Assembly: GCF_024498175.1 (NCBI RefSeq)
Contig: NZ_CP101823.1
Span: forward strand, 62,001 to 126,000
DNA: 64,000 nucleotides
Direction: 5' to 3'
Origin: Haloplanus salinarum
GTDB lineage: Archaea; Halobacteriota; Halobacteria; Halobacteriales; Haloferacaceae
Part shown: in pieces, positions 1 through 64,000 of the stretch
Position numbering within the stretch: the first letter of the stretch is position 1
Layout of the letters: the number at the start of each line of letters is the position of its first letter
The notes under the pieces: model-generated
Told to the model about the DNA's origin: nothing
Database searches by the model: none
Seen by the model: only the letters and a program-made list of their open reading frames with translations
Position numbers and translations under genes: made by a program

Positions 1-1
1 C

Positions 2-1225
2 GTCGGCTTCCAGATGGACGTCACCGAGCGGAAGGCCGCCCAACAGCAACTGGAGACCGAACGCGAGGCGCTCGACCGACTGCTCGAACGGGTGAACGGC
101 CTCATCAACGACGTGACGGAGGCGCTCGTGCGCGCCGACTGCCGGGAGGAGATCGAACGCCTCGTCACCGAGCGGATGGGGACGGACGACGAGTACGCGG
201 GCGCGTGGCTCGGCCGCTACGACGCGACCGACGACCGGGTGACCGTCGTCCAGCGGGCGGGGATCGACGAGGGCGTCCTCGCGGAGTCGCTCGACGTGAC
301 CGCCGACACGCCCGACGCCCGCACCCTCCGGGCGGTCGTCGAGGAACAGGAGTCCCGGACCGTCGAGGAGCCGACCGGCTCCCTGGAAGGGATCGAGGGG
401 ACGTGCGTGCTCGTCCCCTTGACCTACCGCGGGACGACCTACGGCGTTCTGGGTGTCCTCCACGACGGGGAGTTGGGCGACGGGCGCGAGCGGGTCGTCC
501 TCGAATCGCTCGGGCGGAGCGTCGGCACCTCGATCAACGACGTGTTGACCAAGCGGACGATCACCACCGACACCGTCCTCAAGATCGGGGTGGATCTCGC
601 CGACTACGACATCTTCCTCGTCGACCTCGCCCGTACGCTCGACGCGCGGTTCGAACACGAGGCGACCGTCATCGACGACGATCAGGGCGTCCTCACCATC
701 GTCAGCACCGAGCACGACGACCTCGACGAGTTGTTCGAGACGGCCGCCGACCACCCCGACGTCCTCGACATGGAGACGCTCGCGACGAGCGACGAGCGCA
801 GCGTGGTGCAGTTCCGCCTCTCGAACTCGCCGCTCGTCGACGTCCTCTCGGAGGTGGGGAGCCGCGTGACCGCGATGAGCGCCGACTCGACGGGGCTGGA
901 ACTGGAGTTCCGCGTGGGCACCGAGCGGGCCGCGAGTCGCGTCCTCGATACGCTCCGGGAGCGATACGACCACGTCGAACTCACCGCCTACCACGAGGAC
1001 GAACCCGACGCGACCCCCCACCGCTTCCGGGAGAAGCTCCGGAGCGAACTCACCGACCGCCAGCTGACGGCGCTGAAGAAAGCCTACGTCAGCGGCTACT
1101 TCGAGTGGCCCCGCCGCGTCGAGGGCACCCAGCTCGCCGAGTCGATGGACATCGTCCCCTCGACGTACCACCAGCACCTCCAGGCGGCGAAACGGAAGCT
1201 GGTCGAGACGTTCTTCGAGGAGTGA
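2..1225 (+). CDS. Bat-like transcriptional activator (GAF + HTH_10), 5' end outside window
   Basis: The frame is open from the first bases, so the gene starts upstream. The visible part begins with the last strand of a PAS domain (VGFQMDVTERK), then a coiled linker and a GAF-like domain (about residues 40-180). A bacterio-opsin-activator-type middle region follows, and a C-terminal HTH_10 domain (LTDRQLTALKKAY ... ESMDIVPSTYHQHL). PAS-GAF-HTH_10 is the layout of Bat, the activator of bacterio-opsin and carotenoid genes in Halobacterium, although haloarchaea carry many paralogues. A rhodopsin gene and crtB lie within 5.5 kb and both have Bat-box-like motifs upstream, which fits this role. The specific target assignment is inference. 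Confidence 0.85.
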   Translation, partial: VGFQMDVTERKAAQQQLETEREALDRLLERVNGLINDVTEALVRADCREEIERLVTERMGTDDEYAGAWLGRYDATDDRVTVVQRAGIDEGVLAESLDVTADTPDARTLRAVVEEQESRTVEEPTGSLEGIEGTCVLVPLTYRGTTYGVLGVLHDGELGDGRERVVLESLGRSVGTSINDVLTKRTITTDTVLKIGVDLADYDIFLVDLARTLDARFEHEATVIDDDQGVLTIVSTEHDDLDELFETAADHPDVLDMETLATSDERSVVQFRLSNSPLVDVLSEVGSRVTAMSADSTGLELEFRVGTERAASRVLDTLRERYDHVELTAYHEDEPDATPHRFREKLRSELTDRQLTALKKAYVSGYFEWPRRVEGTQLAESMDIVPSTYHQHLQAAKRKLVETFFEE

Positions 1226-1243
1226 GCCGCCCCGTTCCCGCGG

Positions 1244-1675
1244 TCAGGCTTCGAGGAACGTCTTCAGGTTCTCCAGCGTCGCCTTCGCCTCCCGCTCGTT
1301 GTACGCCTTGGCGATGGGCGCGAGCAGCGAATCGACGACCGTGTCGGGGAGTTCGTACTCGGCCTCGTACCTGAGGTCGGTCGTCCCGTCCTCGTCGTCG
1401 AGTTCGTACCTGATCGTCCCGTCGATGGCCCCCGAGAGGCGCTGGACGAGTCGTCCGTTCGGCGACCGCTCCACGTCCTCGACCTGCCCCACGAGTTCGA
1501 TGCCGGCGAGCGTGTAGCGGTACCCCGCCCGCTTGCCGCCACCGGGGAGTGCCTCGATGTCCTCGATGTCGACGAGGCTGGGCGTGACCTTCACGTGGTT
1601 CCGCGGGTCATCGAGAAACGAGAACACCGCTGCGGGCGGGGCGTCGATCCTGATCCGTTTCTCCACCGTGAACAT
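1244..1675 (-). CDS. SRPBCC (START-like) family protein
   Basis: A 143-residue protein with the polyketide cyclase/START-like fold: FTVEKRIRIDAPPAAVFSFLDDPRNH at the start, then alternating strands and a C-terminal helix (KAYNEREAKATLENLKTFLEA). The family binds hydrophobic ligands and the substrate cannot be read from sequence. I chose the ATG at 1675 because the family motif VEKxIxIdAP begins straight after it; an upstream in-frame start would add 28 residues unlike the family. It is convergent with the Bat-like gene, with 18 bp between the stops. Confidence 0.8.
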   Translation of the reverse strand: MFTVEKRIRIDAPPAAVFSFLDDPRNHVKVTPSLVDIEDIEALPGGGKRAGYRYTLAGIELVGQVEDVERSPNGRLVQRLSGAIDGTIRYELDDEDGTTDLRYEAEYELPDTVVDSLLAPIAKAYNEREAKATLENLKTFLEA

Positions 1676-1806
1676 GGTCCAGTCCGTTCGATTACCCCAA
1701 CGGCTTCCCACGGCGTAACCATGTCCCCCAAACAGTTGGGCGTCCCCGCGGATACCCACACGAGTTGGGATCGGTCCTTTGGGGCTCGACCCCCTGTGTT
1801 CGCGCC

Positions 1807-3861
1807 ATGACGACCCGCCTCACGCTCGTCGATCCGGAGGGCGCGGCGGACGGCCCCGCGGCCGGCGCCGTCCGGTTCGCGCCGGCCACGCGCCGGCGCG
1901 TCGGCGTCGACGTCGGCGAGACGGTTCGCGTCGAGGGCGCCGCGGCGACGGCAGCGACCGTCGGCGAGGACGCCCCCGACCTGTCGACCGGGTCGGTCCT
2001 CGCCGGCGCGGCGGTCCGCCGGAACGCCGACGCCGACGCCGGAACGTCGGTCACCGTCGCGCCCGTCGATCCCGTCCGGGCACGCCGCGTCGCCGTCGCT
2101 CCGAACGCGTTCTCGCTCGAAGGCGACGCCGACGCGCTGTCGCGGGCACTCGCCGGCCGCGTCCTGACGACCGGGGACCGGATCGAGGCCGACCTGTTCG
2201 GCGGGAGCGTCACCGTCTCGCTGACCGTCGTCGACCTCGATCCCGCGGGGCCGGCCGTGGTGACCGACGGGACGACCGTCGCCGTGCGCGACCCCGACGA
2301 CCGGCAGTTCCCGGGCGACGCGGTCGATCCCGACCCCGCGGCCGTCGGCGGCCTCGACGACGAACAGGCGACCCTCCGGCGTCTCGTCGCCGCGCCGCGT
2401 TCGGCGTCGACGGGGATCCGCTCGCCCGCGGGCGTCCTCGTCCACGGCCCCTCGGGCGTGGGGAAGACGCGGCTGATCCGGCGGGTCGCCGCCGCGGCCG
2501 ACCTGTCGATCCACGGGATCGACCCTGCGGACTGCGAGCGCCGCGATCCGCTCGCGGCGGCGCTGCGTGCCGCCGCCGACGATGCGCCGGCGATCCTCCA
2601 CGTCCCCGACCTCGCGGCCGCCGCGCCGAACCCGGACCGGGCGGGCCGCGACCGCCGCCGCTCGCGTCTCGGGTGGCTCCTCGACCGCGTCCGCGAACTG
2701 CAGGACGATCTGGTGGTGGTCGGGGAGGCCACCCACGCCGACGCGGTCGACCCCGCGCTCAGGCGCGGGGGGCGATTCGACGCCGAACTCCGGGTGCCGG
2801 TGCCCGATCCGGACGCGCGCCGGGAGATCCTAGCGATCCACGCCGCGACCCTCGACCTCGCCCCCGACGTCGACCTGGCGGCGGTCGCGGCCCGCACGCA
2901 CGGCTACACGGGGGCCGACTTGGAGGCGGTCCTCGTCGACGCCGCGACCCGGGCCGCCGCCGGGGCCGACGACGGGACCGCGGACCCGCGCCCGACGGTG
3001 ACGGCCGCCCACGTCGCCGCCGCCCTCGACGCCGTCGATCCGACGACGCTCCGCGAGGTGACCGTCGAGCGCCCGTCGCTCACCTACCGCGACGTCGGGG
3101 GGCTAGCGGCGGCGAAACGGGAGGTGATCCGCACCGTCGAATGGCCGCTTCGCTACCCGGACCTGTTCGAGCGCCTCGCCGTCGACGCCCCCACTGGCGT
3201 CCTGCTCTACGGGCCGCCGGGCACCGGGAAGACGATGCTGGCCAAGGCCGTCGCGAACTCGACGGACGCGAACTTCCTCGCGGTCGACGGGCCTGAGCTG
3301 ATGGACCGCTACGTCGGCGAGAGCGAACGCGGCGTCCGGGAGGTGTTCGAGCGGGCCCGCCGGGTCGCGCCCACGGTCGTCTTCCTCGACGAGGTCGACT
3401 CCCTCGCGCCGGCCCGCGCCGACGCCGACACCGGGGCGGCCGAACGGGTCGTGTCGCAGTTGCTGACGGAACTCGACGGCCTCTCGCCGCGGGGGTCGGT
3501 TGCGGTGCTCGCGGCGACGAACCGCCCGGACGCGGTCGATCCGGCCCTCCTCCGACCCGGTCGCATCGAGAAGCGGGTCGCGGTCCCCCGGCCGGACGCC
3601 GATGCCCGCGCCGACATCCTCGCCATCCACCTCACCGACGTGCCCACCCGTGACGTCGACGTCGCGGCCGTCGCCCGGCGCGCGACCGGATACACGGGGA
3701 GCGACCTGGCGGCCCTCGTCCGCGAGGCGGCCCTGCTCGCCATGGAGGACCACCTCCGGGCGGACGACCGGCCCGACGACGCCGTCGACGACGTCGTCGT
3801 CGAGGGGACACACCTCGAACGGGCGCTCGCGGCCACGGAGCCCTCGGTCGACCCCGACTGA
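1807..3861 (+). CDS. CDC48-type two-domain AAA ATPase with degenerate first Walker B
   Basis: A 684-residue protein with an N-terminal CDC48 N-domain-like region and two AAA modules. The first has Walker A (GPSGVGKT, about residue 214), but its Walker B position reads ILHVPDLA instead of the usual IIFIDEID, so hydrolysis there is probably lost. The second is canonical: GPPGTGKT near 469, FLDEVDS near 525, and sensor/arginine-finger sequence [17 protein letters not shown]. The family unfolds or remodels proteins using ATP. The ATG at 1807 is chosen because homologues begin near MTTRLTLV. It is probably a side paralogue of the main haloarchaeal Cdc48, given the shortened and divergent first domain. 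Confidence 0.85.
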
Positions 3862-3906
3862 CCGGTTTGGGACGGCGTTCAAGGGGCGGCGGTCCAACCC
3901 CCCTGT

Positions 3907-4074
3907 ATGGAGCAACGGACCCTCGTCGTCGGCGTCCACGGCGTCATCGCGCTCGGACTGGTTGCATTCGGGGCGTACCGCGTCTCGCGCGGGGCGGTCG
4001 TCCCCGGCGTGCTCAACGTGGTCATGGCGGCCGTCGTGGTGGCCGTGGGTCAGTACGTCGCCGACCTCGCCTGA
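3907..4074 (+). CDS. small two-helix membrane protein
   Basis: A 55-residue open frame starting with an ATG, with GC-rich third positions like its neighbours. Two hydrophobic stretches (about residues 5-23 and 32-50) are separated by a basic turn (YRVSRGA), so it is probably a helical hairpin in the membrane. It begins 45 bp after the AAA ATPase stop and ends 6 bp before the convergent rhodopsin stop. I do not recognise a family. Confidence 0.6.
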   Translation: MEQRTLVVGVHGVIALGLVAFGAYRVSRGAVVPGVLNVVMAAVVVAVGQYVADLA

Positions 4075-4080
4075 CGCCGG

Positions 4081-4830
4081 TCACTCCGCCGGCGTGCCGG
4101 GTGCGGCCTCGCCCTCCGGCGCGTCAGCGTCTGCGCCCGCGAGCGCCGGACTGCGGAGCACGAGCAGTCCGAACCCGACCTTCGCGACGGTGTCGAGGAG
4201 GAGGAACCCGGCCGCCTCGGCCGTCGGCGACACCAGGCCGAGGCCGGTGCCGACGAGCCACCAGACGGGGTAGACCGTCCACGACGCCCCGATCAGGACC
4301 CGGAGCGCGGCGAACGTCGACCGGGTCGCCTCGTCCCGGTCGCGGGCCTCCCGCCCGAGGGCGACGACGACGAAGTAAAGCACACAGAGGAAGGCGACGG
4401 TGCTGACTCCCCACCAGACGTACCGGTAGGTCGGGACGCCGGACAGCGTGGCCGCCACCCCCGTCACGATCATGAACACGTCGGCCGCGACGGCGCCGAA
4501 CAGCGTCTCGCCGTCCGCCCCGACGAACAGACCGAGGCCGATCAACAGCAAGGGCGTGGTGAACAGCCAGTCGGCGTACCGCGCCCAGTGGAGGCGCAGG
4601 GTGCCGCCCCGGACCGCCACCTCGGCCACGCCGACGCCGAGCGCCATGGCCAGGTACGCCCCACAGGCGACGGCCGGCACGAGCGCCGCGACGACGTGGA
4701 CGCCTCTCGCGCGCGGGTCCTCGACCCCGCGTCCACGGACCGCGACGTACAGCGCCGCGAGCCCCATCACGGCCGTGCCGACGGCGAACCAGCCCGCGCC
4801 CGCGACGGGCGACACCGGCGTGTCGAACAT
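4081..4830 (-). CDS. microbial rhodopsin, proton-acceptor Asp present, donor Asp replaced by Gly
   Basis: A 249-residue seven-helix retinal protein. Helix C reads RYADWLFTTPLLLIG. Arg84, Asp87 and Thr91 match bacteriorhodopsin R82, D85 and T89, while Gly98 sits where the cytoplasmic proton donor D96 belongs. Helix G has Asp213 and the Schiff-base Lys217 in LLDTVAKVGFG. Helix D keeps the D115 equivalent. The motif is therefore D-T-G. It could be an outward proton pump with direct or slow reprotonation, or a sensor; no Htr transducer lies directly beside it. A Bat-box-like motif ends 38 nt before the ATG. I call it bacterio-opsin-like rather than bop because of the missing donor. Confidence 0.9.
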   Translation of the reverse strand: MFDTPVSPVAGAGWFAVGTAVMGLAALYVAVRGRGVEDPRARGVHVVAALVPAVACGAYLAMALGVGVAEVAVRGGTLRLHWARYADWLFTTPLLLIGLGLFVGADGETLFGAVAADVFMIVTGVAATLSGVPTYRYVWWGVSTVAFLCVLYFVVVALGREARDRDEATRSTFAALRVLIGASWTVYPVWWLVGTGLGLVSPTAEAAGFLLLDTVAKVGFGLLVLRSPALAGADADAPEGEAAPGTPAE

Positions 4831-4868
4831 CCGTTCACCTAGTTGCCGTCGGACGGGTTAGTGGCCAC

Positions 4869-4883
4869 CCCAAACTCATGGGT
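4869..4883 (-). promoter_or_regulatory. Bat-box (bop UAS)-like element of the rhodopsin gene
   Basis: On the minus strand the sequence is ACCCATGAGTTTGGG. It fits the invariant positions of the published Halobacterium bop upstream activator pattern (ACC, eight positions, TT, one base, GG). It ends 38 nt before the rhodopsin ATG, close to the spacing known for bop, whose transcript is nearly leaderless. An atypical TATA region (CACTAACCC) would fall near -30. Match and spacing are seen; function is inferred. Confidence 0.5.
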
Positions 4884-5038
4884 GTGTGAGCGCGCGGACG
4901 CGCCCGAACCCGCGGATACCTGCGGCCCGGCCGCCGTCCCGAGGGAGGGTCGGGACCGGCTGGATCCGGCCTGATCGGCGGTGACGGGGCGAACTAGCTT
5001 GGCTCGTAATTGAAGCCGCGTGGCACGTACGACGAGGT

Positions 5039-5374
5039 ATGACCGACGACACCGAGACCGAGGTCGAGACGGAGGCCGACGCCGAGGGGACCGAACAGGT
5101 CGTCGACCGGACGGACGAGGAGGTCGTGGTCGACCTCGACTCCGCGACCGCCCACGAGGAACGCGTCGACCAGTTACAGGAGACCGTCGAGGACCAGCAG
5201 GAACGCATCGAGGAACTGGAGGACCTCCTGCTCGATCTGTCGGTGCGTGCCGCCGACGACCGGGGGATGGGCGTCTGCCCCGAGTGTCACGGCCCGGTCG
5301 AGAAGGTCCGTCGCTGGTTCGGGCCGACGACCATCGAGTGTCGGCGGTGCGGGAAGTCGTTCCACGAGTACTGA
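5039..5374 (+). CDS. acidic coiled-coil zinc-ribbon protein
   Basis: A 111-residue protein. An acidic N-terminus (rich in Asp, Glu and Thr, residues 1-35) is followed by a coiled coil (about 38-70, AHEERVDQLQETVEDQQ) and a C-terminal zinc ribbon with Cys80-x2-Cys83 and Cys101-x2-Cys104 (CPEC ... CRRC). The domain arrangement suggests a DNA- or protein-binding accessory factor, but I do not recognise a named family. It sits alone between the rhodopsin promoter and crtB. Confidence 0.75.
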   Translation: MTDDTETEVETEADAEGTEQVVDRTDEEVVVDLDSATAHEERVDQLQETVEDQQERIEELEDLLLDLSVRAADDRGMGVCPECHGPVEKVRRWFGPTTIECRRCGKSFHEY

Positions 5375-5429
5375 CGCCACTCCCGGGACTCGCCGGCCCC
5401 GGGCGGACCCGCGGTCGGTGCGGGCGGCA

Positions 5430-5444
5430 ACCAAACTGTGTTGG
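5430..5444 (+). promoter_or_regulatory. possible Bat-box-like element upstream of crtB
   Basis: ACCAAACTGTGTTGG matches the bop-type upstream activator pattern at ACC, ACT and the final GG, with the TT shifted by one base. It also forms an ACCAA/TTGGT inverted repeat with the following T. It lies 62 bp before the crtB ATG, followed by TACACTTTTG, a possible TATA region, which would give a short leader. A weaker match than the one at the rhodopsin gene. Confidence 0.35.
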
Positions 5445-5506
5445 TACACTTTTGAGGCAGGGGGAGTGTGTAGTCCGAACCAAGGGGCCCACCCGGCCCG
5501 ATACAG

Positions 5507-6487
5507 ATGACCGACCTGGAATCCATCCGCCGGAGCAAGGCCGTCCAGCGCCACACGGGGCTGACCTTCCACCTCGCGACGCGGCTGTTGCCGGAGCGCG
5601 TCCGTCACCCGACGTACGTCCTGTACGCGTTCTTCCGGACCGCCGACGAGGTGGTCGACGCGCCCGATCCGGGCCCGCCGGCCGAACAGCGCCACGAACT
5701 CGAACGCATGCGGGCGGCCGCCCTCGGCGAGCGCGAGACGGACGACCCGGTGTTGGCGGCCGTCGCGGACCTCCGGGCGCGTCACGGTATCGCTCGCGAA
5801 GAGATCGACACGTTCGTCGACTCGATGCTGATGGACGTCGAGAAGGCCCGCTACGGGACCTTCGCGGAACTCGAGACGTATCTCCGTGGGTCGTCGGTCG
5901 CGGTCGGGCACATGATGCTCGACGTGATGGATCCCGCCGAGGCCGAGCGGGCGCGCCCACACGCCGCCGCCCTCGGCGAGGCCTTCCAGCTCACGAACTT
6001 CCTCCGTGACGTCCGCGAGGACGTCCGCGAGTACGACCGGATCTACCTCCCCGAGGCGACGCTCCGCGCCCACGGGGCGTCCCACGCGGACGTCGAGGCG
6101 CTCGACCCGACCGACGGCGTCCGCGCGGCGATCCGTGCGGAGCTTCGCCGGACCGAACGGCGCTACCACCGCGGCGTCGACGGCATTCGGTATCTCCCCC
6201 CGGACTGTCAGTTCCCGGTGCTGGCGGCCGCGGTGATGTACGCGGACCAACACCGCCTCGTCCGCGAGCGGGGGTGCGACGTGCTCTCGGCCCGGCCGAC
6301 GTTGACGCTGCGGCGGCGGCTCTCGCTCGTCGCGCGGGCGTGGGTCCGCTGGCAGTTCGAGAGCGACCCCCTCCGGGTGTTCTACCGCGTGACCGACCTC
6401 GACCCGCCGGCGGACGTCGACGCCGGCGCGGTCGGCAGGAACGCCGTCCCCGGGCCGTCGCGCTCGGACCGGCCCCACAGGGGGTGA
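5507..6487 (+). CDS. crtB: phytoene synthase
   Basis: A 326-residue squalene/phytoene synthase. It should condense two geranylgeranyl-PP molecules to phytoene, the first committed step to bacterioruberin, beta-carotene and retinal. Both Mg-diphosphate-binding motifs are present: FFRTADEVVD (Asp47 and Asp51) and LTNFLRDVREDV in the middle. The length is typical. The stop overlaps the start of the lycopene cyclase gene (GTGA), so the two are probably co-translated. The upstream Bat-box-like element fits light or oxygen control together with the rhodopsin. Confidence 0.95.
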   Translation: MTDLESIRRSKAVQRHTGLTFHLATRLLPERVRHPTYVLYAFFRTADEVVDAPDPGPPAEQRHELERMRAAALGERETDDPVLAAVADLRARHGIAREEIDTFVDSMLMDVEKARYGTFAELETYLRGSSVAVGHMMLDVMDPAEAERARPHAAALGEAFQLTNFLRDVREDVREYDRIYLPEATLRAHGASHADVEALDPTDGVRAAIRAELRRTERRYHRGVDGIRYLPPDCQFPVLAAAVMYADQHRLVRERGCDVLSARPTLTLRRRLSLVARAWVRWQFESDPLRVFYRVTDLDPPADVDAGAVGRNAVPGPSRSDRPHRG

Positions 6488-7290
6488 TCGCCGTGCTACC
6501 GCCCGTCACCTCCTCGTATCTCGCCTACCTGGCCGTCACCGTCGGCGTCCCCCTCCTCGTCGTCGCGGTGCTCGCGCGCGTCCGCGGCGGGCTCCACACC
6601 CCGACCGACGCGCTCGGGGTCGTGATCCTCATGGGCATCGCCTTCGCCTACACGTTCGCGTGGGACGCCTACCTCATCGAACGCGGCGTCTGGTGGTACG
6701 GTGACGGGGTCGTCACCGACCGGGTTCGCGGCGTGCCGCTGGGCGAACTCTCCTTTTTCCTCCTGCAGACGGCGCTCACCGGGCTCTGGCTCTACGCGCT
6801 CGATCCCTCGCCCGATCCCTCGCGACCGGCGGCCGTCCGGTCGCGGCCGGTCGGCCTCCTCGTCCTCGCCGTCGCCGAGGCGGTCGGCCTGGCGCTGTTT
6901 TACACCACGCAGGGCTACTATCTCGGATACATCCTCCTGTGGGCCTGTCCGATCCTCGGGTTCCTCTGGGTGCTCGGCGGCCCCGTCCTCTGGCGGTGTC
7001 GCCGGACGGTCGCGGCGGCGATACTCGTCCCCACGGCCTACCTCTGGGTCGTCGACCGGGTCGCCATCGGAGCCGGCCTCTGGACCATCTCGTCGACCTA
7101 CTCCACCGGCGTCCACGTCGCCGGCCTCCCGGTCGAGGAGATGGCGTTTTTCCTCGTCACGAACACCCTCGTCGTCTTCGGACTGATCCTCTATCGGTGG
7201 GTGCTCGCCCGGGCGGAGCGCCACGGCCTCGTCGGGGGGATTCGTGGCTTGGTTCCCCGCGCTGGAGTCGGGAGCGGCGACGGCCGGTAA
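6484..7290 (+). CDS. crtY: lycopene beta-cyclase, fused heterodimeric (CrtYcd) type
   Basis: A 268-residue membrane protein made of two homologous halves of about three helices each. Each half carries the family signature for this cyclase type: PLGELSFF and PVEEMAFF. It should convert lycopene to beta-carotene, the retinal precursor. The chosen GTG at 6484 overlaps the crtB stop by four bases; a second GTG at 6493 is also possible. With crtB upstream and the rhodopsin nearby, the pair supplies the retinal branch. The carotene-cleaving Brp/Blh gene is not in this window. Confidence 0.9.
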
Positions 7291-7366
7291 CCCGAACCGT
7301 CGGTCGGTATCAATCGTGATTCTGCCGAGCGGTGGTTTATCATCCTCCCGCGGTTGGTGTTCGCCG

Positions 7367-8764
7367 ATGTCGGTCAACAAAACCACGTCGGGGGAGCGAC
7401 CCGCGACGGGGCTCGAACCCGAGCCAGCCGTGGACGACGAGGTGGAGCGGCTCCGCTACGAACGCGACTACTGGCGCGGTCTCTTCGAACAGGTGATCGG
7501 GGAGTACCCGAAGATGGGGTTCGTCCTCGACACCGAGGACAGACTGGCGTATCACAACCCGGAGGCCGAGGCGATGACCGGGTTCGACCAGGCCGACGTC
7601 CTCGGCGAGCGCGTCTACGACGCCTATCCGATCTCCGAGGACGACGAGACGTTCGCCCAGACGGTCGCCCGTGAGGGTGAGGCGCGGACCGAAACGGGGT
7701 ACCGCCGCATCCCGACCGCCGACGGGGAGCGGTGGGTCCGGTCCAGCGGGGTGCCGCTCCGGGACCCCGCGGGCGAACTCGTCGGCGCGCTGGAGACGAC
7801 GACGGACGTCACCGAACTCGTCGAGCAACAGCGGACGATCACCGAGATACAGTCGCAGGTCTCCGAGGAGGTGGCCACGAAGGCCGAGCAGGCCACCGAG
7901 ACGACCGAACGCGTCGACGAGGCCATCGAGAACGCCCGGTCGCTGGCCGAAGAGCAGGCCGACAACATGTCGGAGGTGGCCGAGGAGGTCGGCGCCCTGT
8001 CGGCGACCGTCGAGGAGGTCGCCGCGTCCGCCGAGGACATCAACGAGCGCGCCAAGGAGGCGGAGCAACTCGCGGTGGAGAGCACCGAAGCCGGTACCGC
8101 GGCCATCGAGCGCATGGAGGGCGTGGCCGAGCGGAGCGACGAGGTCGCCGATCGCACCCACAACCTCGCCGAACAGGTCGCGGCCATCGAGGAGATCATC
8201 GACGTGATCAACGACATCGCCGAACAGACCAACATCCTCGCGCTCAACGCGAACATCGAGGCCGCCCGCGCCGGCGAGGCGGGCGACGGCTTCTCCGTGG
8301 TCGCGAACGAGGTGAAGTCCCTCGCGACCGAGGTGCAGTCCGAGGCCGAGCGCATCGAGGACATCATCCACCGGACGCGCGAGGAGGCCGAGGGGACCAT
8401 CGACAGCATCGACGCCGTCACCGAGGAGATTCACGAGGGGACCGACACCATCCGCGATCTGGTCGACAACCAGGAGGCCATCGTCGAGGTGGTCGACGCC
8501 ACCTCGACGGGGATGGAGGACATCGCCGAGGCGACCGACGACCAGGCAGTTCGCACCGAGGAGGTCGCGAGCATGGTCGACACCGCGGCCGATCGGTCCC
8601 AGCGCGTCTCCGAGGAGATCGTCACCATCTCCGACGCGAACGCGGAACAGGCGGCGTTCGTCTCCGACATCACGGTCGCCATCGAGCGACTCGAGTCGAC
8701 CGTCGAGCAACTGGACACGAGCAACACCGAGGAAGCCGTCGTCGTCGACCGCGACGACGTCTGA
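7367..8764 (+). CDS. soluble PAS-domain methyl-accepting chemotaxis protein (Htr-like)
   Basis: A 465-residue transducer without transmembrane segments. It has a PAS domain (about residues 30-145, ending [14 protein letters not shown]), a long helical bundle, and the conserved MCP hairpin signalling tip ([37 protein letters not shown]). Glu/Gln-rich stretches flanking the tip are candidate methylation sites. It should signal to CheA/CheW from the cytoplasm. The ATG at 7367 avoids overlap with crtY. Its place directly after the carotenoid genes hints at light, redox or oxygen sensing, but the PAS ligand is unknown. Confidence 0.9.
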
Positions 8765-8827
8765 CCGTCGCCCACGGGCCACGCTTTTCGACCACAGGGT
8801 TATCGCCTTAGAGAACTGAAATATCGT

Positions 8828-9424
8828 ATGGGGGACACCAAGAGTGGCCGAGACGAACAGGCAGACGACGAGGAGCAGCGCCAACGGGAGCGCGAACTGG
8901 CCGAGGCACTGGACCGCGGAAACGAACCCGAACCGGTCGATCCGGGGACACTCGTGGACCTCGAAGCCGGCCTCGACGACCTCGAGTACCCGGCGACGGG
9001 GACCGACCTCGTGGCGGCGGTCGGTGAGTACGAGGTGCCGACGAGCGACGGGACCTACGCCCTCGCGGATCTGATTCCCGACACGGAAGCGGAGACGTTC
9101 GACTCGCCCGCCGCCGTCAGCGTCCGGGTCAAGCGACCGACGGTCGCCGCGGCGATGACGCGGATCATCGAGGCGAGCCGGGACGTCTCCGGACTGGAGT
9201 TCGGCGCCTCACAGCGCGCCGCCTACGAGAAGACGTTCCGGGCGCTCCGGGCGGTCGACACCCTCGACGACGACGAGGGGGTCGTGGCGATCACCGACTG
9301 GATCGTCGACCGGATCGAGGCGACGGACGACCTTCCCGGGTCCCGGGCCGTCCGCAGGCGGGCGGCGAAGTACGCCCGGGCGAACGACTACTCGGTCAGC
9401 GCCGACGAGTGGCTCGGCATCTAA
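8828..9424 (+). CDS. conserved haloarchaeal protein of unknown function
   Basis: A 198-residue acidic soluble protein with a charged N-terminus (EEQRQRERELAEAL). A beta-rich middle reads TGTDLVAAVGEYEVPTSDGTYALADLIP, and the C-terminal half is helical and ends WLGI. No catalytic motif or membrane segment is visible. Codon use matches the core genome and a TTAT-rich promoter region lies 20-30 bp upstream. It is the last core-like gene before the AT-richer accessory segment. Confidence 0.65.
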   Translation: MGDTKSGRDEQADDEEQRQRERELAEALDRGNEPEPVDPGTLVDLEAGLDDLEYPATGTDLVAAVGEYEVPTSDGTYALADLIPDTEAETFDSPAAVSVRVKRPTVAAAMTRIIEASRDVSGLEFGASQRAAYEKTFRALRAVDTLDDDEGVVAITDWIVDRIEATDDLPGSRAVRRRAAKYARANDYSVSADEWLGI

Positions 9425-9880
9425 CCCCTCGAGGAGTTCCGAAGGTAAGGAACAATGCACAGGTTGAGCGCCGACTGTTCATCAATCTGAAATAGGTCTG
9501 GCACTCCGATTCACGACTGAATTAAATGTATTTAATAGTTTAAATACACTATATGCTCGTCAGCCATGCCAGACGAGTTCCTGAGATGTGCCGGAAGTCT
9601 GGATAAGTTACTGGGATACAGAAGAGTCGATCTCGCCAAGGAGGTATCTGAAAACAGTCACCAGGCTATTTGTGCAAAACGCATCCGATGAAATATCTGC
9701 TCAGTAAACTTGCGGAATGACCGACGAATAAACTTCCAGGTTAGAGTGATATCCGCACTGGTATAAAATATAAGACGCGTATTCACCACTTCTTGTGTAG
9801 CTGACGGGCTATACTGTCTGAACTGAGAGAGAGTCGGTAGGTTCGGTGTTTAACATTCCTCCGTGTGATAACTGAGCCAC
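9425..9880. other. AT-rich intergenic stretch at the left edge of accessory DNA
   Basis: From about 9,470 the base composition drops sharply. The stretch holds a strong TATA-like element near 9539-9546 (GTTTAAAT) and a 41-codon open frame (listed separately), then about 190 bp with no gene I can support before the histidine kinase. No tRNA, integrase or clear direct repeat marks the boundary. Confidence 0.5.
9566..9691 (+). CDS. possible 41-residue small protein
   Basis: ATG-started frame MPDEFLRCAGSL ... CAKRIR with two Cys residues and a basic C-terminus. It lies about 20 nt downstream of a good TATA-like box, the geometry expected of a leaderless haloarchaeal transcript. No family is recognised and AT-rich codons differ from the core. 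It may instead be the start of a decayed gene. Confidence 0.3.
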   Translation: MPDEFLRCAGSLDKLLGYRRVDLAKEVSENSHQAICAKRIR

Positions 9881-12223
9881 ATGCCAGATGATTCGGACAT
9901 CGAGAGAGATAGAGCAATTGCTGGCGAGTTGAGAAACGTTTACGAAGCGATCTTCCGTGAGATGAGTGACGCAGTCTTTTTGATCGACGTTGAGCAATCA
10001 GATGAAGACTACACGTTTACTTACCGGCGAAATAACGCCTCACATCGGGAGCAATCTGGCCTTTCTGAAGACGAACTACGCGGACAGACCCCACAGGAAC
10101 TTCTTGCCGACGAACAGGGCACTGTTGTCGCAGAGAACTATCAAGAGTGCGTTGAAAAGGGAGAAACCATCGAGTACGAAGAGAAATTAGAGTTACCTGG
10201 TGGGACGAGTGACTGGCAGACAAAACTCACCCCGATCACCGACTCCGGCCAAGTCACCCAAATCGTCGGCGTCGCTCGGGACATAACAGGAAAAAAAGAG
10301 CAAGAACGGCAGCTAAAGCGCATCCATCGGCGGTTTGAGACTGTCATGGAAACCATGTCCGCTGCGGTCTTCCTGAAAGATGCCGACGGCCAGTATCTCA
10401 TGATGAATCAGGCGTGCCGTGAACTGTTCAACGCAGGAGACCAGGACATCGTCGGCTTGACCGACGACGACCTCGTTCCGCCAGATACCGCTGAGCAAGC
10501 CAGAACCGACGACCAACGGGTCTTCGAGAACGGCGAGGTGATCGAGGTAGAGGAGACAGTCCCAACAACTGCCGGGAACACTGTTCGGTTGACGCGAAAA
10601 TCACCTGTGTACGACGAAGATGGTGAGATTGTGGCTCTCTGTGGCGTCTCGACTGACATCACCGAACGCAAACAGGCCAAACAGCAACTCGAAGAGAGCA
10701 AAGAACGGGTCACAGAACAGAATACCGCACTGGAATCGTTGGCTCAGATTATAACCGATACAGAGCGAACAGTCGACCAGCAGATAACTGACCTGCTCGA
10801 TCTGGGAACGACGTATCTTGATCTCGATGTCGGAATCCTCTCGGAGATCGACGGTTCTGAGTACACGGTCCGGAACGTCGTTGACCCTTCGAAAGGCATC
10901 AGCCCCGGAGATTCGTTCGACCTCACCGATACGTATTGTTCGTTGGTCTATGATGCTGACAGCCCCGTCTCATTTCACAGCGCAACTGATGGTGGTGTCA
11001 AAGACCATCCGGCGTATGAAAAGCAAGGGATCGAGTCCTACATCGGGGTTCCAGTCTTCGTCGAGGACCAACGGTATGGTACCCTGAATTTCTCCCGACC
11101 TGAGTCTCGTGAGGAAGCAATCACAGACGCTGAGGAGTCCTTCGTCCGGATTATGGCACAGTGGATGGGGACGGAACTCAATCGCCAGCAACGTGAAGAG
11201 GAACTTGAACGGACCAGCAAGTTCCTGCAAGAGACACAGGCAGTCGCAAAGGTTGGTGGATGGGAGGTTAGCTTGCAATCCGAGCGGATGCGATGGTCCG
11301 ACGAATTGTATCGCATCCACGGACTGCCACTGGATGCGAACCCGACACCTGAAGAGGGGATCGAGTTCTATCATCCGGAGGATAGAGACACTATCAGAGA
11401 AGCCTTCGACAGACTCACTACTGAAGGCGAACCGTACGACCTGGAGCTGCGGATTGTCACCGCAGACGACGAGGTCCGCTGGGTCCGCACGCGCGGAGAG
11501 CCACGCTACGAGAATGACGAAATCGTCGCCGTTCACGGGACGTTCCAAGACATCACCGAGCGAAAAGAACGTGAACAAGAACTCCGGCGACAGAACAGCC
11601 GACTCAACGAGTTTGCAAGCGTGGTCTCGCATGACCTCCGCAACCCACTCAACGTCGCCCAAGCGCGGGCGACTATTCTGCAACAACGAGCTGACGACGA
11701 GTTACAGGAGCACCTCACTCCGCTCGTAAATTCGCTGGACCGAATGGAGAGTATCATCGAAGATACGCTGACGCTTGCTCGGCAGGGTGAGACCGTCGGT
11801 GACATCGACACGATATCGCTCGTCGACTTGGTCGGCAAATGTTGGGCAGGGGTAGAGACAGCCGAGGCGACGCTCGAAATTGAGGAGGAGTTTGCGATAC
11901 GTGGTGACCGTGACCGGCTCCGACACGTGTTCGAGAACCTGTTCCGTAATGCAGTAGAACACGGTGGTGAAGATGTGACAGTCTGGGTTGGACGCGCTGC
12001 TGAGGACTGTATCTACGTCGAAGATGATGGACCGGGAATACCAGCGGATGACCACGACGCGGTCTTTGAACCAGGTCACACGTCTGCAACTGATGGAATG
12101 GGCTTCGGTCTCACGATTGTCAAGCGCATTGCAGAGGCCCACGGCTGGGAGGTAGCGATTACCGACGGACGATACGGCGGTGCTCGATTCGAGTTCGATA
12201 CTACTGGAGTGCCCGATGAGTAA
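9881..12223 (+). CDS. orphan multi-sensor histidine kinase (PAS-PAS-GAF-PAS)
   Basis: A 780-residue soluble kinase. Two PAS domains (about 15-150 and 155-275) end with the usual DITxxK/DITERK motifs. A GAF domain (about 285-445) and a third PAS (about 450-573) follow, then a HisKA dimerisation helix with the phospho-acceptor His584 in VSHDLRNPL. The C-terminal HATPase carries N (FRNAVEHG), G1 (DDGPGIP) and G2 (GMGFGLTIV) boxes. No response regulator is adjacent. Its lower GC content and position beside insertion sequences suggest acquired DNA, although the kinase itself appears intact. Confidence 0.92.
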   Translation: MPDDSDIERDRAIAGELRNVYEAIFREMSDAVFLIDVEQSDEDYTFTYRRNNASHREQSGLSEDELRGQTPQELLADEQGTVVAENYQECVEKGETIEYEEKLELPGGTSDWQTKLTPITDSGQVTQIVGVARDITGKKEQERQLKRIHRRFETVMETMSAAVFLKDADGQYLMMNQACRELFNAGDQDIVGLTDDDLVPPDTAEQARTDDQRVFENGEVIEVEETVPTTAGNTVRLTRKSPVYDEDGEIVALCGVSTDITERKQAKQQLEESKERVTEQNTALESLAQIITDTERTVDQQITDLLDLGTTYLDLDVGILSEIDGSEYTVRNVVDPSKGISPGDSFDLTDTYCSLVYDADSPVSFHSATDGGVKDHPAYEKQGIESYIGVPVFVEDQRYGTLNFSRPESREEAITDAEESFVRIMAQWMGTELNRQQREEELERTSKFLQETQAVAKVGGWEVSLQSERMRWSDELYRIHGLPLDANPTPEEGIEFYHPEDRDTIREAFDRLTTEGEPYDLELRIVTADDEVRWVRTRGEPRYENDEIVAVHGTFQDITERKEREQELRRQNSRLNEFASVVSHDLRNPLNVAQARATILQQRADDELQEHLTPLVNSLDRMESIIEDTLTLARQGETVGDIDTISLVDLVGKCWAGVETAEATLEIEEEFAIRGDRDRLRHVFENLFRNAVEHGGEDVTVWVGRAAEDCIYVEDDGPGIPADDHDAVFEPGHTSATDGMGFGLTIVKRIAEAHGWEVAITDGRYGGARFEFDTTGVPDE

Positions 12224-12395
12224 TTCTTATTAACCGGCTACTACGGCAGTTCCGAAGACCACGGAATCATTGCGTTGTGGCCTCTCTGAATGGATTCTGA
12301 GTGGGCTGTTCCGGCAAAATTGCTTTTGATCCTCTGCATGTTTCACCGGTCTCCTGATGGATTTCATAGATGTCAACGCTCGCATGGTATGTGAG

Positions 12396-13091
12396 GTCGC
12401 GTTAACTTTGGCATCGATTCCACCAGACAGCGAGGGCTTGGAGCCACGATTCTGCTGTCGTCGGCTCCACGTGGCTGAACGTATTTGAAAACGAAGAGGT
12501 TCGTCGTTTTATCTCACGAAAGAGACGTTCGACGGCATTCCGATTGCCATGGTGTTCGTATCTGCAATCGAGGCCGTGTCGATCGAGGGCAGTTTGGAGC
12601 CATTGAGCATCGTCGACGAGAAACACGGCGGTTTCGACGTCGTGTTTCTCGCGTAATTCGCTCAGGAAGATTTCGGTTAAGCCAGTCGTATACGTGCTAA
12701 AAAGCCGTATGTGAAGGAATGTGTTTGTTTCAGGATCGATGGCGGCGTACAGCCAGTATTGCTGATCGTTGATTCGAATCACGGTTTCGTCAAGCGCAAC
12801 GTGATTCGGGCTCGCACCGCCTTCGGGCTGTAGATCGGCCTTCTGCACCCAGTTGTGGACGGCCGTTCGAGAGCGTTCGACACCCAACCTTTCAAGAATC
12901 GAGATGGTATTCGAAAGTGATAGTCCAGCCACGTGCATCTGAATACCGAGCCGCATCGCGAACTCGGGTGTCCGCTGACGCTCCACAAAATCTAATTCGA
13001 TCCAGTCGCTACAGTCGCTGAGGCGTGTGATTTCGGGCATAGACACTCAGAAATCAGCACGCCTCACTCTTCACGCTTAACTTGACACGAC
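12396..13091. mobile_element. IS6-family insertion sequence
   Basis: A 696-bp element with one transposase gene. Imperfect 17-bp terminal inverted repeats read GTCGCGTTAACTTTGGC at 12396-12412 and, on the other strand, GTCGTGTCAAGTTAAGC at 13075-13091 (12 of 17 identical). Size and single gene fit the IS6 family. The 8-bp flanks (TATGTGAG and TACATTGG) are not a target duplication, so one side may have rearranged after insertion. It interrupts an older transposase remnant on its right. Confidence 0.65.
12402..13040 (-). CDS. IS6-family transposase
   Basis: A 212-residue DDE transposase. An N-terminal helix-turn-helix (LSLSNTISILERLGVERSRTAV) precedes a catalytic core with the first Asp in HVALDETVIRI, the second in AVFLVDDAQW and the Glu in RNAVERLFREIKRR. 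The ATG at 13040 gives the usual haloarchaeal start MPEITRLSD; a GTG two codons earlier is possible. The stop lies inside the left terminal repeat. All catalytic residues are present, so it may be active. Confidence 0.9.
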   Translation of the reverse strand: MPEITRLSDCSDWIELDFVERQRTPEFAMRLGIQMHVAGLSLSNTISILERLGVERSRTAVHNWVQKADLQPEGGASPNHVALDETVIRINDQQYWLYAAIDPETNTFLHIRLFSTYTTGLTEIFLSELREKHDVETAVFLVDDAQWLQTALDRHGLDCRYEHHGNRNAVERLFREIKRRTSSFSNTFSHVEPTTAESWLQALAVWWNRCQS

Positions 13092-13556
13092 TACATTGGC
13101 GACACTGAACCCTTCTCGGAAACTAGCGACGGTGGCTCACCACTGAGCAACCTACTTGATGACATACGGGAAGAAGAGGCTATCGACGAACCGGAGCGGG
13201 TTGATGCACCGACAGTGCCGTTTGAGACGAATCTGGAGTTCGTGGAGACCGACCCACAAGACGACGCAGAGATGAAACATCAGATCGGCCGTCTGATGGC
13301 GAAGTACAAGCGTCGGTGGGGGATCGAGAACGGCTTCAAGAAACTGAAGACGTTCCTCGCGGAGACGAAGTCACCAGACCACCGCTATCGGTACTTCAAC
13401 TTCGCGTTCGCCTGCGTACTGTACAACTGTTGGCGGCTTGTGGACATCCTGGTCCAGTTGGAGATGGACGGTGAGATTTCCGATGAACCTGCGATCACGG
13501 CGAACTCGTTCTTAACGCTGGCGAAGAAAAGCTACGGACTCGACCCACCCGACTAA
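13092..13556 (+). pseudogene. C-terminal remnant of a DDE transposase cut by the IS6 element
   Basis: The frame is open straight from the right end of the IS6 element, with no start codon at the junction, and continues through RRWGIENGFKKLKTFLAET and a hydrophobic segment (FNFAFACVLYNCWRLVDIL) to SYGLDPPD. The W-x-I-E motif followed by that hydrophobic helix is typical of the C-terminal third of haloarchaeal IS4/ISH3-like transposases. The N-terminal two thirds are missing, and I could not find them left of the IS6 element. Confidence 0.7.
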
Positions 13557-13825
13557 CCCTACCGTTCCTCACAGGCTTGTTAATTCGTGAGCGGCAGCGC
13601 TGTCCTGAGCCCGACTTCTGACGGTACTTTGTGATGGATACTCGATAATTTTCTCAGAAACATACTCTTGGATACTCTGCGGAGATAATTACATTCCAAT
13701 TAACCTGAAAATTGTGCATCATAGAGCCATATTCGGAGGATCAGAACCCCTCCGTTTCCTATCGCGATATACGATTTAGAACGCCGACGCGGGGGGCTTT
13801 TGTCCCTCGCGCGCGCAGTCGGGGT

Positions 13826-14746
13826 ATGGTCGAAAACGTGGCCCGCGTCGTGGCCGAACTCGACCCCGAGGACATCTATCTCCTCTCGGGCGTCGAGCAG
13901 GGGATGCGGTTCAGCGAGTGGGTCAACCGCGGGAAACTCCCCGACTACGCGGATCTGACGGCCGAGGAGGTGGACTACCGGCTGGATCGGTGCATGAAAC
14001 GCGACCTGATCGAGCGCCGGACCATCCAGTACGAGGGGTACCAGCTCACCTTCGAGGGGTACGACGTGCTCGCCTTGCACACCTTCGCGGAGCGCGACAC
14101 CGTCGAGGGGGTGGGAGCGCCGCTCGGCGTGGGCAAGGAAAGCGACGTGTACGAGGTGCAGTCCTATCGACCGTTGGCCCTGAAGTTCCACCGCGAGGGA
14201 TACACCAACTTCCGGGAGGTGAACCGCGAACGCGAGTACACCGCCGACCGGGACCACGTCTCGTGGCTCTACACCGCCCGCAAGGCGGCCGAACGGGAGT
14301 ACGAGGCCCTGGAGACGCTTTATCCGGACGTGTCGGTTCCGCGTCCGATCGACCACAACCGTCACGCCATCGTGATGGCGAAGTTCGACGGCATCGAACT
14401 CTCGCGGGCGAAACTCGACGACGAGCAGGTCGTGGGGGTCCTCGATCTGATCCTGGGGGAGGTGACGACCGCCCACGGGGCGGGGCTGATCCACGGGGAC
14501 CTCTCCGAGCACAACGTCGCCGTCGCGTCCTCGGGGATCACGATCTTCGACTGGCCGCAGTCGGTGTCGACCGACCACGCCAACGCCGCCGAACTCCTCG
14601 AACGCGACGTCTCCAACCTGATCGGCTTCTTCGCGCGGAAGTATCCCGCCGTCGTCCCCGACGTCGACGCCGCGGCCGTCGCCGAGGCCGTCGCCGCCGA
14701 CGCGTTCGAGTCGGTTCGCGAGTTCGCGACGAGTCGAAGTTCTTAA
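13826..14746 (+). CDS. rio2: RIO2-type serine/threonine protein kinase
   Basis: A 306-residue kinase of the RIO2 family, known for its role in small-subunit ribosome maturation. An N-terminal winged helix (residues 1-85) precedes the kinase fold. The P-loop equivalent is GVGKESDVYEV (about 93-103), the catalytic loop HGDLSEHN (about 222-229), and the metal-binding Asp is in FDWPQS. The ATG at 13826 lies just downstream of the AT-rich accessory DNA. The next gene encodes L15e, which fits a ribosome-linked neighbourhood. Confidence 0.93.
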   Translation: MVENVARVVAELDPEDIYLLSGVEQGMRFSEWVNRGKLPDYADLTAEEVDYRLDRCMKRDLIERRTIQYEGYQLTFEGYDVLALHTFAERDTVEGVGAPLGVGKESDVYEVQSYRPLALKFHREGYTNFREVNREREYTADRDHVSWLYTARKAAEREYEALETLYPDVSVPRPIDHNRHAIVMAKFDGIELSRAKLDDEQVVGVLDLILGEVTTAHGAGLIHGDLSEHNVAVASSGITIFDWPQSVSTDHANAAELLERDVSNLIGFFARKYPAVVPDVDAAAVAEAVAADAFESVREFATSRSS

Positions 14747-14871
14747 GCGCGACCGAGCGGTAGCACCGGCAACTCGCTGGTAGACGGGCCTCCAGCGGGC
14801 ACCCGACTCGTCGGGACGACATGTGGCTCGCCAGCCGGCGACGCTGAATCGCAAGCGCCCGTGGTGAAATC

Positions 14872-15462
14872 ATGGCACGAAGCTTCTACTCCCACATCCG
14901 GGACGCGTGGCAGGACCCCGACGAAGGGGCCCTCGCCGAACTGCAGTGGCAACGAAAGCAGGAGTGGCGCGACCAGGGCGCCATCGAGCGCATCGAGCGC
15001 CCGACCCGCCTCGACAAGGCGCGGAACCTGGGCTACAAGGCCAAACAGGGCATCGTCGTGGTTCGGACCTCGGTCCGCAAGGGCGGGGCCCGCAAGCGGC
15101 GGTTCAAGGCCGGCCGACGCTCGAAGCGCCAGGGCGTCAACCGGATCGGCCGCCGCAAGAGCATCCAGCGCATCGCCGAGGAGCGCACCTCGCGGAAGTA
15201 CCCCAACCTCCGCGTGCTCAACTCCTACTGGGTCGGGGAGGACGGCTCCCAGAAGTGGCACGAAGTGATCCTCGTGGACCCGGAGCATCCCGCGATCCAG
15301 GCCGACGACGATCTTAACTGGATCTGCGACGACTCCCACAAGGGCCGTGCGTTCCGCGGCAAGACCAGCGCCGGCAGCAAGGGCCGCGGCCAGCGCAAGC
15401 GCGGCAAGGGGACCGAACACACCCGGCCGAGCATCGGCGGCGACCGACGCCGCGGCAAGTAA
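14872..15462 (+). CDS. rpl15e: 50S ribosomal protein L15e
   Basis: A 196-residue archaeal/eukaryotic-type large-subunit protein, rich in Arg and Lys despite the acidic proteome. Recognisable stretches are [49 protein letters not shown] and the C-terminal [17 protein letters not shown]. Length is typical. It follows rio2 by 125 bp, probably with its own promoter. Confidence 0.97.
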
Positions 15463-15725
15463 CGCCGTTCTCCGTTCTCCGTTTATCGCGCCGCCCACCC
15501 CAGGGGCCGTCCACAGCCGATAAATCACATGTCGCGATATTCAATAACCGTCGCGGACGCCGACCCCAACCGTCGGCGCTATCGTGGGCGTCCCGTTTCG
15601 CCCGGAAACCGTCGACGCCGATACGCCGTTGAATGAAATACGGATCTCGGAACGGAAACCGAACGAGGTTCGGAAACCCGCGTCCTCGCAAACGTTTACT
15701 TACGTGACGCAAGTCGCATGGAACG
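15463..15725. other. intergenic region with promoter for the peroxiredoxin gene
   Basis: About 260 bp without a supported gene. Near 15690-15702 the sequence AAACGTTTACTTACG contains a TATA-like core some 25-30 bp before the peroxiredoxin ATG, so that transcript would have almost no leader. The rest shows no RNA or repeat that I can identify. Confidence 0.4.
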
Positions 15726-16292
15726 ATGTCCAAGGACTTCCCCTTGCCGGACGACCTCCCAGTACCGGAAGACGACGGGGCGGCCGACCACCTCCAGGGG
15801 ATGGAGATGCCCGTCGTCTCGTTGGAATCGACCGACGGAACGGTGGTCGATCTCAGAGCGCTCCCGCCCCGCACCGTCGTCTACGTCTATCCGCTGACGG
15901 GACGGCCGGATCGGGACGTGATCCCGGAAGGGTGGGACGACGTTCCGGGGGCCCGCGGCTGTACGCCCGAATCACGCGGGTTTCGCGCTCGGTACGACGA
16001 ACTCCGGGACGAGGGCATCGGAGAAGTCTTCGGGCTGTCGACGCAGTCGACTGCGTACCAGCGTGAGGCCCGCGACCGTTTGGACCTCCCCTTCGAGATG
16101 CTCAGCGATGCCGACCGGGCGCTGGCGAGCGCACTCGAACTCCCGACGTTCACCATCGAGGGGGACGAGTACCTGAAGCGGCTGACGCTGGTCGTCACCG
16201 ACGGACGCGTCGAACGCGTCTTCTATCCGATCTTCCCGCCGGACGAACACGCGAGCGACGTCCTCGAATGGGTGAGCGGAGCGTCCCGATAG
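15726..16292 (+). CDS. peroxiredoxin (AhpC/TSA-like, apparently 1-Cys)
   Basis: A 188-residue thioredoxin-fold protein. The redox strand TVVYVYPLTGRP precedes a short insert and the likely peroxidatic Cys79 in ARGCTPESRGF; no second Cys is visible. The core continues with VFGLSTQSTAYQREARDRLDLPFEMLSD and TFTIEGDEYLKRLTLVV, as in BCP/AhpC-type enzymes. It should reduce peroxides in the cytoplasm. The usual PxxxTxxC spacing is stretched, so the substrate may differ. Confidence 0.8.
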   Translation: MSKDFPLPDDLPVPEDDGAADHLQGMEMPVVSLESTDGTVVDLRALPPRTVVYVYPLTGRPDRDVIPEGWDDVPGARGCTPESRGFRARYDELRDEGIGEVFGLSTQSTAYQREARDRLDLPFEMLSDADRALASALELPTFTIEGDEYLKRLTLVVTDGRVERVFYPIFPPDEHASDVLEWVSGASR

Positions 16293-16527
16293 ACGGAGCG
16301 GCGCGTGTTCCGCCGGCCGACCCGTTCGCCCGTCGGGAGGGTTCGTACCGTCCCGGGACGCCGGGACCCCGTCCTACATAGCACACAATAGGGCTCTTAG
16401 CGGATTACTTGTGAGTCCACCGGCGTCCACCGATCGTGCCAGGATCGTCCCCGATATTCCCGACCAACCCGTTCGGACGCTCGAACGCTCCCGGACCCGC
16501 GGCGGACGGTCCTCGTGAGGTGGGCCG

Positions 16528-18933
16528 ATGAGCGACCCCCACCTCTCGGCGCCCGACTACTACCTGAACCGGGAGCTCTCGGAACTCGCCTTTCAGGCAC
16601 GCGTCCTCCACGAGGGAACCGACGAGCGCAATCCGCCGCTCGAACGGCTCCGGTTTCTCGCCTTCTTCACGAAGAACACCGACGAGTTCTTCATGAAACG
16701 CGTCGGCGGACTCAAACAGCAGATCGACGCGGGCGTGACCGAGACGACGCCCGACGGCCGAACGCCGGAAGAGCAGTGGCGCGAGGTGCTCGACACCGCA
16801 CGACCGCTCTTTCGGCAGCAGTCCGAATACTGGCGGACGACCCTCGAACCGGCGCTCGCGGACGCGGGGATCGAGATCCGCGACCCCGACACCCTCCCGG
16901 CGGACGAGCGCGATCACCTACGGACGTATTTCGAGGAGTCCATCCTGCCGACCCTGACGCCGCTCGCGTTCGATCCGGCGCATCCCTTCCCCTTCATCTC
17001 GAACCTCTCCCTTTCCCTCGCCGTGCTTTCGTCGGACGATTCCGACGAGCCGACGTTCACCCGTATCAAGATCCCGTCGAACCAGCCCCGACTGATCGAA
17101 GTCCCCGACGGGAGCGATCGGTACGTCCTCATCGAGGACCTCATCGAGAGCAACCTCGACCTCCTGCTTCCCGACCTCGACATCCGCGACGTGTCCAAGT
17201 TCAAGGTGACCCGCAACGCCGAGGTACGGCGCAACGAGGAGGTCGCCGAGGACCTCATCGACATGGTCGAGGAGGTCCTCGAACAGCGCCGCTTCGCGAC
17301 GGTCGTCCGGCTGGAGGTCGACGCCGACATGCCCGAGGAGTCGGTCTCGATCCTCAAGGAACACCTCGACGTGGACGACCGGGAAGTGTTCCACCGCGAG
17401 GGGCCGATCGACTTCGAGGACTTCTTCGAACTCGTCGAACTGGACCGTCCCGAGCTCAAGCTTCCCCCGTGGACGCCGCAGGCACATCCACGCCTGGGGC
17501 CGGTGACCGGGGACGTCCGGGACGAGCCGACGGACATCTTCGACGAGGTACGGGCGGGGGACGTTCTGGTCCATCACCCCTATCACTCCTTCGAGGGGAC
17601 GGTACAGCGGTTCCTCGACGCGGCGGCGACCGACCCCGACGTGCTCGCGGTGAAGGCGGCCATCTACCGGACCGCGAGCGATTCGAAGGTGATCCAGAGC
17701 CTCATCGACGCCGCAGACAACGGCAAGCAGGTGGCGGTGATGGTCGAGCTCAAGGCCCGGTTCGACGAGAAGAACAACCTCGAATGGGTTCGGCAGCTCG
17801 AAGAGGAGGGCATCCACGTCGCCTACGGCACCGTCGGACTGAAGACACACACCAAGACGGCGCTCGTGGTTCGACAGGAGGCCGATGGCGTCCGACTCTA
17901 CTCCCACGTCGGCACGGGGAACTACCACTCGGAGACGGCCAAGGGCTACTCGGATCTGGGGCTGTTGACCGCCGATCGGGACGTCGGCCACGACCTCACG
18001 AAGGTGTTCAACTTCTTCACTGGCCCCACCCTCGACGACCGGTTCCGGAAGCTCCTCATCGCCCCGGTGACGATGCGCGAGCGGTTCACGGAGATGGTCA
18101 GGCGGGAGGCCGAGCACGCTCGCCAGGGGCGCCGGGCCCGGATGGTCGTGAAGGTAAACGGGCTCGAGGATCCGGCGATGGTCGAAGAGCTCTATCGCGC
18201 CTCGATGGCCGGGGTCGAAATCGACCTGATCGTACGGGACATCTGTCGGCTTCGCCCCGGTATCGAGGGGGTGAGCGAGAACGTCACCGTCCACTCCATC
18301 GTCGGGCGGTTCCTGGAACACGCCCGCGTCTTCTACTTCGAGAACGCGGGCTCCCCCGAGTGGTATATCGGATCGGCCGACTGGATGACGCGGAACCTCG
18401 ACCATCGGGTCGAGGCCGTCACGCCCGTCGAGGCCGTCTCGCTGCGGGAACAGCTTCGGTTCGTCTTGGAGGCGTCGCTGGCGGACAACCGCCGCCGGTG
18501 GGTGATGCGAAGCGACGGCAGCTACGAGCAGGTTACGCCGGGCGACGAGCCGGTGCGGGACGTTCAGGAGCTCCTGATGGCAGTCACGGAGGCCGCCCTC
18601 GAACGCGGCCACGGAGCGGGCCTGGAGACCGACACCGAACCGATCGCGGGCGACCTCCTCGTCACGGACGTCGATTCGAACGACGCCGCATCCGGAGCCA
18701 CGGACACGGGCGACGACCCCACCGACGCCGAGGAGTTCCAGTCGGAAGCTGACGACGCCGGCGAGGGCCAGTCGGGTGGCGGGAACGGCTCCGTGTTCGA
18801 GGCCCACGCCGACCGCTGGTACCGCCCCGACAGCGAGACGTACGACTGGGCGGTTCGAACGGCGGAGGGATCACGTCGATACTTCGAGACGCGCGACGGG
18901 GCACGGGAGCGGCTCCGGTCGGAGTACGAGTGA
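16528..18933 (+). CDS. ppk1: polyphosphate kinase with a C-terminal extension
   Basis: An 801-residue Ppk1. It begins with the N-terminal PPK motif (YYLNRELSELAFQARVL ... FLAFFTKNTDEFFMKRV). It contains both phospholipase-D-like catalytic halves, with the autophosphorylated-His segment YSHVGTGNYH and Arg-rich substrate loops. It makes polyphosphate from ATP. After the family core (about residue 695) comes an acidic linker and a further C-terminal segment of about 45 residues (FEAHADRWYRPDSETYDWAV). Ppk1 is patchy in haloarchaea, so acquisition is plausible. Confidence 0.93.
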   Translation: MSDPHLSAPDYYLNRELSELAFQARVLHEGTDERNPPLERLRFLAFFTKNTDEFFMKRVGGLKQQIDAGVTETTPDGRTPEEQWREVLDTARPLFRQQSEYWRTTLEPALADAGIEIRDPDTLPADERDHLRTYFEESILPTLTPLAFDPAHPFPFISNLSLSLAVLSSDDSDEPTFTRIKIPSNQPRLIEVPDGSDRYVLIEDLIESNLDLLLPDLDIRDVSKFKVTRNAEVRRNEEVAEDLIDMVEEVLEQRRFATVVRLEVDADMPEESVSILKEHLDVDDREVFHREGPIDFEDFFELVELDRPELKLPPWTPQAHPRLGPVTGDVRDEPTDIFDEVRAGDVLVHHPYHSFEGTVQRFLDAAATDPDVLAVKAAIYRTASDSKVIQSLIDAADNGKQVAVMVELKARFDEKNNLEWVRQLEEEGIHVAYGTVGLKTHTKTALVVRQEADGVRLYSHVGTGNYHSETAKGYSDLGLLTADRDVGHDLTKVFNFFTGPTLDDRFRKLLIAPVTMRERFTEMVRREAEHARQGRRARMVVKVNGLEDPAMVEELYRASMAGVEIDLIVRDICRLRPGIEGVSENVTVHSIVGRFLEHARVFYFENAGSPEWYIGSADWMTRNLDHRVEAVTPVEAVSLREQLRFVLEASLADNRRRWVMRSDGSYEQVTPGDEPVRDVQELLMAVTEAALERGHGAGLETDTEPIAGDLLVTDVDSNDAASGATDTGDDPTDAEEFQSEADDAGEGQSGGGNGSVFEAHADRWYRPDSETYDWAVRTAEGSRRYFETRDGARERLRSEYE

Positions 18934-18995
18934 GTCACCGTCGGCCGTAGTCCGTCCCCCGCCTGTCGCCCGCCCGACGGCCGGATCCGACGCTC

Positions 18996-19682
18996 TCAGA
19001 CCGGGGTGACGATCTTCGCGTCGTCCCGCTCCCGGTGGGTCGTCGTCCCGTCGACGGTCACGAAGGCGTCGCGGCGGTAGTCGTACGCGGTCAGCGGCCC
19101 GCCGTAGACACACCCGGTATCGAGGCCGACGGCGTGTGGCCGGTCGACCGGTCGGTCGTGCACGGTGTGGCCGAAGAACACGCGGAACGGGCCGTCGTAG
19201 CTCTCGTACCAGAACGGCCCCTCGTAGCCGTCACCGTGCGGGGAGCGCATCGTCAACAGCTCCTCGGCGGTGTGCGCGGCGAGCGGTCGCTCGGGGTCGA
19301 CGCCCCCGTGGACGACCAGCGCGTCGGCGAAGGAGACGGCGACGGGCAGCGACGCGAAGTACGCCCGGTCCCCCTCGCGGAGCCAGTCGGGGGACTTCTC
19401 GCCGCGGACGATCTTCCCCTCGTTGTTCCCGCGGACACTGAGCAACCGGTCGTCGGCGCGGACGAGGTCGACGACGCCGGGGCTGTCCGGGCCCTTCCGG
19501 ACGAGGTCGCCGACGAAGACGACGAGGTCGTCGTCGCCCAGTTCCAGTGTCGCGAGGAGCGACTCCAGCGCCAGCCGGCTCCCGTGGACGTCGCCGACGA
19601 CGTAGATATCGTGATAGCGGTCCGCGTCGATCCGTTCGTGGTGCGGTTCGACCGCGTCGTCGAACTGGGGTATCGCGTGCAT
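18996..19682 (-). CDS. metallophosphoesterase (PP1/ApaH-like phosphatase)
   Basis: A 228-residue calcineurin-like phosphatase with the metal motifs in order: DVHGS, GDLVRKGPDS, GNNE and, later, VHGG and GHT. This resembles bacterial and archaeal PrpA/ApaH proteins acting on phosphoprotein or dinucleoside polyphosphate; the substrate is open. The ATG at 19682 is preferred because the upstream 20 codons lie in promoter-like sequence. It is convergent with ppk1 and the two may both bear on phosphate metabolism. Confidence 0.85.
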   Translation of the reverse strand: MHAIPQFDDAVEPHHERIDADRYHDIYVVGDVHGSRLALESLLATLELGDDDLVVFVGDLVRKGPDSPGVVDLVRADDRLLSVRGNNEGKIVRGEKSPDWLREGDRAYFASLPVAVSFADALVVHGGVDPERPLAAHTAEELLTMRSPHGDGYEGPFWYESYDGPFRVFFGHTVHDRPVDRPHAVGLDTGCVYGGPLTAYDYRRDAFVTVDGTTTHRERDDAKIVTPV

Positions 19683-20023
19683 TGGCGGAGTCTCCAGGGG
19701 TGGGTGTCCGCTCACACCCCACCCGGTCGTGGCCGACACCAAGAACTGGCGGAGTTAAGCGGTTGCTAATAGACGACTATACGGCTATGTATCGCAGCCT
19801 TCGATACCGTTCGCACAACCCGACGGAGTGGGTGCGGTCGGGTGTGCAGGACTCTCGAACGCTACGATAGGTCCCTTCGGGGTGTCGGTCCCGGGCGGCG
19901 TCGCCCCGGCAGTAGCCCCCCGTGAGCGACAAACGATTAGTATGCGGAGCGCCGACGGTGAATCCATGTCACAGACCACTGCCACGGCCGTCCGGCGGGC
20001 CGACACGTCGGTCGGAGTGTAAC
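19683..20023. other. intergenic region between divergent phosphatase and AOR genes
   Basis: About 340 bp. It should hold both divergent promoters; AAACGATTAGTATG near 19931-19944 is the best TATA-like site for the AOR gene. An 18-codon ATG frame at 19966-20022 (MSQTTATAVRRADTSVGV) ends one base before the AOR start, and could be a leader peptide or chance. No RNA gene seen. Confidence 0.35.
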
Positions 20024-21895
20024 GTGTCCGAGACCGACCTCCCGTCCGTCTACGGTGGCGAGACCCTCCACGTCCACCTCGATACGGGCGAGTCCGAGAC
20101 CGAACCGATCGACCCCGGGGACGCCCGCCGTTTCCTCGGGGGGAACGGCTTCGCGGTGAAGGCTGTCCACGACCACGTGCCGAGCGACGCCGACCCCCTC
20201 GACCCCGAGAACATCCTCGCGTTCACCGTCGGTCCGATGAACGGGACGCCGTTCCAGTCGACGAGTCGGGGCGTCGTCGGCTTCGTCAGCCCACAGACCG
20301 ACGGCTTCTTCGACAGCACCTTCGGCGGTACGTTCCCCCGCGCCCAGAAGACGACCGGCTTCGAGTCCGTCGTCCTCCACGACGCCGCCGCGGACCTCTC
20401 CTATGTCCGGATCGGCGAGGACGGCGCCGAGGTGGTGCCGGCGCCGGACCTCGCGGGCCTGGACACCTACGAGACGTGTGCCGAAGTGGGCGACCGGATC
20501 GCCGCCGACGACGGCGTCGACGCCGAGGACGTCCACGTCATCGCCGCCGGGCCGGCCGGCGAGAACCTCGTGCGTTTCGCCTGTCTGCTCCACGACTCCG
20601 AGATGCGTGAAGGCGTCGCCGGCCGCGGCGGCGCCGGCGCCGTCCTCGGCTCGAAGAACGTCAAGGCCGTCGCCATCGAGGAGGGCGACTTCCGCCCCGA
20701 CCCCGCCGCCGACGGCGAGCTCCGCGACCTCGTGGGCGGTCGGATGGGGCCCCTGATGGCCGAGACGGAGATGCTCCAGAACTACGGCACCAGCGGCCTC
20801 GTCAACCCGATCAACGAGATGGGGAAGCTCGGCCGGCGGAACAACCGGGTCGAACAGGCTTCCCGTGAGGAGGCCGAGGCGATCAGCGGCGAGCGCATCC
20901 GCGAGGAGTACGTCACCGAGGACACTACGTGTGCGAACTGCGCGGTCGCCTGCGGCAAACACGTCACCGTCGAGAGCGAGGGCGTCACCGACGGGAAGAT
21001 CCCCGAGTTCGAGAGCCTCTTCGGCACGGCGACGATGACCGACGTCTTCGACGTCGAGCGCGTCATGAAGGCAAACGACCTCTGTGACCGCCTGGGGATG
21101 GACACCATCTCCTGGGGAGTCTCGGTCGCCTTCGCCCGCGAGTGTTACGACGAGGGACTCCTGACCGACGACGACTCCCCGTATCTCGACTTCGGCGACG
21201 CGGACGGGCTGGTCGAGCTCGCGCGGCGGACGGCCCACCGCGAGGGGTTCGGCGACCGCCTCGCCGAGGGGTCGTTCCGCCTCGCGGCCGAACTGGACGA
21301 CGAGGCGGAACACTACCTCCACGGCGTCAAGGGCTTGGAGTTCGCCGCGCACTCGCCCCGCGGCCTGAAGGGGATGAGCATCGGCTACGCCACGGCCACC
21401 CGCGGCGGCTCGCACCACGACACCCGCCCCACGCTCCAGTACGACGGCGAACACGCCGAGACCACCGAGGGAACCCCCGAGTTCGCCGCCCGCATCCAGC
21501 ATTTCACCGCCCTCGGCGACTCGCTCACCCAGTGCCGGTTCGTGAGCGAGGGCGGCTGGGGGAAACGCGTCACCGACCGCTACCGGGACGCGATCAACGC
21601 CGCGACCGGGTGGGACCTCTCGACCGACGACGTCGAGGGGATCGGCGAGCGCATCTACAACCTCGAACGCCTCGTCAACGTCGAACGCGGCGTCGCTCGC
21701 CGCGAGACGGACACCCTCTCCCACCGGGTGATGCACGAACCCATCCCCGAGGGGCCGAGCGAGGGGATGTACTGCCCGCCCGAGGAACTCGACCGGATGT
21801 TGGACGAGTATTACGACTTCCGCGGCTGGGACGACGACGGCGTCCCCACGGCCGCGCGACTCGACAGCCTCGGTATCGGCGAGTACGCGGACTGA
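20024..21895 (+). CDS. aldehyde:ferredoxin oxidoreductase family (tungstopterin) enzyme
   Basis: A 623-residue AOR-family protein that should oxidise aldehydes to acids with ferredoxin as acceptor. The N-terminal pterin-binding domain includes RRFLGGNGFAVKAVHDHV and the glycine-rich RGGAGAVLGSKNVKAVAI. The [4Fe-4S] cluster Cys are in TCANCAVACGK, with the distal Cys in SLTQCRF. The GTG at 20024 is chosen because conserved sequence begins with DLPSVYGG; an in-frame GTG at 19922 would add 34 unconserved residues. The substrate cannot be assigned. Confidence 0.9.
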   Translation: MSETDLPSVYGGETLHVHLDTGESETEPIDPGDARRFLGGNGFAVKAVHDHVPSDADPLDPENILAFTVGPMNGTPFQSTSRGVVGFVSPQTDGFFDSTFGGTFPRAQKTTGFESVVLHDAAADLSYVRIGEDGAEVVPAPDLAGLDTYETCAEVGDRIAADDGVDAEDVHVIAAGPAGENLVRFACLLHDSEMREGVAGRGGAGAVLGSKNVKAVAIEEGDFRPDPAADGELRDLVGGRMGPLMAETEMLQNYGTSGLVNPINEMGKLGRRNNRVEQASREEAEAISGERIREEYVTEDTTCANCAVACGKHVTVESEGVTDGKIPEFESLFGTATMTDVFDVERVMKANDLCDRLGMDTISWGVSVAFARECYDEGLLTDDDSPYLDFGDADGLVELARRTAHREGFGDRLAEGSFRLAAELDDEAEHYLHGVKGLEFAAHSPRGLKGMSIGYATATRGGSHHDTRPTLQYDGEHAETTEGTPEFAARIQHFTALGDSLTQCRFVSEGGWGKRVTDRYRDAINAATGWDLSTDDVEGIGERIYNLERLVNVERGVARRETDTLSHRVMHEPIPEGPSEGMYCPPEELDRMLDEYYDFRGWDDDGVPTAARLDSLGIGEYAD

Positions 21896-21905
21896 GGCGC
21901 TCCGC

Positions 21906-22301
21906 TCATCCGTTCGCGCCGCGGTAGCCGACCAGCACCCACGTCCCGACGGCGACGGCGGCCGCGACGAGCACGAAGACCCAGAAGGCGACCCAGGCCC
22001 CCGCGCCGGGACTGCCGGTCCACACCCCGGCGGCGACCCCGGCTAGGCCGGCGAGCACGAACGGCGCCAGGAAGGGAAAGTCGGTCCAGGAACCGCCGGC
22101 GTTGCGGTACTCGACGGCGTATCCCCAGACGTTGCCGACGGTGAACTGGAAGATGACGAGCCCGAACAGCCCCGAGACGAGGGCGCGCACCGCCGCCACG
22201 CCGGTGACCTCGTCGGCGCGCGACAGCGAGACGCCGATGCCGGCGAGGAGGACGACGACCATCAGGGCGTGCCAGGGACGGAGTCGGTCGCGGAGGGCCA
22301 T
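21906..22301 (-). CDS. four-helix membrane protein of unknown function
   Basis: A 131-residue integral membrane protein with about four hydrophobic helices. They start HALMVVVLLAGIGVSL, then ALVSGLFGLVIFQFTVGNVWGYAVEY, FLAPFVLAGLAGVAAGV and a C-terminal WVAFWVFVLVAAAVAVGTWVLVGY. It is convergent with the AOR gene and divergent from the EamA transporter 100 bp away. No family motif recognised. Confidence 0.65.
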   Translation of the reverse strand: MALRDRLRPWHALMVVVLLAGIGVSLSRADEVTGVAAVRALVSGLFGLVIFQFTVGNVWGYAVEYRNAGGSWTDFPFLAPFVLAGLAGVAAGVWTGSPGAGAWVAFWVFVLVAAAVAVGTWVLVGYRGANG

Positions 22302-22403
22302 GGGCCCGACTCGCCCGCGGAGGCAAAGAGGCCACCGGCGGATCTCGCCGCCGGACACGGTTTTCTTGCCAACCCGGGTCGTTGGCCCGACCGGAGCCCT
22401 CCG

Positions 22404-23339
22404 ATGAACCGGGATCGACTCCTCGCGGCCACCCCTCTCCTCGCGGCGACGTTGTGGGGCGGAATGTACGTCGTCAGCAAGTGGGGGTTCGACGCCATCC
22501 CGCCGTTGACGCTCGTCTTCCTGCGGGTCGCCCTCGGCGCGGCGGCGCTGTATCCGATCGTTCGGCTGACGACGCCCACGCGCTCCTTTTCCCGCCGGGA
22601 GTGGTGGCGGCTGGCCGGCCTCGCCGTCTGGCTGACGGCCGCCCTGTCCACGCAGTTCGTCGGCACCGAGTTGACGAACGCGAGTTACGGGTCGCTGTTG
22701 ACCGTCTCGACGCCCGTGTTCATCCTCGCGCTCGGCGTGACCGCCCTCGACGAACGGCTCACACGGCACAAGGCCGGCGGCACCCTCCTCGCGGTCGCCG
22801 GGACCCTCGTCGTCCTCTCCGGCGGGGGTGAGGGCGGGGGCGTCGTCCCCTCGTTCACCGACGGGGTCGTCTTCGGGGTTGCGCTGTTGCTCGTCTCGTC
22901 GTTCTGTTTCGCCGCCTTCACCGCCTTCGGCAAGCCGCTCGTCCGGCGGTACTCGGCGCTCGAAACCGTGACCTACGCGACCGTCCTCTCCGTTCCCCTG
23001 TTCGGGCTGCTGGTCCCCCTCGACGTCGTGTGGCGGCCGGCCGCCCTCGCGTCCGTGCCGATCACCCTCCCCGTCGTCGGGGCCGTCCTCTACCTCGGGC
23101 TCCTCAGCACCGCGGCCGCGTGGTACTGCTGGTACAAAGGCATGGAGTACGCGGACGCAAGCAGCGTCGGCGTCTTCTTTTTCGCCCAACCCGTCGTCGG
23201 CATCCTCCTCGGGGTCGTCCTCCTCGGCGAGTCGATCGGTCCCGGCTTCTTCGTCGGCGGGACCCTCCTCGCCGCCGGCGTCTACGTCGTGAACCGCGCC
23301 GACGAGCCGTCGGACTCGGCCGCGCCCGACGCCGCGTGA
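22404..23339 (+). CDS. EamA/DMT-family transporter
   Basis: A 311-residue membrane protein with ten predicted helices in two EamA repeats. The first starts PLLAATLWGGMYVVSKWGF, the second contains LLSTAAAWYCWYKGMEYADAS and FFFAQPVVGILLGVVLLGE, the typical DMT repeat ends. The family exports amino acids, nucleotides or drug-like solutes; the substrate is unknown. The ATG at 22404 starts just before the first helix. Confidence 0.88.
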   Translation: MNRDRLLAATPLLAATLWGGMYVVSKWGFDAIPPLTLVFLRVALGAAALYPIVRLTTPTRSFSRREWWRLAGLAVWLTAALSTQFVGTELTNASYGSLLTVSTPVFILALGVTALDERLTRHKAGGTLLAVAGTLVVLSGGGEGGGVVPSFTDGVVFGVALLLVSSFCFAAFTAFGKPLVRRYSALETVTYATVLSVPLFGLLVPLDVVWRPAALASVPITLPVVGAVLYLGLLSTAAAWYCWYKGMEYADASSVGVFFFAQPVVGILLGVVLLGESIGPGFFVGGTLLAAGVYVVNRADEPSDSAAPDAA

Positions 23340-23437
23340 ACGCGCCGATACGGTCGCTATCGCGACGTGTCGGTCGCACTTCGCCCGTCGCACACGGACG
23401 GCACGGATTTATCCACCTCGACAACCGAGGGGGCAGT

Positions 23438-24256
23438 ATGAGTGGGCTCTCGCTCGACGCCACGCAGCTCGACCGGTACTCCAGACACATCATTATGGAC
23501 GAGGTCGGCCCCGAGGGACAGAAGCGACTGCTGGATTCGAGCGCGCTCGTCGTCGGCGCCGGCGGGCTCGGCGCGCCGGTCATCCAGTACCTCGCGGCCG
23601 CGGGCGTCGGCCACATCGGCGTCGTCGACGACGACGTGGTCGAGCGCTCGAACCTCCAGCGTCAGGTGATCCACGGCGACGCCGACGTCGGCCGGCCGAA
23701 AGTCGAGAGCGCGCGGGACTTCGTCGCGACGCTCAACCCCGACGTCGACGTCGACACCCACGAGACTCGCCTCGACCGCTCGAACGCCGACCTGATCGAA
23801 GGTCACGACGTGGTCGTCGACGCCTCCGACAACTTCCCGACGCGCTATCTCGTCAACGACCGCGCCCGACTCGCCGGGGTTCCCGTCTCCCACGGCGCCA
23901 TCTACAAGTTCGAGGGACAGGTCACGACCCTGCATCCCGACGGCCCCTGCTATCGGTGTCTCTTCCGCGAGGCGCCCGAACCGGGGACGGTCCCCGACTG
24001 TGCGACCACGGGCGTCCTCGGCGTCCTCCCCGGTACCGTCGGCTGTATCCAGGCCACCGAGGCCGTGAAGCTCCTGCTCGACGCCGGGGACCCGCTGGTC
24101 GGCCGGATGCTCTTCTACGACGCCATGGACATGACCTTCGACACCGTCCCCTACGCCGAGGATCCGGACTGTCCGGTCTGTGGCGAGGACCCCATCGACT
24201 CCATCGAGGACGTGGAGTACGTCGACGGCTGTGGCATCGGCGCCGGCGCGGACTGA
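23438..24256 (+). CDS. ubaA: E1-like SAMP-activating and tRNA-thiolation adenylyltransferase
   Basis: A 272-residue ThiF/MoeB/E1-like enzyme. The ATP-binding loop is VVGAGGLGAP (residues 38-47), zinc Cys pairs are C171-x2-C174 and C245-x2-C248, and the catalytic Cys188 in VPDCATTGVLG matches the position of the active Cys of Haloferax UbaA. It should adenylate ubiquitin-like SAMP proteins for protein conjugation, tRNA 2-thiolation and molybdopterin synthesis. The ATG at 23438 follows a TTTATCC promoter-like element. Tungsto/molybdopterin use by the nearby AOR is a plausible functional link. Confidence 0.9.
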   Translation: MSGLSLDATQLDRYSRHIIMDEVGPEGQKRLLDSSALVVGAGGLGAPVIQYLAAAGVGHIGVVDDDVVERSNLQRQVIHGDADVGRPKVESARDFVATLNPDVDVDTHETRLDRSNADLIEGHDVVVDASDNFPTRYLVNDRARLAGVPVSHGAIYKFEGQVTTLHPDGPCYRCLFREAPEPGTVPDCATTGVLGVLPGTVGCIQATEAVKLLLDAGDPLVGRMLFYDAMDMTFDTVPYAEDPDCPVCGEDPIDSIEDVEYVDGCGIGAGAD

Positions 24257-24327
24257 TTCCGGCCGTCCCGTCGCCCGGATGAGCCGAACGAAATCCTTTA
24301 GCGCCCGCGCGGAGCAGTTGGACGTGC

Positions 24328-24400
24328 GGGACCGTGGGTTAGCTTGGTATACTTCGGGCCTTGGGTGCCCGTGACCCCGGTTCGAATCCGGGCGGTCCCA
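24328..24400 (+). tRNA. tRNA-Pro (anticodon TGG)
   Basis: A 73-nt cloverleaf. The acceptor stem is GGGACCG/CGGTCCC with discriminator A, the anticodon stem CGGGC/GCCCG encloses loop CTTGGGT (anticodon TGG), and the T arm CCCGG-TTCGAAT-CCGGG is perfect. CCA is not encoded. A T-run follows at 24408-24412. Confidence 0.95.
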
Positions 24401-24430
24401 CTCCCACTTTTTGTTCGGTCACTCCGTTCC
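24393..24430. repeat. imperfect direct repeat, copy 1 (overlaps tRNA-Pro 3' end)
   Basis: CGGTCCCACTCCCACTTTTT and the next 18 bp recur at 24523-24560 with 31 of 38 positions identical; most differences are C/T transitions. Copy 1 includes the last eight bases of tRNA-Pro, as attachment sites of tRNA-targeting integrative elements often do. Confidence 0.6.
24408..24412 (+). terminator. T-run terminator of tRNA-Pro
   Basis: Five T residues eight bases after the tRNA 3' end. Short T-runs are the usual archaeal transcription stop; no hairpin is needed. Confidence 0.4.
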
Positions 24431-24522
24431 CTCGCAAAAACGTGGGGAAAAACCGCACGGCAGGATTCGAAGCAGGGAGTGGAGCGAAGGGGACCTCGCG
24501 GACGACCAACGGGAGTCCGCGA

Positions 24523-24560
24523 CGGTCCCACCCCCACTTTCTGCTCGGCCACTTCGTCGC
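24523..24560. repeat. imperfect direct repeat, copy 2
   Basis: Second copy of the 38-bp repeat that begins in tRNA-Pro, exactly 130 bp downstream. It keeps CGGTCCCA, the final bases of the tRNA, so it could restore the tRNA end after site-specific integration at copy 1. Confidence 0.55.
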
Positions 24561-24721
24561 GGTGTGTCGCACCGGCTTCCCGAGGGGACGGAGTAGGCCG
24601 TGATCCGCGAGAACCGTCCATCGGCTGGTGCCGTGTGGTTGGGAAACCCAATTAGCTCGTGGTCGGCGGTTCCACCCACCCATCCGCCGTCGACCCCTCC
24701 ACGATAGCGACACCCCGACGA

Positions 24722-24832
24722 CTACCCGAAAAAGGGGAGCACACGACTGATCACGAACCAGATCAGGACGCCCACGACGGCCAGAAACGTCAGTATGCTT
24801 ATAATGTCGCCGATCAGTTTGACGGGATCCAT
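24722..24832 (-). CDS. 36-residue single-helix membrane protein
   Basis: ATG-started frame MDPVKLIGDIIS ... VLPFFG. One hydrophobic helix spans about residues 10-30 (IISILTFLAVVGVLIWFVIS) and the C-terminus is short and basic/aromatic. It ends cleanly with TAG. This composition is typical of small haloarchaeal membrane proteins; no named family is recognised. Confidence 0.55.
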   Translation of the reverse strand: MDPVKLIGDIISILTFLAVVGVLIWFVISRVLPFFG

Positions 24833-24963
24833 AGGCGAGCGAAATCCCGGACGGCAAATAACCGTTTGGGAGATGGACGCCCCGGTCCGTCGCCGCCGTC
24901 GTTCGCACCGCTCCGGTCGCCGGAGCGCAAAGGGTTAGTCACCCCCGTCCGACCCACGGGACG

Positions 24964-25530
24964 ATGCCCTCCACCCGTTCGCTCGCCCGCGTCGGGAGCG
25001 CCGCCGTTCCCGTCGTCGCCGCGCTCTCGCTCGCGGGTCTCGCCGCCGCACAGTCTCCCGTCGCCGACGCCGACATCGGCGCCAGGCTCGCCGCCCGGTT
25101 CGTCGGCGGCTTCCTCGTCAACCTCGTGCTCGCCGGACTGCTCGTCCTCCTCGCGCCGTCGTACGCCCGACGGACCGTCGGCGCCATCCGGGACGACCCC
25201 GGGAGCGCCTTCCTGTGGGGACTGCTCGTCGGCATCGCCCTCCCCATCGGCCTCGTGTTGCTGGCGCTCACGATCATCGGCCTGCTGATCACCATCCCGG
25301 GACTGATCGGGGTGGCCATCCTCGGCGTCGTCGGCAACGCGGTCGCAGTCTGCTGGATCGGGGGATTCCTGACCGGCGGCGACGTCGACGGCGCGGCCGT
25401 CGGCGCCGGCGCCCTGGTGTTCGCCGTCGTCGCGGTGATCCCCCTCGTCGGCAACCTCGCGACGACCCTGCTCGGCTTTTTCGGCCTCGGCGTCGTCGGC
25501 CGGGACCTCTACACGTCGTGGCAGGGGTAG
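24964..25530 (+). CDS. multi-pass membrane protein with N-terminal signal/anchor
   Basis: A 188-residue protein. It starts with a signal-like segment ending AAAQS (residue 31), followed by four or five hydrophobic helices rich in Gly, Leu and Val, including FLWGLLVGIALPIGLVLLAL and VGAGALVFAVVAVIPLVGNL. The C-terminal GRDLYTSWQG is polar. The layout resembles polymer-forming-associated (DUF8173-like) haloarchaeal membrane proteins, but I cannot assign a role. Confidence 0.65.
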   Translation: MPSTRSLARVGSAAVPVVAALSLAGLAAAQSPVADADIGARLAARFVGGFLVNLVLAGLLVLLAPSYARRTVGAIRDDPGSAFLWGLLVGIALPIGLVLLALTIIGLLITIPGLIGVAILGVVGNAVAVCWIGGFLTGGDVDGAAVGAGALVFAVVAVIPLVGNLATTLLGFFGLGVVGRDLYTSWQG

Positions 25531-25578
25531 GGCGCGACGACCGTCGGAGCTTTTGTGTCCGGACGGCGAGCCCCCGGT

Positions 25579-26394
25579 ATGCGCTCACGGACGGTCACCG
25601 GCGGCGACGGCGTCGACATCCACGTCGAGGAACGCGGCCCGGAGGACGGGCGGCCGCTCCTCCTGATCCACGGGTTCTCCCAGTGTCGGCTGGCGTGGAC
25701 CCCCCAGTTCGAGTCGCCGCTCGCCGAGGAGTACCGCCTCGTCGCGATGGACCTCCGTGGACACGGCGAGTCCGGGACGCCGGCGGAGTACGCCGACTCG
25801 CGGCTCTGGGCCGACGACGTCCGCGCGGTGATCGAGGGACTCGAACTCGTCGATCCAGTGCTCGTCGGGTGGTCCTACGGCGGCCTCGTCGTCTCCGATT
25901 ACCTCGCCATCCACGGGGACGACGCCCTCGCCGGCGTCGTCCTCGTCGGCGCCATCACGGAGAAGGGAACACCCGACGCCGACCGGTTCGCCGGCGAGGA
26001 GTTCGTCGCTCTGGGCCCGGGTCTGGAATCGACCGACGCCGAGCGGAGCGTCGCGGCGCTCGATTCCTTCGTCCGCCTCTGTGTCGAGGGTGACCTCGAC
26101 GACGCGACCCGGTATCGGATGCTCGGGTACAACGCTGCGGTGCCGCCACACGTCAGGGCCGCCCTCCAAGGGCGCACCGTCGACCACGAGGCGACGCTGC
26201 CGTCGGTGGAGACGCCGGTCCTGTTGCTCCACGGCGAGGTGGACCCCGTGGTTCGGCCGGCGGCCGCGCGGAAACACGTCGGCCTGTTCCCGAACGCGCG
26301 GCTGATCACCTACGACGGCGTCGGGCACTCCCCCTTCCTCGAGGCCCCCGACCGGTTCGAGGCCGACCTCCGGACCTTCCTCGCGGACCTGTAA
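25579..26394 (+). CDS. alpha/beta-hydrolase
   Basis: A 271-residue alpha/beta-hydrolase fold enzyme with a complete triad. The nucleophile is Ser99 in GWSYGG, the acid Asp lies in HGEVDPVV (near 224), and the His is in GVGHSPF (near 252). The oxyanion region is LLIHGFSQ. It resembles esterases, haloalkane dehalogenases and chloroperoxidase-like proteins; the substrate is unknown. The start at 25579 fits the family N-terminus better than an upstream GTG. Confidence 0.9.
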   Translation: MRSRTVTGGDGVDIHVEERGPEDGRPLLLIHGFSQCRLAWTPQFESPLAEEYRLVAMDLRGHGESGTPAEYADSRLWADDVRAVIEGLELVDPVLVGWSYGGLVVSDYLAIHGDDALAGVVLVGAITEKGTPDADRFAGEEFVALGPGLESTDAERSVAALDSFVRLCVEGDLDDATRYRMLGYNAAVPPHVRAALQGRTVDHEATLPSVETPVLLLHGEVDPVVRPAAARKHVGLFPNARLITYDGVGHSPFLEAPDRFEADLRTFLADL

Positions 26395-27033
26395 TCAGTC
26401 GGGATCACCGAGCCGCGGGTTGCCCGCGACGACTGCCTCGCCGAGGCGTCTGAGGTCCTCCGTCTCGGGGTAGAACGCCTCGAAGGCGGCGACGAACTCG
26501 CGGGCGCGCTCCCGCGGCACCGCGTCGGCGCGGGCCGAAAGCAGGGGTTCCGAGTCGACGAACAGGCGGACGCGGGGCGACGGATCGGCGGGACCGGTCG
26601 CCTCGACGCGGAGGCCGTCCCCGCGTTCGAACACCGTCTTCGACGGCGCGGGCCGGTGGCGCCACGCCGGGGGCAGGTCGACCCCCTCGTGGAGGTCGGC
26701 CAGGAACGTCCCGAAGACGTCTTCGCACCCCCGGCAGAGGAGGTACGCCCCTCGCGAGACGACTCGGTCGCCGACGAGACTCGCCAGGTCGACCAGCCCC
26801 GTCTCGGCGGCCGCGCGATCACAGAACCCGCAGGCGCCGCCGAGGGGTTCGGTCACCGACCAGTGGCGCGTGAGTTCGACCACCTCGGGCCGGCAGTCCG
26901 CACAGACGAAGGCCGTCGCGGGCACCGCCGCGTCCGGATCGACCCGGTGGAGCCGCCGAAGCCGCCCGTGGCGACGCGCCGTCGACGGGCGGAAATGCGT
27001 CCCACAGCAGTGACACCGCCTGACGGGCTGCAT
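26395..27033 (-). CDS. Cys-rich zinc-binding protein of unknown function
   Basis: A 212-residue protein with four Cys pairs: CHCC near residue 7, CADC, CGFC and CRGC. They are followed by a Cys-free C-terminal half of mixed strands and helices ending GNPRLGDPD. Two zinc sites are likely. It is convergent with the hydrolase and its stop directly abuts the hydrolase stop. I do not recognise the family. Confidence 0.7.
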   Translation of the reverse strand: MQPVRRCHCCGTHFRPSTARRHGRLRRLHRVDPDAAVPATAFVCADCRPEVVELTRHWSVTEPLGGACGFCDRAAAETGLVDLASLVGDRVVSRGAYLLCRGCEDVFGTFLADLHEGVDLPPAWRHRPAPSKTVFERGDGLRVEATGPADPSPRVRLFVDSEPLLSARADAVPRERAREFVAAFEAFYPETEDLRRLGEAVVAGNPRLGDPD

Positions 27034-27141
27034 GTCGGATCCTCGCCCCCTGACCGATATAACGGTTTCCCGCGTCGTCGGACGGGCGTCGGACCCTCGC
27101 GGAGCAAACGTGAAGTGATCGGGGGGTTTCGACGCGGACGA

Positions 27142-28170
27142 ATGACAGATCAGGACACCGCGTTCACGCCCGAGGCGGCCGTCGACCACTGTCGACGCCA
27201 CGGTGTCGTCCCCGAGGGGGCGGCGGCCACGGCGCGCTCGCTCGGCGGCGGCGTCTCCAATCACGTCTACGAGGTGACGTGGGAGGACGGCTGTGTCGTC
27301 GTGAAGCGTCCGCTCCCGAACCTCGCCGTCGAGGAGGACTGGCCGGCCGACGTCGACCGCGTCCACAACGAGGCGGCGGCGATCCGCACCTACGCGTCGG
27401 TCCTCGCGGACGCCGACCTCGCGGCCCGCGTCCCCGGCGTCGTGAGCGAGACGGACGACCACGTCGTCGCCATCGAGTGTGCGCCCGCGGACGCGACGAT
27501 GTGGAAGGCGGAACTGCTCGACGGCCGGGTCGACGCCGCCGTCGCCGCCGCCGTCGGCGAGGTCCTCGGCACCGTCCACGACGCCGTGGCCGACGACCCG
27601 GCGGTCCGCGAGACGTTCGCCGACAAGCGCCCCTTCGATCAGTTGCGCGTCGACCCTTACCACCGCGCGACGGCCCGGCGTCATCCCGACGTGGCCGACG
27701 CCATCCGGACGGAGATCGACCGCATCATGGACGTCTCCCGCACCCTCGTCCACGGCGACTACAGCCCCAAGAACGTCCTCGTCGACCGCCGTTCGGGGGC
27801 CGTTCCCTGGGTTCTCGACTTCGAGGTGGCCCACTGGGGCGACCCCGCCTTCGACACCGCGTTCATGTGCAACCACCTCTACATCAAGTCGATCTACAAC
27901 CACGGCGCGCACGAGGCGTACGCGGACGCGGCCGCCCGGTTCTGGGACGCCTACGACGCCGCCGTCGCGTGGGACATCGAACACGAGACGGTGCGGGAAC
28001 TCGCGGTGTTGATGCTCGCCCGCGTCGACGGCAAGTCGCCCGTCGAGTACGTCGAACGCGAGGCGGTCGCCGACGCGCTCCGCCGGGTGGCGAAGGCGAC
28101 GCTCCGCGGCGAGGCGGCGACGCTCGACGAGTTCGCGGCGTTGGCCCGCGAGGAGGCGGCGGCGCTATGA
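27142..28170 (+). CDS. APH-family phosphotransferase (choline/methylthioribose kinase-like)
   Basis: A 342-residue small-molecule kinase. The N-lobe has a Gly-rich loop (LGGGVSNHVYEVTW, 34-47) and Lys55 in VVVKRP. The catalytic loop is HGDYSPKN (His204, Asp206, Asn211) and the metal Asp226 is in VLDFEVAHWGDPAFD. The kinase core resembles 5-methylthioribose and choline kinases more than antibiotic kinases. It overlaps the start of the enolase-like gene by four bases (ATGA), so the two are co-expressed and may act in one pathway. The substrate is unknown. Confidence 0.88.
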   Translation: MTDQDTAFTPEAAVDHCRRHGVVPEGAAATARSLGGGVSNHVYEVTWEDGCVVVKRPLPNLAVEEDWPADVDRVHNEAAAIRTYASVLADADLAARVPGVVSETDDHVVAIECAPADATMWKAELLDGRVDAAVAAAVGEVLGTVHDAVADDPAVRETFADKRPFDQLRVDPYHRATARRHPDVADAIRTEIDRIMDVSRTLVHGDYSPKNVLVDRRSGAVPWVLDFEVAHWGDPAFDTAFMCNHLYIKSIYNHGAHEAYADAAARFWDAYDAAVAWDIEHETVRELAVLMLARVDGKSPVEYVEREAVADALRRVAKATLRGEAATLDEFAALAREEAAAL

Positions 28171-29438
28171 CCGACATCGTCGGCGTCGACGCGTGGGAGG
28201 TGCTCGACTCGCGGGGCGACCCCACGGTCCGCGTCCGGGTCGACACCGCCGACGGGTCGGGGACGTTCACCGTCCCCGCCGGGGCCAGCACGGGCGCCCA
28301 CGAGGCCGTCGAGCGACGCGACGGCGGCGACCGCTACGGCGGGCGGGGCGTCCGCGAGGCCGTCGCGGCGGTCCGCGACGAACTCGAACCGGTTGCGGTC
28401 GGGCGACCAGTGACCGACCAGCGGGGCGTCGACGAGGCGCTCGCCGACCGCGACGGCACCGCGGACCTGTCCCGCCTCGGCGCCAACGCCGTCCTCGGCG
28501 TCTCGGGCGCCGTCGCCCGCGCCGCGGCCGCCGCGACCGACCGCCCGCTCTACGAATCGCTGGCCCCGTCGCCGGGGCCGGGATCCATCCCGCTTCCCAT
28601 GATCAACGTGCTCAGCGGCGGCCTCCACGCCGCGGCCGACCTGCCGATCCAGGACTTCCTGATCGTGCCAACGGGCGCCGAGACGTACCCCGAGGCCCTG
28701 GAGACGGCGTGGGCGGTCCGCCGGGCGGCCGCGAAACGGCTCGGCGACGGCGAGCACCCGCCGTCGGTCGCCGACGAGGGCGGCTTCGTCCCCGACGTGG
28801 CCGACGCCGACGCCGCCTTCGAGACCCTCGCCGGCGCCGTCCGCGACGCCGGGTTCGAGCCCGCCCGCGACGACGTGGCGTTCGCGGTGGACGTCGCGGC
28901 GACGCATTTCCACGACCCCGACCGCGACCGGTATGCGCTCGGCGACACAGCGGTCGATCGCGGGGCGATGATCGACCGCGTGGCTTCGTGGGTCGGCGAC
29001 TACCCCCTCGTCTCGGTCGAGGACCCGCTGGCCGAGGACGACTGGAAAGGGTGGGCGCGGCTGGCCGACCGCGTCGGCGACCGCGTCCAGTTGCTCGGCG
29101 ACGACCTGCTGGCGACGAACCCCGACCGTCTGGAGCGGGCGGTCGACGGCGGCGTCGCCAACGCGGTCCTCGTCAAGCCGAACCAGGCGGGGACCATCAC
29201 CCGGGCGCGGCGGGTCCTCGAACGCGCGCAGGCGGCCGGGTGGGCGCCCGTCGTCTCCGCCCGATCCGGCGAGACCTGTGATTCGACCATCGCCGACCTC
29301 GCCGTCGCCTGCGACGCGGGACAGATCAAGATCGGATCGCTCGCCCGGTCGGAACGCCTCGCGAAGTACAACCGACTGCTCGGGATCGACCGATCGTCCG
29401 ACGGCGGCTTCGCCGGCGCGGCGGCGCTCGCGCCGTAG
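28167..29438 (+). CDS. enolase paralogue with altered catalytic residues
   Basis: A 423-residue enolase-superfamily protein, full length. Metal ligands Asp242, Glu285 and Asp312 are intact, as are the base Lys337, Lys388, Glu204 and His154. However, the catalytic His of the SHRSGET motif is Ala365 (SARSGETCD), and the Glu of IQEF is Asp163 (IQDF). Thus 2-phosphoglycerate dehydration may be impaired or the substrate changed. It overlaps an APH-type kinase gene, unlike a glycolytic eno locus. It could still be a working enolase; a second, canonical eno should exist elsewhere in the genome. Confidence 0.88.
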   Translation: MTDIVGVDAWEVLDSRGDPTVRVRVDTADGSGTFTVPAGASTGAHEAVERRDGGDRYGGRGVREAVAAVRDELEPVAVGRPVTDQRGVDEALADRDGTADLSRLGANAVLGVSGAVARAAAAATDRPLYESLAPSPGPGSIPLPMINVLSGGLHAAADLPIQDFLIVPTGAETYPEALETAWAVRRAAAKRLGDGEHPPSVADEGGFVPDVADADAAFETLAGAVRDAGFEPARDDVAFAVDVAATHFHDPDRDRYALGDTAVDRGAMIDRVASWVGDYPLVSVEDPLAEDDWKGWARLADRVGDRVQLLGDDLLATNPDRLERAVDGGVANAVLVKPNQAGTITRARRVLERAQAAGWAPVVSARSGETCDSTIADLAVACDAGQIKIGSLARSERLAKYNRLLGIDRSSDGGFAGAAALAP

Positions 29439-29576
29439 CCGGTCCCATCCGGCCGCCGCGGGACGGCTACCGTGTGCGCCGGGACCGGCGTCCCCCCTGT
29501 GGGTACCGCGCGAGCGGTCGAGGCACCCCGTCGCCGATCCCGACGCACTCACCGGCCGTCCCGCGGCGGGCCCCCC

Positions 29577-29597
29577 GTACACCGTCGTCCGGTGTAC
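29577..29597. promoter_or_regulatory. perfect 8-5-8 inverted repeat, candidate operator
   Basis: GTACACCG-TCGTC-CGGTGTAC is a perfect palindrome with a 5-bp spacer, located 95 bp upstream of the CARF-like regulator. It is well suited to a dimeric winged-helix protein, possibly that regulator itself. It is also a possible hairpin after the enolase-like gene. Confidence 0.4.
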
Positions 29598-29636
29598 GCT
29601 CACGACTCCACGTCGGGGGATGTTGGATATTTTGCC

Positions 29637-29659
29637 GTTACTCGCGTTACGACCGTTAC
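29637..29659. repeat. three GTTAC repeats with exact 9-bp period
   Basis: GTTAC begins at 29637, 29646 and 29655, i.e. GTTACTCGC-GTTACGACC-GTTAC, within 60 bp upstream of the CARF-like regulator and just after a TATTTT run. The regular period could present a protein with repeated sites on one face of the DNA, but may be chance. Confidence 0.3.
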
Positions 29660-29692
29660 TTAGAAGCGGCGCCGCCGCGTCGGCATCGGCGA

Positions 29693-30466
29693 ATGAACGT
29701 CGCCGAGCGCGTCCACGTGATGCCGTTCGGGTTCGAACACGACCGGATCGTCGAACCCGCACGAGAGTACCGCGCCGACCGCGTGATCCTGCTGGACTGG
29801 CTCGCTCCGGACGTCGAACGCCCGTCGTACCACGACGACGTGCTCGCGGCGCTGGCGGCGGCCGGCATCGAGACCGAGCGCCGCGACTGCGAGCTGTTCG
29901 ACCTCTACGACTCCATCGCGACGGTCGCCGAGATCGCAACCGCCGAGGCCACCCCCGACGGCGAGGACGACGTCGCCAACGAGGTGTACGTGAACCTCGC
30001 GACGGGGAGCAAGATCACCGCCATCGGCGGCATGATCGCGTGTATGGTGACCGAGGCCGCCCACCCCTACTACGTCCGCGCGGAGCGGTACGCCTCGGGG
30101 ACGGAGCCGGTGGGCTACGGGATGGAACTCGCCGTCGACCTGCCGACCTACCCGATGGACCGCCCCGACGACCAGCAGGTCGCCGTGCTGTGCCGGCTCG
30201 CCGACGAGGGACCGCACTCGAAGAAGGCGTTGATCCGCTTCGGCGCCGACCGGGAACTGCCCTTCATCCGGGACTGCGACCGGCCGTTCGACGGGTCGGG
30301 GAAGCCGACCAAGCAGTCCTACGCACGGCTCAGGAGACACGTCGTCGATCCGCTCCAGGAACGGGGGTTCGTGGCCGTCGAACCCGCCGGAACCGCTCGG
30401 CGCGTGCGGACGACCGAGGCCGGCCGGAACGCAGCCCGGGCCTTCGGCTACGTCCGTGACACCTGA
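29693..30466 (+). CDS. CARF-like/winged-helix transcriptional regulator (HFX_2341/DUF6293-like)
   Basis: A 257-residue protein. The N-terminal Rossmann-like domain starts VHVMPFGFEHDRI and carries Asn101-L-A-T-G-S-Lys107, the position and pattern of the ligand loop in CARF domains (N-x-T-G-G-T-K). The C-terminal part is a winged helix (LCRLADEGPHSKKALIRFGA ... VRTTEAGRNAARAFGY). CARF proteins bind cyclic oligonucleotides or related nucleotides in CRISPR systems, but no CRISPR locus is present here. It ends 19 bp inside the convergent wHTH gene. Upstream DNA carries a palindrome and a triple repeat that could be its operator. Confidence 0.75.
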   Translation: MNVAERVHVMPFGFEHDRIVEPAREYRADRVILLDWLAPDVERPSYHDDVLAALAAAGIETERRDCELFDLYDSIATVAEIATAEATPDGEDDVANEVYVNLATGSKITAIGGMIACMVTEAAHPYYVRAERYASGTEPVGYGMELAVDLPTYPMDRPDDQQVAVLCRLADEGPHSKKALIRFGADRELPFIRDCDRPFDGSGKPTKQSYARLRRHVVDPLQERGFVAVEPAGTARRVRTTEAGRNAARAFGYVRDT

Positions 30467-30816
30467 TCGTCCAGGCTCTCGACGACCGGCTGGAGTCGGT
30501 CGTCGTCGTCGAAGAACTCGATCAGCGTCGCCGTGCTGTACGCGAGTTCGTACGCCGGCCGTCCCTTGCCGACGGGCGACCGCTCGCCCGCGTCCGCCGT
30601 CTCGACGTGTCCCTCGGCGTCGAGTTCGTTGAGCGCGCGGGTCACGTCCGCCTCGGAGACGGTACCGACCACGCCGTCGACGGCTGCGGCCTCCTCGCCG
30701 CAGACGCGGCTGATCTCACCCGCGTGAGCCGGCGTCCGTCCCGTCTCGGACAGGCGTGCGATACCGAGCAGGGTGAGGCGCTGGACGAGCGTCGTCGCGT
30801 GGAGCTGGTCGGTCAT
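30448..30816 (-). CDS. winged-helix DNA-binding protein
   Basis: A 122-residue protein that looks like a stand-alone winged helix. LVQRLTLLGIARLSETG is the first helix pair, EADVTRALNELDAEGHVET the recognition helix and wing, and GRPAYELAYSTATLIEFF a C-terminal dimer helix, similar to haloarchaeal PadR/MarR-like regulators. The ATG at 30816 removes a short unconserved N-terminus. It is convergent with, and overlaps, the CARF-like regulator, so the two may interfere transcriptionally. Confidence 0.7.
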   Translation of the reverse strand: MTDQLHATTLVQRLTLLGIARLSETGRTPAHAGEISRVCGEEAAAVDGVVGTVSEADVTRALNELDAEGHVETADAGERSPVGKGRPAYELAYSTATLIEFFDDDDRLQPVVESLDDQVSRT

Positions 30817-30852
30817 ACGTGTCAACTGAACGGCCAGCGTCAAAACCGTACC

Positions 30853-32574
30853 TCATTCGTCCACGGGCGACACGTCCGCGATCGACAGGACGATCCGGAT
30901 CCCCTCCCGGTAGTCCGCGTCGATGCTCGCCCCCCAGCCGTGGACCTGTGCGAGCGTGCGCACCAGGGGAAGGGCGGTCCCGACGGCGCCGTGGGCCGCC
31001 GCGTCGCCGTAGTCGAAGTACCGATCCGAATCGTCGCCGGGCGGATCGCCGTCGCCCGTGATCGTCACCTCGCCGTCGTGGCGGGCGACCGTCACCGTCG
31101 TCGCGCCGTTGTCGACGAGGAACTCGAAGGCCCGCTGGAGGAGCACTTCGAAGCGCGTCGGGTCCGCCTCGACCGACGGGGTCCCCTCGACGGTCAGCGA
31201 CGCGGCCTCGTGTTCGACGTCCGCCCAGGCTGTCCGCGCCGTCTCGGCGACGTCGACGGTGGTGGTATCGGCCATCGTCTGCCCGTACTGTGCGAGCGTC
31301 GCGAAGTCGTTCATCAGGCGGGTGGTCCGGTCGGTCGTGTCGGTGGCCGTCCGGAGCGCGCCGCGTGCGTCCTCGACGGATCCGTCCTCGAGCCGGTCGA
31401 TGGCCCATCGGACGTTCCCCTGGATGATCGTCACCGCGTTCCGGAGTTCGTGGCGCATCCCCGTCGAGAGGTCCTCGAGTTGCCGGTCGTGGCGTTCGAG
31501 TTCGCGCCGCTGGCGTTCGATCCGGGTCACGTCGGTGAAGACGACGATCCGCGAGAGCGACCCTTGGCCGATGTCGAAGTCGTTCTCGCTCACCACGTAA
31601 TGTCGGCGCTCGCCGTCGACGTCGACGTCGACCACGCCGCGGTCGTCGTCCAGCGCCGCCGCCACCGACGGGAGCGACTCGATGGGCTCGCCGGCCGCGT
31701 CGTCGAGGGCGGGAAACAGCCGGCGGGCCGCCCCGTTGAACTCGCGGATGCGGCGGTCGTCGTCGAGGAAGACGGTCGCCCCCTCGACGCCGCCGGTGAG
31801 CTGGACCGCGAAAAAGCGGTCCTCGAAGACGAACAGGACGCCGACCGCGAAGGCCGCCACTCCGAGGGGCGCGTGGATCATGTCGATCAACAGCGGCGAC
31901 GCGAACCCGAGGATGTCGAGCACGACCGGTGCGCCCGCGAGCGCGACCAGGACTGCGAGCGATCGGGTGTCGTAGTCCGCTTCGACGAACGCCTCGAACA
32001 GGGCGAACATGCCGACGGCCGCGAGCGTATACGAGAGGCCGGTTACGATCCAGTGAAAGAGGCCCTGCTGGATCGCCAGATGCGGGAACGGCTCCGTGAC
32101 GAAGCCCGTGGTGAAATAGAGGTGATGGATGGGGTTGGTGACCTTCACGGCGACGACGACGAGATAGAGGGCGATCCCCGCGCGGCGGTACGCCCGCTGT
32201 CGGTGGTAGGTGCGGCCGGTGTACGCCGAACAGAAGTAGAGCCACGCGAAGACGGTGCTGAACCCGAAGATGAGTCCGACCAGATACACCACCGTCTTCG
32301 GGCCGCGGCCGGGCAGGACCAGCAGGCTCGCGTGGCTGGCGGCCCAGGCCCCGCTCGTGGCGAGCAGGACCACGAGCCCGCGGCGCGTCTCGGCGTCCTC
32401 GATCCGTCGAGCGCGGACGGTGCCGGCGACACAGCCGGCGGTCGCCACGACGAACAGCAGCGTGTACGCGACGGCCGACGACGGTTCGAGGGCCAACGGT
32501 CTGTCGGATCCCTGGGCACGCCCCGTTACCAACCCTTCGGTTCCATCGCTACGCTCGTGGCATGAGTCACCCAC
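30853..32574 (-). CDS. membrane-anchored PAS histidine kinase (7-helix N-terminus)
   Basis: A 573-residue kinase. About seven hydrophobic helices in the first 230 residues resemble the haloarchaeal 7TM sensor (histidine-kinase N-terminal) region. A PAS domain follows (about 245-345, ending VVFTDVTRIERQRRELE), then HisKA with His in MRHELRNAV. The ATPase part is weak: FEFLVDNGATTV aligns with the N box, but the Gly-rich G1/G2 boxes are poorly kept (GDGDPPG, GTALPLVRTLA). The start is unsure: GTG at 32574 or a TTG near 32496 just before the first helix. Confidence 0.82.
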   Translation of the reverse strand: MGDSCHERSDGTEGLVTGRAQGSDRPLALEPSSAVAYTLLFVVATAGCVAGTVRARRIEDAETRRGLVVLLATSGAWAASHASLLVLPGRGPKTVVYLVGLIFGFSTVFAWLYFCSAYTGRTYHRQRAYRRAGIALYLVVVAVKVTNPIHHLYFTTGFVTEPFPHLAIQQGLFHWIVTGLSYTLAAVGMFALFEAFVEADYDTRSLAVLVALAGAPVVLDILGFASPLLIDMIHAPLGVAAFAVGVLFVFEDRFFAVQLTGGVEGATVFLDDDRRIREFNGAARRLFPALDDAAGEPIESLPSVAAALDDDRGVVDVDVDGERRHYVVSENDFDIGQGSLSRIVVFTDVTRIERQRRELERHDRQLEDLSTGMRHELRNAVTIIQGNVRWAIDRLEDGSVEDARGALRTATDTTDRTTRLMNDFATLAQYGQTMADTTTVDVAETARTAWADVEHEAASLTVEGTPSVEADPTRFEVLLQRAFEFLVDNGATTVTVARHDGEVTITGDGDPPGDDSDRYFDYGDAAAHGAVGTALPLVRTLAQVHGWGASIDADYREGIRIVLSIADVSPVDE

Positions 32575-32617
32575 TCACGGAAGCCTTATGCGTCGAGGGG
32601 GCCTCCGTATGGATGCA

Positions 32618-32812
32618 ATGGCAACTGGTACGGTCGATTTCTTCAACGACACTGGCGGTTACGGCTTTATCGAGACTGAGGACGCGGACGACGACGTGTT
32701 CTTCCACATGGAGGACGTTGGCGGTCCGGACCTCGAAGAAGGACAGGAACTCGAATTCGAGATCGAGGACTCCCCCAAGGGTCCGCGCGCGACCAACGTC
32801 GTTCGCCTGTAA
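32618..32812 (+). CDS. cspA: cold-shock domain protein
   Basis: A 64-residue CspA-type OB fold: MATGTVDFFNDTGGYGFIE with the RNP1-like motif GGYGFI, and DDVFFHMEDV as the RNP2-like motif. It binds single-stranded nucleic acid and acts as an RNA chaperone. The ATG at 32618 is preferred over an ATG three codons earlier by comparison with the family. The start lies 43 bp from the divergent histidine kinase GTG, so the promoters overlap. Confidence 0.95.
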   Translation: MATGTVDFFNDTGGYGFIETEDADDDVFFHMEDVGGPDLEEGQELEFEIEDSPKGPRATNVVRL

Positions 32813-32952
32813 GGCGACGGACGTCACTTCTCGCCGATCTCCACGATTTTTGCGTGACCACGACACCCAGCGGCGGCGCCGATTCTCAGCCCTGAGAAGG
32901 CGGGCGGCACGTTGAAACCCCTGGGCGCCGTCGGCTCGACAGAGTGACTGCT

Positions 32953-34527
32953 ATGGACGCGCCCGGCCGTTCCGCACTCGTCGCCCTGGTCGTCGCGGCC
33001 GGCGTCGTCGGCTTCCTCCCCGCCGCCGGCGTCGTCGGCGCGACGTCGCCGGCGATCACCGTCACCGTCGACGGCTCGCCCGTCGACGACGGCAACGAGA
33101 CGGTGGTCAACGACGACCCGCCCATCGGCGTCAGCGTGGACGCGGATCGGTCCATCGACGTCGTCTCGGTTCGCGTCGACGGTACCACCGAGCGGCGCTA
33201 CACGCCCAACGGCTCCACGCTCGACGAGACGTTCCACCTCGGCCTCGCGAGCGGCGAACACAATATCTCGGTCGTGGTGAAGACCGAGGAGGTCACGACC
33301 CACGAGGTGACGGTGATCAAGGACGCCCAACGGCCCTACGTCGCCTACACAGCACCGTTCGAGACGGACACCTACGAGCCCCCGCCGGAGCGCGTGACGG
33401 TGAACCGGTCGCGGGTCACGCTCGCGGGGAATTTCAGCGATCTGACGGGGGTCACACACCTCCTCATCAACCGCTCGACCGAGTACGACACCGGCGCGGG
33501 CACGCGGACCGACCGCGCCGTCTACGAGGCGCGAACGCCGAACGAGTCGTTCTCCCAGTCGGTATTCCTCGGGGTGGGCGACAACACCGTGACCGCGCGC
33601 TACTACGACGAACTCAACCACGTCCGCGTCCATCGGGTGACCATCACGGTCCAGGACACCGCGCCGCCGACGCTGTCGAACCTGTCGGTGGTCCGGACGG
33701 CCCCGGAGACCCTCCGGGTGCGGGGGAGTGCGACGGACAACGGGCAGATCCGGAGCGTCTCGCTCACGCCCGCGAACGTCGACGACACCACGTACCTGCT
33801 CAACCCGGGAGTCGGCGAACCGAACCCCGCGCGCCAGCGGACGACCTTCGCGTCGAACGTCACGCTCCACCCCGGTGTCAACAGCGTCGTCCTACGGGCG
33901 ACCGACACGGCGGGCAACACCGTCGAACGGACCGTCTCCGTCAGGCGGACCGTCGTTCCCGAACTCCGTCTCGACCGCGGGGGGACCCGGTACGTCAACG
34001 GTAGCACCGTCGTCGCCAGGGGGGTGGCGACCGACGGCGAAATCGTCTCCGCCACCCTCGAAACCGTCGACGCCGACACCGGCGAGGTGGTCGACATCGT
34101 CTCCCTCCACGACGGCGACATCGTGACCGACCTCGACTTCGAGCGCCACCTCGACGCCCCCGAGAGCCGGCACACGACGGTTCGACTCCGCGTCATCGAC
34201 TCCTCGGGAACCGAACACGTCACCACGCTGGACCGGACGCTGACCGTCGAGACACCGACGGCGACGCCGACGGTGACGCCGAGGCCCTCGACCACGTCCT
34301 CCCCGCCGCCCGAATCGACGGCGACGCCGGTGCCGACGGCCACCCCGGACGGATCGAACGCGAGCGGCCTGACCGTCCCCGTTATCGGCGTGACGATACC
34401 GGTGCCGTCCGTCCTCGGCACGTCCGTCTCGCTGCCGGTCCCCGTCGTCGGGCCGTTCGACGTTCCGATCCTCCCCGTGGCCGCGCTGCTTGCCGTCGGA
34501 CTGGGCGTCGTCGGTCGCCGCCGCTGA
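32953..34527 (+). CDS. secreted cell-surface protein with Thr/Pro stalk and C-terminal membrane anchor
   Basis: A 524-residue exported protein. A signal peptide (residues 1-31, ALVVAAGVVGFLPAAGVVGA) precedes several beta-sandwich, Ig-like segments with repeated DTxGNT/LTxEV patterns (for example VVLRATDTAGNTVERTVSV). A Thr/Pro-rich, probably glycosylated stalk (TPTATPTVTPRPST...) follows, then a C-terminal hydrophobic helix ending VVGRRR. This is the layout of haloarchaeal surface glycoproteins without a PGF motif. GTG at 32944 is an alternative start. Confidence 0.78.
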   Translation: MDAPGRSALVALVVAAGVVGFLPAAGVVGATSPAITVTVDGSPVDDGNETVVNDDPPIGVSVDADRSIDVVSVRVDGTTERRYTPNGSTLDETFHLGLASGEHNISVVVKTEEVTTHEVTVIKDAQRPYVAYTAPFETDTYEPPPERVTVNRSRVTLAGNFSDLTGVTHLLINRSTEYDTGAGTRTDRAVYEARTPNESFSQSVFLGVGDNTVTARYYDELNHVRVHRVTITVQDTAPPTLSNLSVVRTAPETLRVRGSATDNGQIRSVSLTPANVDDTTYLLNPGVGEPNPARQRTTFASNVTLHPGVNSVVLRATDTAGNTVERTVSVRRTVVPELRLDRGGTRYVNGSTVVARGVATDGEIVSATLETVDADTGEVVDIVSLHDGDIVTDLDFERHLDAPESRHTTVRLRVIDSSGTEHVTTLDRTLTVETPTATPTVTPRPSTTSSPPPESTATPVPTATPDGSNASGLTVPVIGVTIPVPSVLGTSVSLPVPVVGPFDVPILPVAALLAVGLGVVGRRR

Positions 34528-34600
34528 CCGACGAACCGCCACCCGGCCCGGCATCCGCCACAGTAGTTTTCAGACGGCGGCGGCTATCGCCGACGAGGTG

Positions 34601-35171
34601 ATGCCATCCCGCCGGAATCGCCCTCCACGATCACCCTGCATCTGACCGACTCGCGGACGACGGTCGAGCCGCGACACTGTACGCGCATCACCCCGGTTCC
34701 CGAAGCATCGGCCGTCGTCGTCGTCGCCCTCGCAGGGTCGCCGGTTCGGTGGCTCGACGACTGGGAGGCCATGCCCGACACCGACATCGACCGCGCGACG
34801 TTCGTCGTCGACGACGCCACCTCGTGGGTGGCCGGCGACCCCCGCGACCGTCTCGACGCCGCAGCGTCGCCGGACACCGACGTCCGCGTCCGGACTCTCG
34901 CGTCACCCGGCAACCTCACCGACGTCGGGGTCACGCTGACGGAGGTGCTGGAGCGACAGCCAGCCGGGCCGACCCTCCTCTGTTTCCAGTCGCTGACGGT
35001 GCTGTTGCAGTACGCGCCGCTCGACGAGGTGTACCAGTTCCTCCACACGCTCGAGACACACGTCGAGCGGACCGACACGGCGGCGCACTTCCACCTCCAG
35101 AGGGCGCCCACGACGAGGAGGCGGTCGACACCCTGCGGCCCGTCTTCGATCGGGTCCACGGGGACTCCTGA
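34601..35171 (+). pseudogene. conserved haloarchaeal protein with two apparent frameshifts
   Basis: The best reading uses two frame changes. The ATG at 34601 quickly meets a stop, while the +1-shifted frame from about 34605 is open and conserved-looking (TITLHLTDSRTT ... VVVVALAGSPVRWLDDWEAMP ... TLLCFQSLTVLLQY). Near 35095 (HFHLQ) coding again shifts to PEGAHDEEAVDTLRPVFDRVHGDS before TGA. Each shift is explained by one missing base. The fold looks RecA-like, as in the haloarchaeal DUF7504 group, but this is uncertain. Either a decaying gene or sequencing errors. Confidence 0.55.
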
Positions 35172-35197
35172 GACGCCCGGCGGGAGCCGATCGACTC

Positions 35198-35279
35198 ATA
35201 CGGTTTATTGTAACTGTTTACCGGTGGTTCGCCGAACTGTTCCGGTGAACCACCGGTAGTGACTTACGATAAACAGTAT
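35198..35279. repeat. 82-bp palindromic element, copy 1
   Basis: An imperfect hairpin-forming repeat. The left arm ATACGGTTTATTGTAAC... and the inverted right arm ATACTGTTTATCGTAAG... match at about three quarters of positions and share ACCGGTGGTTC near the centre. It lies between a frameshifted gene and a membrane protein gene. Inverted relative to a second 82-bp copy at 41412-41493, which is about 85% identical. Probably a MITE-like mobile repeat. Confidence 0.75.
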
Positions 35280-35297
35280 CACACGTGGCGCCGTCGG

Positions 35298-35534
35298 TCA
35301 GACGGCCGCGACGTAGCCGAAGTAGCCGCCGCCGAGGACGAGGCCGACGCCGACGGCCCGGACCAGGTACAGCCAGCGGTCGGACGGGTCCCCGTCGGTG
35401 CCGTAGCCGCCGCCCCGGTCGTGGGGACGACGGCCGACGGTGTGGACCCGGATCACGGCGCCGGGGGCGACCAGACAGAGTGCGCCGAGCAGGAGGCCGA
35501 GGATCGCCGCCAGGAGCGTCCGGACGTCTACCAT
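35298..35534 (-). CDS. small membrane protein upstream-coupled to htpX
   Basis: A 78-residue protein with two hydrophobic helices: TLLAAILGLLLGALCLVAPGAVI near the N-terminus and VRAVGVGLVLGGGYFGYVA at the C-terminus, joined by a Gly/Asp loop. The start codon directly abuts the htpX stop, so it is probably translated with htpX. No family recognised. Confidence 0.7.
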   Translation of the reverse strand: MVDVRTLLAAILGLLLGALCLVAPGAVIRVHTVGRRPHDRGGGYGTDGDPSDRWLYLVRAVGVGLVLGGGYFGYVAAV

Positions 35535-36362
35535 CTACGATCGGAGACGTTCGATCCGCTTCTCGACCGGCGGGTGCGTCGAGAGGAGGCTCGCCAGTCC
35601 CCCGCCGTCGCCGAAGATACACAGCGCGTTCACCTGGTCGTCGACGCCGGCGTCCTCCCGGCGCTCGGCGCTTCGGCTGATCTTCTCCAGGGCGCTGGCG
35701 AGCGGTTCGCCGCTCCCGACCTCGCGGGCCGCGTCGGCGTCGGCGACGTACTCGCGGTACCGCGAGATGGCGAAGACGAACACCATCACCAACATCTGCG
35801 TGAGCTGGCCGACGACGATGGCGAGGAAGAAGTCCGCGAGGTCGTTGTCGCCGGTCAGGAGGACGGCCCACTGGGCGACGATGGCGACGATGGAGGCGAC
35901 GCCCTGCCCGAGCACCATCATCACCACGTCGCGGTTGCGGATGTGGGCGAGTTCGTGGGCCAGGACGCCCTCCACTTCGTCCGGTTCGAGCGTCCGCAGG
36001 AGCTCCTGGCTCACGACGACGGTCCCGGCGCCCTTCCGGCCGACGGCGAAGGCGTTGGGGACGCCCATCCGGGCGATCATGAGCCGCGGCTTGTCGATGC
36101 CCATATCGCGGGAGAGCGATTCGACCCGGCGGTGGATCTCGGTGTAGCGGTCCTCGGGCAGGTCCTCGGCGCCGACGCTCCGGAGCGCCATCCACTTCCC
36201 GAGCTTGTACTGGACGCCGACGAAGGCGACGCTCCCGACGACTACCAGCGGGAACACGTCGGTCCCGAACATCCCCATCAGGACGACGGCGGCGATGCCG
36301 TAGAAGGCAAAGAGGATCGATCCGACGATCGCCATCCGCAGTTTCAGTCCGACGTGACGCAT
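35535..36362 (-). CDS. htpX: HtpX-type membrane zinc metalloprotease
   Basis: A 275-residue M48 peptidase. Two N-terminal helices precede the catalytic HELAH (His136, Glu137, His140), and two more helices lie before the zinc-ligand Glu in SRYREYVADADA. It should cleave misfolded membrane proteins at the cytoplasmic side. It is followed without a gap by a small two-helix protein that may be an accessory. Haloarchaea often carry several htpX copies. Confidence 0.93.
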   Translation of the reverse strand: MRHVGLKLRMAIVGSILFAFYGIAAVVLMGMFGTDVFPLVVVGSVAFVGVQYKLGKWMALRSVGAEDLPEDRYTEIHRRVESLSRDMGIDKPRLMIARMGVPNAFAVGRKGAGTVVVSQELLRTLEPDEVEGVLAHELAHIRNRDVVMMVLGQGVASIVAIVAQWAVLLTGDNDLADFFLAIVVGQLTQMLVMVFVFAISRYREYVADADAAREVGSGEPLASALEKISRSAERREDAGVDDQVNALCIFGDGGGLASLLSTHPPVEKRIERLRS

Positions 36363-36512
36363 ATCCGACCGTCGCGCCTGCGACTACAAAGGCTCGGCGG
36401 TTCGGCGTGTCACGCAACCGCACGGTCGCGCGGCTCGACCGCCCCCCGGCGTCCGGTCGACAGTGTGGATGTCTGACGTACATTTATACGTCCGGCGACG
36501 CCTGGTAGGTGC

Positions 36513-36833
36513 ATGAGCAACAGGGTGGAGGAGCTCGAATCGCAGGTCGCGGAACTGCAGGCCGCCGTCGACGGTCTCACCGAGGAACTCGTCGAGACAC
36601 GGGAACGGCTGCGACAGCTCGAAGCCGAGGAGGGCGTCGAGCGAACGCGGGCCCCGGAGCGCCGGGAGTCCGAATCCAGCCCGAGCCCCGACTCCGAGCC
36701 CGCCGACGCGTCGGCCGACCCGGCCGACGCCGCCGACGCCGACGACGGGGCCGCCGGCGCCGAAACCGGGACCGACCCCGAGACGGACGACGACGGCTCC
36801 GATTCGGACGGGAACGACATCATCGTCGCCTGA
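36513..36833 (+). CDS. short coiled-coil acidic protein preceding smc
   Basis: A 106-residue protein. Residues 1-43 form a strong coiled coil (VEELESQVAELQAAVDGLTEEL) and residues 50-100 are a disordered Asp/Ala/Ser/Pro tail, ending DGNDIIVA. The last residues look conserved against the tail. It starts 15 bp before smc and is likely in the same transcript, so a role in chromosome organisation is possible but unproven. Confidence 0.75.
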   Translation: MSNRVEELESQVAELQAAVDGLTEELVETRERLRQLEAEEGVERTRAPERRESESSPSPDSEPADASADPADAADADDGAAGAETGTDPETDDDGSDSDGNDIIVA

Positions 36834-36848
36834 TCGGGGCCGACCCCC

Positions 36849-39800
36849 ATGCACATCTCCGAGCTCGTACTCGACGACTTCAAGAGCTTCGGCCGGAAGA
36901 CGCGCATCCCCTTCTACGAGGACTTCACCGTCATTACCGGCCCGAACGGCTCCGGCAAGAGCAACATCATCGACGGGGTGCTCTTCGCGCTGGGGCTCGC
37001 GCGAACGCGGGGCATCCGGGCCGAGAAGCTCACGGACCTCATCTACAACCCCGGCCACGAGGACGACACGGACCGGTCGGGTCCCCGCGAGGCGAGCGTC
37101 ACGGTCGTCCTCGACAACGCCGACGGGACGCTCGACCGCTCGCAGGTGGTCAACGCCGCCGGCACCGAGGACGTGGGTGACGTCGACGAGATTTCCGTCA
37201 AGCGCCGGGTCAAGGAGACCGAGGACAACTACTACTCCTACTACTACCTCAACGGCCGGTCGGTCAACCTCTCGGACATCCGGGATCTGCTGGCCCAGGC
37301 GGGGGTGACACCCGAGGGGTACAACGTCGTCATGCAGGGCGACGTGACCGAGATCATCAACATGTCGGCGGGTCAGCGTCGGGGTATCGTCGACGAGATC
37401 GCGGGCGTCGCCGAGTTCGACGCGAAAAAGGAGGACGCCTTCGGGGAGCTGGAGACCGTCGAGGAGCGCATCGACGAGGCGGACCTCCGGATCGAGGAGA
37501 AGGAGGACCGCCTCGACCAGCTGGAGGACGAACGCGAGACGGCTCTCGAATACAAATCGCTCCGCGAGGAGAAAGCGGAGTACGAGGGCTACCTGAAGGC
37601 GGCCGAACTGGAGGAAAAGCGGACCGCCCTGGAGCGCACCGAGAAGCGGGTCGAGGCGACCGAACAGGAGCTCGCGGACCGACGGGCCACCCTCGAGGAG
37701 CGCGAGGCCACGGTCGAAAAGCTGGAGGCCGAACTCGACGACCTCACCCGTGAGATCGAGCGCAAGGGCGAGGACGAACAGCTCCGGATCAAAGGCGAGA
37801 TCGAGGAGATCAAAGGCGAGATCGGTCGCCTCGAAGCCACCATCGAGAACCAGGAGGAGAAGATCGAGGACGCGGAGCAGGACCGCCGCGAGGCCTTCGT
37901 CACCCTCGATCGGAAGACCGAGAAACTCGACGACCTCGAGGCGGAGAAGCGGTCGATCAAAGTCGAGAAGGCGTCGGTGAAAGGCGACATCGAGGAGCAG
38001 GAGGCGGCCCTCGCGGAGGTCGAGGCCGAAATCGAGAGCGTCGACACGGAGTTCGACGAACTCAAGGAGGAACTCGCCGACCGCAAGGCGGAACTGGAGG
38101 AGCTGAAGACCGAGCGCAACGACGCCCAGCGGGAGAAGGATCGGCTCCTCGACGAGGCTCGCCGCCGGTCCAACCGCATCAGCGAGGCCCAGTCGGAGCT
38201 GGAGGCGGTCCACGAGCGGCTCCCGGAGCTGAAAGCCGAGCGCTCGGATCTGCACGGCGAACTCGACCGCGCGGAGAAGAACCGCGAGAAGATCGAGTCG
38301 GCCATCGAGGAGCTACGCACGGAGAAGGCCGACCTGCAGGACGAACTCGACGGAATCGAGGAGGACCTCCGCTCGAAACAGAACGAGTACGCGGAGCTCG
38401 AAGCGCGCGCGAGCCGCGACGGCGACGACTCCTGGCCGCGGTCGGTGACGACGGTCCTGAACGCGGGCATCGACGGCGTCCACGGCGCGGTCGGCCAACT
38501 GGGAAGCGTCGGTGCCGAGTACGCCACCGCCTGCGAGACGGCCGCCGGGGGGCGGCTGGCGAACGTCGTCGTCGACGACGACGGCGTCGGATCGTCCTGT
38601 ATCGACTACCTCAAGTCCCGGTCGGCGGGACGGGCGACCTTCCTCCCGATCACCGAGATGGACCGGCGGGGACTTCCCTCGAAGCCCGCCCATCCGGGCG
38701 TCGTCGACTTCGCGCGGAACCTCGTCGACTACGACGACCGCTACGCCGGCGTCTTCTCCTACGTCCTCGGGTCGACGCTCGTCGTCGAGGACATGGACAC
38801 CGCCCGCGACCTGATGGGTGACTACCGGATGGTGACCCTCGACGGCGACCTCGTCGAGAAAAGCGGCGCGATGACCGGCGGCTCCGGCGGCGGCTCGCGG
38901 TACTCCTTCACGAAAAGCGGGAAGGGAAAGCTCGAACGGCTGGCCGAGGGGATCGAGTCGCTGGAGGACGACCGCCGGGCGCTTCGCGAGGAGATCCGGG
39001 ACGTGGAGTCACGCCTCGACGACGCCCGCGACCGGAAGGCCGACGCCACCGAACGGATCCACGAGGTCGAGAGCGACATCGAGGACGTCGAGGGCGACAT
39101 CGCGGCGGCGGAGGCGGAGATCGAGGAACTGGAGGCCGAACTCGACGACCTCCGGAGCGAACGCGAGGAGGTCGACGAGCGGATGAACGATCACGAGGAC
39201 CGCATCGACCACCTCGACGACGAGATCGAGTCGGTCGAGGCCGAAATCGCGGACCTCGAAGCGGAACTCGCCGACTCCCGCGTCCCCGAACTCACCGAGC
39301 GCAAGGAGGGAATCGAGGACGACATCGCGGACCTGGAGGGGCGGATGGACGACCTCGACGCCCGCCTCGACCAGACGGATCTGGAGATCGAGTACACCGA
39401 GGAGGACATCGAGGAGCTCGAAGCAACCATCGAGACGGCGAAAGCGCGCAAGAGCGAGGCCGAGGACGCCATCGCGGACGCGGAGGCGGAGATCGAGGAC
39501 CGCGAGGCGACCCTCGAGGAGAAGCGCGCGGCCATCGAGGAACTGGAGGACGAACTCGCGGACCTGAAAGCCGAGCGCCGGGACCTGCAGCGGGACCTCC
39601 GGGAGGCGGGCACGGAACGCGACGAGGCGCGCGAGCGGGTGACGGCCGTCGAGTCGACGCTCGCCGACCTCGAGGACGACGTCGAGCGCCTGAACTGGGA
39701 GATCGACGAACTCGAAAGCGAGGTCGGGGCGTACGACCCCGAGGAGATCCCGGACCACGACGAGGTGGAAGAAACCGTCGAACGCTTGGAAGCGGAGATG

Positions 39801-40430
39801 GCGGCGCTCGAACCCGTGAACATGCTCGCCATCGACGAGTACGACGAGGTGGAAGCCGAACTCGACGACCTGCGGGAACGTCGCGACACGCTCGTCGACG
39901 AGCGCGACGCCATCGAGGAGCGCATCGAGGGCTACGAAGCGAGAAAGAAGGAGACGTTCATGGAGGCGTTCGACGCCATCGACGCCCACTTCCAGGACAT
40001 CTTCGAGCGGCTCTCGGCGGGGACGGGCGAACTCCACCTGGAGAACGAGGACGACCCCTTCGAGGGCGGCCTGACGATGAAGGCCCAGCCCGGCGACAAG
40101 CCCATTCAACGCTTGGACGCGATGAGCGGCGGCGAGAAGTCGCTGACCGCGCTCGCCTTCATCTTCGCCATCCAGCGACACAACCCGGCGCCCTTCTACG
40201 CGCTGGACGAGGTGGACGCCTTCCTCGACGCCGCCAACGCCGAGCGGGTGGGCGAGATGGTCGACGATCTGGCCGGCGAGGCACAGTTCGTCGTCGTCTC
40301 GCACCGCTCGGCCCTGCTGGATCGCTCCGAGCGCGCCATCGGCGTCACCATGCAGGGCGACAACGTGAGCGCGGTCACGGGCATCCAACTCGACGGCGAC
40401 GCCGACCCGGAGGTGACCGCGGATGACTGA
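36849..40430 (+). CDS. smc: chromosome segregation/condensation ATPase SMC
   Basis: A 1193-residue SMC. The N-terminal head has Walker A GPNGSGKS (residues 31-38). Two long antiparallel coiled coils flank a hinge (about 515-680) with the Gly-rich turn SGGGSRYSF just after it. The C-terminal head has the signature LDAMSGGEKSLTALAF and Walker B FYALDEVDAFLD. It forms the condensin-like ring that compacts and segregates the chromosome. No intein. It overlaps scpA by 8 bp, so the kleisin partner is co-translated. Confidence 0.97.
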   Translation: MHISELVLDDFKSFGRKTRIPFYEDFTVITGPNGSGKSNIIDGVLFALGLARTRGIRAEKLTDLIYNPGHEDDTDRSGPREASVTVVLDNADGTLDRSQVVNAAGTEDVGDVDEISVKRRVKETEDNYYSYYYLNGRSVNLSDIRDLLAQAGVTPEGYNVVMQGDVTEIINMSAGQRRGIVDEIAGVAEFDAKKEDAFGELETVEERIDEADLRIEEKEDRLDQLEDERETALEYKSLREEKAEYEGYLKAAELEEKRTALERTEKRVEATEQELADRRATLEEREATVEKLEAELDDLTREIERKGEDEQLRIKGEIEEIKGEIGRLEATIENQEEKIEDAEQDRREAFVTLDRKTEKLDDLEAEKRSIKVEKASVKGDIEEQEAALAEVEAEIESVDTEFDELKEELADRKAELEELKTERNDAQREKDRLLDEARRRSNRISEAQSELEAVHERLPELKAERSDLHGELDRAEKNREKIESAIEELRTEKADLQDELDGIEEDLRSKQNEYAELEARASRDGDDSWPRSVTTVLNAGIDGVHGAVGQLGSVGAEYATACETAAGGRLANVVVDDDGVGSSCIDYLKSRSAGRATFLPITEMDRRGLPSKPAHPGVVDFARNLVDYDDRYAGVFSYVLGSTLVVEDMDTARDLMGDYRMVTLDGDLVEKSGAMTGGSGGGSRYSFTKSGKGKLERLAEGIESLEDDRRALREEIRDVESRLDDARDRKADATERIHEVESDIEDVEGDIAAAEAEIEELEAELDDLRSEREEVDERMNDHEDRIDHLDDEIESVEAEIADLEAELADSRVPELTERKEGIEDDIADLEGRMDDLDARLDQTDLEIEYTEEDIEELEATIETAKARKSEAEDAIADAEAEIEDREATLEEKRAAIEELEDELADLKAERRDLQRDLREAGTERDEARERVTAVESTLADLEDDVERLNWEIDELESEVGAYDPEEIPDHDEVEETVERLEAEMAALEPVNMLAIDEYDEVEAELDDLRERRDTLVDERDAIEERIEGYEARKKETFMEAFDAIDAHFQDIFERLSAGTGELHLENEDDPFEGGLTMKAQPGDKPIQRLDAMSGGEKSLTALAFIFAIQRHNPAPFYALDEVDAFLDAANAERVGEMVDDLAGEAQFVVVSHRSALLDRSERAIGVTMQGDNVSAVTGIQLDGDADPEVTADD

Positions 40431-41256
40431 GGACCACCTCCCCAACGACGTCTCCCTCTCCGACACCGACGACGACGAGGTGGAGCCGGTCGAACTCCTC
40501 GTCCAGTTGGCCGAGGAGGGGGAGATCGACCCCTGGGACGTCGACATCGTCGACGCGACCGACGCCTTCCTCGACCGCCTCGACGGGACGGACCTGCGCA
40601 CGTCGGGGCGGGCGCTGTTCTACGCGAGCGTCCTCCTGCGGATGAAAAGCGACGCCCTGCTCGGTCACGGGGCGGACCCGGAGCCGGAACCGGAGCCGTG
40701 GGAAGTGGCGATGGAGGGCGGCGATCCGGAGCTGGACGGCCCGGATCCGATCGACGCTCTGGAGACCGAACTCGACCGGCGGCTGGAGCGGAAACACGCC
40801 CGGGGGTCGCCGGAGACGCTCGACGAACTCGTGCGCGAACTCCGCGAGGCGGAGCGGAACTCGTGGTGGAAGGAGTCACGGTCGTACGACACCTCGGCGT
40901 CGCCGGGGGGGTACGACCGCGGGACGCAGACCCTCGACTACCGGGCGGCCGACGACCTCCGCGAGGGGGGTGAGCCGACCGAGGGCGACGTGACGGCCAA
41001 CACCCACACCGAGGACATCGAGACGACCATCGAGTCGGTGCGCGACGCTCTGCGGACCCACTACGACGCCGGCCGCGCGGAGGTGCTGTTCGCGGAGGTT
41101 CGCGAGACCGGCGGGGCACCGGTCGACACCTTCCTCGCCCTGCTCTTTCTGGCCAACCGGGGGGCGATCAAGCTCCGACAGGACGACCTGTTCGGCGACC
41201 TCTGGATCCGGGACCCGTCGGCGCCGACGGTCGGCGACGAAGCCGTGGCGGACTGA
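40423..41256 (+). CDS. scpA: segregation and condensation protein A (kleisin)
   Basis: A 277-residue ScpA. The N-terminal domain VELLVQLAEEGEIDPWDVDIVDATDAFLDRL binds the SMC neck, and the C-terminal winged helix (DTFLALLFLANRGAIKLRQDDLFGDLWI) binds the SMC cap. The middle is an acidic, poorly conserved linker. The ATG overlaps the smc end. No scpB follows. The last bases (encoding DEAVAD and the stop) are repeated twice more downstream, so the 3' end sits in an unstable tandem repeat. Confidence 0.94.
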   Translation: MTEDHLPNDVSLSDTDDDEVEPVELLVQLAEEGEIDPWDVDIVDATDAFLDRLDGTDLRTSGRALFYASVLLRMKSDALLGHGADPEPEPEPWEVAMEGGDPELDGPDPIDALETELDRRLERKHARGSPETLDELVRELREAERNSWWKESRSYDTSASPGGYDRGTQTLDYRAADDLREGGEPTEGDVTANTHTEDIETTIESVRDALRTHYDAGRAEVLFAEVRETGGAPVDTFLALLFLANRGAIKLRQDDLFGDLWIRDPSAPTVGDEAVAD

Positions 41257-41412
41257 GGGTCTCGGGACCGGCGAGACGCCCGGCGGAGACTCACGGTTTC
41301 GAGCCGTTGGACGACGAAGCCGTGGCGGACTGAGGGCGTCTCGGGACCGGCGAGACGGACGGCGGAGACTCACGGTTTCGAGCCGTTGGACGACGAAGCC
41401 GTGGCGGACTGA
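41236..41412. repeat. tandem repeat of the scpA 3' end (77-79 bp units)
   Basis: The segment GACGAAGCCGTGGCGGACTG starts at 41236, 41313 and 41392, with 77 and 79 bp spacing. The units carry TCTCGGGACCGGCGAGACG and GACTCACGGTTTCGAG and differ by a few bases. The third unit is cut after about 21 bp, where the palindromic element begins. The extra units are non-coding copies of the scpA stop region. Confidence 0.85.
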
Positions 41413-41493
41413 TACTGTTTATTGTAAGTCATTACCGGTGGTTCGCCGAGACGGTCCGGCGAACCACCGGCAACCAGTTACAATAATCCGTAT
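41412..41493. repeat. 82-bp palindromic element, copy 2
   Basis: Starts ATACTGTTTATTGTAAG, ends CAATAATCCGTAT and contains ACCGGTGGTTC and its inverse around a centre near 41452. It is the same length as the copy at 35198-35279 and aligns to it in reverse complement with about 71 of 82 positions identical. It directly follows the truncated third unit of the scpA tail repeat. Confidence 0.75.
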
Positions 41494-41505
41494 GAGGGCG
41501 TCGCT

Positions 41506-41742
41506 CTACTCCCGCACCGGGAGCGTATCCGTGACGACCAGGACGATGAACAGTCCGAGGACCGCGAGCAGGAACACCGCGACACGCACGTCGAGCAACA
41601 GGTCGGCGAGGGCGACGAGGCCGGTCTCGTGGGCGAGTTCGATCGTCTCGCGTTTGGCGACCGGGTACGGGGGGATGTGGACCGCCGTCAGGACCGTGAC
41701 GACGGCGACGAGCAACCAGTCGAGACCGTCTCTATCGCGCAT
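41506..41742 (-). CDS. small two-helix membrane protein
   Basis: A 78-residue protein with two hydrophobic helices (WLLVAVVTVLTAVHIPPY and VAVFLLAVLGLFIVLVVTDTL) and a basic/acidic loop between (AKRETIELAHETG). It starts 47 bp after the AEC transporter stop on the same strand. Resembles small haloarchaeal membrane proteins of unknown role. Confidence 0.65.
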   Translation of the reverse strand: MRDRDGLDWLLVAVVTVLTAVHIPPYPVAKRETIELAHETGLVALADLLLDVRVAVFLLAVLGLFIVLVVTDTLPVRE

Positions 41743-41789
41743 TCGTCCGGAGTGGGACGGCCGGTGGCTTAAACGTCGCGGCCCGATTA

Positions 41790-42749
41790 TCAGACGAGCA
41801 GTCCGGATTCGAGCAGCGCGATCAGCACCGTCAGGATCGGGACGCTCAGGAGCGTCGTGACGAGGACGGTCGTGCTGACGTACTCGGCGACGGAGAGGCC
41901 GTTGCCGGCGGATTCGCCGCCGAACTCGACGACCAAGAGGAGGGGGGTGATGGCGGCCGGCGTCGCACATTCGAGAACGAACGTGCGCGCGACGGTGGTG
42001 TTCTGGAAGCCGACCAGGAGCGCGATGCCGGCGCCGACGAGGGGGGCGACGCCCATCTTCAGGACCGTCGCCTTGCCGACGCTCGACAGCGCCGCACCGT
42101 AGTCGGTGTCGGAGAGTTGGATACCGAGGATCAGGAGCATCATCGGAATGGAGGCGTTGCCGACGAGTTCGAGCGTCGCCATCGCGGTGCTGCCGGCGGG
42201 GGGGACGACGCCGAGATAGCGTGCGAGGAGGGCGGCGGCGACGGCGTAGACGAGCGGGATCTTGAGCGCGCGCTTCATGCCGCCGAGCCCGCGTGTGCCG
42301 CCGCTCCGCTGGGCGACGTAGATGCCACCGGTGTAGAGCAGGACCGACTGGACGGTCAGGTAGATGACGGCAGTGCTGCGGCCCTCGGGGCCGAACGCGA
42401 ACTCCGAGAGCGGGATGCCGTAGTTGCCGGAGTTGGGGAAGGCACTCACGAGGACGAGCGCGCTCAGGACGGGTTCGGACTCGCCGGTGAGGCGGCCAAC
42501 GACCTCCGCGAGGACGACCATCGTGACCAGGTAGGCCGCGGTGGCGACGCCGATGCGGGCGAGCGTCGATCCCCCGAAGGTCGCCGTGGCGATGCTGTGG
42601 AAGATGAGCGCGGGGACGAAGACGTACACCGTGATGGTGTTGAGCGGGCCGATGTCGATATCGCGGAGGCGCCCGATGAGTACCCCCACACCCGCGAGGG
42701 TGATGATCGGAAGGATCGCGGTCGCGAAAATCGAGAGCAGCGAACTCAC
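41790..42749 (-). CDS. AEC-family (auxin efflux carrier) permease
   Basis: A 319-residue transporter with about ten helices in two inverted halves. Typical are the N-terminal PIITLAGVGVLIGR, the helix break SAFPNSGNYGIPL, and SIPMMLLILGIQLS in the middle. AEC carriers export organic acids such as malate or malonate in bacteria; the substrate is unknown here. Start ATG at 42749 fits the first helix. Confidence 0.88.
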   Translation of the reverse strand: MSSLLSIFATAILPIITLAGVGVLIGRLRDIDIGPLNTITVYVFVPALIFHSIATATFGGSTLARIGVATAAYLVTMVVLAEVVGRLTGESEPVLSALVLVSAFPNSGNYGIPLSEFAFGPEGRSTAVIYLTVQSVLLYTGGIYVAQRSGGTRGLGGMKRALKIPLVYAVAAALLARYLGVVPPAGSTAMATLELVGNASIPMMLLILGIQLSDTDYGAALSSVGKATVLKMGVAPLVGAGIALLVGFQNTTVARTFVLECATPAAITPLLLVVEFGGESAGNGLSVAEYVSTTVLVTTLLSVPILTVLIALLESGLLV

Positions 42750-42815
42750 GTGGCCTCCCCCCGATGCGGTCGGCGGTGCCGGCGGCGGTGGGCCGTCGGA
42801 GTCGTCCGGGACACG

Positions 42816-43505
42816 TTACGCGAGTCGCCAGGCGTCGCCCGCGGACTCGACGACGCCGCGGCGCTCCATCTCCGCGAGCACCTCGTCGAGGCGGTCGGGC
42901 TGGGCGATCTCCATCTCGATGCGCCGGACGTCGTGGTAGTCGGCGAGGGACGACCGGATGTCGTCGCGCTCGAAGCTGTCGTCGTCGGCTCGCTCCATGA
43001 CGCCCTCGATCAGGTCGATCATGTCCTCGATGAAGTTCCACGGGTAGACGATCCAGGCCCACTCGTCGAGGCGTTCGCCGACGAAGTCGGGTTCGAACTC
43101 GCTGGTGTGGAGGAGTTGGAGGGTCGCGGTCCGCACCGCGTCGGGGTCGCGGCCGGCGACGTACTCGTGGGCGTGGCGGAGCGACTCGCCGGTGTCGGCG
43201 ATGTCGTCGACGATCAGGACGTCCTTGCCCTCGACGCTCCCTTCGGGCATCGGGTAGCGCACCTCGGGGTCGGCGCCCTTGGCCGCGGTGCCGACGTAGT
43301 GTTCCATCTTCAGGCTGGTGAGGTCGTCGAGGCCGAGGAAGTCACAGCAACACCGGCCCGCGAACCAGCCGCCGCGGGCGAGCGCGACGATCACGTCGGG
43401 GTCGAACTCCGCGGCCCGCACTTCGTCGGCCACGTCCCGGCAGAGGCCGTAGATGTACTCCCAGTTGGTGATCGTACAGGTGAACTCGTCCGGGAGGTCG
43501 CTCAT
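42816..43505 (-). CDS. phosphoribosyltransferase with C-terminal winged-helix-like tail
   Basis: A 229-residue type I phosphoribosyltransferase. The PRPP loop VLIVDDIADTGES and the strand DPDVIVALARGGWFAGR match xanthine/hypoxanthine-type enzymes, and the phosphoribosyl fold ends near residue 165. The final 60 residues (SFERDDIRSSLADYHDVRRIEMEIAQ) look like a small helical or winged domain. It should act in purine salvage, but family members can be regulatory. It is divergent from the PhzF gene. Confidence 0.85.
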   Translation of the reverse strand: MSDLPDEFTCTITNWEYIYGLCRDVADEVRAAEFDPDVIVALARGGWFAGRCCCDFLGLDDLTSLKMEHYVGTAAKGADPEVRYPMPEGSVEGKDVLIVDDIADTGESLRHAHEYVAGRDPDAVRTATLQLLHTSEFEPDFVGERLDEWAWIVYPWNFIEDMIDLIEGVMERADDDSFERDDIRSSLADYHDVRRIEMEIAQPDRLDEVLAEMERRGVVESAGDAWRLA

Positions 43506-43592
43506 GGCGGCGACTCCGACGCCCGGGGTGTAAGGGTTTACGGGACGCGGTGGGGCAACAGGGTCTTGTCGCCCGCGGTGCAGGTCCGTGGC

Positions 43593-44495
43593 ATGGACAC
43601 GTACCGGACCCTGTTGATCGACGCGTTCGCCGCCGAACCGCTCGCGGGCAACGCGGCCGGACTCGTCCCCGACGCCGACGGGCTCACCGACGACCGGATG
43701 CGGGCCGTCGCCCGTGAACTCGGGGCGAGCGAGACGGCCTTCCTCACGCCCGACGCGGACGACGCGGACCGCCGGATCCGCTATTTCACGCCGACCCAGG
43801 AGGTGGACCTCTGTGGACACGCGACCGTCGCGGCCCTCGCCTTCCTCCACGAGGAGGGCGCCCTCGACGCCGGCGAGGGGTCGCTCCGGACGAACGTCGG
43901 CGTCCTCGACGTCGCGGTGACGGACGACGGCGTCGCCTGGATGACACAGGACGACCCGTCGGTCGAGACGGTCGATCTGGATTACGACCGCGCGGGCGAG
44001 GCGCTCGGGATCGATCCGGCGGCACTCCGCGACGTGGGGGCGGACCTCCCCGCCGCCGTCGCCTCGACCGGCCTCCCCTTCCTGACCGTCCCGGTGAACT
44101 TCCTCGAACACCTCGGGAACGCCGACCCCGACATGGACGCGCTCGACGCGCTCGCGGCCGATCACGGCGCCACGGGCGTCTACGCGTTCACCTTCGATAC
44201 GCTCGACGCGGACTCGACGCTCCACGCGCGGATGTTCGCGCCGGGGGCCGGCGTCCCGGAGGACCCGGTGACGGGCACCGCGAGCGGCGCCTGCGGGGCC
44301 TACCTCCGTGCCGTCGACGCCTTCGACGACCTGCCGGACGAGATGCGTTTCGAGCAGGGCCACTTCGTGGACCGGCCGGGGCTGGTCCGGGTGCGGGTCG
44401 ACGAGGACGTCCGCGTGGGCGGGCGTGCGGTGACGGCGCTCGACGGGTCGCTCGCGGTTCCGTCGACCGACGACGACGACATCCTGGAGGCGTAG
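43593..44495 (+). CDS. PhzF-family isomerase-like protein
   Basis: A 300-residue PhzF/diaminopimelate-epimerase-fold protein. The family signature is clear: the N-terminal FAAEPLAGNAAGLV with the NPA-like turn, the catalytic Glu in SETAFL, the RYFTPTQEVDLCGHATVA motif, and the second-half EDPVTGTASGACGAYL. The reaction is unknown; the family includes isomerases such as phenazine synthesis PhzF. The ATG at 43593 is typical. Confidence 0.9.
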   Translation: MDTYRTLLIDAFAAEPLAGNAAGLVPDADGLTDDRMRAVARELGASETAFLTPDADDADRRIRYFTPTQEVDLCGHATVAALAFLHEEGALDAGEGSLRTNVGVLDVAVTDDGVAWMTQDDPSVETVDLDYDRAGEALGIDPAALRDVGADLPAAVASTGLPFLTVPVNFLEHLGNADPDMDALDALAADHGATGVYAFTFDTLDADSTLHARMFAPGAGVPEDPVTGTASGACGAYLRAVDAFDDLPDEMRFEQGHFVDRPGLVRVRVDEDVRVGGRAVTALDGSLAVPSTDDDDILEA

Positions 44496-44642
44496 TCGCG
44501 CCCGGGATCGACGGATCGAACCGAAATGCCGAAAACGGGGCTGTGAGTGGCTCAATCGGCAGTTAAGCCGTCCGGATCGGACGGCCGTAGTTGCACGGTT
44601 CGAAACCTTCTTTACGCCACTGGCGGGATTCGTGCGTACGAA

Positions 44643-46922
44643 ATGGCTGTAGCTTGGCTGGAGGACGTGCGGTCTACCGACCTGGGGACGGTCGGTGGGA
44701 AGGCGGCTTCGCTCGGCGAACTTACCGAGGCTGGGTTGCCCGTGCCGCCGGGATTCGTCGTCACGGCCGGCACCTATCGGACGTTCATCGAGGAAGCCGG
44801 TATCGACGAGGAACTGTTCGGGGCAGTCGACGTCGACAGCGAGGACTCGTCGGCGCTCGCGGCGGCACACGAACGCGCCCACGAACTCATCATGGAGACG
44901 GAGGTTCCCGAGTCGGTACGCGAGGAGATCCTCGACGCCTACCGGACGGTCGGTGACGGCGAGGCGTTCGTCGCCGTCCGTTCGTCGGCGACGGCGGAGG
45001 ACCTTCCGGACGCCTCCTTCGCCGGGCAACAGGAGACGTTCCTCAACGTCACCGAGGCGGACCTCATCGAGCGCGTCAAGGAGTGTTGGGCGTCGCTGTT
45101 CTCCCAGCGCGCCATCTACTACCGGAACCAGCAGGGGTTCCCCCACGACGAGGTCGACATCGCGGTGGTCGTCCAGCAGATGGTCGACGCCGAGAAGAGC
45201 GGCGTGATGTTCACCAGCCACCCCTCGACGGGCGATCCGCGGATCATCATCGAGGCGGCGTGGGGGCTGGGCGAGGCGGTCGTCTCCGGCGCCGTCTCCC
45301 CCGACAACTACGTCGTCGACCGGACGACGAGCGAAGTCGAGACGGCGACGGTCGCCACGAAGAAGGTGATGCACGTCAAAGACGAGGCGACCGGCGAGAC
45401 GGTCGAACGCGACGTGCCCGAGGACAAGCGGGACCAGCGCGTGCTCACCCAGCCCGAAATCGAGCGGCTGGTCGAACTCGGCGAGACGGTCGAGGACCAC
45501 TACGGCGAGCCACAGGACGTCGAGTGGGCGGTCGTCGACGGCGAGGTGTACATGCTCCAGTCCCGTCCGATCACGACCATCGACGAGGGCGAGGCGGCCG
45601 AGGAGGACGAAGACGACGAGGGGGACGGCGACCACCTGCTCTCCGGACTCGGCGCCAGTCCGGGCACCGTCAGCGGCCCCGTCCGGGTCGTCACGAAACT
45701 CGATCACCTGGATCAGGTGAGTCAGGGCGACGTCATCGTCACCGAGATGACGATGCCCGACATGGTCCCCGCGATGAAGCGGGCGGCCGCCATCGTCACC
45801 GACGAAGGCGGGATGACCTCCCACGCGGCCATCGTCTCCCGCGAACTCGGCGTCCCGGCGGTCGTCGGCTCGGGGAGCGCGACGCGGGTCCTCGAGGACG
45901 GCCAGGTCGTCACCGTCGACGGCGAGATGGGGACGGTTCACGAGGGACGTCTCTCGGGGACGGCGGAGGCGGACGTGCCGGCCGCCAACCCCGGGACCGA
46001 CGACGACTCGGCGCCTGCGGCGGCGACGCCCAACCCCGTGACCGCCACCGAGGTGAAGGTGAACGTCTCCATCCCCGACGCGGCCGAGCGGGCGGCGGCG
46101 ACCGGTGCCGACGGCGTCGGGCTCCTGCGGATCGAACACCTCGTCCTCTCGCTCGGGAAGACGCCGGAGCGGTACATCGAGGACGAGGGTTCGGAGGCCT
46201 ACGTCTCGGAGCTCACGGACGGTATCCGACAGGTGGCCGAGGCGTTCTACCCCCGGCCCGTCCGGGTTCGCACCCTCGACGCCCCGACCGACGAGTTCCG
46301 ACAGCTCGAGGGCGGCGACGAGGAACCCCACGAACACAACCCGATGCTCGGCTACCGGGGCATCCGGCGCAGCCTCGACCGCCCCGAGGTGTTCGAACAC
46401 GAACTGGAGGCGTTCAAGCGCCTCTACGAGATGGGCTACGAGAACCTGGAGATCATGTTCCCCCTCGTCAACGACGGTGAGGACGTGGCCAGCGCCCGGG
46501 CCCACATGGAGGCGGTCGGCATCGACCCCGACAAACGCGAGTGGGGTGTGATGATCGAGACGCCCGCTAGCGCCATCGGCGCCGACGACATCGTCGACGA
46601 GGGCGTCGACTTCGTCTCGTTCGGGACGAACGACCTCACACAGTACACGCTCGCGGTCGACCGCAACAACGAGCACGTCTCGGACCGGTTCGACGAACTC
46701 CATCCCGCGGTGCTCGAACTGATCGGCGACACCATCGACGTCTGCCGGGCGGCGGACGTCGACACGAGCATCTGTGGACAGGCCGGCTCCCATCCCGACA
46801 TGGTCGAGTTCCTCGTCCGCAAGGGGATCACCTCGATCAGCGCCAACATCGACGCCGTCGGCGACGTCCTGGAGACGGTCGATACGGTCGAAGAGCGCAT
46901 GATCCTCGACGCGGTGCGTTGA
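44643..46922 (+). CDS. ppsA: phosphoenolpyruvate synthase
   Basis: A 759-residue PEP synthase. It makes PEP, AMP and phosphate from pyruvate and ATP for gluconeogenesis. The nucleotide-binding N-terminal domain starts LGTVGGKAASLGELTEAG, and the swivelling domain has the phosphorylated His394 in GGMTSHAAIVSRE. The C-terminal PEP-utiliser barrel contains GTNDLTQYTL and the CGQAGSHPDM active-site turn. The ATG at 44643 fits the family N-terminus. An IS1341-type element begins right at its stop codon. Confidence 0.95.
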   Translation: MAVAWLEDVRSTDLGTVGGKAASLGELTEAGLPVPPGFVVTAGTYRTFIEEAGIDEELFGAVDVDSEDSSALAAAHERAHELIMETEVPESVREEILDAYRTVGDGEAFVAVRSSATAEDLPDASFAGQQETFLNVTEADLIERVKECWASLFSQRAIYYRNQQGFPHDEVDIAVVVQQMVDAEKSGVMFTSHPSTGDPRIIIEAAWGLGEAVVSGAVSPDNYVVDRTTSEVETATVATKKVMHVKDEATGETVERDVPEDKRDQRVLTQPEIERLVELGETVEDHYGEPQDVEWAVVDGEVYMLQSRPITTIDEGEAAEEDEDDEGDGDHLLSGLGASPGTVSGPVRVVTKLDHLDQVSQGDVIVTEMTMPDMVPAMKRAAAIVTDEGGMTSHAAIVSRELGVPAVVGSGSATRVLEDGQVVTVDGEMGTVHEGRLSGTAEADVPAANPGTDDDSAPAAATPNPVTATEVKVNVSIPDAAERAAATGADGVGLLRIEHLVLSLGKTPERYIEDEGSEAYVSELTDGIRQVAEAFYPRPVRVRTLDAPTDEFRQLEGGDEEPHEHNPMLGYRGIRRSLDRPEVFEHELEAFKRLYEMGYENLEIMFPLVNDGEDVASARAHMEAVGIDPDKREWGVMIETPASAIGADDIVDEGVDFVSFGTNDLTQYTLAVDRNNEHVSDRFDELHPAVLELIGDTIDVCRAADVDTSICGQAGSHPDMVEFLVRKGITSISANIDAVGDVLETVDTVEERMILDAVR

Positions 46923-48247
<1,325 letters not shown>

Positions 48248-48443
48248 CGTGACCTTACAACCGTAATCAGATGTGTTATTTTAAGCATCTGTTGGAATAT
48301 CAGGCCGTGCTATCGTCGGTGGATTGTGTCATCAACTGTCGGATTCATCCCCGTCCTGAAGGGCGGGGCTTTCTCCTCACACTTCCGTAACGACCCGCGG
48401 TCGAACCTGAAAGACTTACGTCGGCCCCCTCCGAGGGTGAGGT

Positions 48444-48995
48444 GTGGACCCGTTCGTCCCCCTGCTCTCGGTCGACCTCCTCGGGTTCGAGTGGCTGTCG
48501 CGGTTGGTCCGCTCGGCGACCGGATGGGGCGGACTCGTCATCATCTTCGTCTACTCGTTTCTCATCGCCTTCGCGCTCCCGGGAGTCAGCGAAGTCGTCC
48601 TGCTCGCACCCCTCGATCTGGGCCTGCCGACCGAGCTACGACTGGCGCTGATCATCCTCGTCTCGGCGCTCGGCAAGGCCGCGGGCAGCGTCTTCGCCTT
48701 CCACCTCGGCCAGGAGGCCAAGGAGTCCGGACCGCTGATCCGCTGGCTCCGGCGCTCCCGGTTCGACGTGATCGCGTGGTCGGAGCGACGCACGGTGGAA
48801 ATCGCCCGCCGCTGGGGCTACGCCGGCCTCGCGCTCGCGCTCTCGGTGCCTTTCTTCCCCGACACGCTCTCCATCTACGCCTTCGCGGTGCTGGAGGAGG
48901 ATTACGTCCGCTTCGCCGCCGCGACGTTCGCGGGGAGTGTCGGCCGACTACTCGTCACGCTGGCGCTGAGCGCGGGCGTGGTGGCGGTGATCTGA
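48444..48995 (+). CDS. VTT/DedA-like membrane protein
   Basis: A 183-residue membrane protein of the DedA/SNARE-associated (VTT) type. It contains the re-entrant segment SFLIAFALPGVSEVVLLAPLDLG and the second, conserved half SALGKAAGSVFAFHLG and RWGYAGLALALSVPFFPDTLSIYAFAV. The family contains lipid scramblases and flippases. The GTG at 48444 is the best start. It is convergent with the GST-like gene (3 bp apart). Confidence 0.85.
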   Translation: MDPFVPLLSVDLLGFEWLSRLVRSATGWGGLVIIFVYSFLIAFALPGVSEVVLLAPLDLGLPTELRLALIILVSALGKAAGSVFAFHLGQEAKESGPLIRWLRRSRFDVIAWSERRTVEIARRWGYAGLALALSVPFFPDTLSIYAFAVLEEDYVRFAAATFAGSVGRLLVTLALSAGVVAVI

Positions 48996-48998
48996 GGG

Positions 48999-51005
<2,007 letters not shown>

Positions 51006-51017
51006 TCGGGCGTCCCG

Positions 51018-51776
51018 ATGGTCGACACCGTCACGCTCTATCGCGCCCCGACGACGCCCGCGGACGCCGACGCCATCGCGGACTGGCTCCGCGACCGGAT
51101 CGACGCCGAGGTGCGGGTGCGCGACCGGCTGCTGTCGACTGCTGCGGACGACGACCTCCCCGAGGAACTGGCGGCCGCCCGCGTCACCGACCCCTACGAG
51201 CGGGCGACGGGCAACACGATGCTCGGCATCGTCCGGTACGAGGAGCGAGCGCTCGACGATCCGGAGCGGGCCGGGGGCGTCGTCTACGACGGGCTGGCGG
51301 TCCAGCGGGCGCTGAACGCTCGCCTCCCCGGGGAGCGGGGGCTGGATCACCTGCATCTCCCCCTCCTCGACCGCGTGATCGGCACCTGGGGCGACCACGA
51401 CGGCCGCTGGCACAAGCGGGTGGCCGTCCTCGGCCAGCCCGCCCTGCTCTCTGTCCCGGGCCTCTACGAGGCGCCGGCCAAGCCCGAGGCCTACTACGAG
51501 GCGAAGAGCAAACACGCCCTGATGACGGGCGACGCGCCGCCCCGCGAGGTGCTGGAGGCCGAAATCGAGGGCGACTTCCTCGTCGCCGACGACCCGCGGA
51601 CGACCGAGGCGCTGAAGGGGTACGCCCTCGCTGCGGTCGACCTCCTGGAGACGGGGACGGCCTTCTGTGACGACGAGCGGTGTCGCCTCCACGACGCCCA
51701 CCGCCAGCCGGGGGTCGTGCGGGCACAGCTACGCGATCCACCCCTCTGCGAGCGACACGCGGCCCGGTACGGGTAG
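51018..51776 (+). CDS. conserved haloarchaeal protein, archaemetzincin-like Cys region (DUF6775-like)
   Basis: A 252-residue protein directly after thi4 (12 bp). The C-terminus has Cys in FCDDERCRLHDAHRQPGVVRAQLRDPPLCERHA, reminiscent of archaemetzincin zinc sites, but the classical HExxH motif is not seen. Close spacing suggests joint transcription with thi4. Function unknown; a putative metallopeptidase assignment is tentative. Confidence 0.6.
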   Translation: MVDTVTLYRAPTTPADADAIADWLRDRIDAEVRVRDRLLSTAADDDLPEELAAARVTDPYERATGNTMLGIVRYEERALDDPERAGGVVYDGLAVQRALNARLPGERGLDHLHLPLLDRVIGTWGDHDGRWHKRVAVLGQPALLSVPGLYEAPAKPEAYYEAKSKHALMTGDAPPREVLEAEIEGDFLVADDPRTTEALKGYALAAVDLLETGTAFCDDERCRLHDAHRQPGVVRAQLRDPPLCERHAARYG

Positions 51777-52457
51777 TCACCGCCCGCCGGCGCTCAGGTA
51801 GGCGAACCCGCCCATCCGCGTCCCGTGGGAGGTCGAGGGGCAGCGTTCGAGGAGCGTCCGGTGTGCGCCCGCGACCCGGCGGTCGAGGACCCGCGCGGGC
51901 GGGTCGTCGTGGTGGTCGCGGGTGCCCGGCGGCGCCGTCGTGGCGACGACGACGCCGAACAGCGGGTTCAGCGGGCGTCCGGGGAGCCGGTGGCTCCGAG
52001 CGAGATCCAGGAGCGCGATCCGCGAGGGGTCGAGACCGTCGAGCCACCCGTCGACCGTCGCCGCGGGGTCGGGGAGCATCCCCACGAGGAACGTCGCGAG
52101 GACGGCGTCGGCGCCGTCGAGCGGGAGGCGCGTGGCGTCGCCCCGGCAGACGGCCACGTTCGTCCACCCCTCGCGGGCGACGAGGGCCCGGGCCCGTCGC
52201 ACCGCACCGGGCGCGAAGTCGACGCCGACGACTGTGCCCTCGGGACCGACCCGGTCGCGGAGGAGCAACAGGTTCGCCCCCGTCCCGCAGCCGACGTCGA
52301 CGACGGTGTCGCCGGGGGAGAGGTCGAGCCGCGCGACGGCGGCCCGGCGGAGGCGACGGATCCCGGGCGCCCGGCGCGCGAGGCGGTCGTAGACGCCGGC
52401 CCACCGGGAGTAGAAGGTCTGGGCGGCCGCCGCGCGGTCGGGGTCGGGCGTCGTCAT
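51777..52457 (-). CDS. class I SAM-dependent methyltransferase
   Basis: A 226-residue methyltransferase. An N-terminal helix (FYSRWAGVYDRLARRAPGI) resembles UbiE-type enzymes, motif I is VVDVGCGTGANLL, motif II VVGVDFAPGAV, and the acidic loop CRGDATRLPL. The substrate, possibly a lipid or quinone, is unknown. The start overlaps the thiR stop by four bases, so it belongs to the dcd-thiR transcript; it is convergent with the gene after thi4. Confidence 0.87.
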   Translation of the reverse strand: MTTPDPDRAAAAQTFYSRWAGVYDRLARRAPGIRRLRRAAVARLDLSPGDTVVDVGCGTGANLLLLRDRVGPEGTVVGVDFAPGAVRRARALVAREGWTNVAVCRGDATRLPLDGADAVLATFLVGMLPDPAATVDGWLDGLDPSRIALLDLARSHRLPGRPLNPLFGVVVATTAPPGTRDHHDDPPARVLDRRVAGAHRTLLERCPSTSHGTRMGGFAYLSAGGR

Positions 52458-53395
52458 TCCTGGCAGTGGTCCCGGACGATCCGGGCCACCGTGGGGGCGT
52501 CGGCCCCGAGGACGTAGGTGATCGGCTCGATGCCGAAGCCGCCGGTCTGGTAGAGGACGAAGGGCGCGTCGGGGTCGGCCTCGCGGACGGCCTCGACGAC
52601 GCCCGGCCGGGCCGCCTCGTCGTCGTGTGTGTCGTCCCCAGATCGATCGTCTTCGACGTCGAACTCGACGGTCGGATACCCGGCCGCGTGCAGGCCCTCG
52701 ATCAGGGCGGGATCGTAGCGGAGGTTGAGGGCGCCCCGGACGGCGGCGCCGGCGGCGCGTGCCGACAGCAACACCGAGGCGACGTGTTCGCTGACGCCGA
52801 ACTCGGGGTCAGAGGGCACCGTCGCGGTGCCGCGGACGTCGAAGATGCGGCCGGGGACCGCCGCCACGTCCTCCACGTCCGCGGCGTCGGGCAGACACTC
52901 CACCAAGTTCGAGCCGACGTTCGGCACGAAGCCGGCAAAGCCCGAGGTGTTCCGAAGGATCCGGAGTCCCCGCCGCACCGACGACCGGACCTCCTCGGTC
53001 GTCCGTACGGTGCTCTCGGGGTCGTGGACGTCGAAGTCGCCGCCGTGTTCGCGGAGTTCGGGCATGGCCTCGCGGTGGCGCTCGGCCAGGAGGTCGCCGT
53101 CCTCGAGTTGGCGGATCAGCACTTCGACCTCGACGAGCGCCTGGACGCGACTCATGTCGCCGGTCGCCAGCCCGGCGCCGACCCGTTCGACGAGGTCACG
53201 GACCCGCTCGTCGGCGCTGATGGCGTCGCTCGTCGCCACCTCGCCGTGGGCGTACTTCGAGACGGCCGACTGGGAGATGCCGAGCGCCTCGGCCACCTCG
53301 CGCTGGGTGAACCCTCGGTCCCGGAGATCCGCCGCGAGCATCGAGCGGACGGTCGGGAGGAACTCCTCGACGACTACCTCCTCGACGAACTTCAT
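52454..53395 (-). CDS. thiR: ThiR-type regulator: HTH plus ThiN thiamine-phosphate domain
   Basis: A 313-residue protein. The N-terminal Xre-like HTH ([24 protein letters not shown], about 28-51) is joined to a ThiN domain (about 135-313) beginning [25 protein letters not shown]. In Haloferax such a protein represses thi4 and thiC when thiamine phosphates are abundant; the ThiN part acts as sensor, not enzyme. The ATG overlaps dcd by 4 bp. Its target thi4 lies close by on the other strand. Confidence 0.93.
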
Positions 53396-53973
53396 GACTC
53401 GAACTCGGGGTCGTCCCCGATGCGAGAGGCCTGGGGGCCACGCTGGTCCTGGTACTTCGAGCCGCGGTCGCTGCCGTAGGGCCGGTCGGCCGGCGAGGAG
53501 AGTTCGGTGAAGACGAGTTGGGAGACGCGCATGCCGGGCGTGAGCGCGACGGGTGCGGTCCCGAGGTTCGACAGTTCGAGGGTCACCTGGCCGCGGTAGC
53601 CGGGGTCGACGAAGCCCGCGGTGGCGTGGACGACGACAGCGAGGCGGCCGAGCGAGGAGCGCCCCTCGACGTTGGCGACGAGGTCGGAAGGCATCTCGAT
53701 GCGCTCCCGGGTCGTCCCGAGGACGAAGTCGCCGGGGTGGAGGATGAACTCCTCGCCGTCCGGGACGACCGTCTCGGCGATGTAGTCGCTGACTTCCCCC
53801 TCGTGAGTGGGGTGGATACAGGGGATGTTCGTCCGCTGGAACTCGAGGAACTCCGAGCCCAGTCGGAGGTCGACGCTGGCGGGTTGGACCTGCTGGTCGA
53901 CGTCGTCCAGCGGGTCGATCACGAGGTCACCCTCGCGGAGTCGAGCGAGGATGTCGGTGTCCGAGAGGATCAT
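53392..53973 (-). CDS. dcd: dCTP deaminase
   Basis: A 193-residue Dcd of the dUTPase fold, making dUTP for dTMP synthesis. Conserved elements are the N-terminal MILSDTDIL, the phosphate-binding [10 protein letters not shown], and [17 protein letters not shown] containing the catalytic Glu. The C-terminus has [20 protein letters not shown], the usual flexible tail. It overlaps thiR and is its upstream partner. Confidence 0.95.
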
Positions 53974-54116
53974 ACATAGGCCGTAGCGCCGAGCGGTAAA
54001 ATCCCCCCGGTCGGCGGGACGCCCCCTCCGGGCGTCCGGCGACCGACGCGCCTGACCTGACGGGATCGTGAGGTAAACGGCAACGCTTTTTTGAGACGGT
54101 TCGAAACCGCTTGGGT

Positions 54117-55253
54117 ATGTCTGATGAGGTCAAACGGGGACTGGAGGGCGTCGTAGTCTCCGAGTCCCGGCTGAGCTACATCGACGGCGACGCCGGCGAG
54201 TTGGGCTACCGCGGGTACGCCATCGAGGACTTCGCACGCCGGGCGAGCTACGAGGAGGTGCTGTCGCTGCTCTGGAACGGCGAGTGGCCGACCCGCTCGG
54301 AACGCGACGCCTTCGCCGCCCGACTGGCCGACCAGCGGAACCTCGATCCCGACGTCTACGACCTCATCGCGAACCTCGCGGAGCGGGAAGTGGACCCGAT
54401 GGCGATGCTGCGGACGGTGCTCTCCGCGCTCTCGGCGTACGACGAGGACGCCGACGCCGCGCCCGACGACCGCGAGGCCAACATGGCCAAGGGCTGTCGG
54501 ATCACCGCCAAACTACCGACGGTCCTGGCGGCGTTCGCCCGGCTTCGCGACGGCGACGACCCCGTCGACCCCCGGTCGGATCTGGATCACGCCGCGAACT
54601 TCCTCTACATGCTGAACGACGAGGAGCCCGACGAGGTGGCCATCGAGACGTTCGACACCGCGCTCGTCCTGCACGCCGACCACGGTCTGAACGCGTCGAC
54701 GTTCTCCGCGCTGGTGACGACCTCCACCATGTCCGACCTGCACAGCGGCGTCACCAGCGCCGTCGGGACGCTCGCCGGCCCGCTCCACGGCGGCGCCAAC
54801 CAGAACGTCATGCGGATGTTACAGGAGATCGACGACAGCGGGAAGGGGCCCCGCGAGTGGATCGAGGACGCGGTCGACGGCGGCGAACGCATCCCCGGCT
54901 TCGGTCACCGCGTCTACAACGTCCGCGACCCGCGGGCGGCCATCCTCGAGACGTACTCCGAACGTCTGGGCGAGACGGTCGGGGACCCGCGGTGGTACGA
55001 GTACTCCGTCGCCATCGAGGAGTACATGGCCGAGGAGAAGGGACTCGCGCCCAACGTCGACTTCTACTCGGCGTCGATGTACTACCAGATGGGCATCCCG
55101 GTCGACCTGTACACCCCCATCTTCGCCCTGTCGCGCGTCGGCGGCTGGATCGCCCACATGCTCGAACAGTACGAGGACAGTCGCCTGATCCGGCCCCGTG
55201 CGCACTACGTCGGCGACCGCAACCGCGAGTTCGTTCCCATCGAGGAGCGATAG
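54117..55253 (+). CDS. gltA: citrate synthase
   Basis: A 378-residue archaeal/Gram-positive-type citrate synthase. Catalytic residues lie in [13 protein letters not shown] (His), [12 protein letters not shown] (His) and [11 protein letters not shown] (Asp). The characteristic start [27 protein letters not shown] is complete. It condenses oxaloacetate with acetyl-CoA. ATG at 54117 follows a short AT-rich (CTTTTTTGAG) promoter; a TTG two codons upstream is less likely. Confidence 0.97.
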
Positions 55254-55278
55254 CCGAACGGCCGACCCCCGTGTCACC

Positions 55279-55668
55279 ATGGACGTCTTCGTCTACGGCC
55301 GCCTCACCGAACCGGCCCGGGTGTCGTCGGTGGTGGACTCCTTCGTCTTCGTCGGGGCGGCGATCCTGGAGGGCTGTCACCCGGTCGCCGGTCGGTATCC
55401 GACGCTCGCGCCCGGTGGTGAGACGGCGGGTCGACTCCTCCGGACGGACGCCCTCGACGCCCTCGACGCCTACGAGGGTGTCGACCGGGGCCTCTACGTC
55501 CGCGTCGCGGTCCCCCGAACCGACGGCGGGACGGCCGCCGTCTACGTCGGCGATCCGGCGCCCCTCGACGTCGAGTCGTCGGTGACGTGGCCCGGAACGG
55601 GCCCCTTCGCCGACCGGGTCCGTCGATACGTCGCCGACGGCGGGGCGGTCGTCCGGCCGCGCCCGTGA
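55279..55668 (+). CDS. gamma-glutamylcyclotransferase-like protein
   Basis: A 129-residue AIG2/GGCT fold protein. The first strand carries VYGRLTEPARV (family YGxL signature), and LDALDAYEGVDRGLYVRVAV contains the catalytic-Glu region followed by an exposed strand. Substrate unknown, possibly a gamma-glutamyl amine given that haloarchaea use gamma-glutamylcysteine. It starts 26 bp after gltA and is probably co-transcribed. Confidence 0.75.
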   Translation: MDVFVYGRLTEPARVSSVVDSFVFVGAAILEGCHPVAGRYPTLAPGGETAGRLLRTDALDALDAYEGVDRGLYVRVAVPRTDGGTAAVYVGDPAPLDVESSVTWPGTGPFADRVRRYVADGGAVVRPRP

Positions 55669-55867
55669 TCCACTCGCGGCGCCGGTCGGTCGTCTGTGGC
55701 GCCCCGGCCCCGTGTAGTCGGTTACTTTCACTTTCACCGCGCCTTCATGATGTTTATATGTCTCCCCGGTGTTGGTCGAATCGCACGTCACACGCGTGCA
55801 TTCCCCTTTCGAAACCCGTGAGCGACGGCCCCAGCCGTACATAAACCGTTAACCACCACCGTCAGGT

Positions 55868-57106
55868 ATGGGCGGTATGCTCACCCACGACGACGTCCTC
55901 GACGCTCGGGAGCGGGTGTCGACGGTCGCTCGGCACACGCCGCTCGAGTACTCGTATGCCTTCTCCGAGATGACCGGCGCCGACGTGCATCTGAAACTGG
56001 AGAACTTCCAGCGCACGGGCGCGTTCAAGATCCGCGGGGCCATGAACCGGATCGAGACGCTGTCGACGGCCGACCAGGAGGCGGGGGTCGTGACCGCGAG
56101 CGCCGGGAACCACGCCCAGGGCGTGGCGCTGGCGGCGACCCGGGCGGGCGTCGACTCGAAGATCGTCATGCCGGAACACGCGCCGGTCTCGAAGGTGAAA
56201 GCGACCGAGCGCTACGGGGGCGAGGTCGTTCTCCACGGCGCGGACTACAGCGAGGCCCAGGCCGAGGCCCACCGGATCGAGGAGGTGGAGGGGCGGACGT
56301 ACGTCCACGCCTTCGACGACGAAACCGTGATGGCCGGCCAGGGCACCATCGGCCTCGAAATCGTCGAGGACTGTCCGGACCTCGATACGGTCATCGTTCC
56401 CATCGGCGGCGGCGGCCTGATCTCGGGTATCGCCACGGCGGTGAAGGCCCACGACCCGGACGTCCGCGTGATCGGCGTCCAGGCCGAGGGGGCCTCCAGC
56501 GCGGCCGAATCGATCCGGCGGGGGGAGATCTACGAGCGCGACGCCGTCGACACCATCGCCGACGGGATCGCCACCCGTCGGATCGGCGACCGCACCTTCG
56601 AGGTGATCAAAGAGCGCGTCGACGAGGTGGTGACCGTCGACGACGAGTCCATCGCCATCGCCCTGACCTACCTGCTCGAACGCGAGAAGGCGCTCGCGGA
56701 GGGGGCGGGTGCCATCTCCCTCGCTGCCCTCCTCTCCGACGCCATCGAGTACGAGGACGGCGAGACTATCGTCCCGGCGCTGTGTGGCGGGAACATCGAC
56801 CTGAACGTGTTGACGACGGTGGTGATGCGGGGGCTGGTGGCGACCGGGCGGTACCTCCGGTTCCGGACGATCCTGAAGGACCAGCCGGGCGCGCTGGTGG
56901 CGCTCGGAGAGATCATCGCCGACCACCGCGCGAACATCACGGCCTTCCACCACGACCGCACCTCCCGGGACGTGGCGATGAACGACGCGCGCGTCGAACT
57001 CGAAGTCGAGACCCGGGGACCGGAGCACGTCGACGAACTCCTCGCGGCGCTCCGCGACGAGGGCTACGAGGTCGAAATCGTCAACGGCTACCAGATGTCG
57101 GTGTAG
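55868..57106 (+). CDS. ilvA: threonine ammonia-lyase with ACT domain
   Basis: A 412-residue PLP enzyme. Lys54 in RTGAFKIRGAM is the Schiff-base residue, SAGNHAQG and GGGGLISG bind cofactor phosphate, and the C-terminal ACT domain (about 325-410, RTILKDQPGALVALGEIIADHRANI) is short and typical of the catabolic type. It converts Thr to 2-oxobutyrate. ATG 55868 or 55877. It is followed by ridA after 57 bp; RidA clears the enamine/imine intermediate released by this enzyme. Confidence 0.94.
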   Translation: MGGMLTHDDVLDARERVSTVARHTPLEYSYAFSEMTGADVHLKLENFQRTGAFKIRGAMNRIETLSTADQEAGVVTASAGNHAQGVALAATRAGVDSKIVMPEHAPVSKVKATERYGGEVVLHGADYSEAQAEAHRIEEVEGRTYVHAFDDETVMAGQGTIGLEIVEDCPDLDTVIVPIGGGGLISGIATAVKAHDPDVRVIGVQAEGASSAAESIRRGEIYERDAVDTIADGIATRRIGDRTFEVIKERVDEVVTVDDESIAIALTYLLEREKALAEGAGAISLAALLSDAIEYEDGETIVPALCGGNIDLNVLTTVVMRGLVATGRYLRFRTILKDQPGALVALGEIIADHRANITAFHHDRTSRDVAMNDARVELEVETRGPEHVDELLAALRDEGYEVEIVNGYQMSV

Positions 57107-57163
57107 GCGCGGCGGTTCCTGCCGCCGATGTGTACCTTTAACCGGTCGCCGACCGACCACCCG

Positions 57164-57547
57164 GGCGTGAAACGAACCATCAGCACCGACGACGCCCCGG
57201 CCGCCGTGGGCGCGTACAGTCAGGCGACGACCAACGGCTCGCTCCTGTTCACCGCGGGACAGCTCCCGCTGACGACGGACGGCGACCTGCTCGACGACGA
57301 GAGCGTGGCGACCCAGACCGAGCAGTGTCTCGACAACGTGCTGGCCATCCTCGCGGACGAGGGCGCCGACGCGAGCGACCTGCTGAAGGTCACCATCTTC
57401 CTCGACGACATCGACGATTTCGACGAGATGAACGAGACGTACGCGACGTACTTCGACGCGGACCCGCCGGCCCGGAGCGCCGTGGAGGTGGGGAACGTGC
57501 CCAAGGGCGCGGCCCTCGAAATCGAGGCCATCGCCGACCTGGAGTGA
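57164..57547 (+). CDS. ridA: RidA-family enamine/imine deaminase
   Basis: A 127-residue YjgF/RidA protein: GTG start, then KRTISTDDAPAAVGAYSQAT, FTAGQLPLTTDGDL, the ARSAVEVGNVPKGAALEIEA motif with the substrate-binding Arg. It hydrolyses reactive 2-aminocrotonate or 2-aminoacrylate made by PLP dehydratases. Its place directly after ilvA shows the physiological partner clearly. Confidence 0.95.
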   Translation, partial: GVKRTISTDDAPAAVGAYSQATTNGSLLFTAGQLPLTTDGDLLDDESVATQTEQCLDNVLAILADEGADASDLLKVTIFLDDIDDFDEMNETYATYFDADPPARSAVEVGNVPKGAALEIEAIADLE

Positions 57548-57750
57548 CGACCCAGCGCACGTCGAGTCTCCTGTGGGGGCTGGTGGGGGCGCTCGCCTTC
57601 CTCGTCCTCGCGCAGGGGTACCGACTCCTCCTCGGCCCGCTGGGCCCCGGGCCGCTCGCCCTCGGCGCCGTCGCCCTCCTCGTCGGTGCCGTGGCCACGG
57701 GCCTCACCCACGTCCTCGAACCGCGGATGCGGGGAAAGGAAAGGAGTTAA
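57544..57750 (+). CDS. small two-helix membrane protein at the end of the ilvA-ridA group
   Basis: A 68-residue protein starting with GTG that overlaps the ridA stop (GTGA). Two hydrophobic helices (LLWGLVGALAFLVLAQGYRL and ALGAVALLVGAVATGLTHVLE) and a basic tail RMRGKERS. Probably translated with ridA. Function unknown. Confidence 0.65.
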   Translation: MTTQRTSSLLWGLVGALAFLVLAQGYRLLLGPLGPGPLALGAVALLVGAVATGLTHVLEPRMRGKERS

Positions 57751-57778
57751 AGTCCCGAGCGGTTACTCGTAACTGCGT

Positions 57779-57859
57779 GCCGGGATGGCCGAGTGGTAAG
57801 GCGCACGCCTGGAAAGCGTGTTCCCTCTGGGATCCAGGGTTCAAATCCCTGTCCCGGCG
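57779..57859 (+). tRNA. tRNA-Ser (anticodon GGA)
   Basis: An 81-nt cloverleaf. The acceptor stem is GCCGGGA/TCCCGGC with discriminator G. The anticodon stem-loop ACGC-CTGGAAA-GCGT gives anticodon GGA. A long class II variable arm (TGTTCCCTCTGGGATCCA area) precedes the T arm AGGGTTCAAATCCCT. Confidence 0.95.
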
Positions 57860-57866
57860 CTTTTTC
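57860..57866 (+). terminator. T-run terminator of tRNA-Ser
   Basis: CTTTTTC directly after the tRNA discriminator base; a typical archaeal T-rich stop. Confidence 0.45.
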
Positions 57867-57889
57867 AATCCCGAAGTGGCGACCACCCC

Positions 57890-58081
57890 TCAGGACATCG
57901 CGTCGCGTGGCATCACTAGGTCGCCGCCACACTCCGGACACCGCGTGAACGACCCCGTTACGCCCGTCGTCGTCCGGAACTCGGCGTAGTCACAGTCGGT
58001 ACAGACCGCCTCGGCGACGTATCTCCGGACGCCCGCTGGCTCCTCCGGTCCGACCTCGGTTCGCCCCTCTTTTAGAGACAT
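57890..58081 (-). CDS. small zinc-ribbon protein
   Basis: A 63-residue protein with two CxxC pairs, CTDC and CPEC, spaced for a zinc ribbon, starting MSLKEGRTEVG. Related small ribbon proteins are common in haloarchaea and of unknown function. The ATG at 58081 fits better than one five codons upstream. Confidence 0.7.
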   Translation of the reverse strand: MSLKEGRTEVGPEEPAGVRRYVAEAVCTDCDYAEFRTTTGVTGSFTRCPECGGDLVMPRDAMS

Positions 58082-58241
58082 GGTAACACTTCTCACTCGA
58101 GGGGCTTAAAACGCACGCCGTACTCGACGGTCGATCGGTCCACGATCGGTCGGTGATTAGAGAATCGAGCCACCGTTCGATCAGTACTGCACCGGCTCGG
58201 AATCGGAGAAAGGTTCATGTGTCGTGGGCTCCTTCCCTTGC

Positions 58242-58400
58242 ATGACAATGCCTGACACGAAAAGTGGTCGCGAACGAAACGGCCGGAACAAGCGCGCCCA
58301 GCTCCGGCAGCAGCTGTACGAGCAGGAGCTCGAAACCCTCGACGAGGACGCGGAGCTTCCCGAGTTCGGCGAGGACGAGGCCGCGGTCGACGAACCGTAA
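58242..58400 (+). CDS. small acidic/basic helical protein
   Basis: A 52-residue frame MTMPDTKSGRERNG ... VDEP. The first half is basic with a helix (NKRAQLRQQLYEQELETL) and the C-terminal third is acidic (DEDAELPEFGEDEAA). Start may be ATG 58242 or 58248. GC-rich third positions match core genes. No family recognised. Confidence 0.6.
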   Translation: MTMPDTKSGRERNGRNKRAQLRQQLYEQELETLDEDAELPEFGEDEAAVDEP

Positions 58401-58446
58401 GGCCCGGGTCGGCGCTCTTTTCAGTCCCCCGACCCAACCGGTGTTC

Positions 58447-58842
58447 GTGCCACCCCGTGCGAACTACGCGACGATGTACGTCGGTGCGCAACTCGCGCCC
58501 GAGGGGCGGGAACTCGACCTCGACTGGGCCGAGAACGTCGGCAACGGGACGCCACGCCACGAGTTCCACGTGCCGACCGACGAGGCCTTCGACGGCTACG
58601 TCGGTATCCAGGCCTTCGACGTCGGCGACTACGGCCACGAGATCCGGATCAACGGCGACCGGATGAGCGGCTTCGACATCCCGCCCAACGACGGCTGGCA
58701 GTACTGGGTCGACACGTTCGGCGACGCCGTCGACCTTGTGGCCGGTACCAACGACCTCCGTGTCGTCCGTGCCGACGACTCGACGGACGCCTTCGCCGTC
58801 GGGACCGTCACCGTCCACTGGAAGGAACCCGCCGACGACTGA
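58447..58842 (+). CDS. conserved haloarchaeal beta-rich protein (DUF7383-like)
   Basis: A 131-residue, strand-rich protein without Cys or membrane segment: RANYATMYVGAQLAPEG, HEIRINGDRMSGFDIPPNDG, DLVAGTNDLRVVR. It looks like a compact beta-sandwich. GTG at 58447 is chosen because similar haloarchaeal proteins begin with RANYA; ATG at 58474 is possible. Function unknown. Confidence 0.6.
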   Translation: MPPRANYATMYVGAQLAPEGRELDLDWAENVGNGTPRHEFHVPTDEAFDGYVGIQAFDVGDYGHEIRINGDRMSGFDIPPNDGWQYWVDTFGDAVDLVAGTNDLRVVRADDSTDAFAVGTVTVHWKEPADD

Positions 58843-59000
58843 GCGACCCTCGCGTATTTAAAACCGCCGCGTCGTCCAGTCGAACGCCTCGTCCTGACTC
58901 GTGATAACAGTTGACAAGACACACGTCGGGTCGCTCCCGTCTCCGGATCTCTTCCGATTCGTCGCCGAACGGTTCGCGCTTCGTCGTGACTCACAACCCT

Positions 59001-59012
59001 TATTTTTATATA
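59001..59012 (+). promoter_or_regulatory. TATA box of the thermosome gene
   Basis: TATTTTTATATA is a strong haloarchaeal TATA element 28-39 bp upstream of the thermosome ATG. The A/T-rich tract stands out from the GC-rich surroundings, as expected for a highly expressed heat-inducible gene. Confidence 0.6.
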
Positions 59013-59039
59013 GAAGGACAAACAATCGTTCGGTGAACC

Positions 59040-60695
<1,656 letters not shown>

Positions 60696-60818
60696 CGCCC
60701 GGTCACCGCCCCACTGCCGTCGACCGCTGAACGCTGACTGTACCCCCCGCACGCTCCGTTCCCGTTTTCCCCCGTTCCCGTCACAAAGCCCTTGATCCCA
60801 CCCCCGGTAGCCCATGGT

Positions 60819-61766
60819 ATGCCCTCCGGGAGACGTGCCGTCCTCGCGAGCATCGGCACCGCAGCGATCGGCCTGTCCGGCTGTCTCGGCGGCGGATCCC
60901 CCGCCGAACCGACGCGAACGTCGACCGCCACGCCGACCGAAACGCCCGCGGGCGACGCCGCCACGCTCGGCGACGCCGTCGCCGTCGACGGCGCGACCGT
61001 CACCGTCTCGGACCTCGTGACCGCCCACTCGGTCCGCTATCTGAGCGCGCCGGACGCCATGGACGTCCACCCGGCGGACGGCGACCAGTTCGTCTTCGTC
61101 GCCGTGGCCGCCGACGGGTCGGGAACGCCGCCGGCGCCGGACCGGTTCGGGCTCGTCGCCGAGGACGCCCGCTACGGATCGGGAATCGAGTATCTCGGAC
61201 CCGCCCGCGTCGCCGCGCCCGTGACCGGGCGGCGGTACGGCGAGTCGAACCCCGAGGGGTTCCTCGGCTTCCGGGTTCCCGCGCCCTTGGACGCCGAGTC
61301 GGTCGCGGTGGTCCTGGGGAGCGACGGTCCCGAGCGGACGGATACGCCACCGGACCCCGGCGACGTCGTCGCCGAATGGACCGTTCCCCCGGCGGCGGTC
61401 GACCCACTCCGCTCGCCACCACCCGCCTTCTCGGCGGCCGCCGACGTGCCCGAGTCCGTTCCGGCGGACGAGCCGATCCCCGTCACGATCGACGTGACCA
61501 ACGAGGGCGACGGCCCCGGCGTCTTCCGCGCGGCGATCAACCAACAAGGGCCGCTCTACGGCGCCGAGGGGATCGATCGGTCGCTCGCGGCCGGCGAGTC
61601 CGCGACCCACGGGACGACCGTCGACTACTACCTCGACGACGACGCGGCGCCCGGACGCGTCCGGTTCGCCGTGGTCGGCCCCGACCTCTCGGAGCTCTTC
61701 GAGGTGACCCTCGACGGCGGCGGGACGCCCGCGGGGACGGGGACGACCACCGGCGCGACCCACTGA
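60819..61766 (+). CDS. Tat-exported lipoprotein
   Basis: A 315-residue secreted protein. The N-terminus has RRAVLASIGTAAIGLSGCLGGG: twin Arg, hydrophobic core and lipobox LSGC with the lipidated Cys near residue 22, the usual haloarchaeal Tat-lipoprotein layout. A Thr/Pro linker precedes two beta-sandwich-like domains (VFVAVAADGSG..., PIPVTIDVTNEGDGPGVF). A DUF4352- or CARDB-like substrate-binding role is possible; nothing catalytic is seen. Confidence 0.8.
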   Translation: MPSGRRAVLASIGTAAIGLSGCLGGGSPAEPTRTSTATPTETPAGDAATLGDAVAVDGATVTVSDLVTAHSVRYLSAPDAMDVHPADGDQFVFVAVAADGSGTPPAPDRFGLVAEDARYGSGIEYLGPARVAAPVTGRRYGESNPEGFLGFRVPAPLDAESVAVVLGSDGPERTDTPPDPGDVVAEWTVPPAAVDPLRSPPPAFSAAADVPESVPADEPIPVTIDVTNEGDGPGVFRAAINQQGPLYGAEGIDRSLAAGESATHGTTVDYYLDDDAAPGRVRFAVVGPDLSELFEVTLDGGGTPAGTGTTTGATH

Positions 61767-61812
61767 CCCGCCCCGCGAAACCGGTAACTCCACGGATACG
61801 TTAGGGGCGACC

Positions 61813-62808
61813 ATGGAGACCCTGCTTCTGGACGGCGAGACGGTTGCCGACAACGCACCGATGGACGCCCTCGTCGACGCGGTCGAGGCCGCCTTCGCGG
61901 CCTACGAGCGCGGCGACGCGACGATGCCGCCGAAGTCGTACGTCGACCTCCCGCAGTACGACGGCGACTTCCGGTCGATGCCCGCCTACCTCGACGCGGG
62001 CGACTGGGACGCCGCGGGCGTGAAGTGGGTGAACTCCCACCCGCACAACGGGGAGCGCCACGGCCTCCCGACGGTCATGGGGACGATGATCTACTCCGAC
62101 CCCGAGACGGCGGTGCCCCTCTCGATCATGGACGGCACGGCGCTCACGACCCGGCGGACCGGCGCGGCCGCCGCCGTCGCCACCGACCACCTCGCGGTCG
62201 AGGGGGCGTCCTCCCTCGGACTGGTCGGGGCGGGCGTGCAGGCCCACGCCCAACTCGACGCCATCGCGACGGTCCGACCGATCGGGACCGTCGTCGTCGC
62301 CGACGCCGACGCGGAGCGCGCGCGGGCCTTCGTCGACGCCGTGAGCGATCGGTTCGACGCCCGCGTGGGCACCATCGCCGAGGCGGCGGCCTGTGACGTC
62401 CTCTCGACGGTGACGCCCGTCCGCGACCCCATCGTCGCCGCCGACGCCGTCGGCGAGCGGACCCACGTCAACGCCGTCGGCGCCGACGCCCCGGGCAAAC
62501 ACGAACTCGCCGACGACCTGCTGGCGGCCGCGACGCTCGTCGTCGACGACCACGCGCAGTGTACCCACTCCGGCGAAATCAACGTCTCCTACGGGACCGG
62601 CCGGCTCACGGACGCCGACATCCACGCCGAACTCGGCGAGGTGGTGACGGGGGCGAAGCCGGGACGAACGCCCGAGGACGGGGTCACCGTCTTCGACAGC
62701 ACGGGCCTCGCCATCCAGGACGTGGCGGCGGCCCACGTCGTCTACGAACGGGCCACGGCCGCGGGCGCCGGCACGCGGTTCGACCTGCTCGGCCTCGCGA
62801 CGGAGTGA
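61813..62808 (+). CDS. ornithine cyclodeaminase/mu-crystallin family dehydrogenase
   Basis: A 331-residue enzyme of the OCD family. It has the substrate Lys region AAGVKWVNSHPHN, the Arg in ALTTRRTGAAAAVAT, the NAD motif LGLVGAGVQAHAQL, and VNAVGADAPGKHEL. Family members include ornithine cyclodeaminase and the archaeal alanine dehydrogenase; the residues do not settle which. Single gene, probably with its own promoter. Confidence 0.9.
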   Translation: METLLLDGETVADNAPMDALVDAVEAAFAAYERGDATMPPKSYVDLPQYDGDFRSMPAYLDAGDWDAAGVKWVNSHPHNGERHGLPTVMGTMIYSDPETAVPLSIMDGTALTTRRTGAAAAVATDHLAVEGASSLGLVGAGVQAHAQLDAIATVRPIGTVVVADADAERARAFVDAVSDRFDARVGTIAEAAACDVLSTVTPVRDPIVAADAVGERTHVNAVGADAPGKHELADDLLAAATLVVDDHAQCTHSGEINVSYGTGRLTDADIHAELGEVVTGAKPGRTPEDGVTVFDSTGLAIQDVAAAHVVYERATAAGAGTRFDLLGLATE

Positions 62809-62832
62809 CGCGCCGGTGGCCCGGCCGCGACG

Positions 62833-64000
62833 TTACTCCAGGTGGATCGCGGGCCGGAAGGGGACGGCGTCGCCGGCCTTGTCGCCGGGGTCCGGCGGGT
62901 CGGCGTCCTCGTCGTAGACCCGCACCTCGGCGCCGAACTCGCGTTCGAGGAAGGGAACGGCCGTCTCGTAGGTCGCCCGCTCGTCGAGGTCGTCCATGGC
63001 GTCGACCGTCGCGTCGTCCAGATCGCGGACGAGTTCGACGAGTTCGCCCGCGAGGTCGTTCACCGCGTCGCCCCGTTCGCGGAGGTCGGGGTCGCTCATC
63101 GCCTCGCTCATCACCGCACCCACGTCCGGTCCGGCCTCGACGACGGCGTCGAAGACCTTCCACTTCCAGTCGGCGGCGGCGTACACCCGGACGACCTCGG
63201 GATCGGTCCCGGTCACGTCGACGATGTCGTGGACGTCCTCGGTGAGGCGTTCGATCCGTTCCTCCTGTAGCTCCACCGCCCGGTTCTCCAGGTCTGGATC
63301 GACCTCGGGCCACGGGGCGTCCTCGGCGGGCCGGCCGGTCAGCCGCTCGTGGAGTTCGTTCGCCATGAAGGGGACAAAGGGCGCGAGGAGGCGCAGCCGC
63401 GTCTCCAGAGCGTGCCGGAGCGTCCACCGGGCGCCGGGTCGGTCCCGGTCGGCGCGGCGGCGGTACCACCGGAGCGACTCCTCGAAGTCGTAGAAGGCGG
63501 CCTGACTGGCCGTCCGCGTCTCCGATCGCTCCATCGCCTCGGTCACCTCGCGGACGGTCCGCTGGAGCTTCGACAGGAGCCACCGGTCGACGTGTTCGAG
63601 GGCCGGCCGCTCGTCGTCGAACGTCGACGTCGGCTCCTCGGGGAGCAGCTCGGTCGCCCGGTTCCAGAACCGCTCCAGCTGGTCGCGGACGCTCTCGACC
63701 TGGTCGGCACGCCAGTCGTAGTCCTGCCACGGCTCCGCGGAGTTGAGCAGGAAAAATCGCACCGTGTCGGCGCCGTAGGCCTGGATTGCCTCGTCCGGCA
63801 GGACGACGTGTCCCTTCGAGGAGGACATCTTCCGCCCCTCCAGCAGGCCCATGCCCATGATGACGATGCCCCCGGGCCACTGCGGTTCGTCGAACAGTTC
63901 GGCGTGGTGGAACAGGTAGAACGTGAGGTGATTCGAGATGAGGTCGTTCGCCGAGAAGCGGTAGTCGACGGGATACCAGTGGAGCCACTCCTCACGCAGG
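62833..64000 (-). CDS. leuS: leucyl-tRNA synthetase, C-terminal part (5' end outside window)
   Basis: The frame is open to the window edge. The visible 388 residues begin in the catalytic domain (HWYPVDYRFSANDLISNHLTFYLFHHAELF) and include the KMSSSKG signature that stabilises the transition state. The anticodon-binding helical domain follows (ALETRLRLLAPFVPFMANELHERL), then an archaeal-type C-terminal extension. The HIGH motif and editing domain lie beyond the window. Confidence 0.93.
   Translation of the reverse strand, partial: LREEWLHWYPVDYRFSANDLISNHLTFYLFHHAELFDEPQWPGGIVIMGMGLLEGRKMSSSKGHVVLPDEAIQAYGADTVRFFLLNSAEPWQDYDWRADQVESVRDQLERFWNRATELLPEEPTSTFDDERPALEHVDRWLLSKLQRTVREVTEAMERSETRTASQAAFYDFEESLRWYRRRADRDRPGARWTLRHALETRLRLLAPFVPFMANELHERLTGRPAEDAPWPEVDPDLENRAVELQEERIERLTEDVHDIVDVTGTDPEVVRVYAAADWKWKVFDAVVEAGPDVGAVMSEAMSDPDLRERGDAVNDLAGELVELVRDLDDATVDAMDDLDERATYETAVPFLEREFGAEVRVYDEDADPPDPGDKAGDAVPFRPAIHLE

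Follow-up and report, generated by a model that had tools for sequence, protein, structure and literature searches.

A stand-alone transcription factor with a CARF domain and a winged helix, a paralogue of HFX_2341 (Crr) within the haloarchaeal PF19810/PF22665 family, is our reading of P0001, the 257-aa product of the gene at 29693..30466 (+ strand) of the window, i.e., the 64,000-nucleotide stretch of Haloplanus salinarum DNA that was analysed. P0001 would respond to a ligand and repress its own gene via upstream repeats, a reading to which we give a probability of about one half. The open reading frame announced in a preliminary description of this DNA was recovered with its translation at these positions. 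A CRISPR-free CARF regulator as such is not new: HFX_2341 has set the precedent (PMC11434293), and the P0001 subfamily is already present in PADLOC as a CARF3 model. CARF domains have mostly been studied as CRISPR sensors. PF19810 proteins occur almost throughout their order, and the P0001 type shows no tie to Cas1 or Cas10, which makes this family well suited to asking what CARF domains detect apart from immune signals.

Domain composition and predicted structure

Both domains named in the preliminary description, an N-terminal CARF domain carrying the NLATGSK pattern and a fused winged helix, were confirmed. Residues 6-133 (29708..30091, +) matched PF19810 (HFX_2341_N; E=1.3e-38, 132.6 bits, Pfam cut-off 30), and residues 149-251 in the C-terminal part (30137..30445, +) matched the winged helix PF22665 (DUF6293_C; E=1.4e-26, 93.3 bits, cut-off 27). 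The structure prediction that had been proposed as a check was run with AlphaFold2, with 53 aligned family members as input, and reached a mean pLDDT of 94.1 and a pTM of 0.88. In a Foldseek search, the best 50 PDB matches of the model were all CARF proteins, among them the ring nucleases Sis0811 and Sso1393, Csm6, Cam1, Can2, Card1, Cad1 and Cdn1. The TM-scores of these matches over the query were modest (0.33-0.48), as expected where a single domain is common. Csa3 itself was absent among these 50, and a phmmer search of P0001 against the PDB sequences gave no match. By its predicted model P0001 is a member of the CARF superfamily.

Putative ligand pocket

Two loops of the CARF domain stood out in the alignments with 115 short-type relatives, the beta1-alpha1 loop PFGFEHDR (residues 11-18; 29723..29746, +) and the beta4-alpha4 loop NLATGSK (residues 101-107; 29993..30013, +). 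E15 and R18 in the first loop, N101 in the second and, in addition, D29 were invariant, while G105 was present in 89 and K107 in 73 of the 115 members. The second loop and a weak match to the Csa3 model TIGR01884 (19.7 bits, below its cut-off of 60.2) speak for a Csa3-type sensor of cyclic oligoadenylate, linked to CRISPR or to another antiviral system. Csa3 requires Phe10, Phe14, Gly96 and Arg98 for cA4 (PMC8844856). Its second cA4 motif (G96, R98) has counterparts in G105 and K107, positions taken by Ala and Thr in many relatives (Thr at position 107 in 34 of 115). In the first motif (G9, F10, F14), matched by eye in a sequence comparison without superposition, G13 and F14 of P0001 correspond to G9 and F10, and no aromatic residue occupies the Phe14 position. 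Counterparts of three Csa3 residues and none of Phe14, which is required for cA4, argue against Csa3-like cA4 binding, as far as can be judged from sequence. By analogy with other CARF proteins, P0001 could plausibly respond to a nucleotide signal of another kind.

Distribution and association with CRISPR-Cas

The genome, a 3.45-Mb single contig of 99.96% completeness, lacked Cas1 as well as any Cas10 palm domain; the claimed absence of a CRISPR locus held as far as these two genes show. An SMODS cyclase was likewise missing from the genome, and DAC-domain proteins were present. Within the order, PF19810 was found in 379 of 392 genomes. A strong short-type match, taken as a best E below about 1e-29 and read by hand, so that weaker short-type genes may be missed, occurred in 192 genomes, of which 66 had Cas1, vs 65 of the 200 genomes without it (34% vs 33%, p=0.75). 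Co-occurrence with CRISPR, named beforehand as the finding that would overturn the claim of a CRISPR-free regulator, was rejected on these numbers. Cas10 was restricted to three of the 392 genomes, all in one genus (g82) and this genome not among them, hence Cas10-made cyclic oligoadenylate cannot be the usual ligand. Since Cas10 and SMODS cyclases are both missing from the genome, Cas1 shows no association, the Csa3 model score is below its cut-off and the Phe14 position is unmatched, we consider the Csa3-type sensor very unlikely.

The three loci of g82 (L126, L127, L128) are type III loci with Cas10, the sole ones found in the 392 genomes, and CRISPR-like repeats were seen in L126 and L127. 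They lie about 10-12 kb from the short-type CARF-winged-helix gene. A partnership was rejected and the proximity read as a coincidence of synteny, because a fourth locus of the genus (L129), which lacks Cas10 and the type III locus, has the intervening gene order unchanged.

Gene neighbourhood

Upstream of the regulator gene lie an APH-type phosphotransferase gene (27142-28170; PF01636) and an enolase gene (28167-29438; PF00113/PF03952). Of the "enolase-like pair" described before, one member is therefore an enolase and the other is not. The sensor kinase in the neighbourhood was borne out by its HisKA_7TM and HisKA domains. The supposed second winged-helix protein, encoded at 30448-30816 (- strand), retained a weak similarity to winged helices (E=0.058) and had no Pfam match at E<=0.01. 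This convergent gene, coding for 122-131 aa, is kept across the genus, and its 3' end overlaps that of the CARF gene by 19 bp (window 30448-30466).

To compare neighbourhoods, genes predicted by a home-made gene finder were clustered across about 60 loci. Within the genus the downstream genes are kept; beside two of the six same-genus orthologues the kinase and enolase genes are gone, and the order of genes shows no other conservation. An operon of the enolase and kinase genes with the P0001 gene was rejected for this absence, and the functional hint formerly drawn from the neighbours is left without support. Beyond close relatives, the clustering gave no conserved partner gene. The gene thus looks like a stand-alone unit.

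In six loci (L078, L115, L114, L116, L091, L071) a divergent gene for a protein of 110-134 aa has the intergenic region in common with the CARF gene. The divergent proteins of L071 and L114, the two tested, matched ArsR-like helix-turn-helix families. ATAC-type repeats lie in the intergenic region of L078, L115, L114, L116 and L091.

According to two reports (PMC7790460, PMC9650030), the bacterial regulator RtcR, with a divergent CARF domain, governs an operon for RNA repair that damaged tRNAs regulate. By analogy P0001 might sense damaged RNA ends; no conserved neighbour of any kind favours this, and we regard it as highly improbable.

Upstream repeats as candidate operator

Ahead of the gene lie three 9-bp direct repeats of the type CGTTAC-N3, CGTTACTCG, CGTTACGAC and CGTTACTTA (29636..29662, +), the last of which ends 31 bp before the P0001 start codon. 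We treat them as a candidate operator on the basis of a genus footprint and motif counts. In six same-genus orthologues the repeat block stands out while the flanks diverge; one unit is degenerate in two of the six, and one orthologue has four GTTAC units upstream. The exact triple repeat occurs a single time in the whole genome, and with up to two mismatches allowed, 0.01 chance occurrences of the triple are expected in the window. Exact two-unit matches in 11 genomes of the genus fell in 9 of 12 cases at promoters of P0001's own family, including a paralogue in another genome (G296), a count that shared descent explains in part, so that these matches are not independent.

Shortly ahead of its start, the paralogous CARF-type gene of G296 (L248:3330-4196) bears two exact CGTTAC-N3 units, with the repeats near 4238. 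An intergenic near-match to the two-unit repeat was seen at position 3969 of L249 (G000:C1:134668), and the same context recurs in G296 (L247). A search for a regulon by motif was abandoned; most of the remaining near-matches in the own genome fall within predicted genes.

The repeats are the new detail of this analysis. Their position in front of the gene suggests that P0001 controls its own production; they could also be the target of a different factor or be in part a feature of the core promoter. For a binding assay, the array supplies a defined stretch of DNA. P0001 would dimerise through the CARF domain, by analogy with the fold, and its winged helices would bind the repeats near the own start and repress the gene. 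A ligand, presumably nucleotide-like as in other CARF proteins and not made by Cas10, would alter DNA binding. Because the motif is rarely seen elsewhere, P0001 may have few targets in the genus and act mainly on its own gene. Most likely, P0001 is a dimer that responds to a ligand and represses the gene encoding it. The related HFX_2341 has been reported as a broad regulator, so this view of few targets may be wrong.

P0001 could, like HFX_2341, be a global regulator that represses many genes for nutrient transport and other functions, possibly with c-di-AMP from DacZ as the trigger. Deletion of HFX_2341 alters many genes, cAMP or c-di-AMP has been put forward as its signal by the authors of that work (PMC11434293), and the DAC-domain proteins of the genome would fit. 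P0001 is no orthologue of HFX_2341, however, and the genome has its own; the CGTTAC-N3 motif is nearly confined to promoters of P0001's family, and the P0001 gene is missing in some congeners. A global role for P0001 thus appears doubtful.

Repeat signal in the family

Upstream regions of 57 family members were enriched in self-similarity at 9 and 18 bp over 533 control regions (p about 2e-5 and 1e-4, with no correction for the lags that were tried), while other lags were weaker or null. The period-9 signal was gone in 51 held-out family members, and a family-wide period-9 operator was rejected on these data and retained for two clades only. Nine held-out members of one clade still showed the signal (p=1e-6), and five from the wider clade of the window did so weakly (p=0.006), both clades having been defined after both data sets had been seen and consisting of related members; the remaining 46 showed no period-9 signal. 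The claim is for this reason confined to a clade-level candidate operator. We propose tentatively that a non-CRISPR branch of CARF-winged-helix proteins controls itself via period-9 direct-repeat operators with a clade-specific unit, CGTTAC here and ATAC-type in another clade, and responds to a housekeeping nucleotide signal that has nothing to do with Cas10.

Comparison with known CARF proteins

RtcR, the bacterial RNA repair regulator, resembles P0001 in using a CARF domain for gene control outside CRISPR; it is a bacterial sigma-54 activator with another output domain and no close relative of P0001. Csa3 of Saccharolobus solfataricus (TIGR01884) has its architecture in common with P0001, with CARF N-terminal to the winged helix and a glycine and a basic residue in the beta4-alpha4 loop. 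P0001 differs by its score below the model cut-off, the missing Phe14 counterpart and the lack of cas genes, both nearby and, for Cas1 and Cas10, in the genome.

The PADLOC model CARF3--CARF (PDLC01847) matches P0001 over its full length (residues 1-253, E=5.3e-84); no difference was seen, and no function is attached to the model. The HFX_2341 type is covered by a different PADLOC model, and both models probably derive from a published CARF classification.

A 2024 study presented HFX_2341/Crr of Haloferax mediterranei as a global regulator similar to Csa3 that occurs also in CRISPR-negative haloarchaea and whose overexpression lowers cas transcripts (PMC11434293). A scan of the genome_contigs collection with P0001 as query confirmed no relative. 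Against the HFX_2341 equivalog NF051475 P0001 scored 17.6 bits (cut-off 500), whereas a second copy in the genome, the HFX_2341 orthologue, scored 586.7 bits. The two types separated with full support in a quick tree. From these sequence comparisons P0001 is a divergent paralogue of HFX_2341, not its orthologue. Both consist of the same two Pfam domains, a Csa3-like CARF and a winged helix, and both types are found with or without CRISPR and with no link to cas genes. P0001 is the shorter and divergent form, with ATGSKI where the HFX type has SSMPRP, and this genome carries both.
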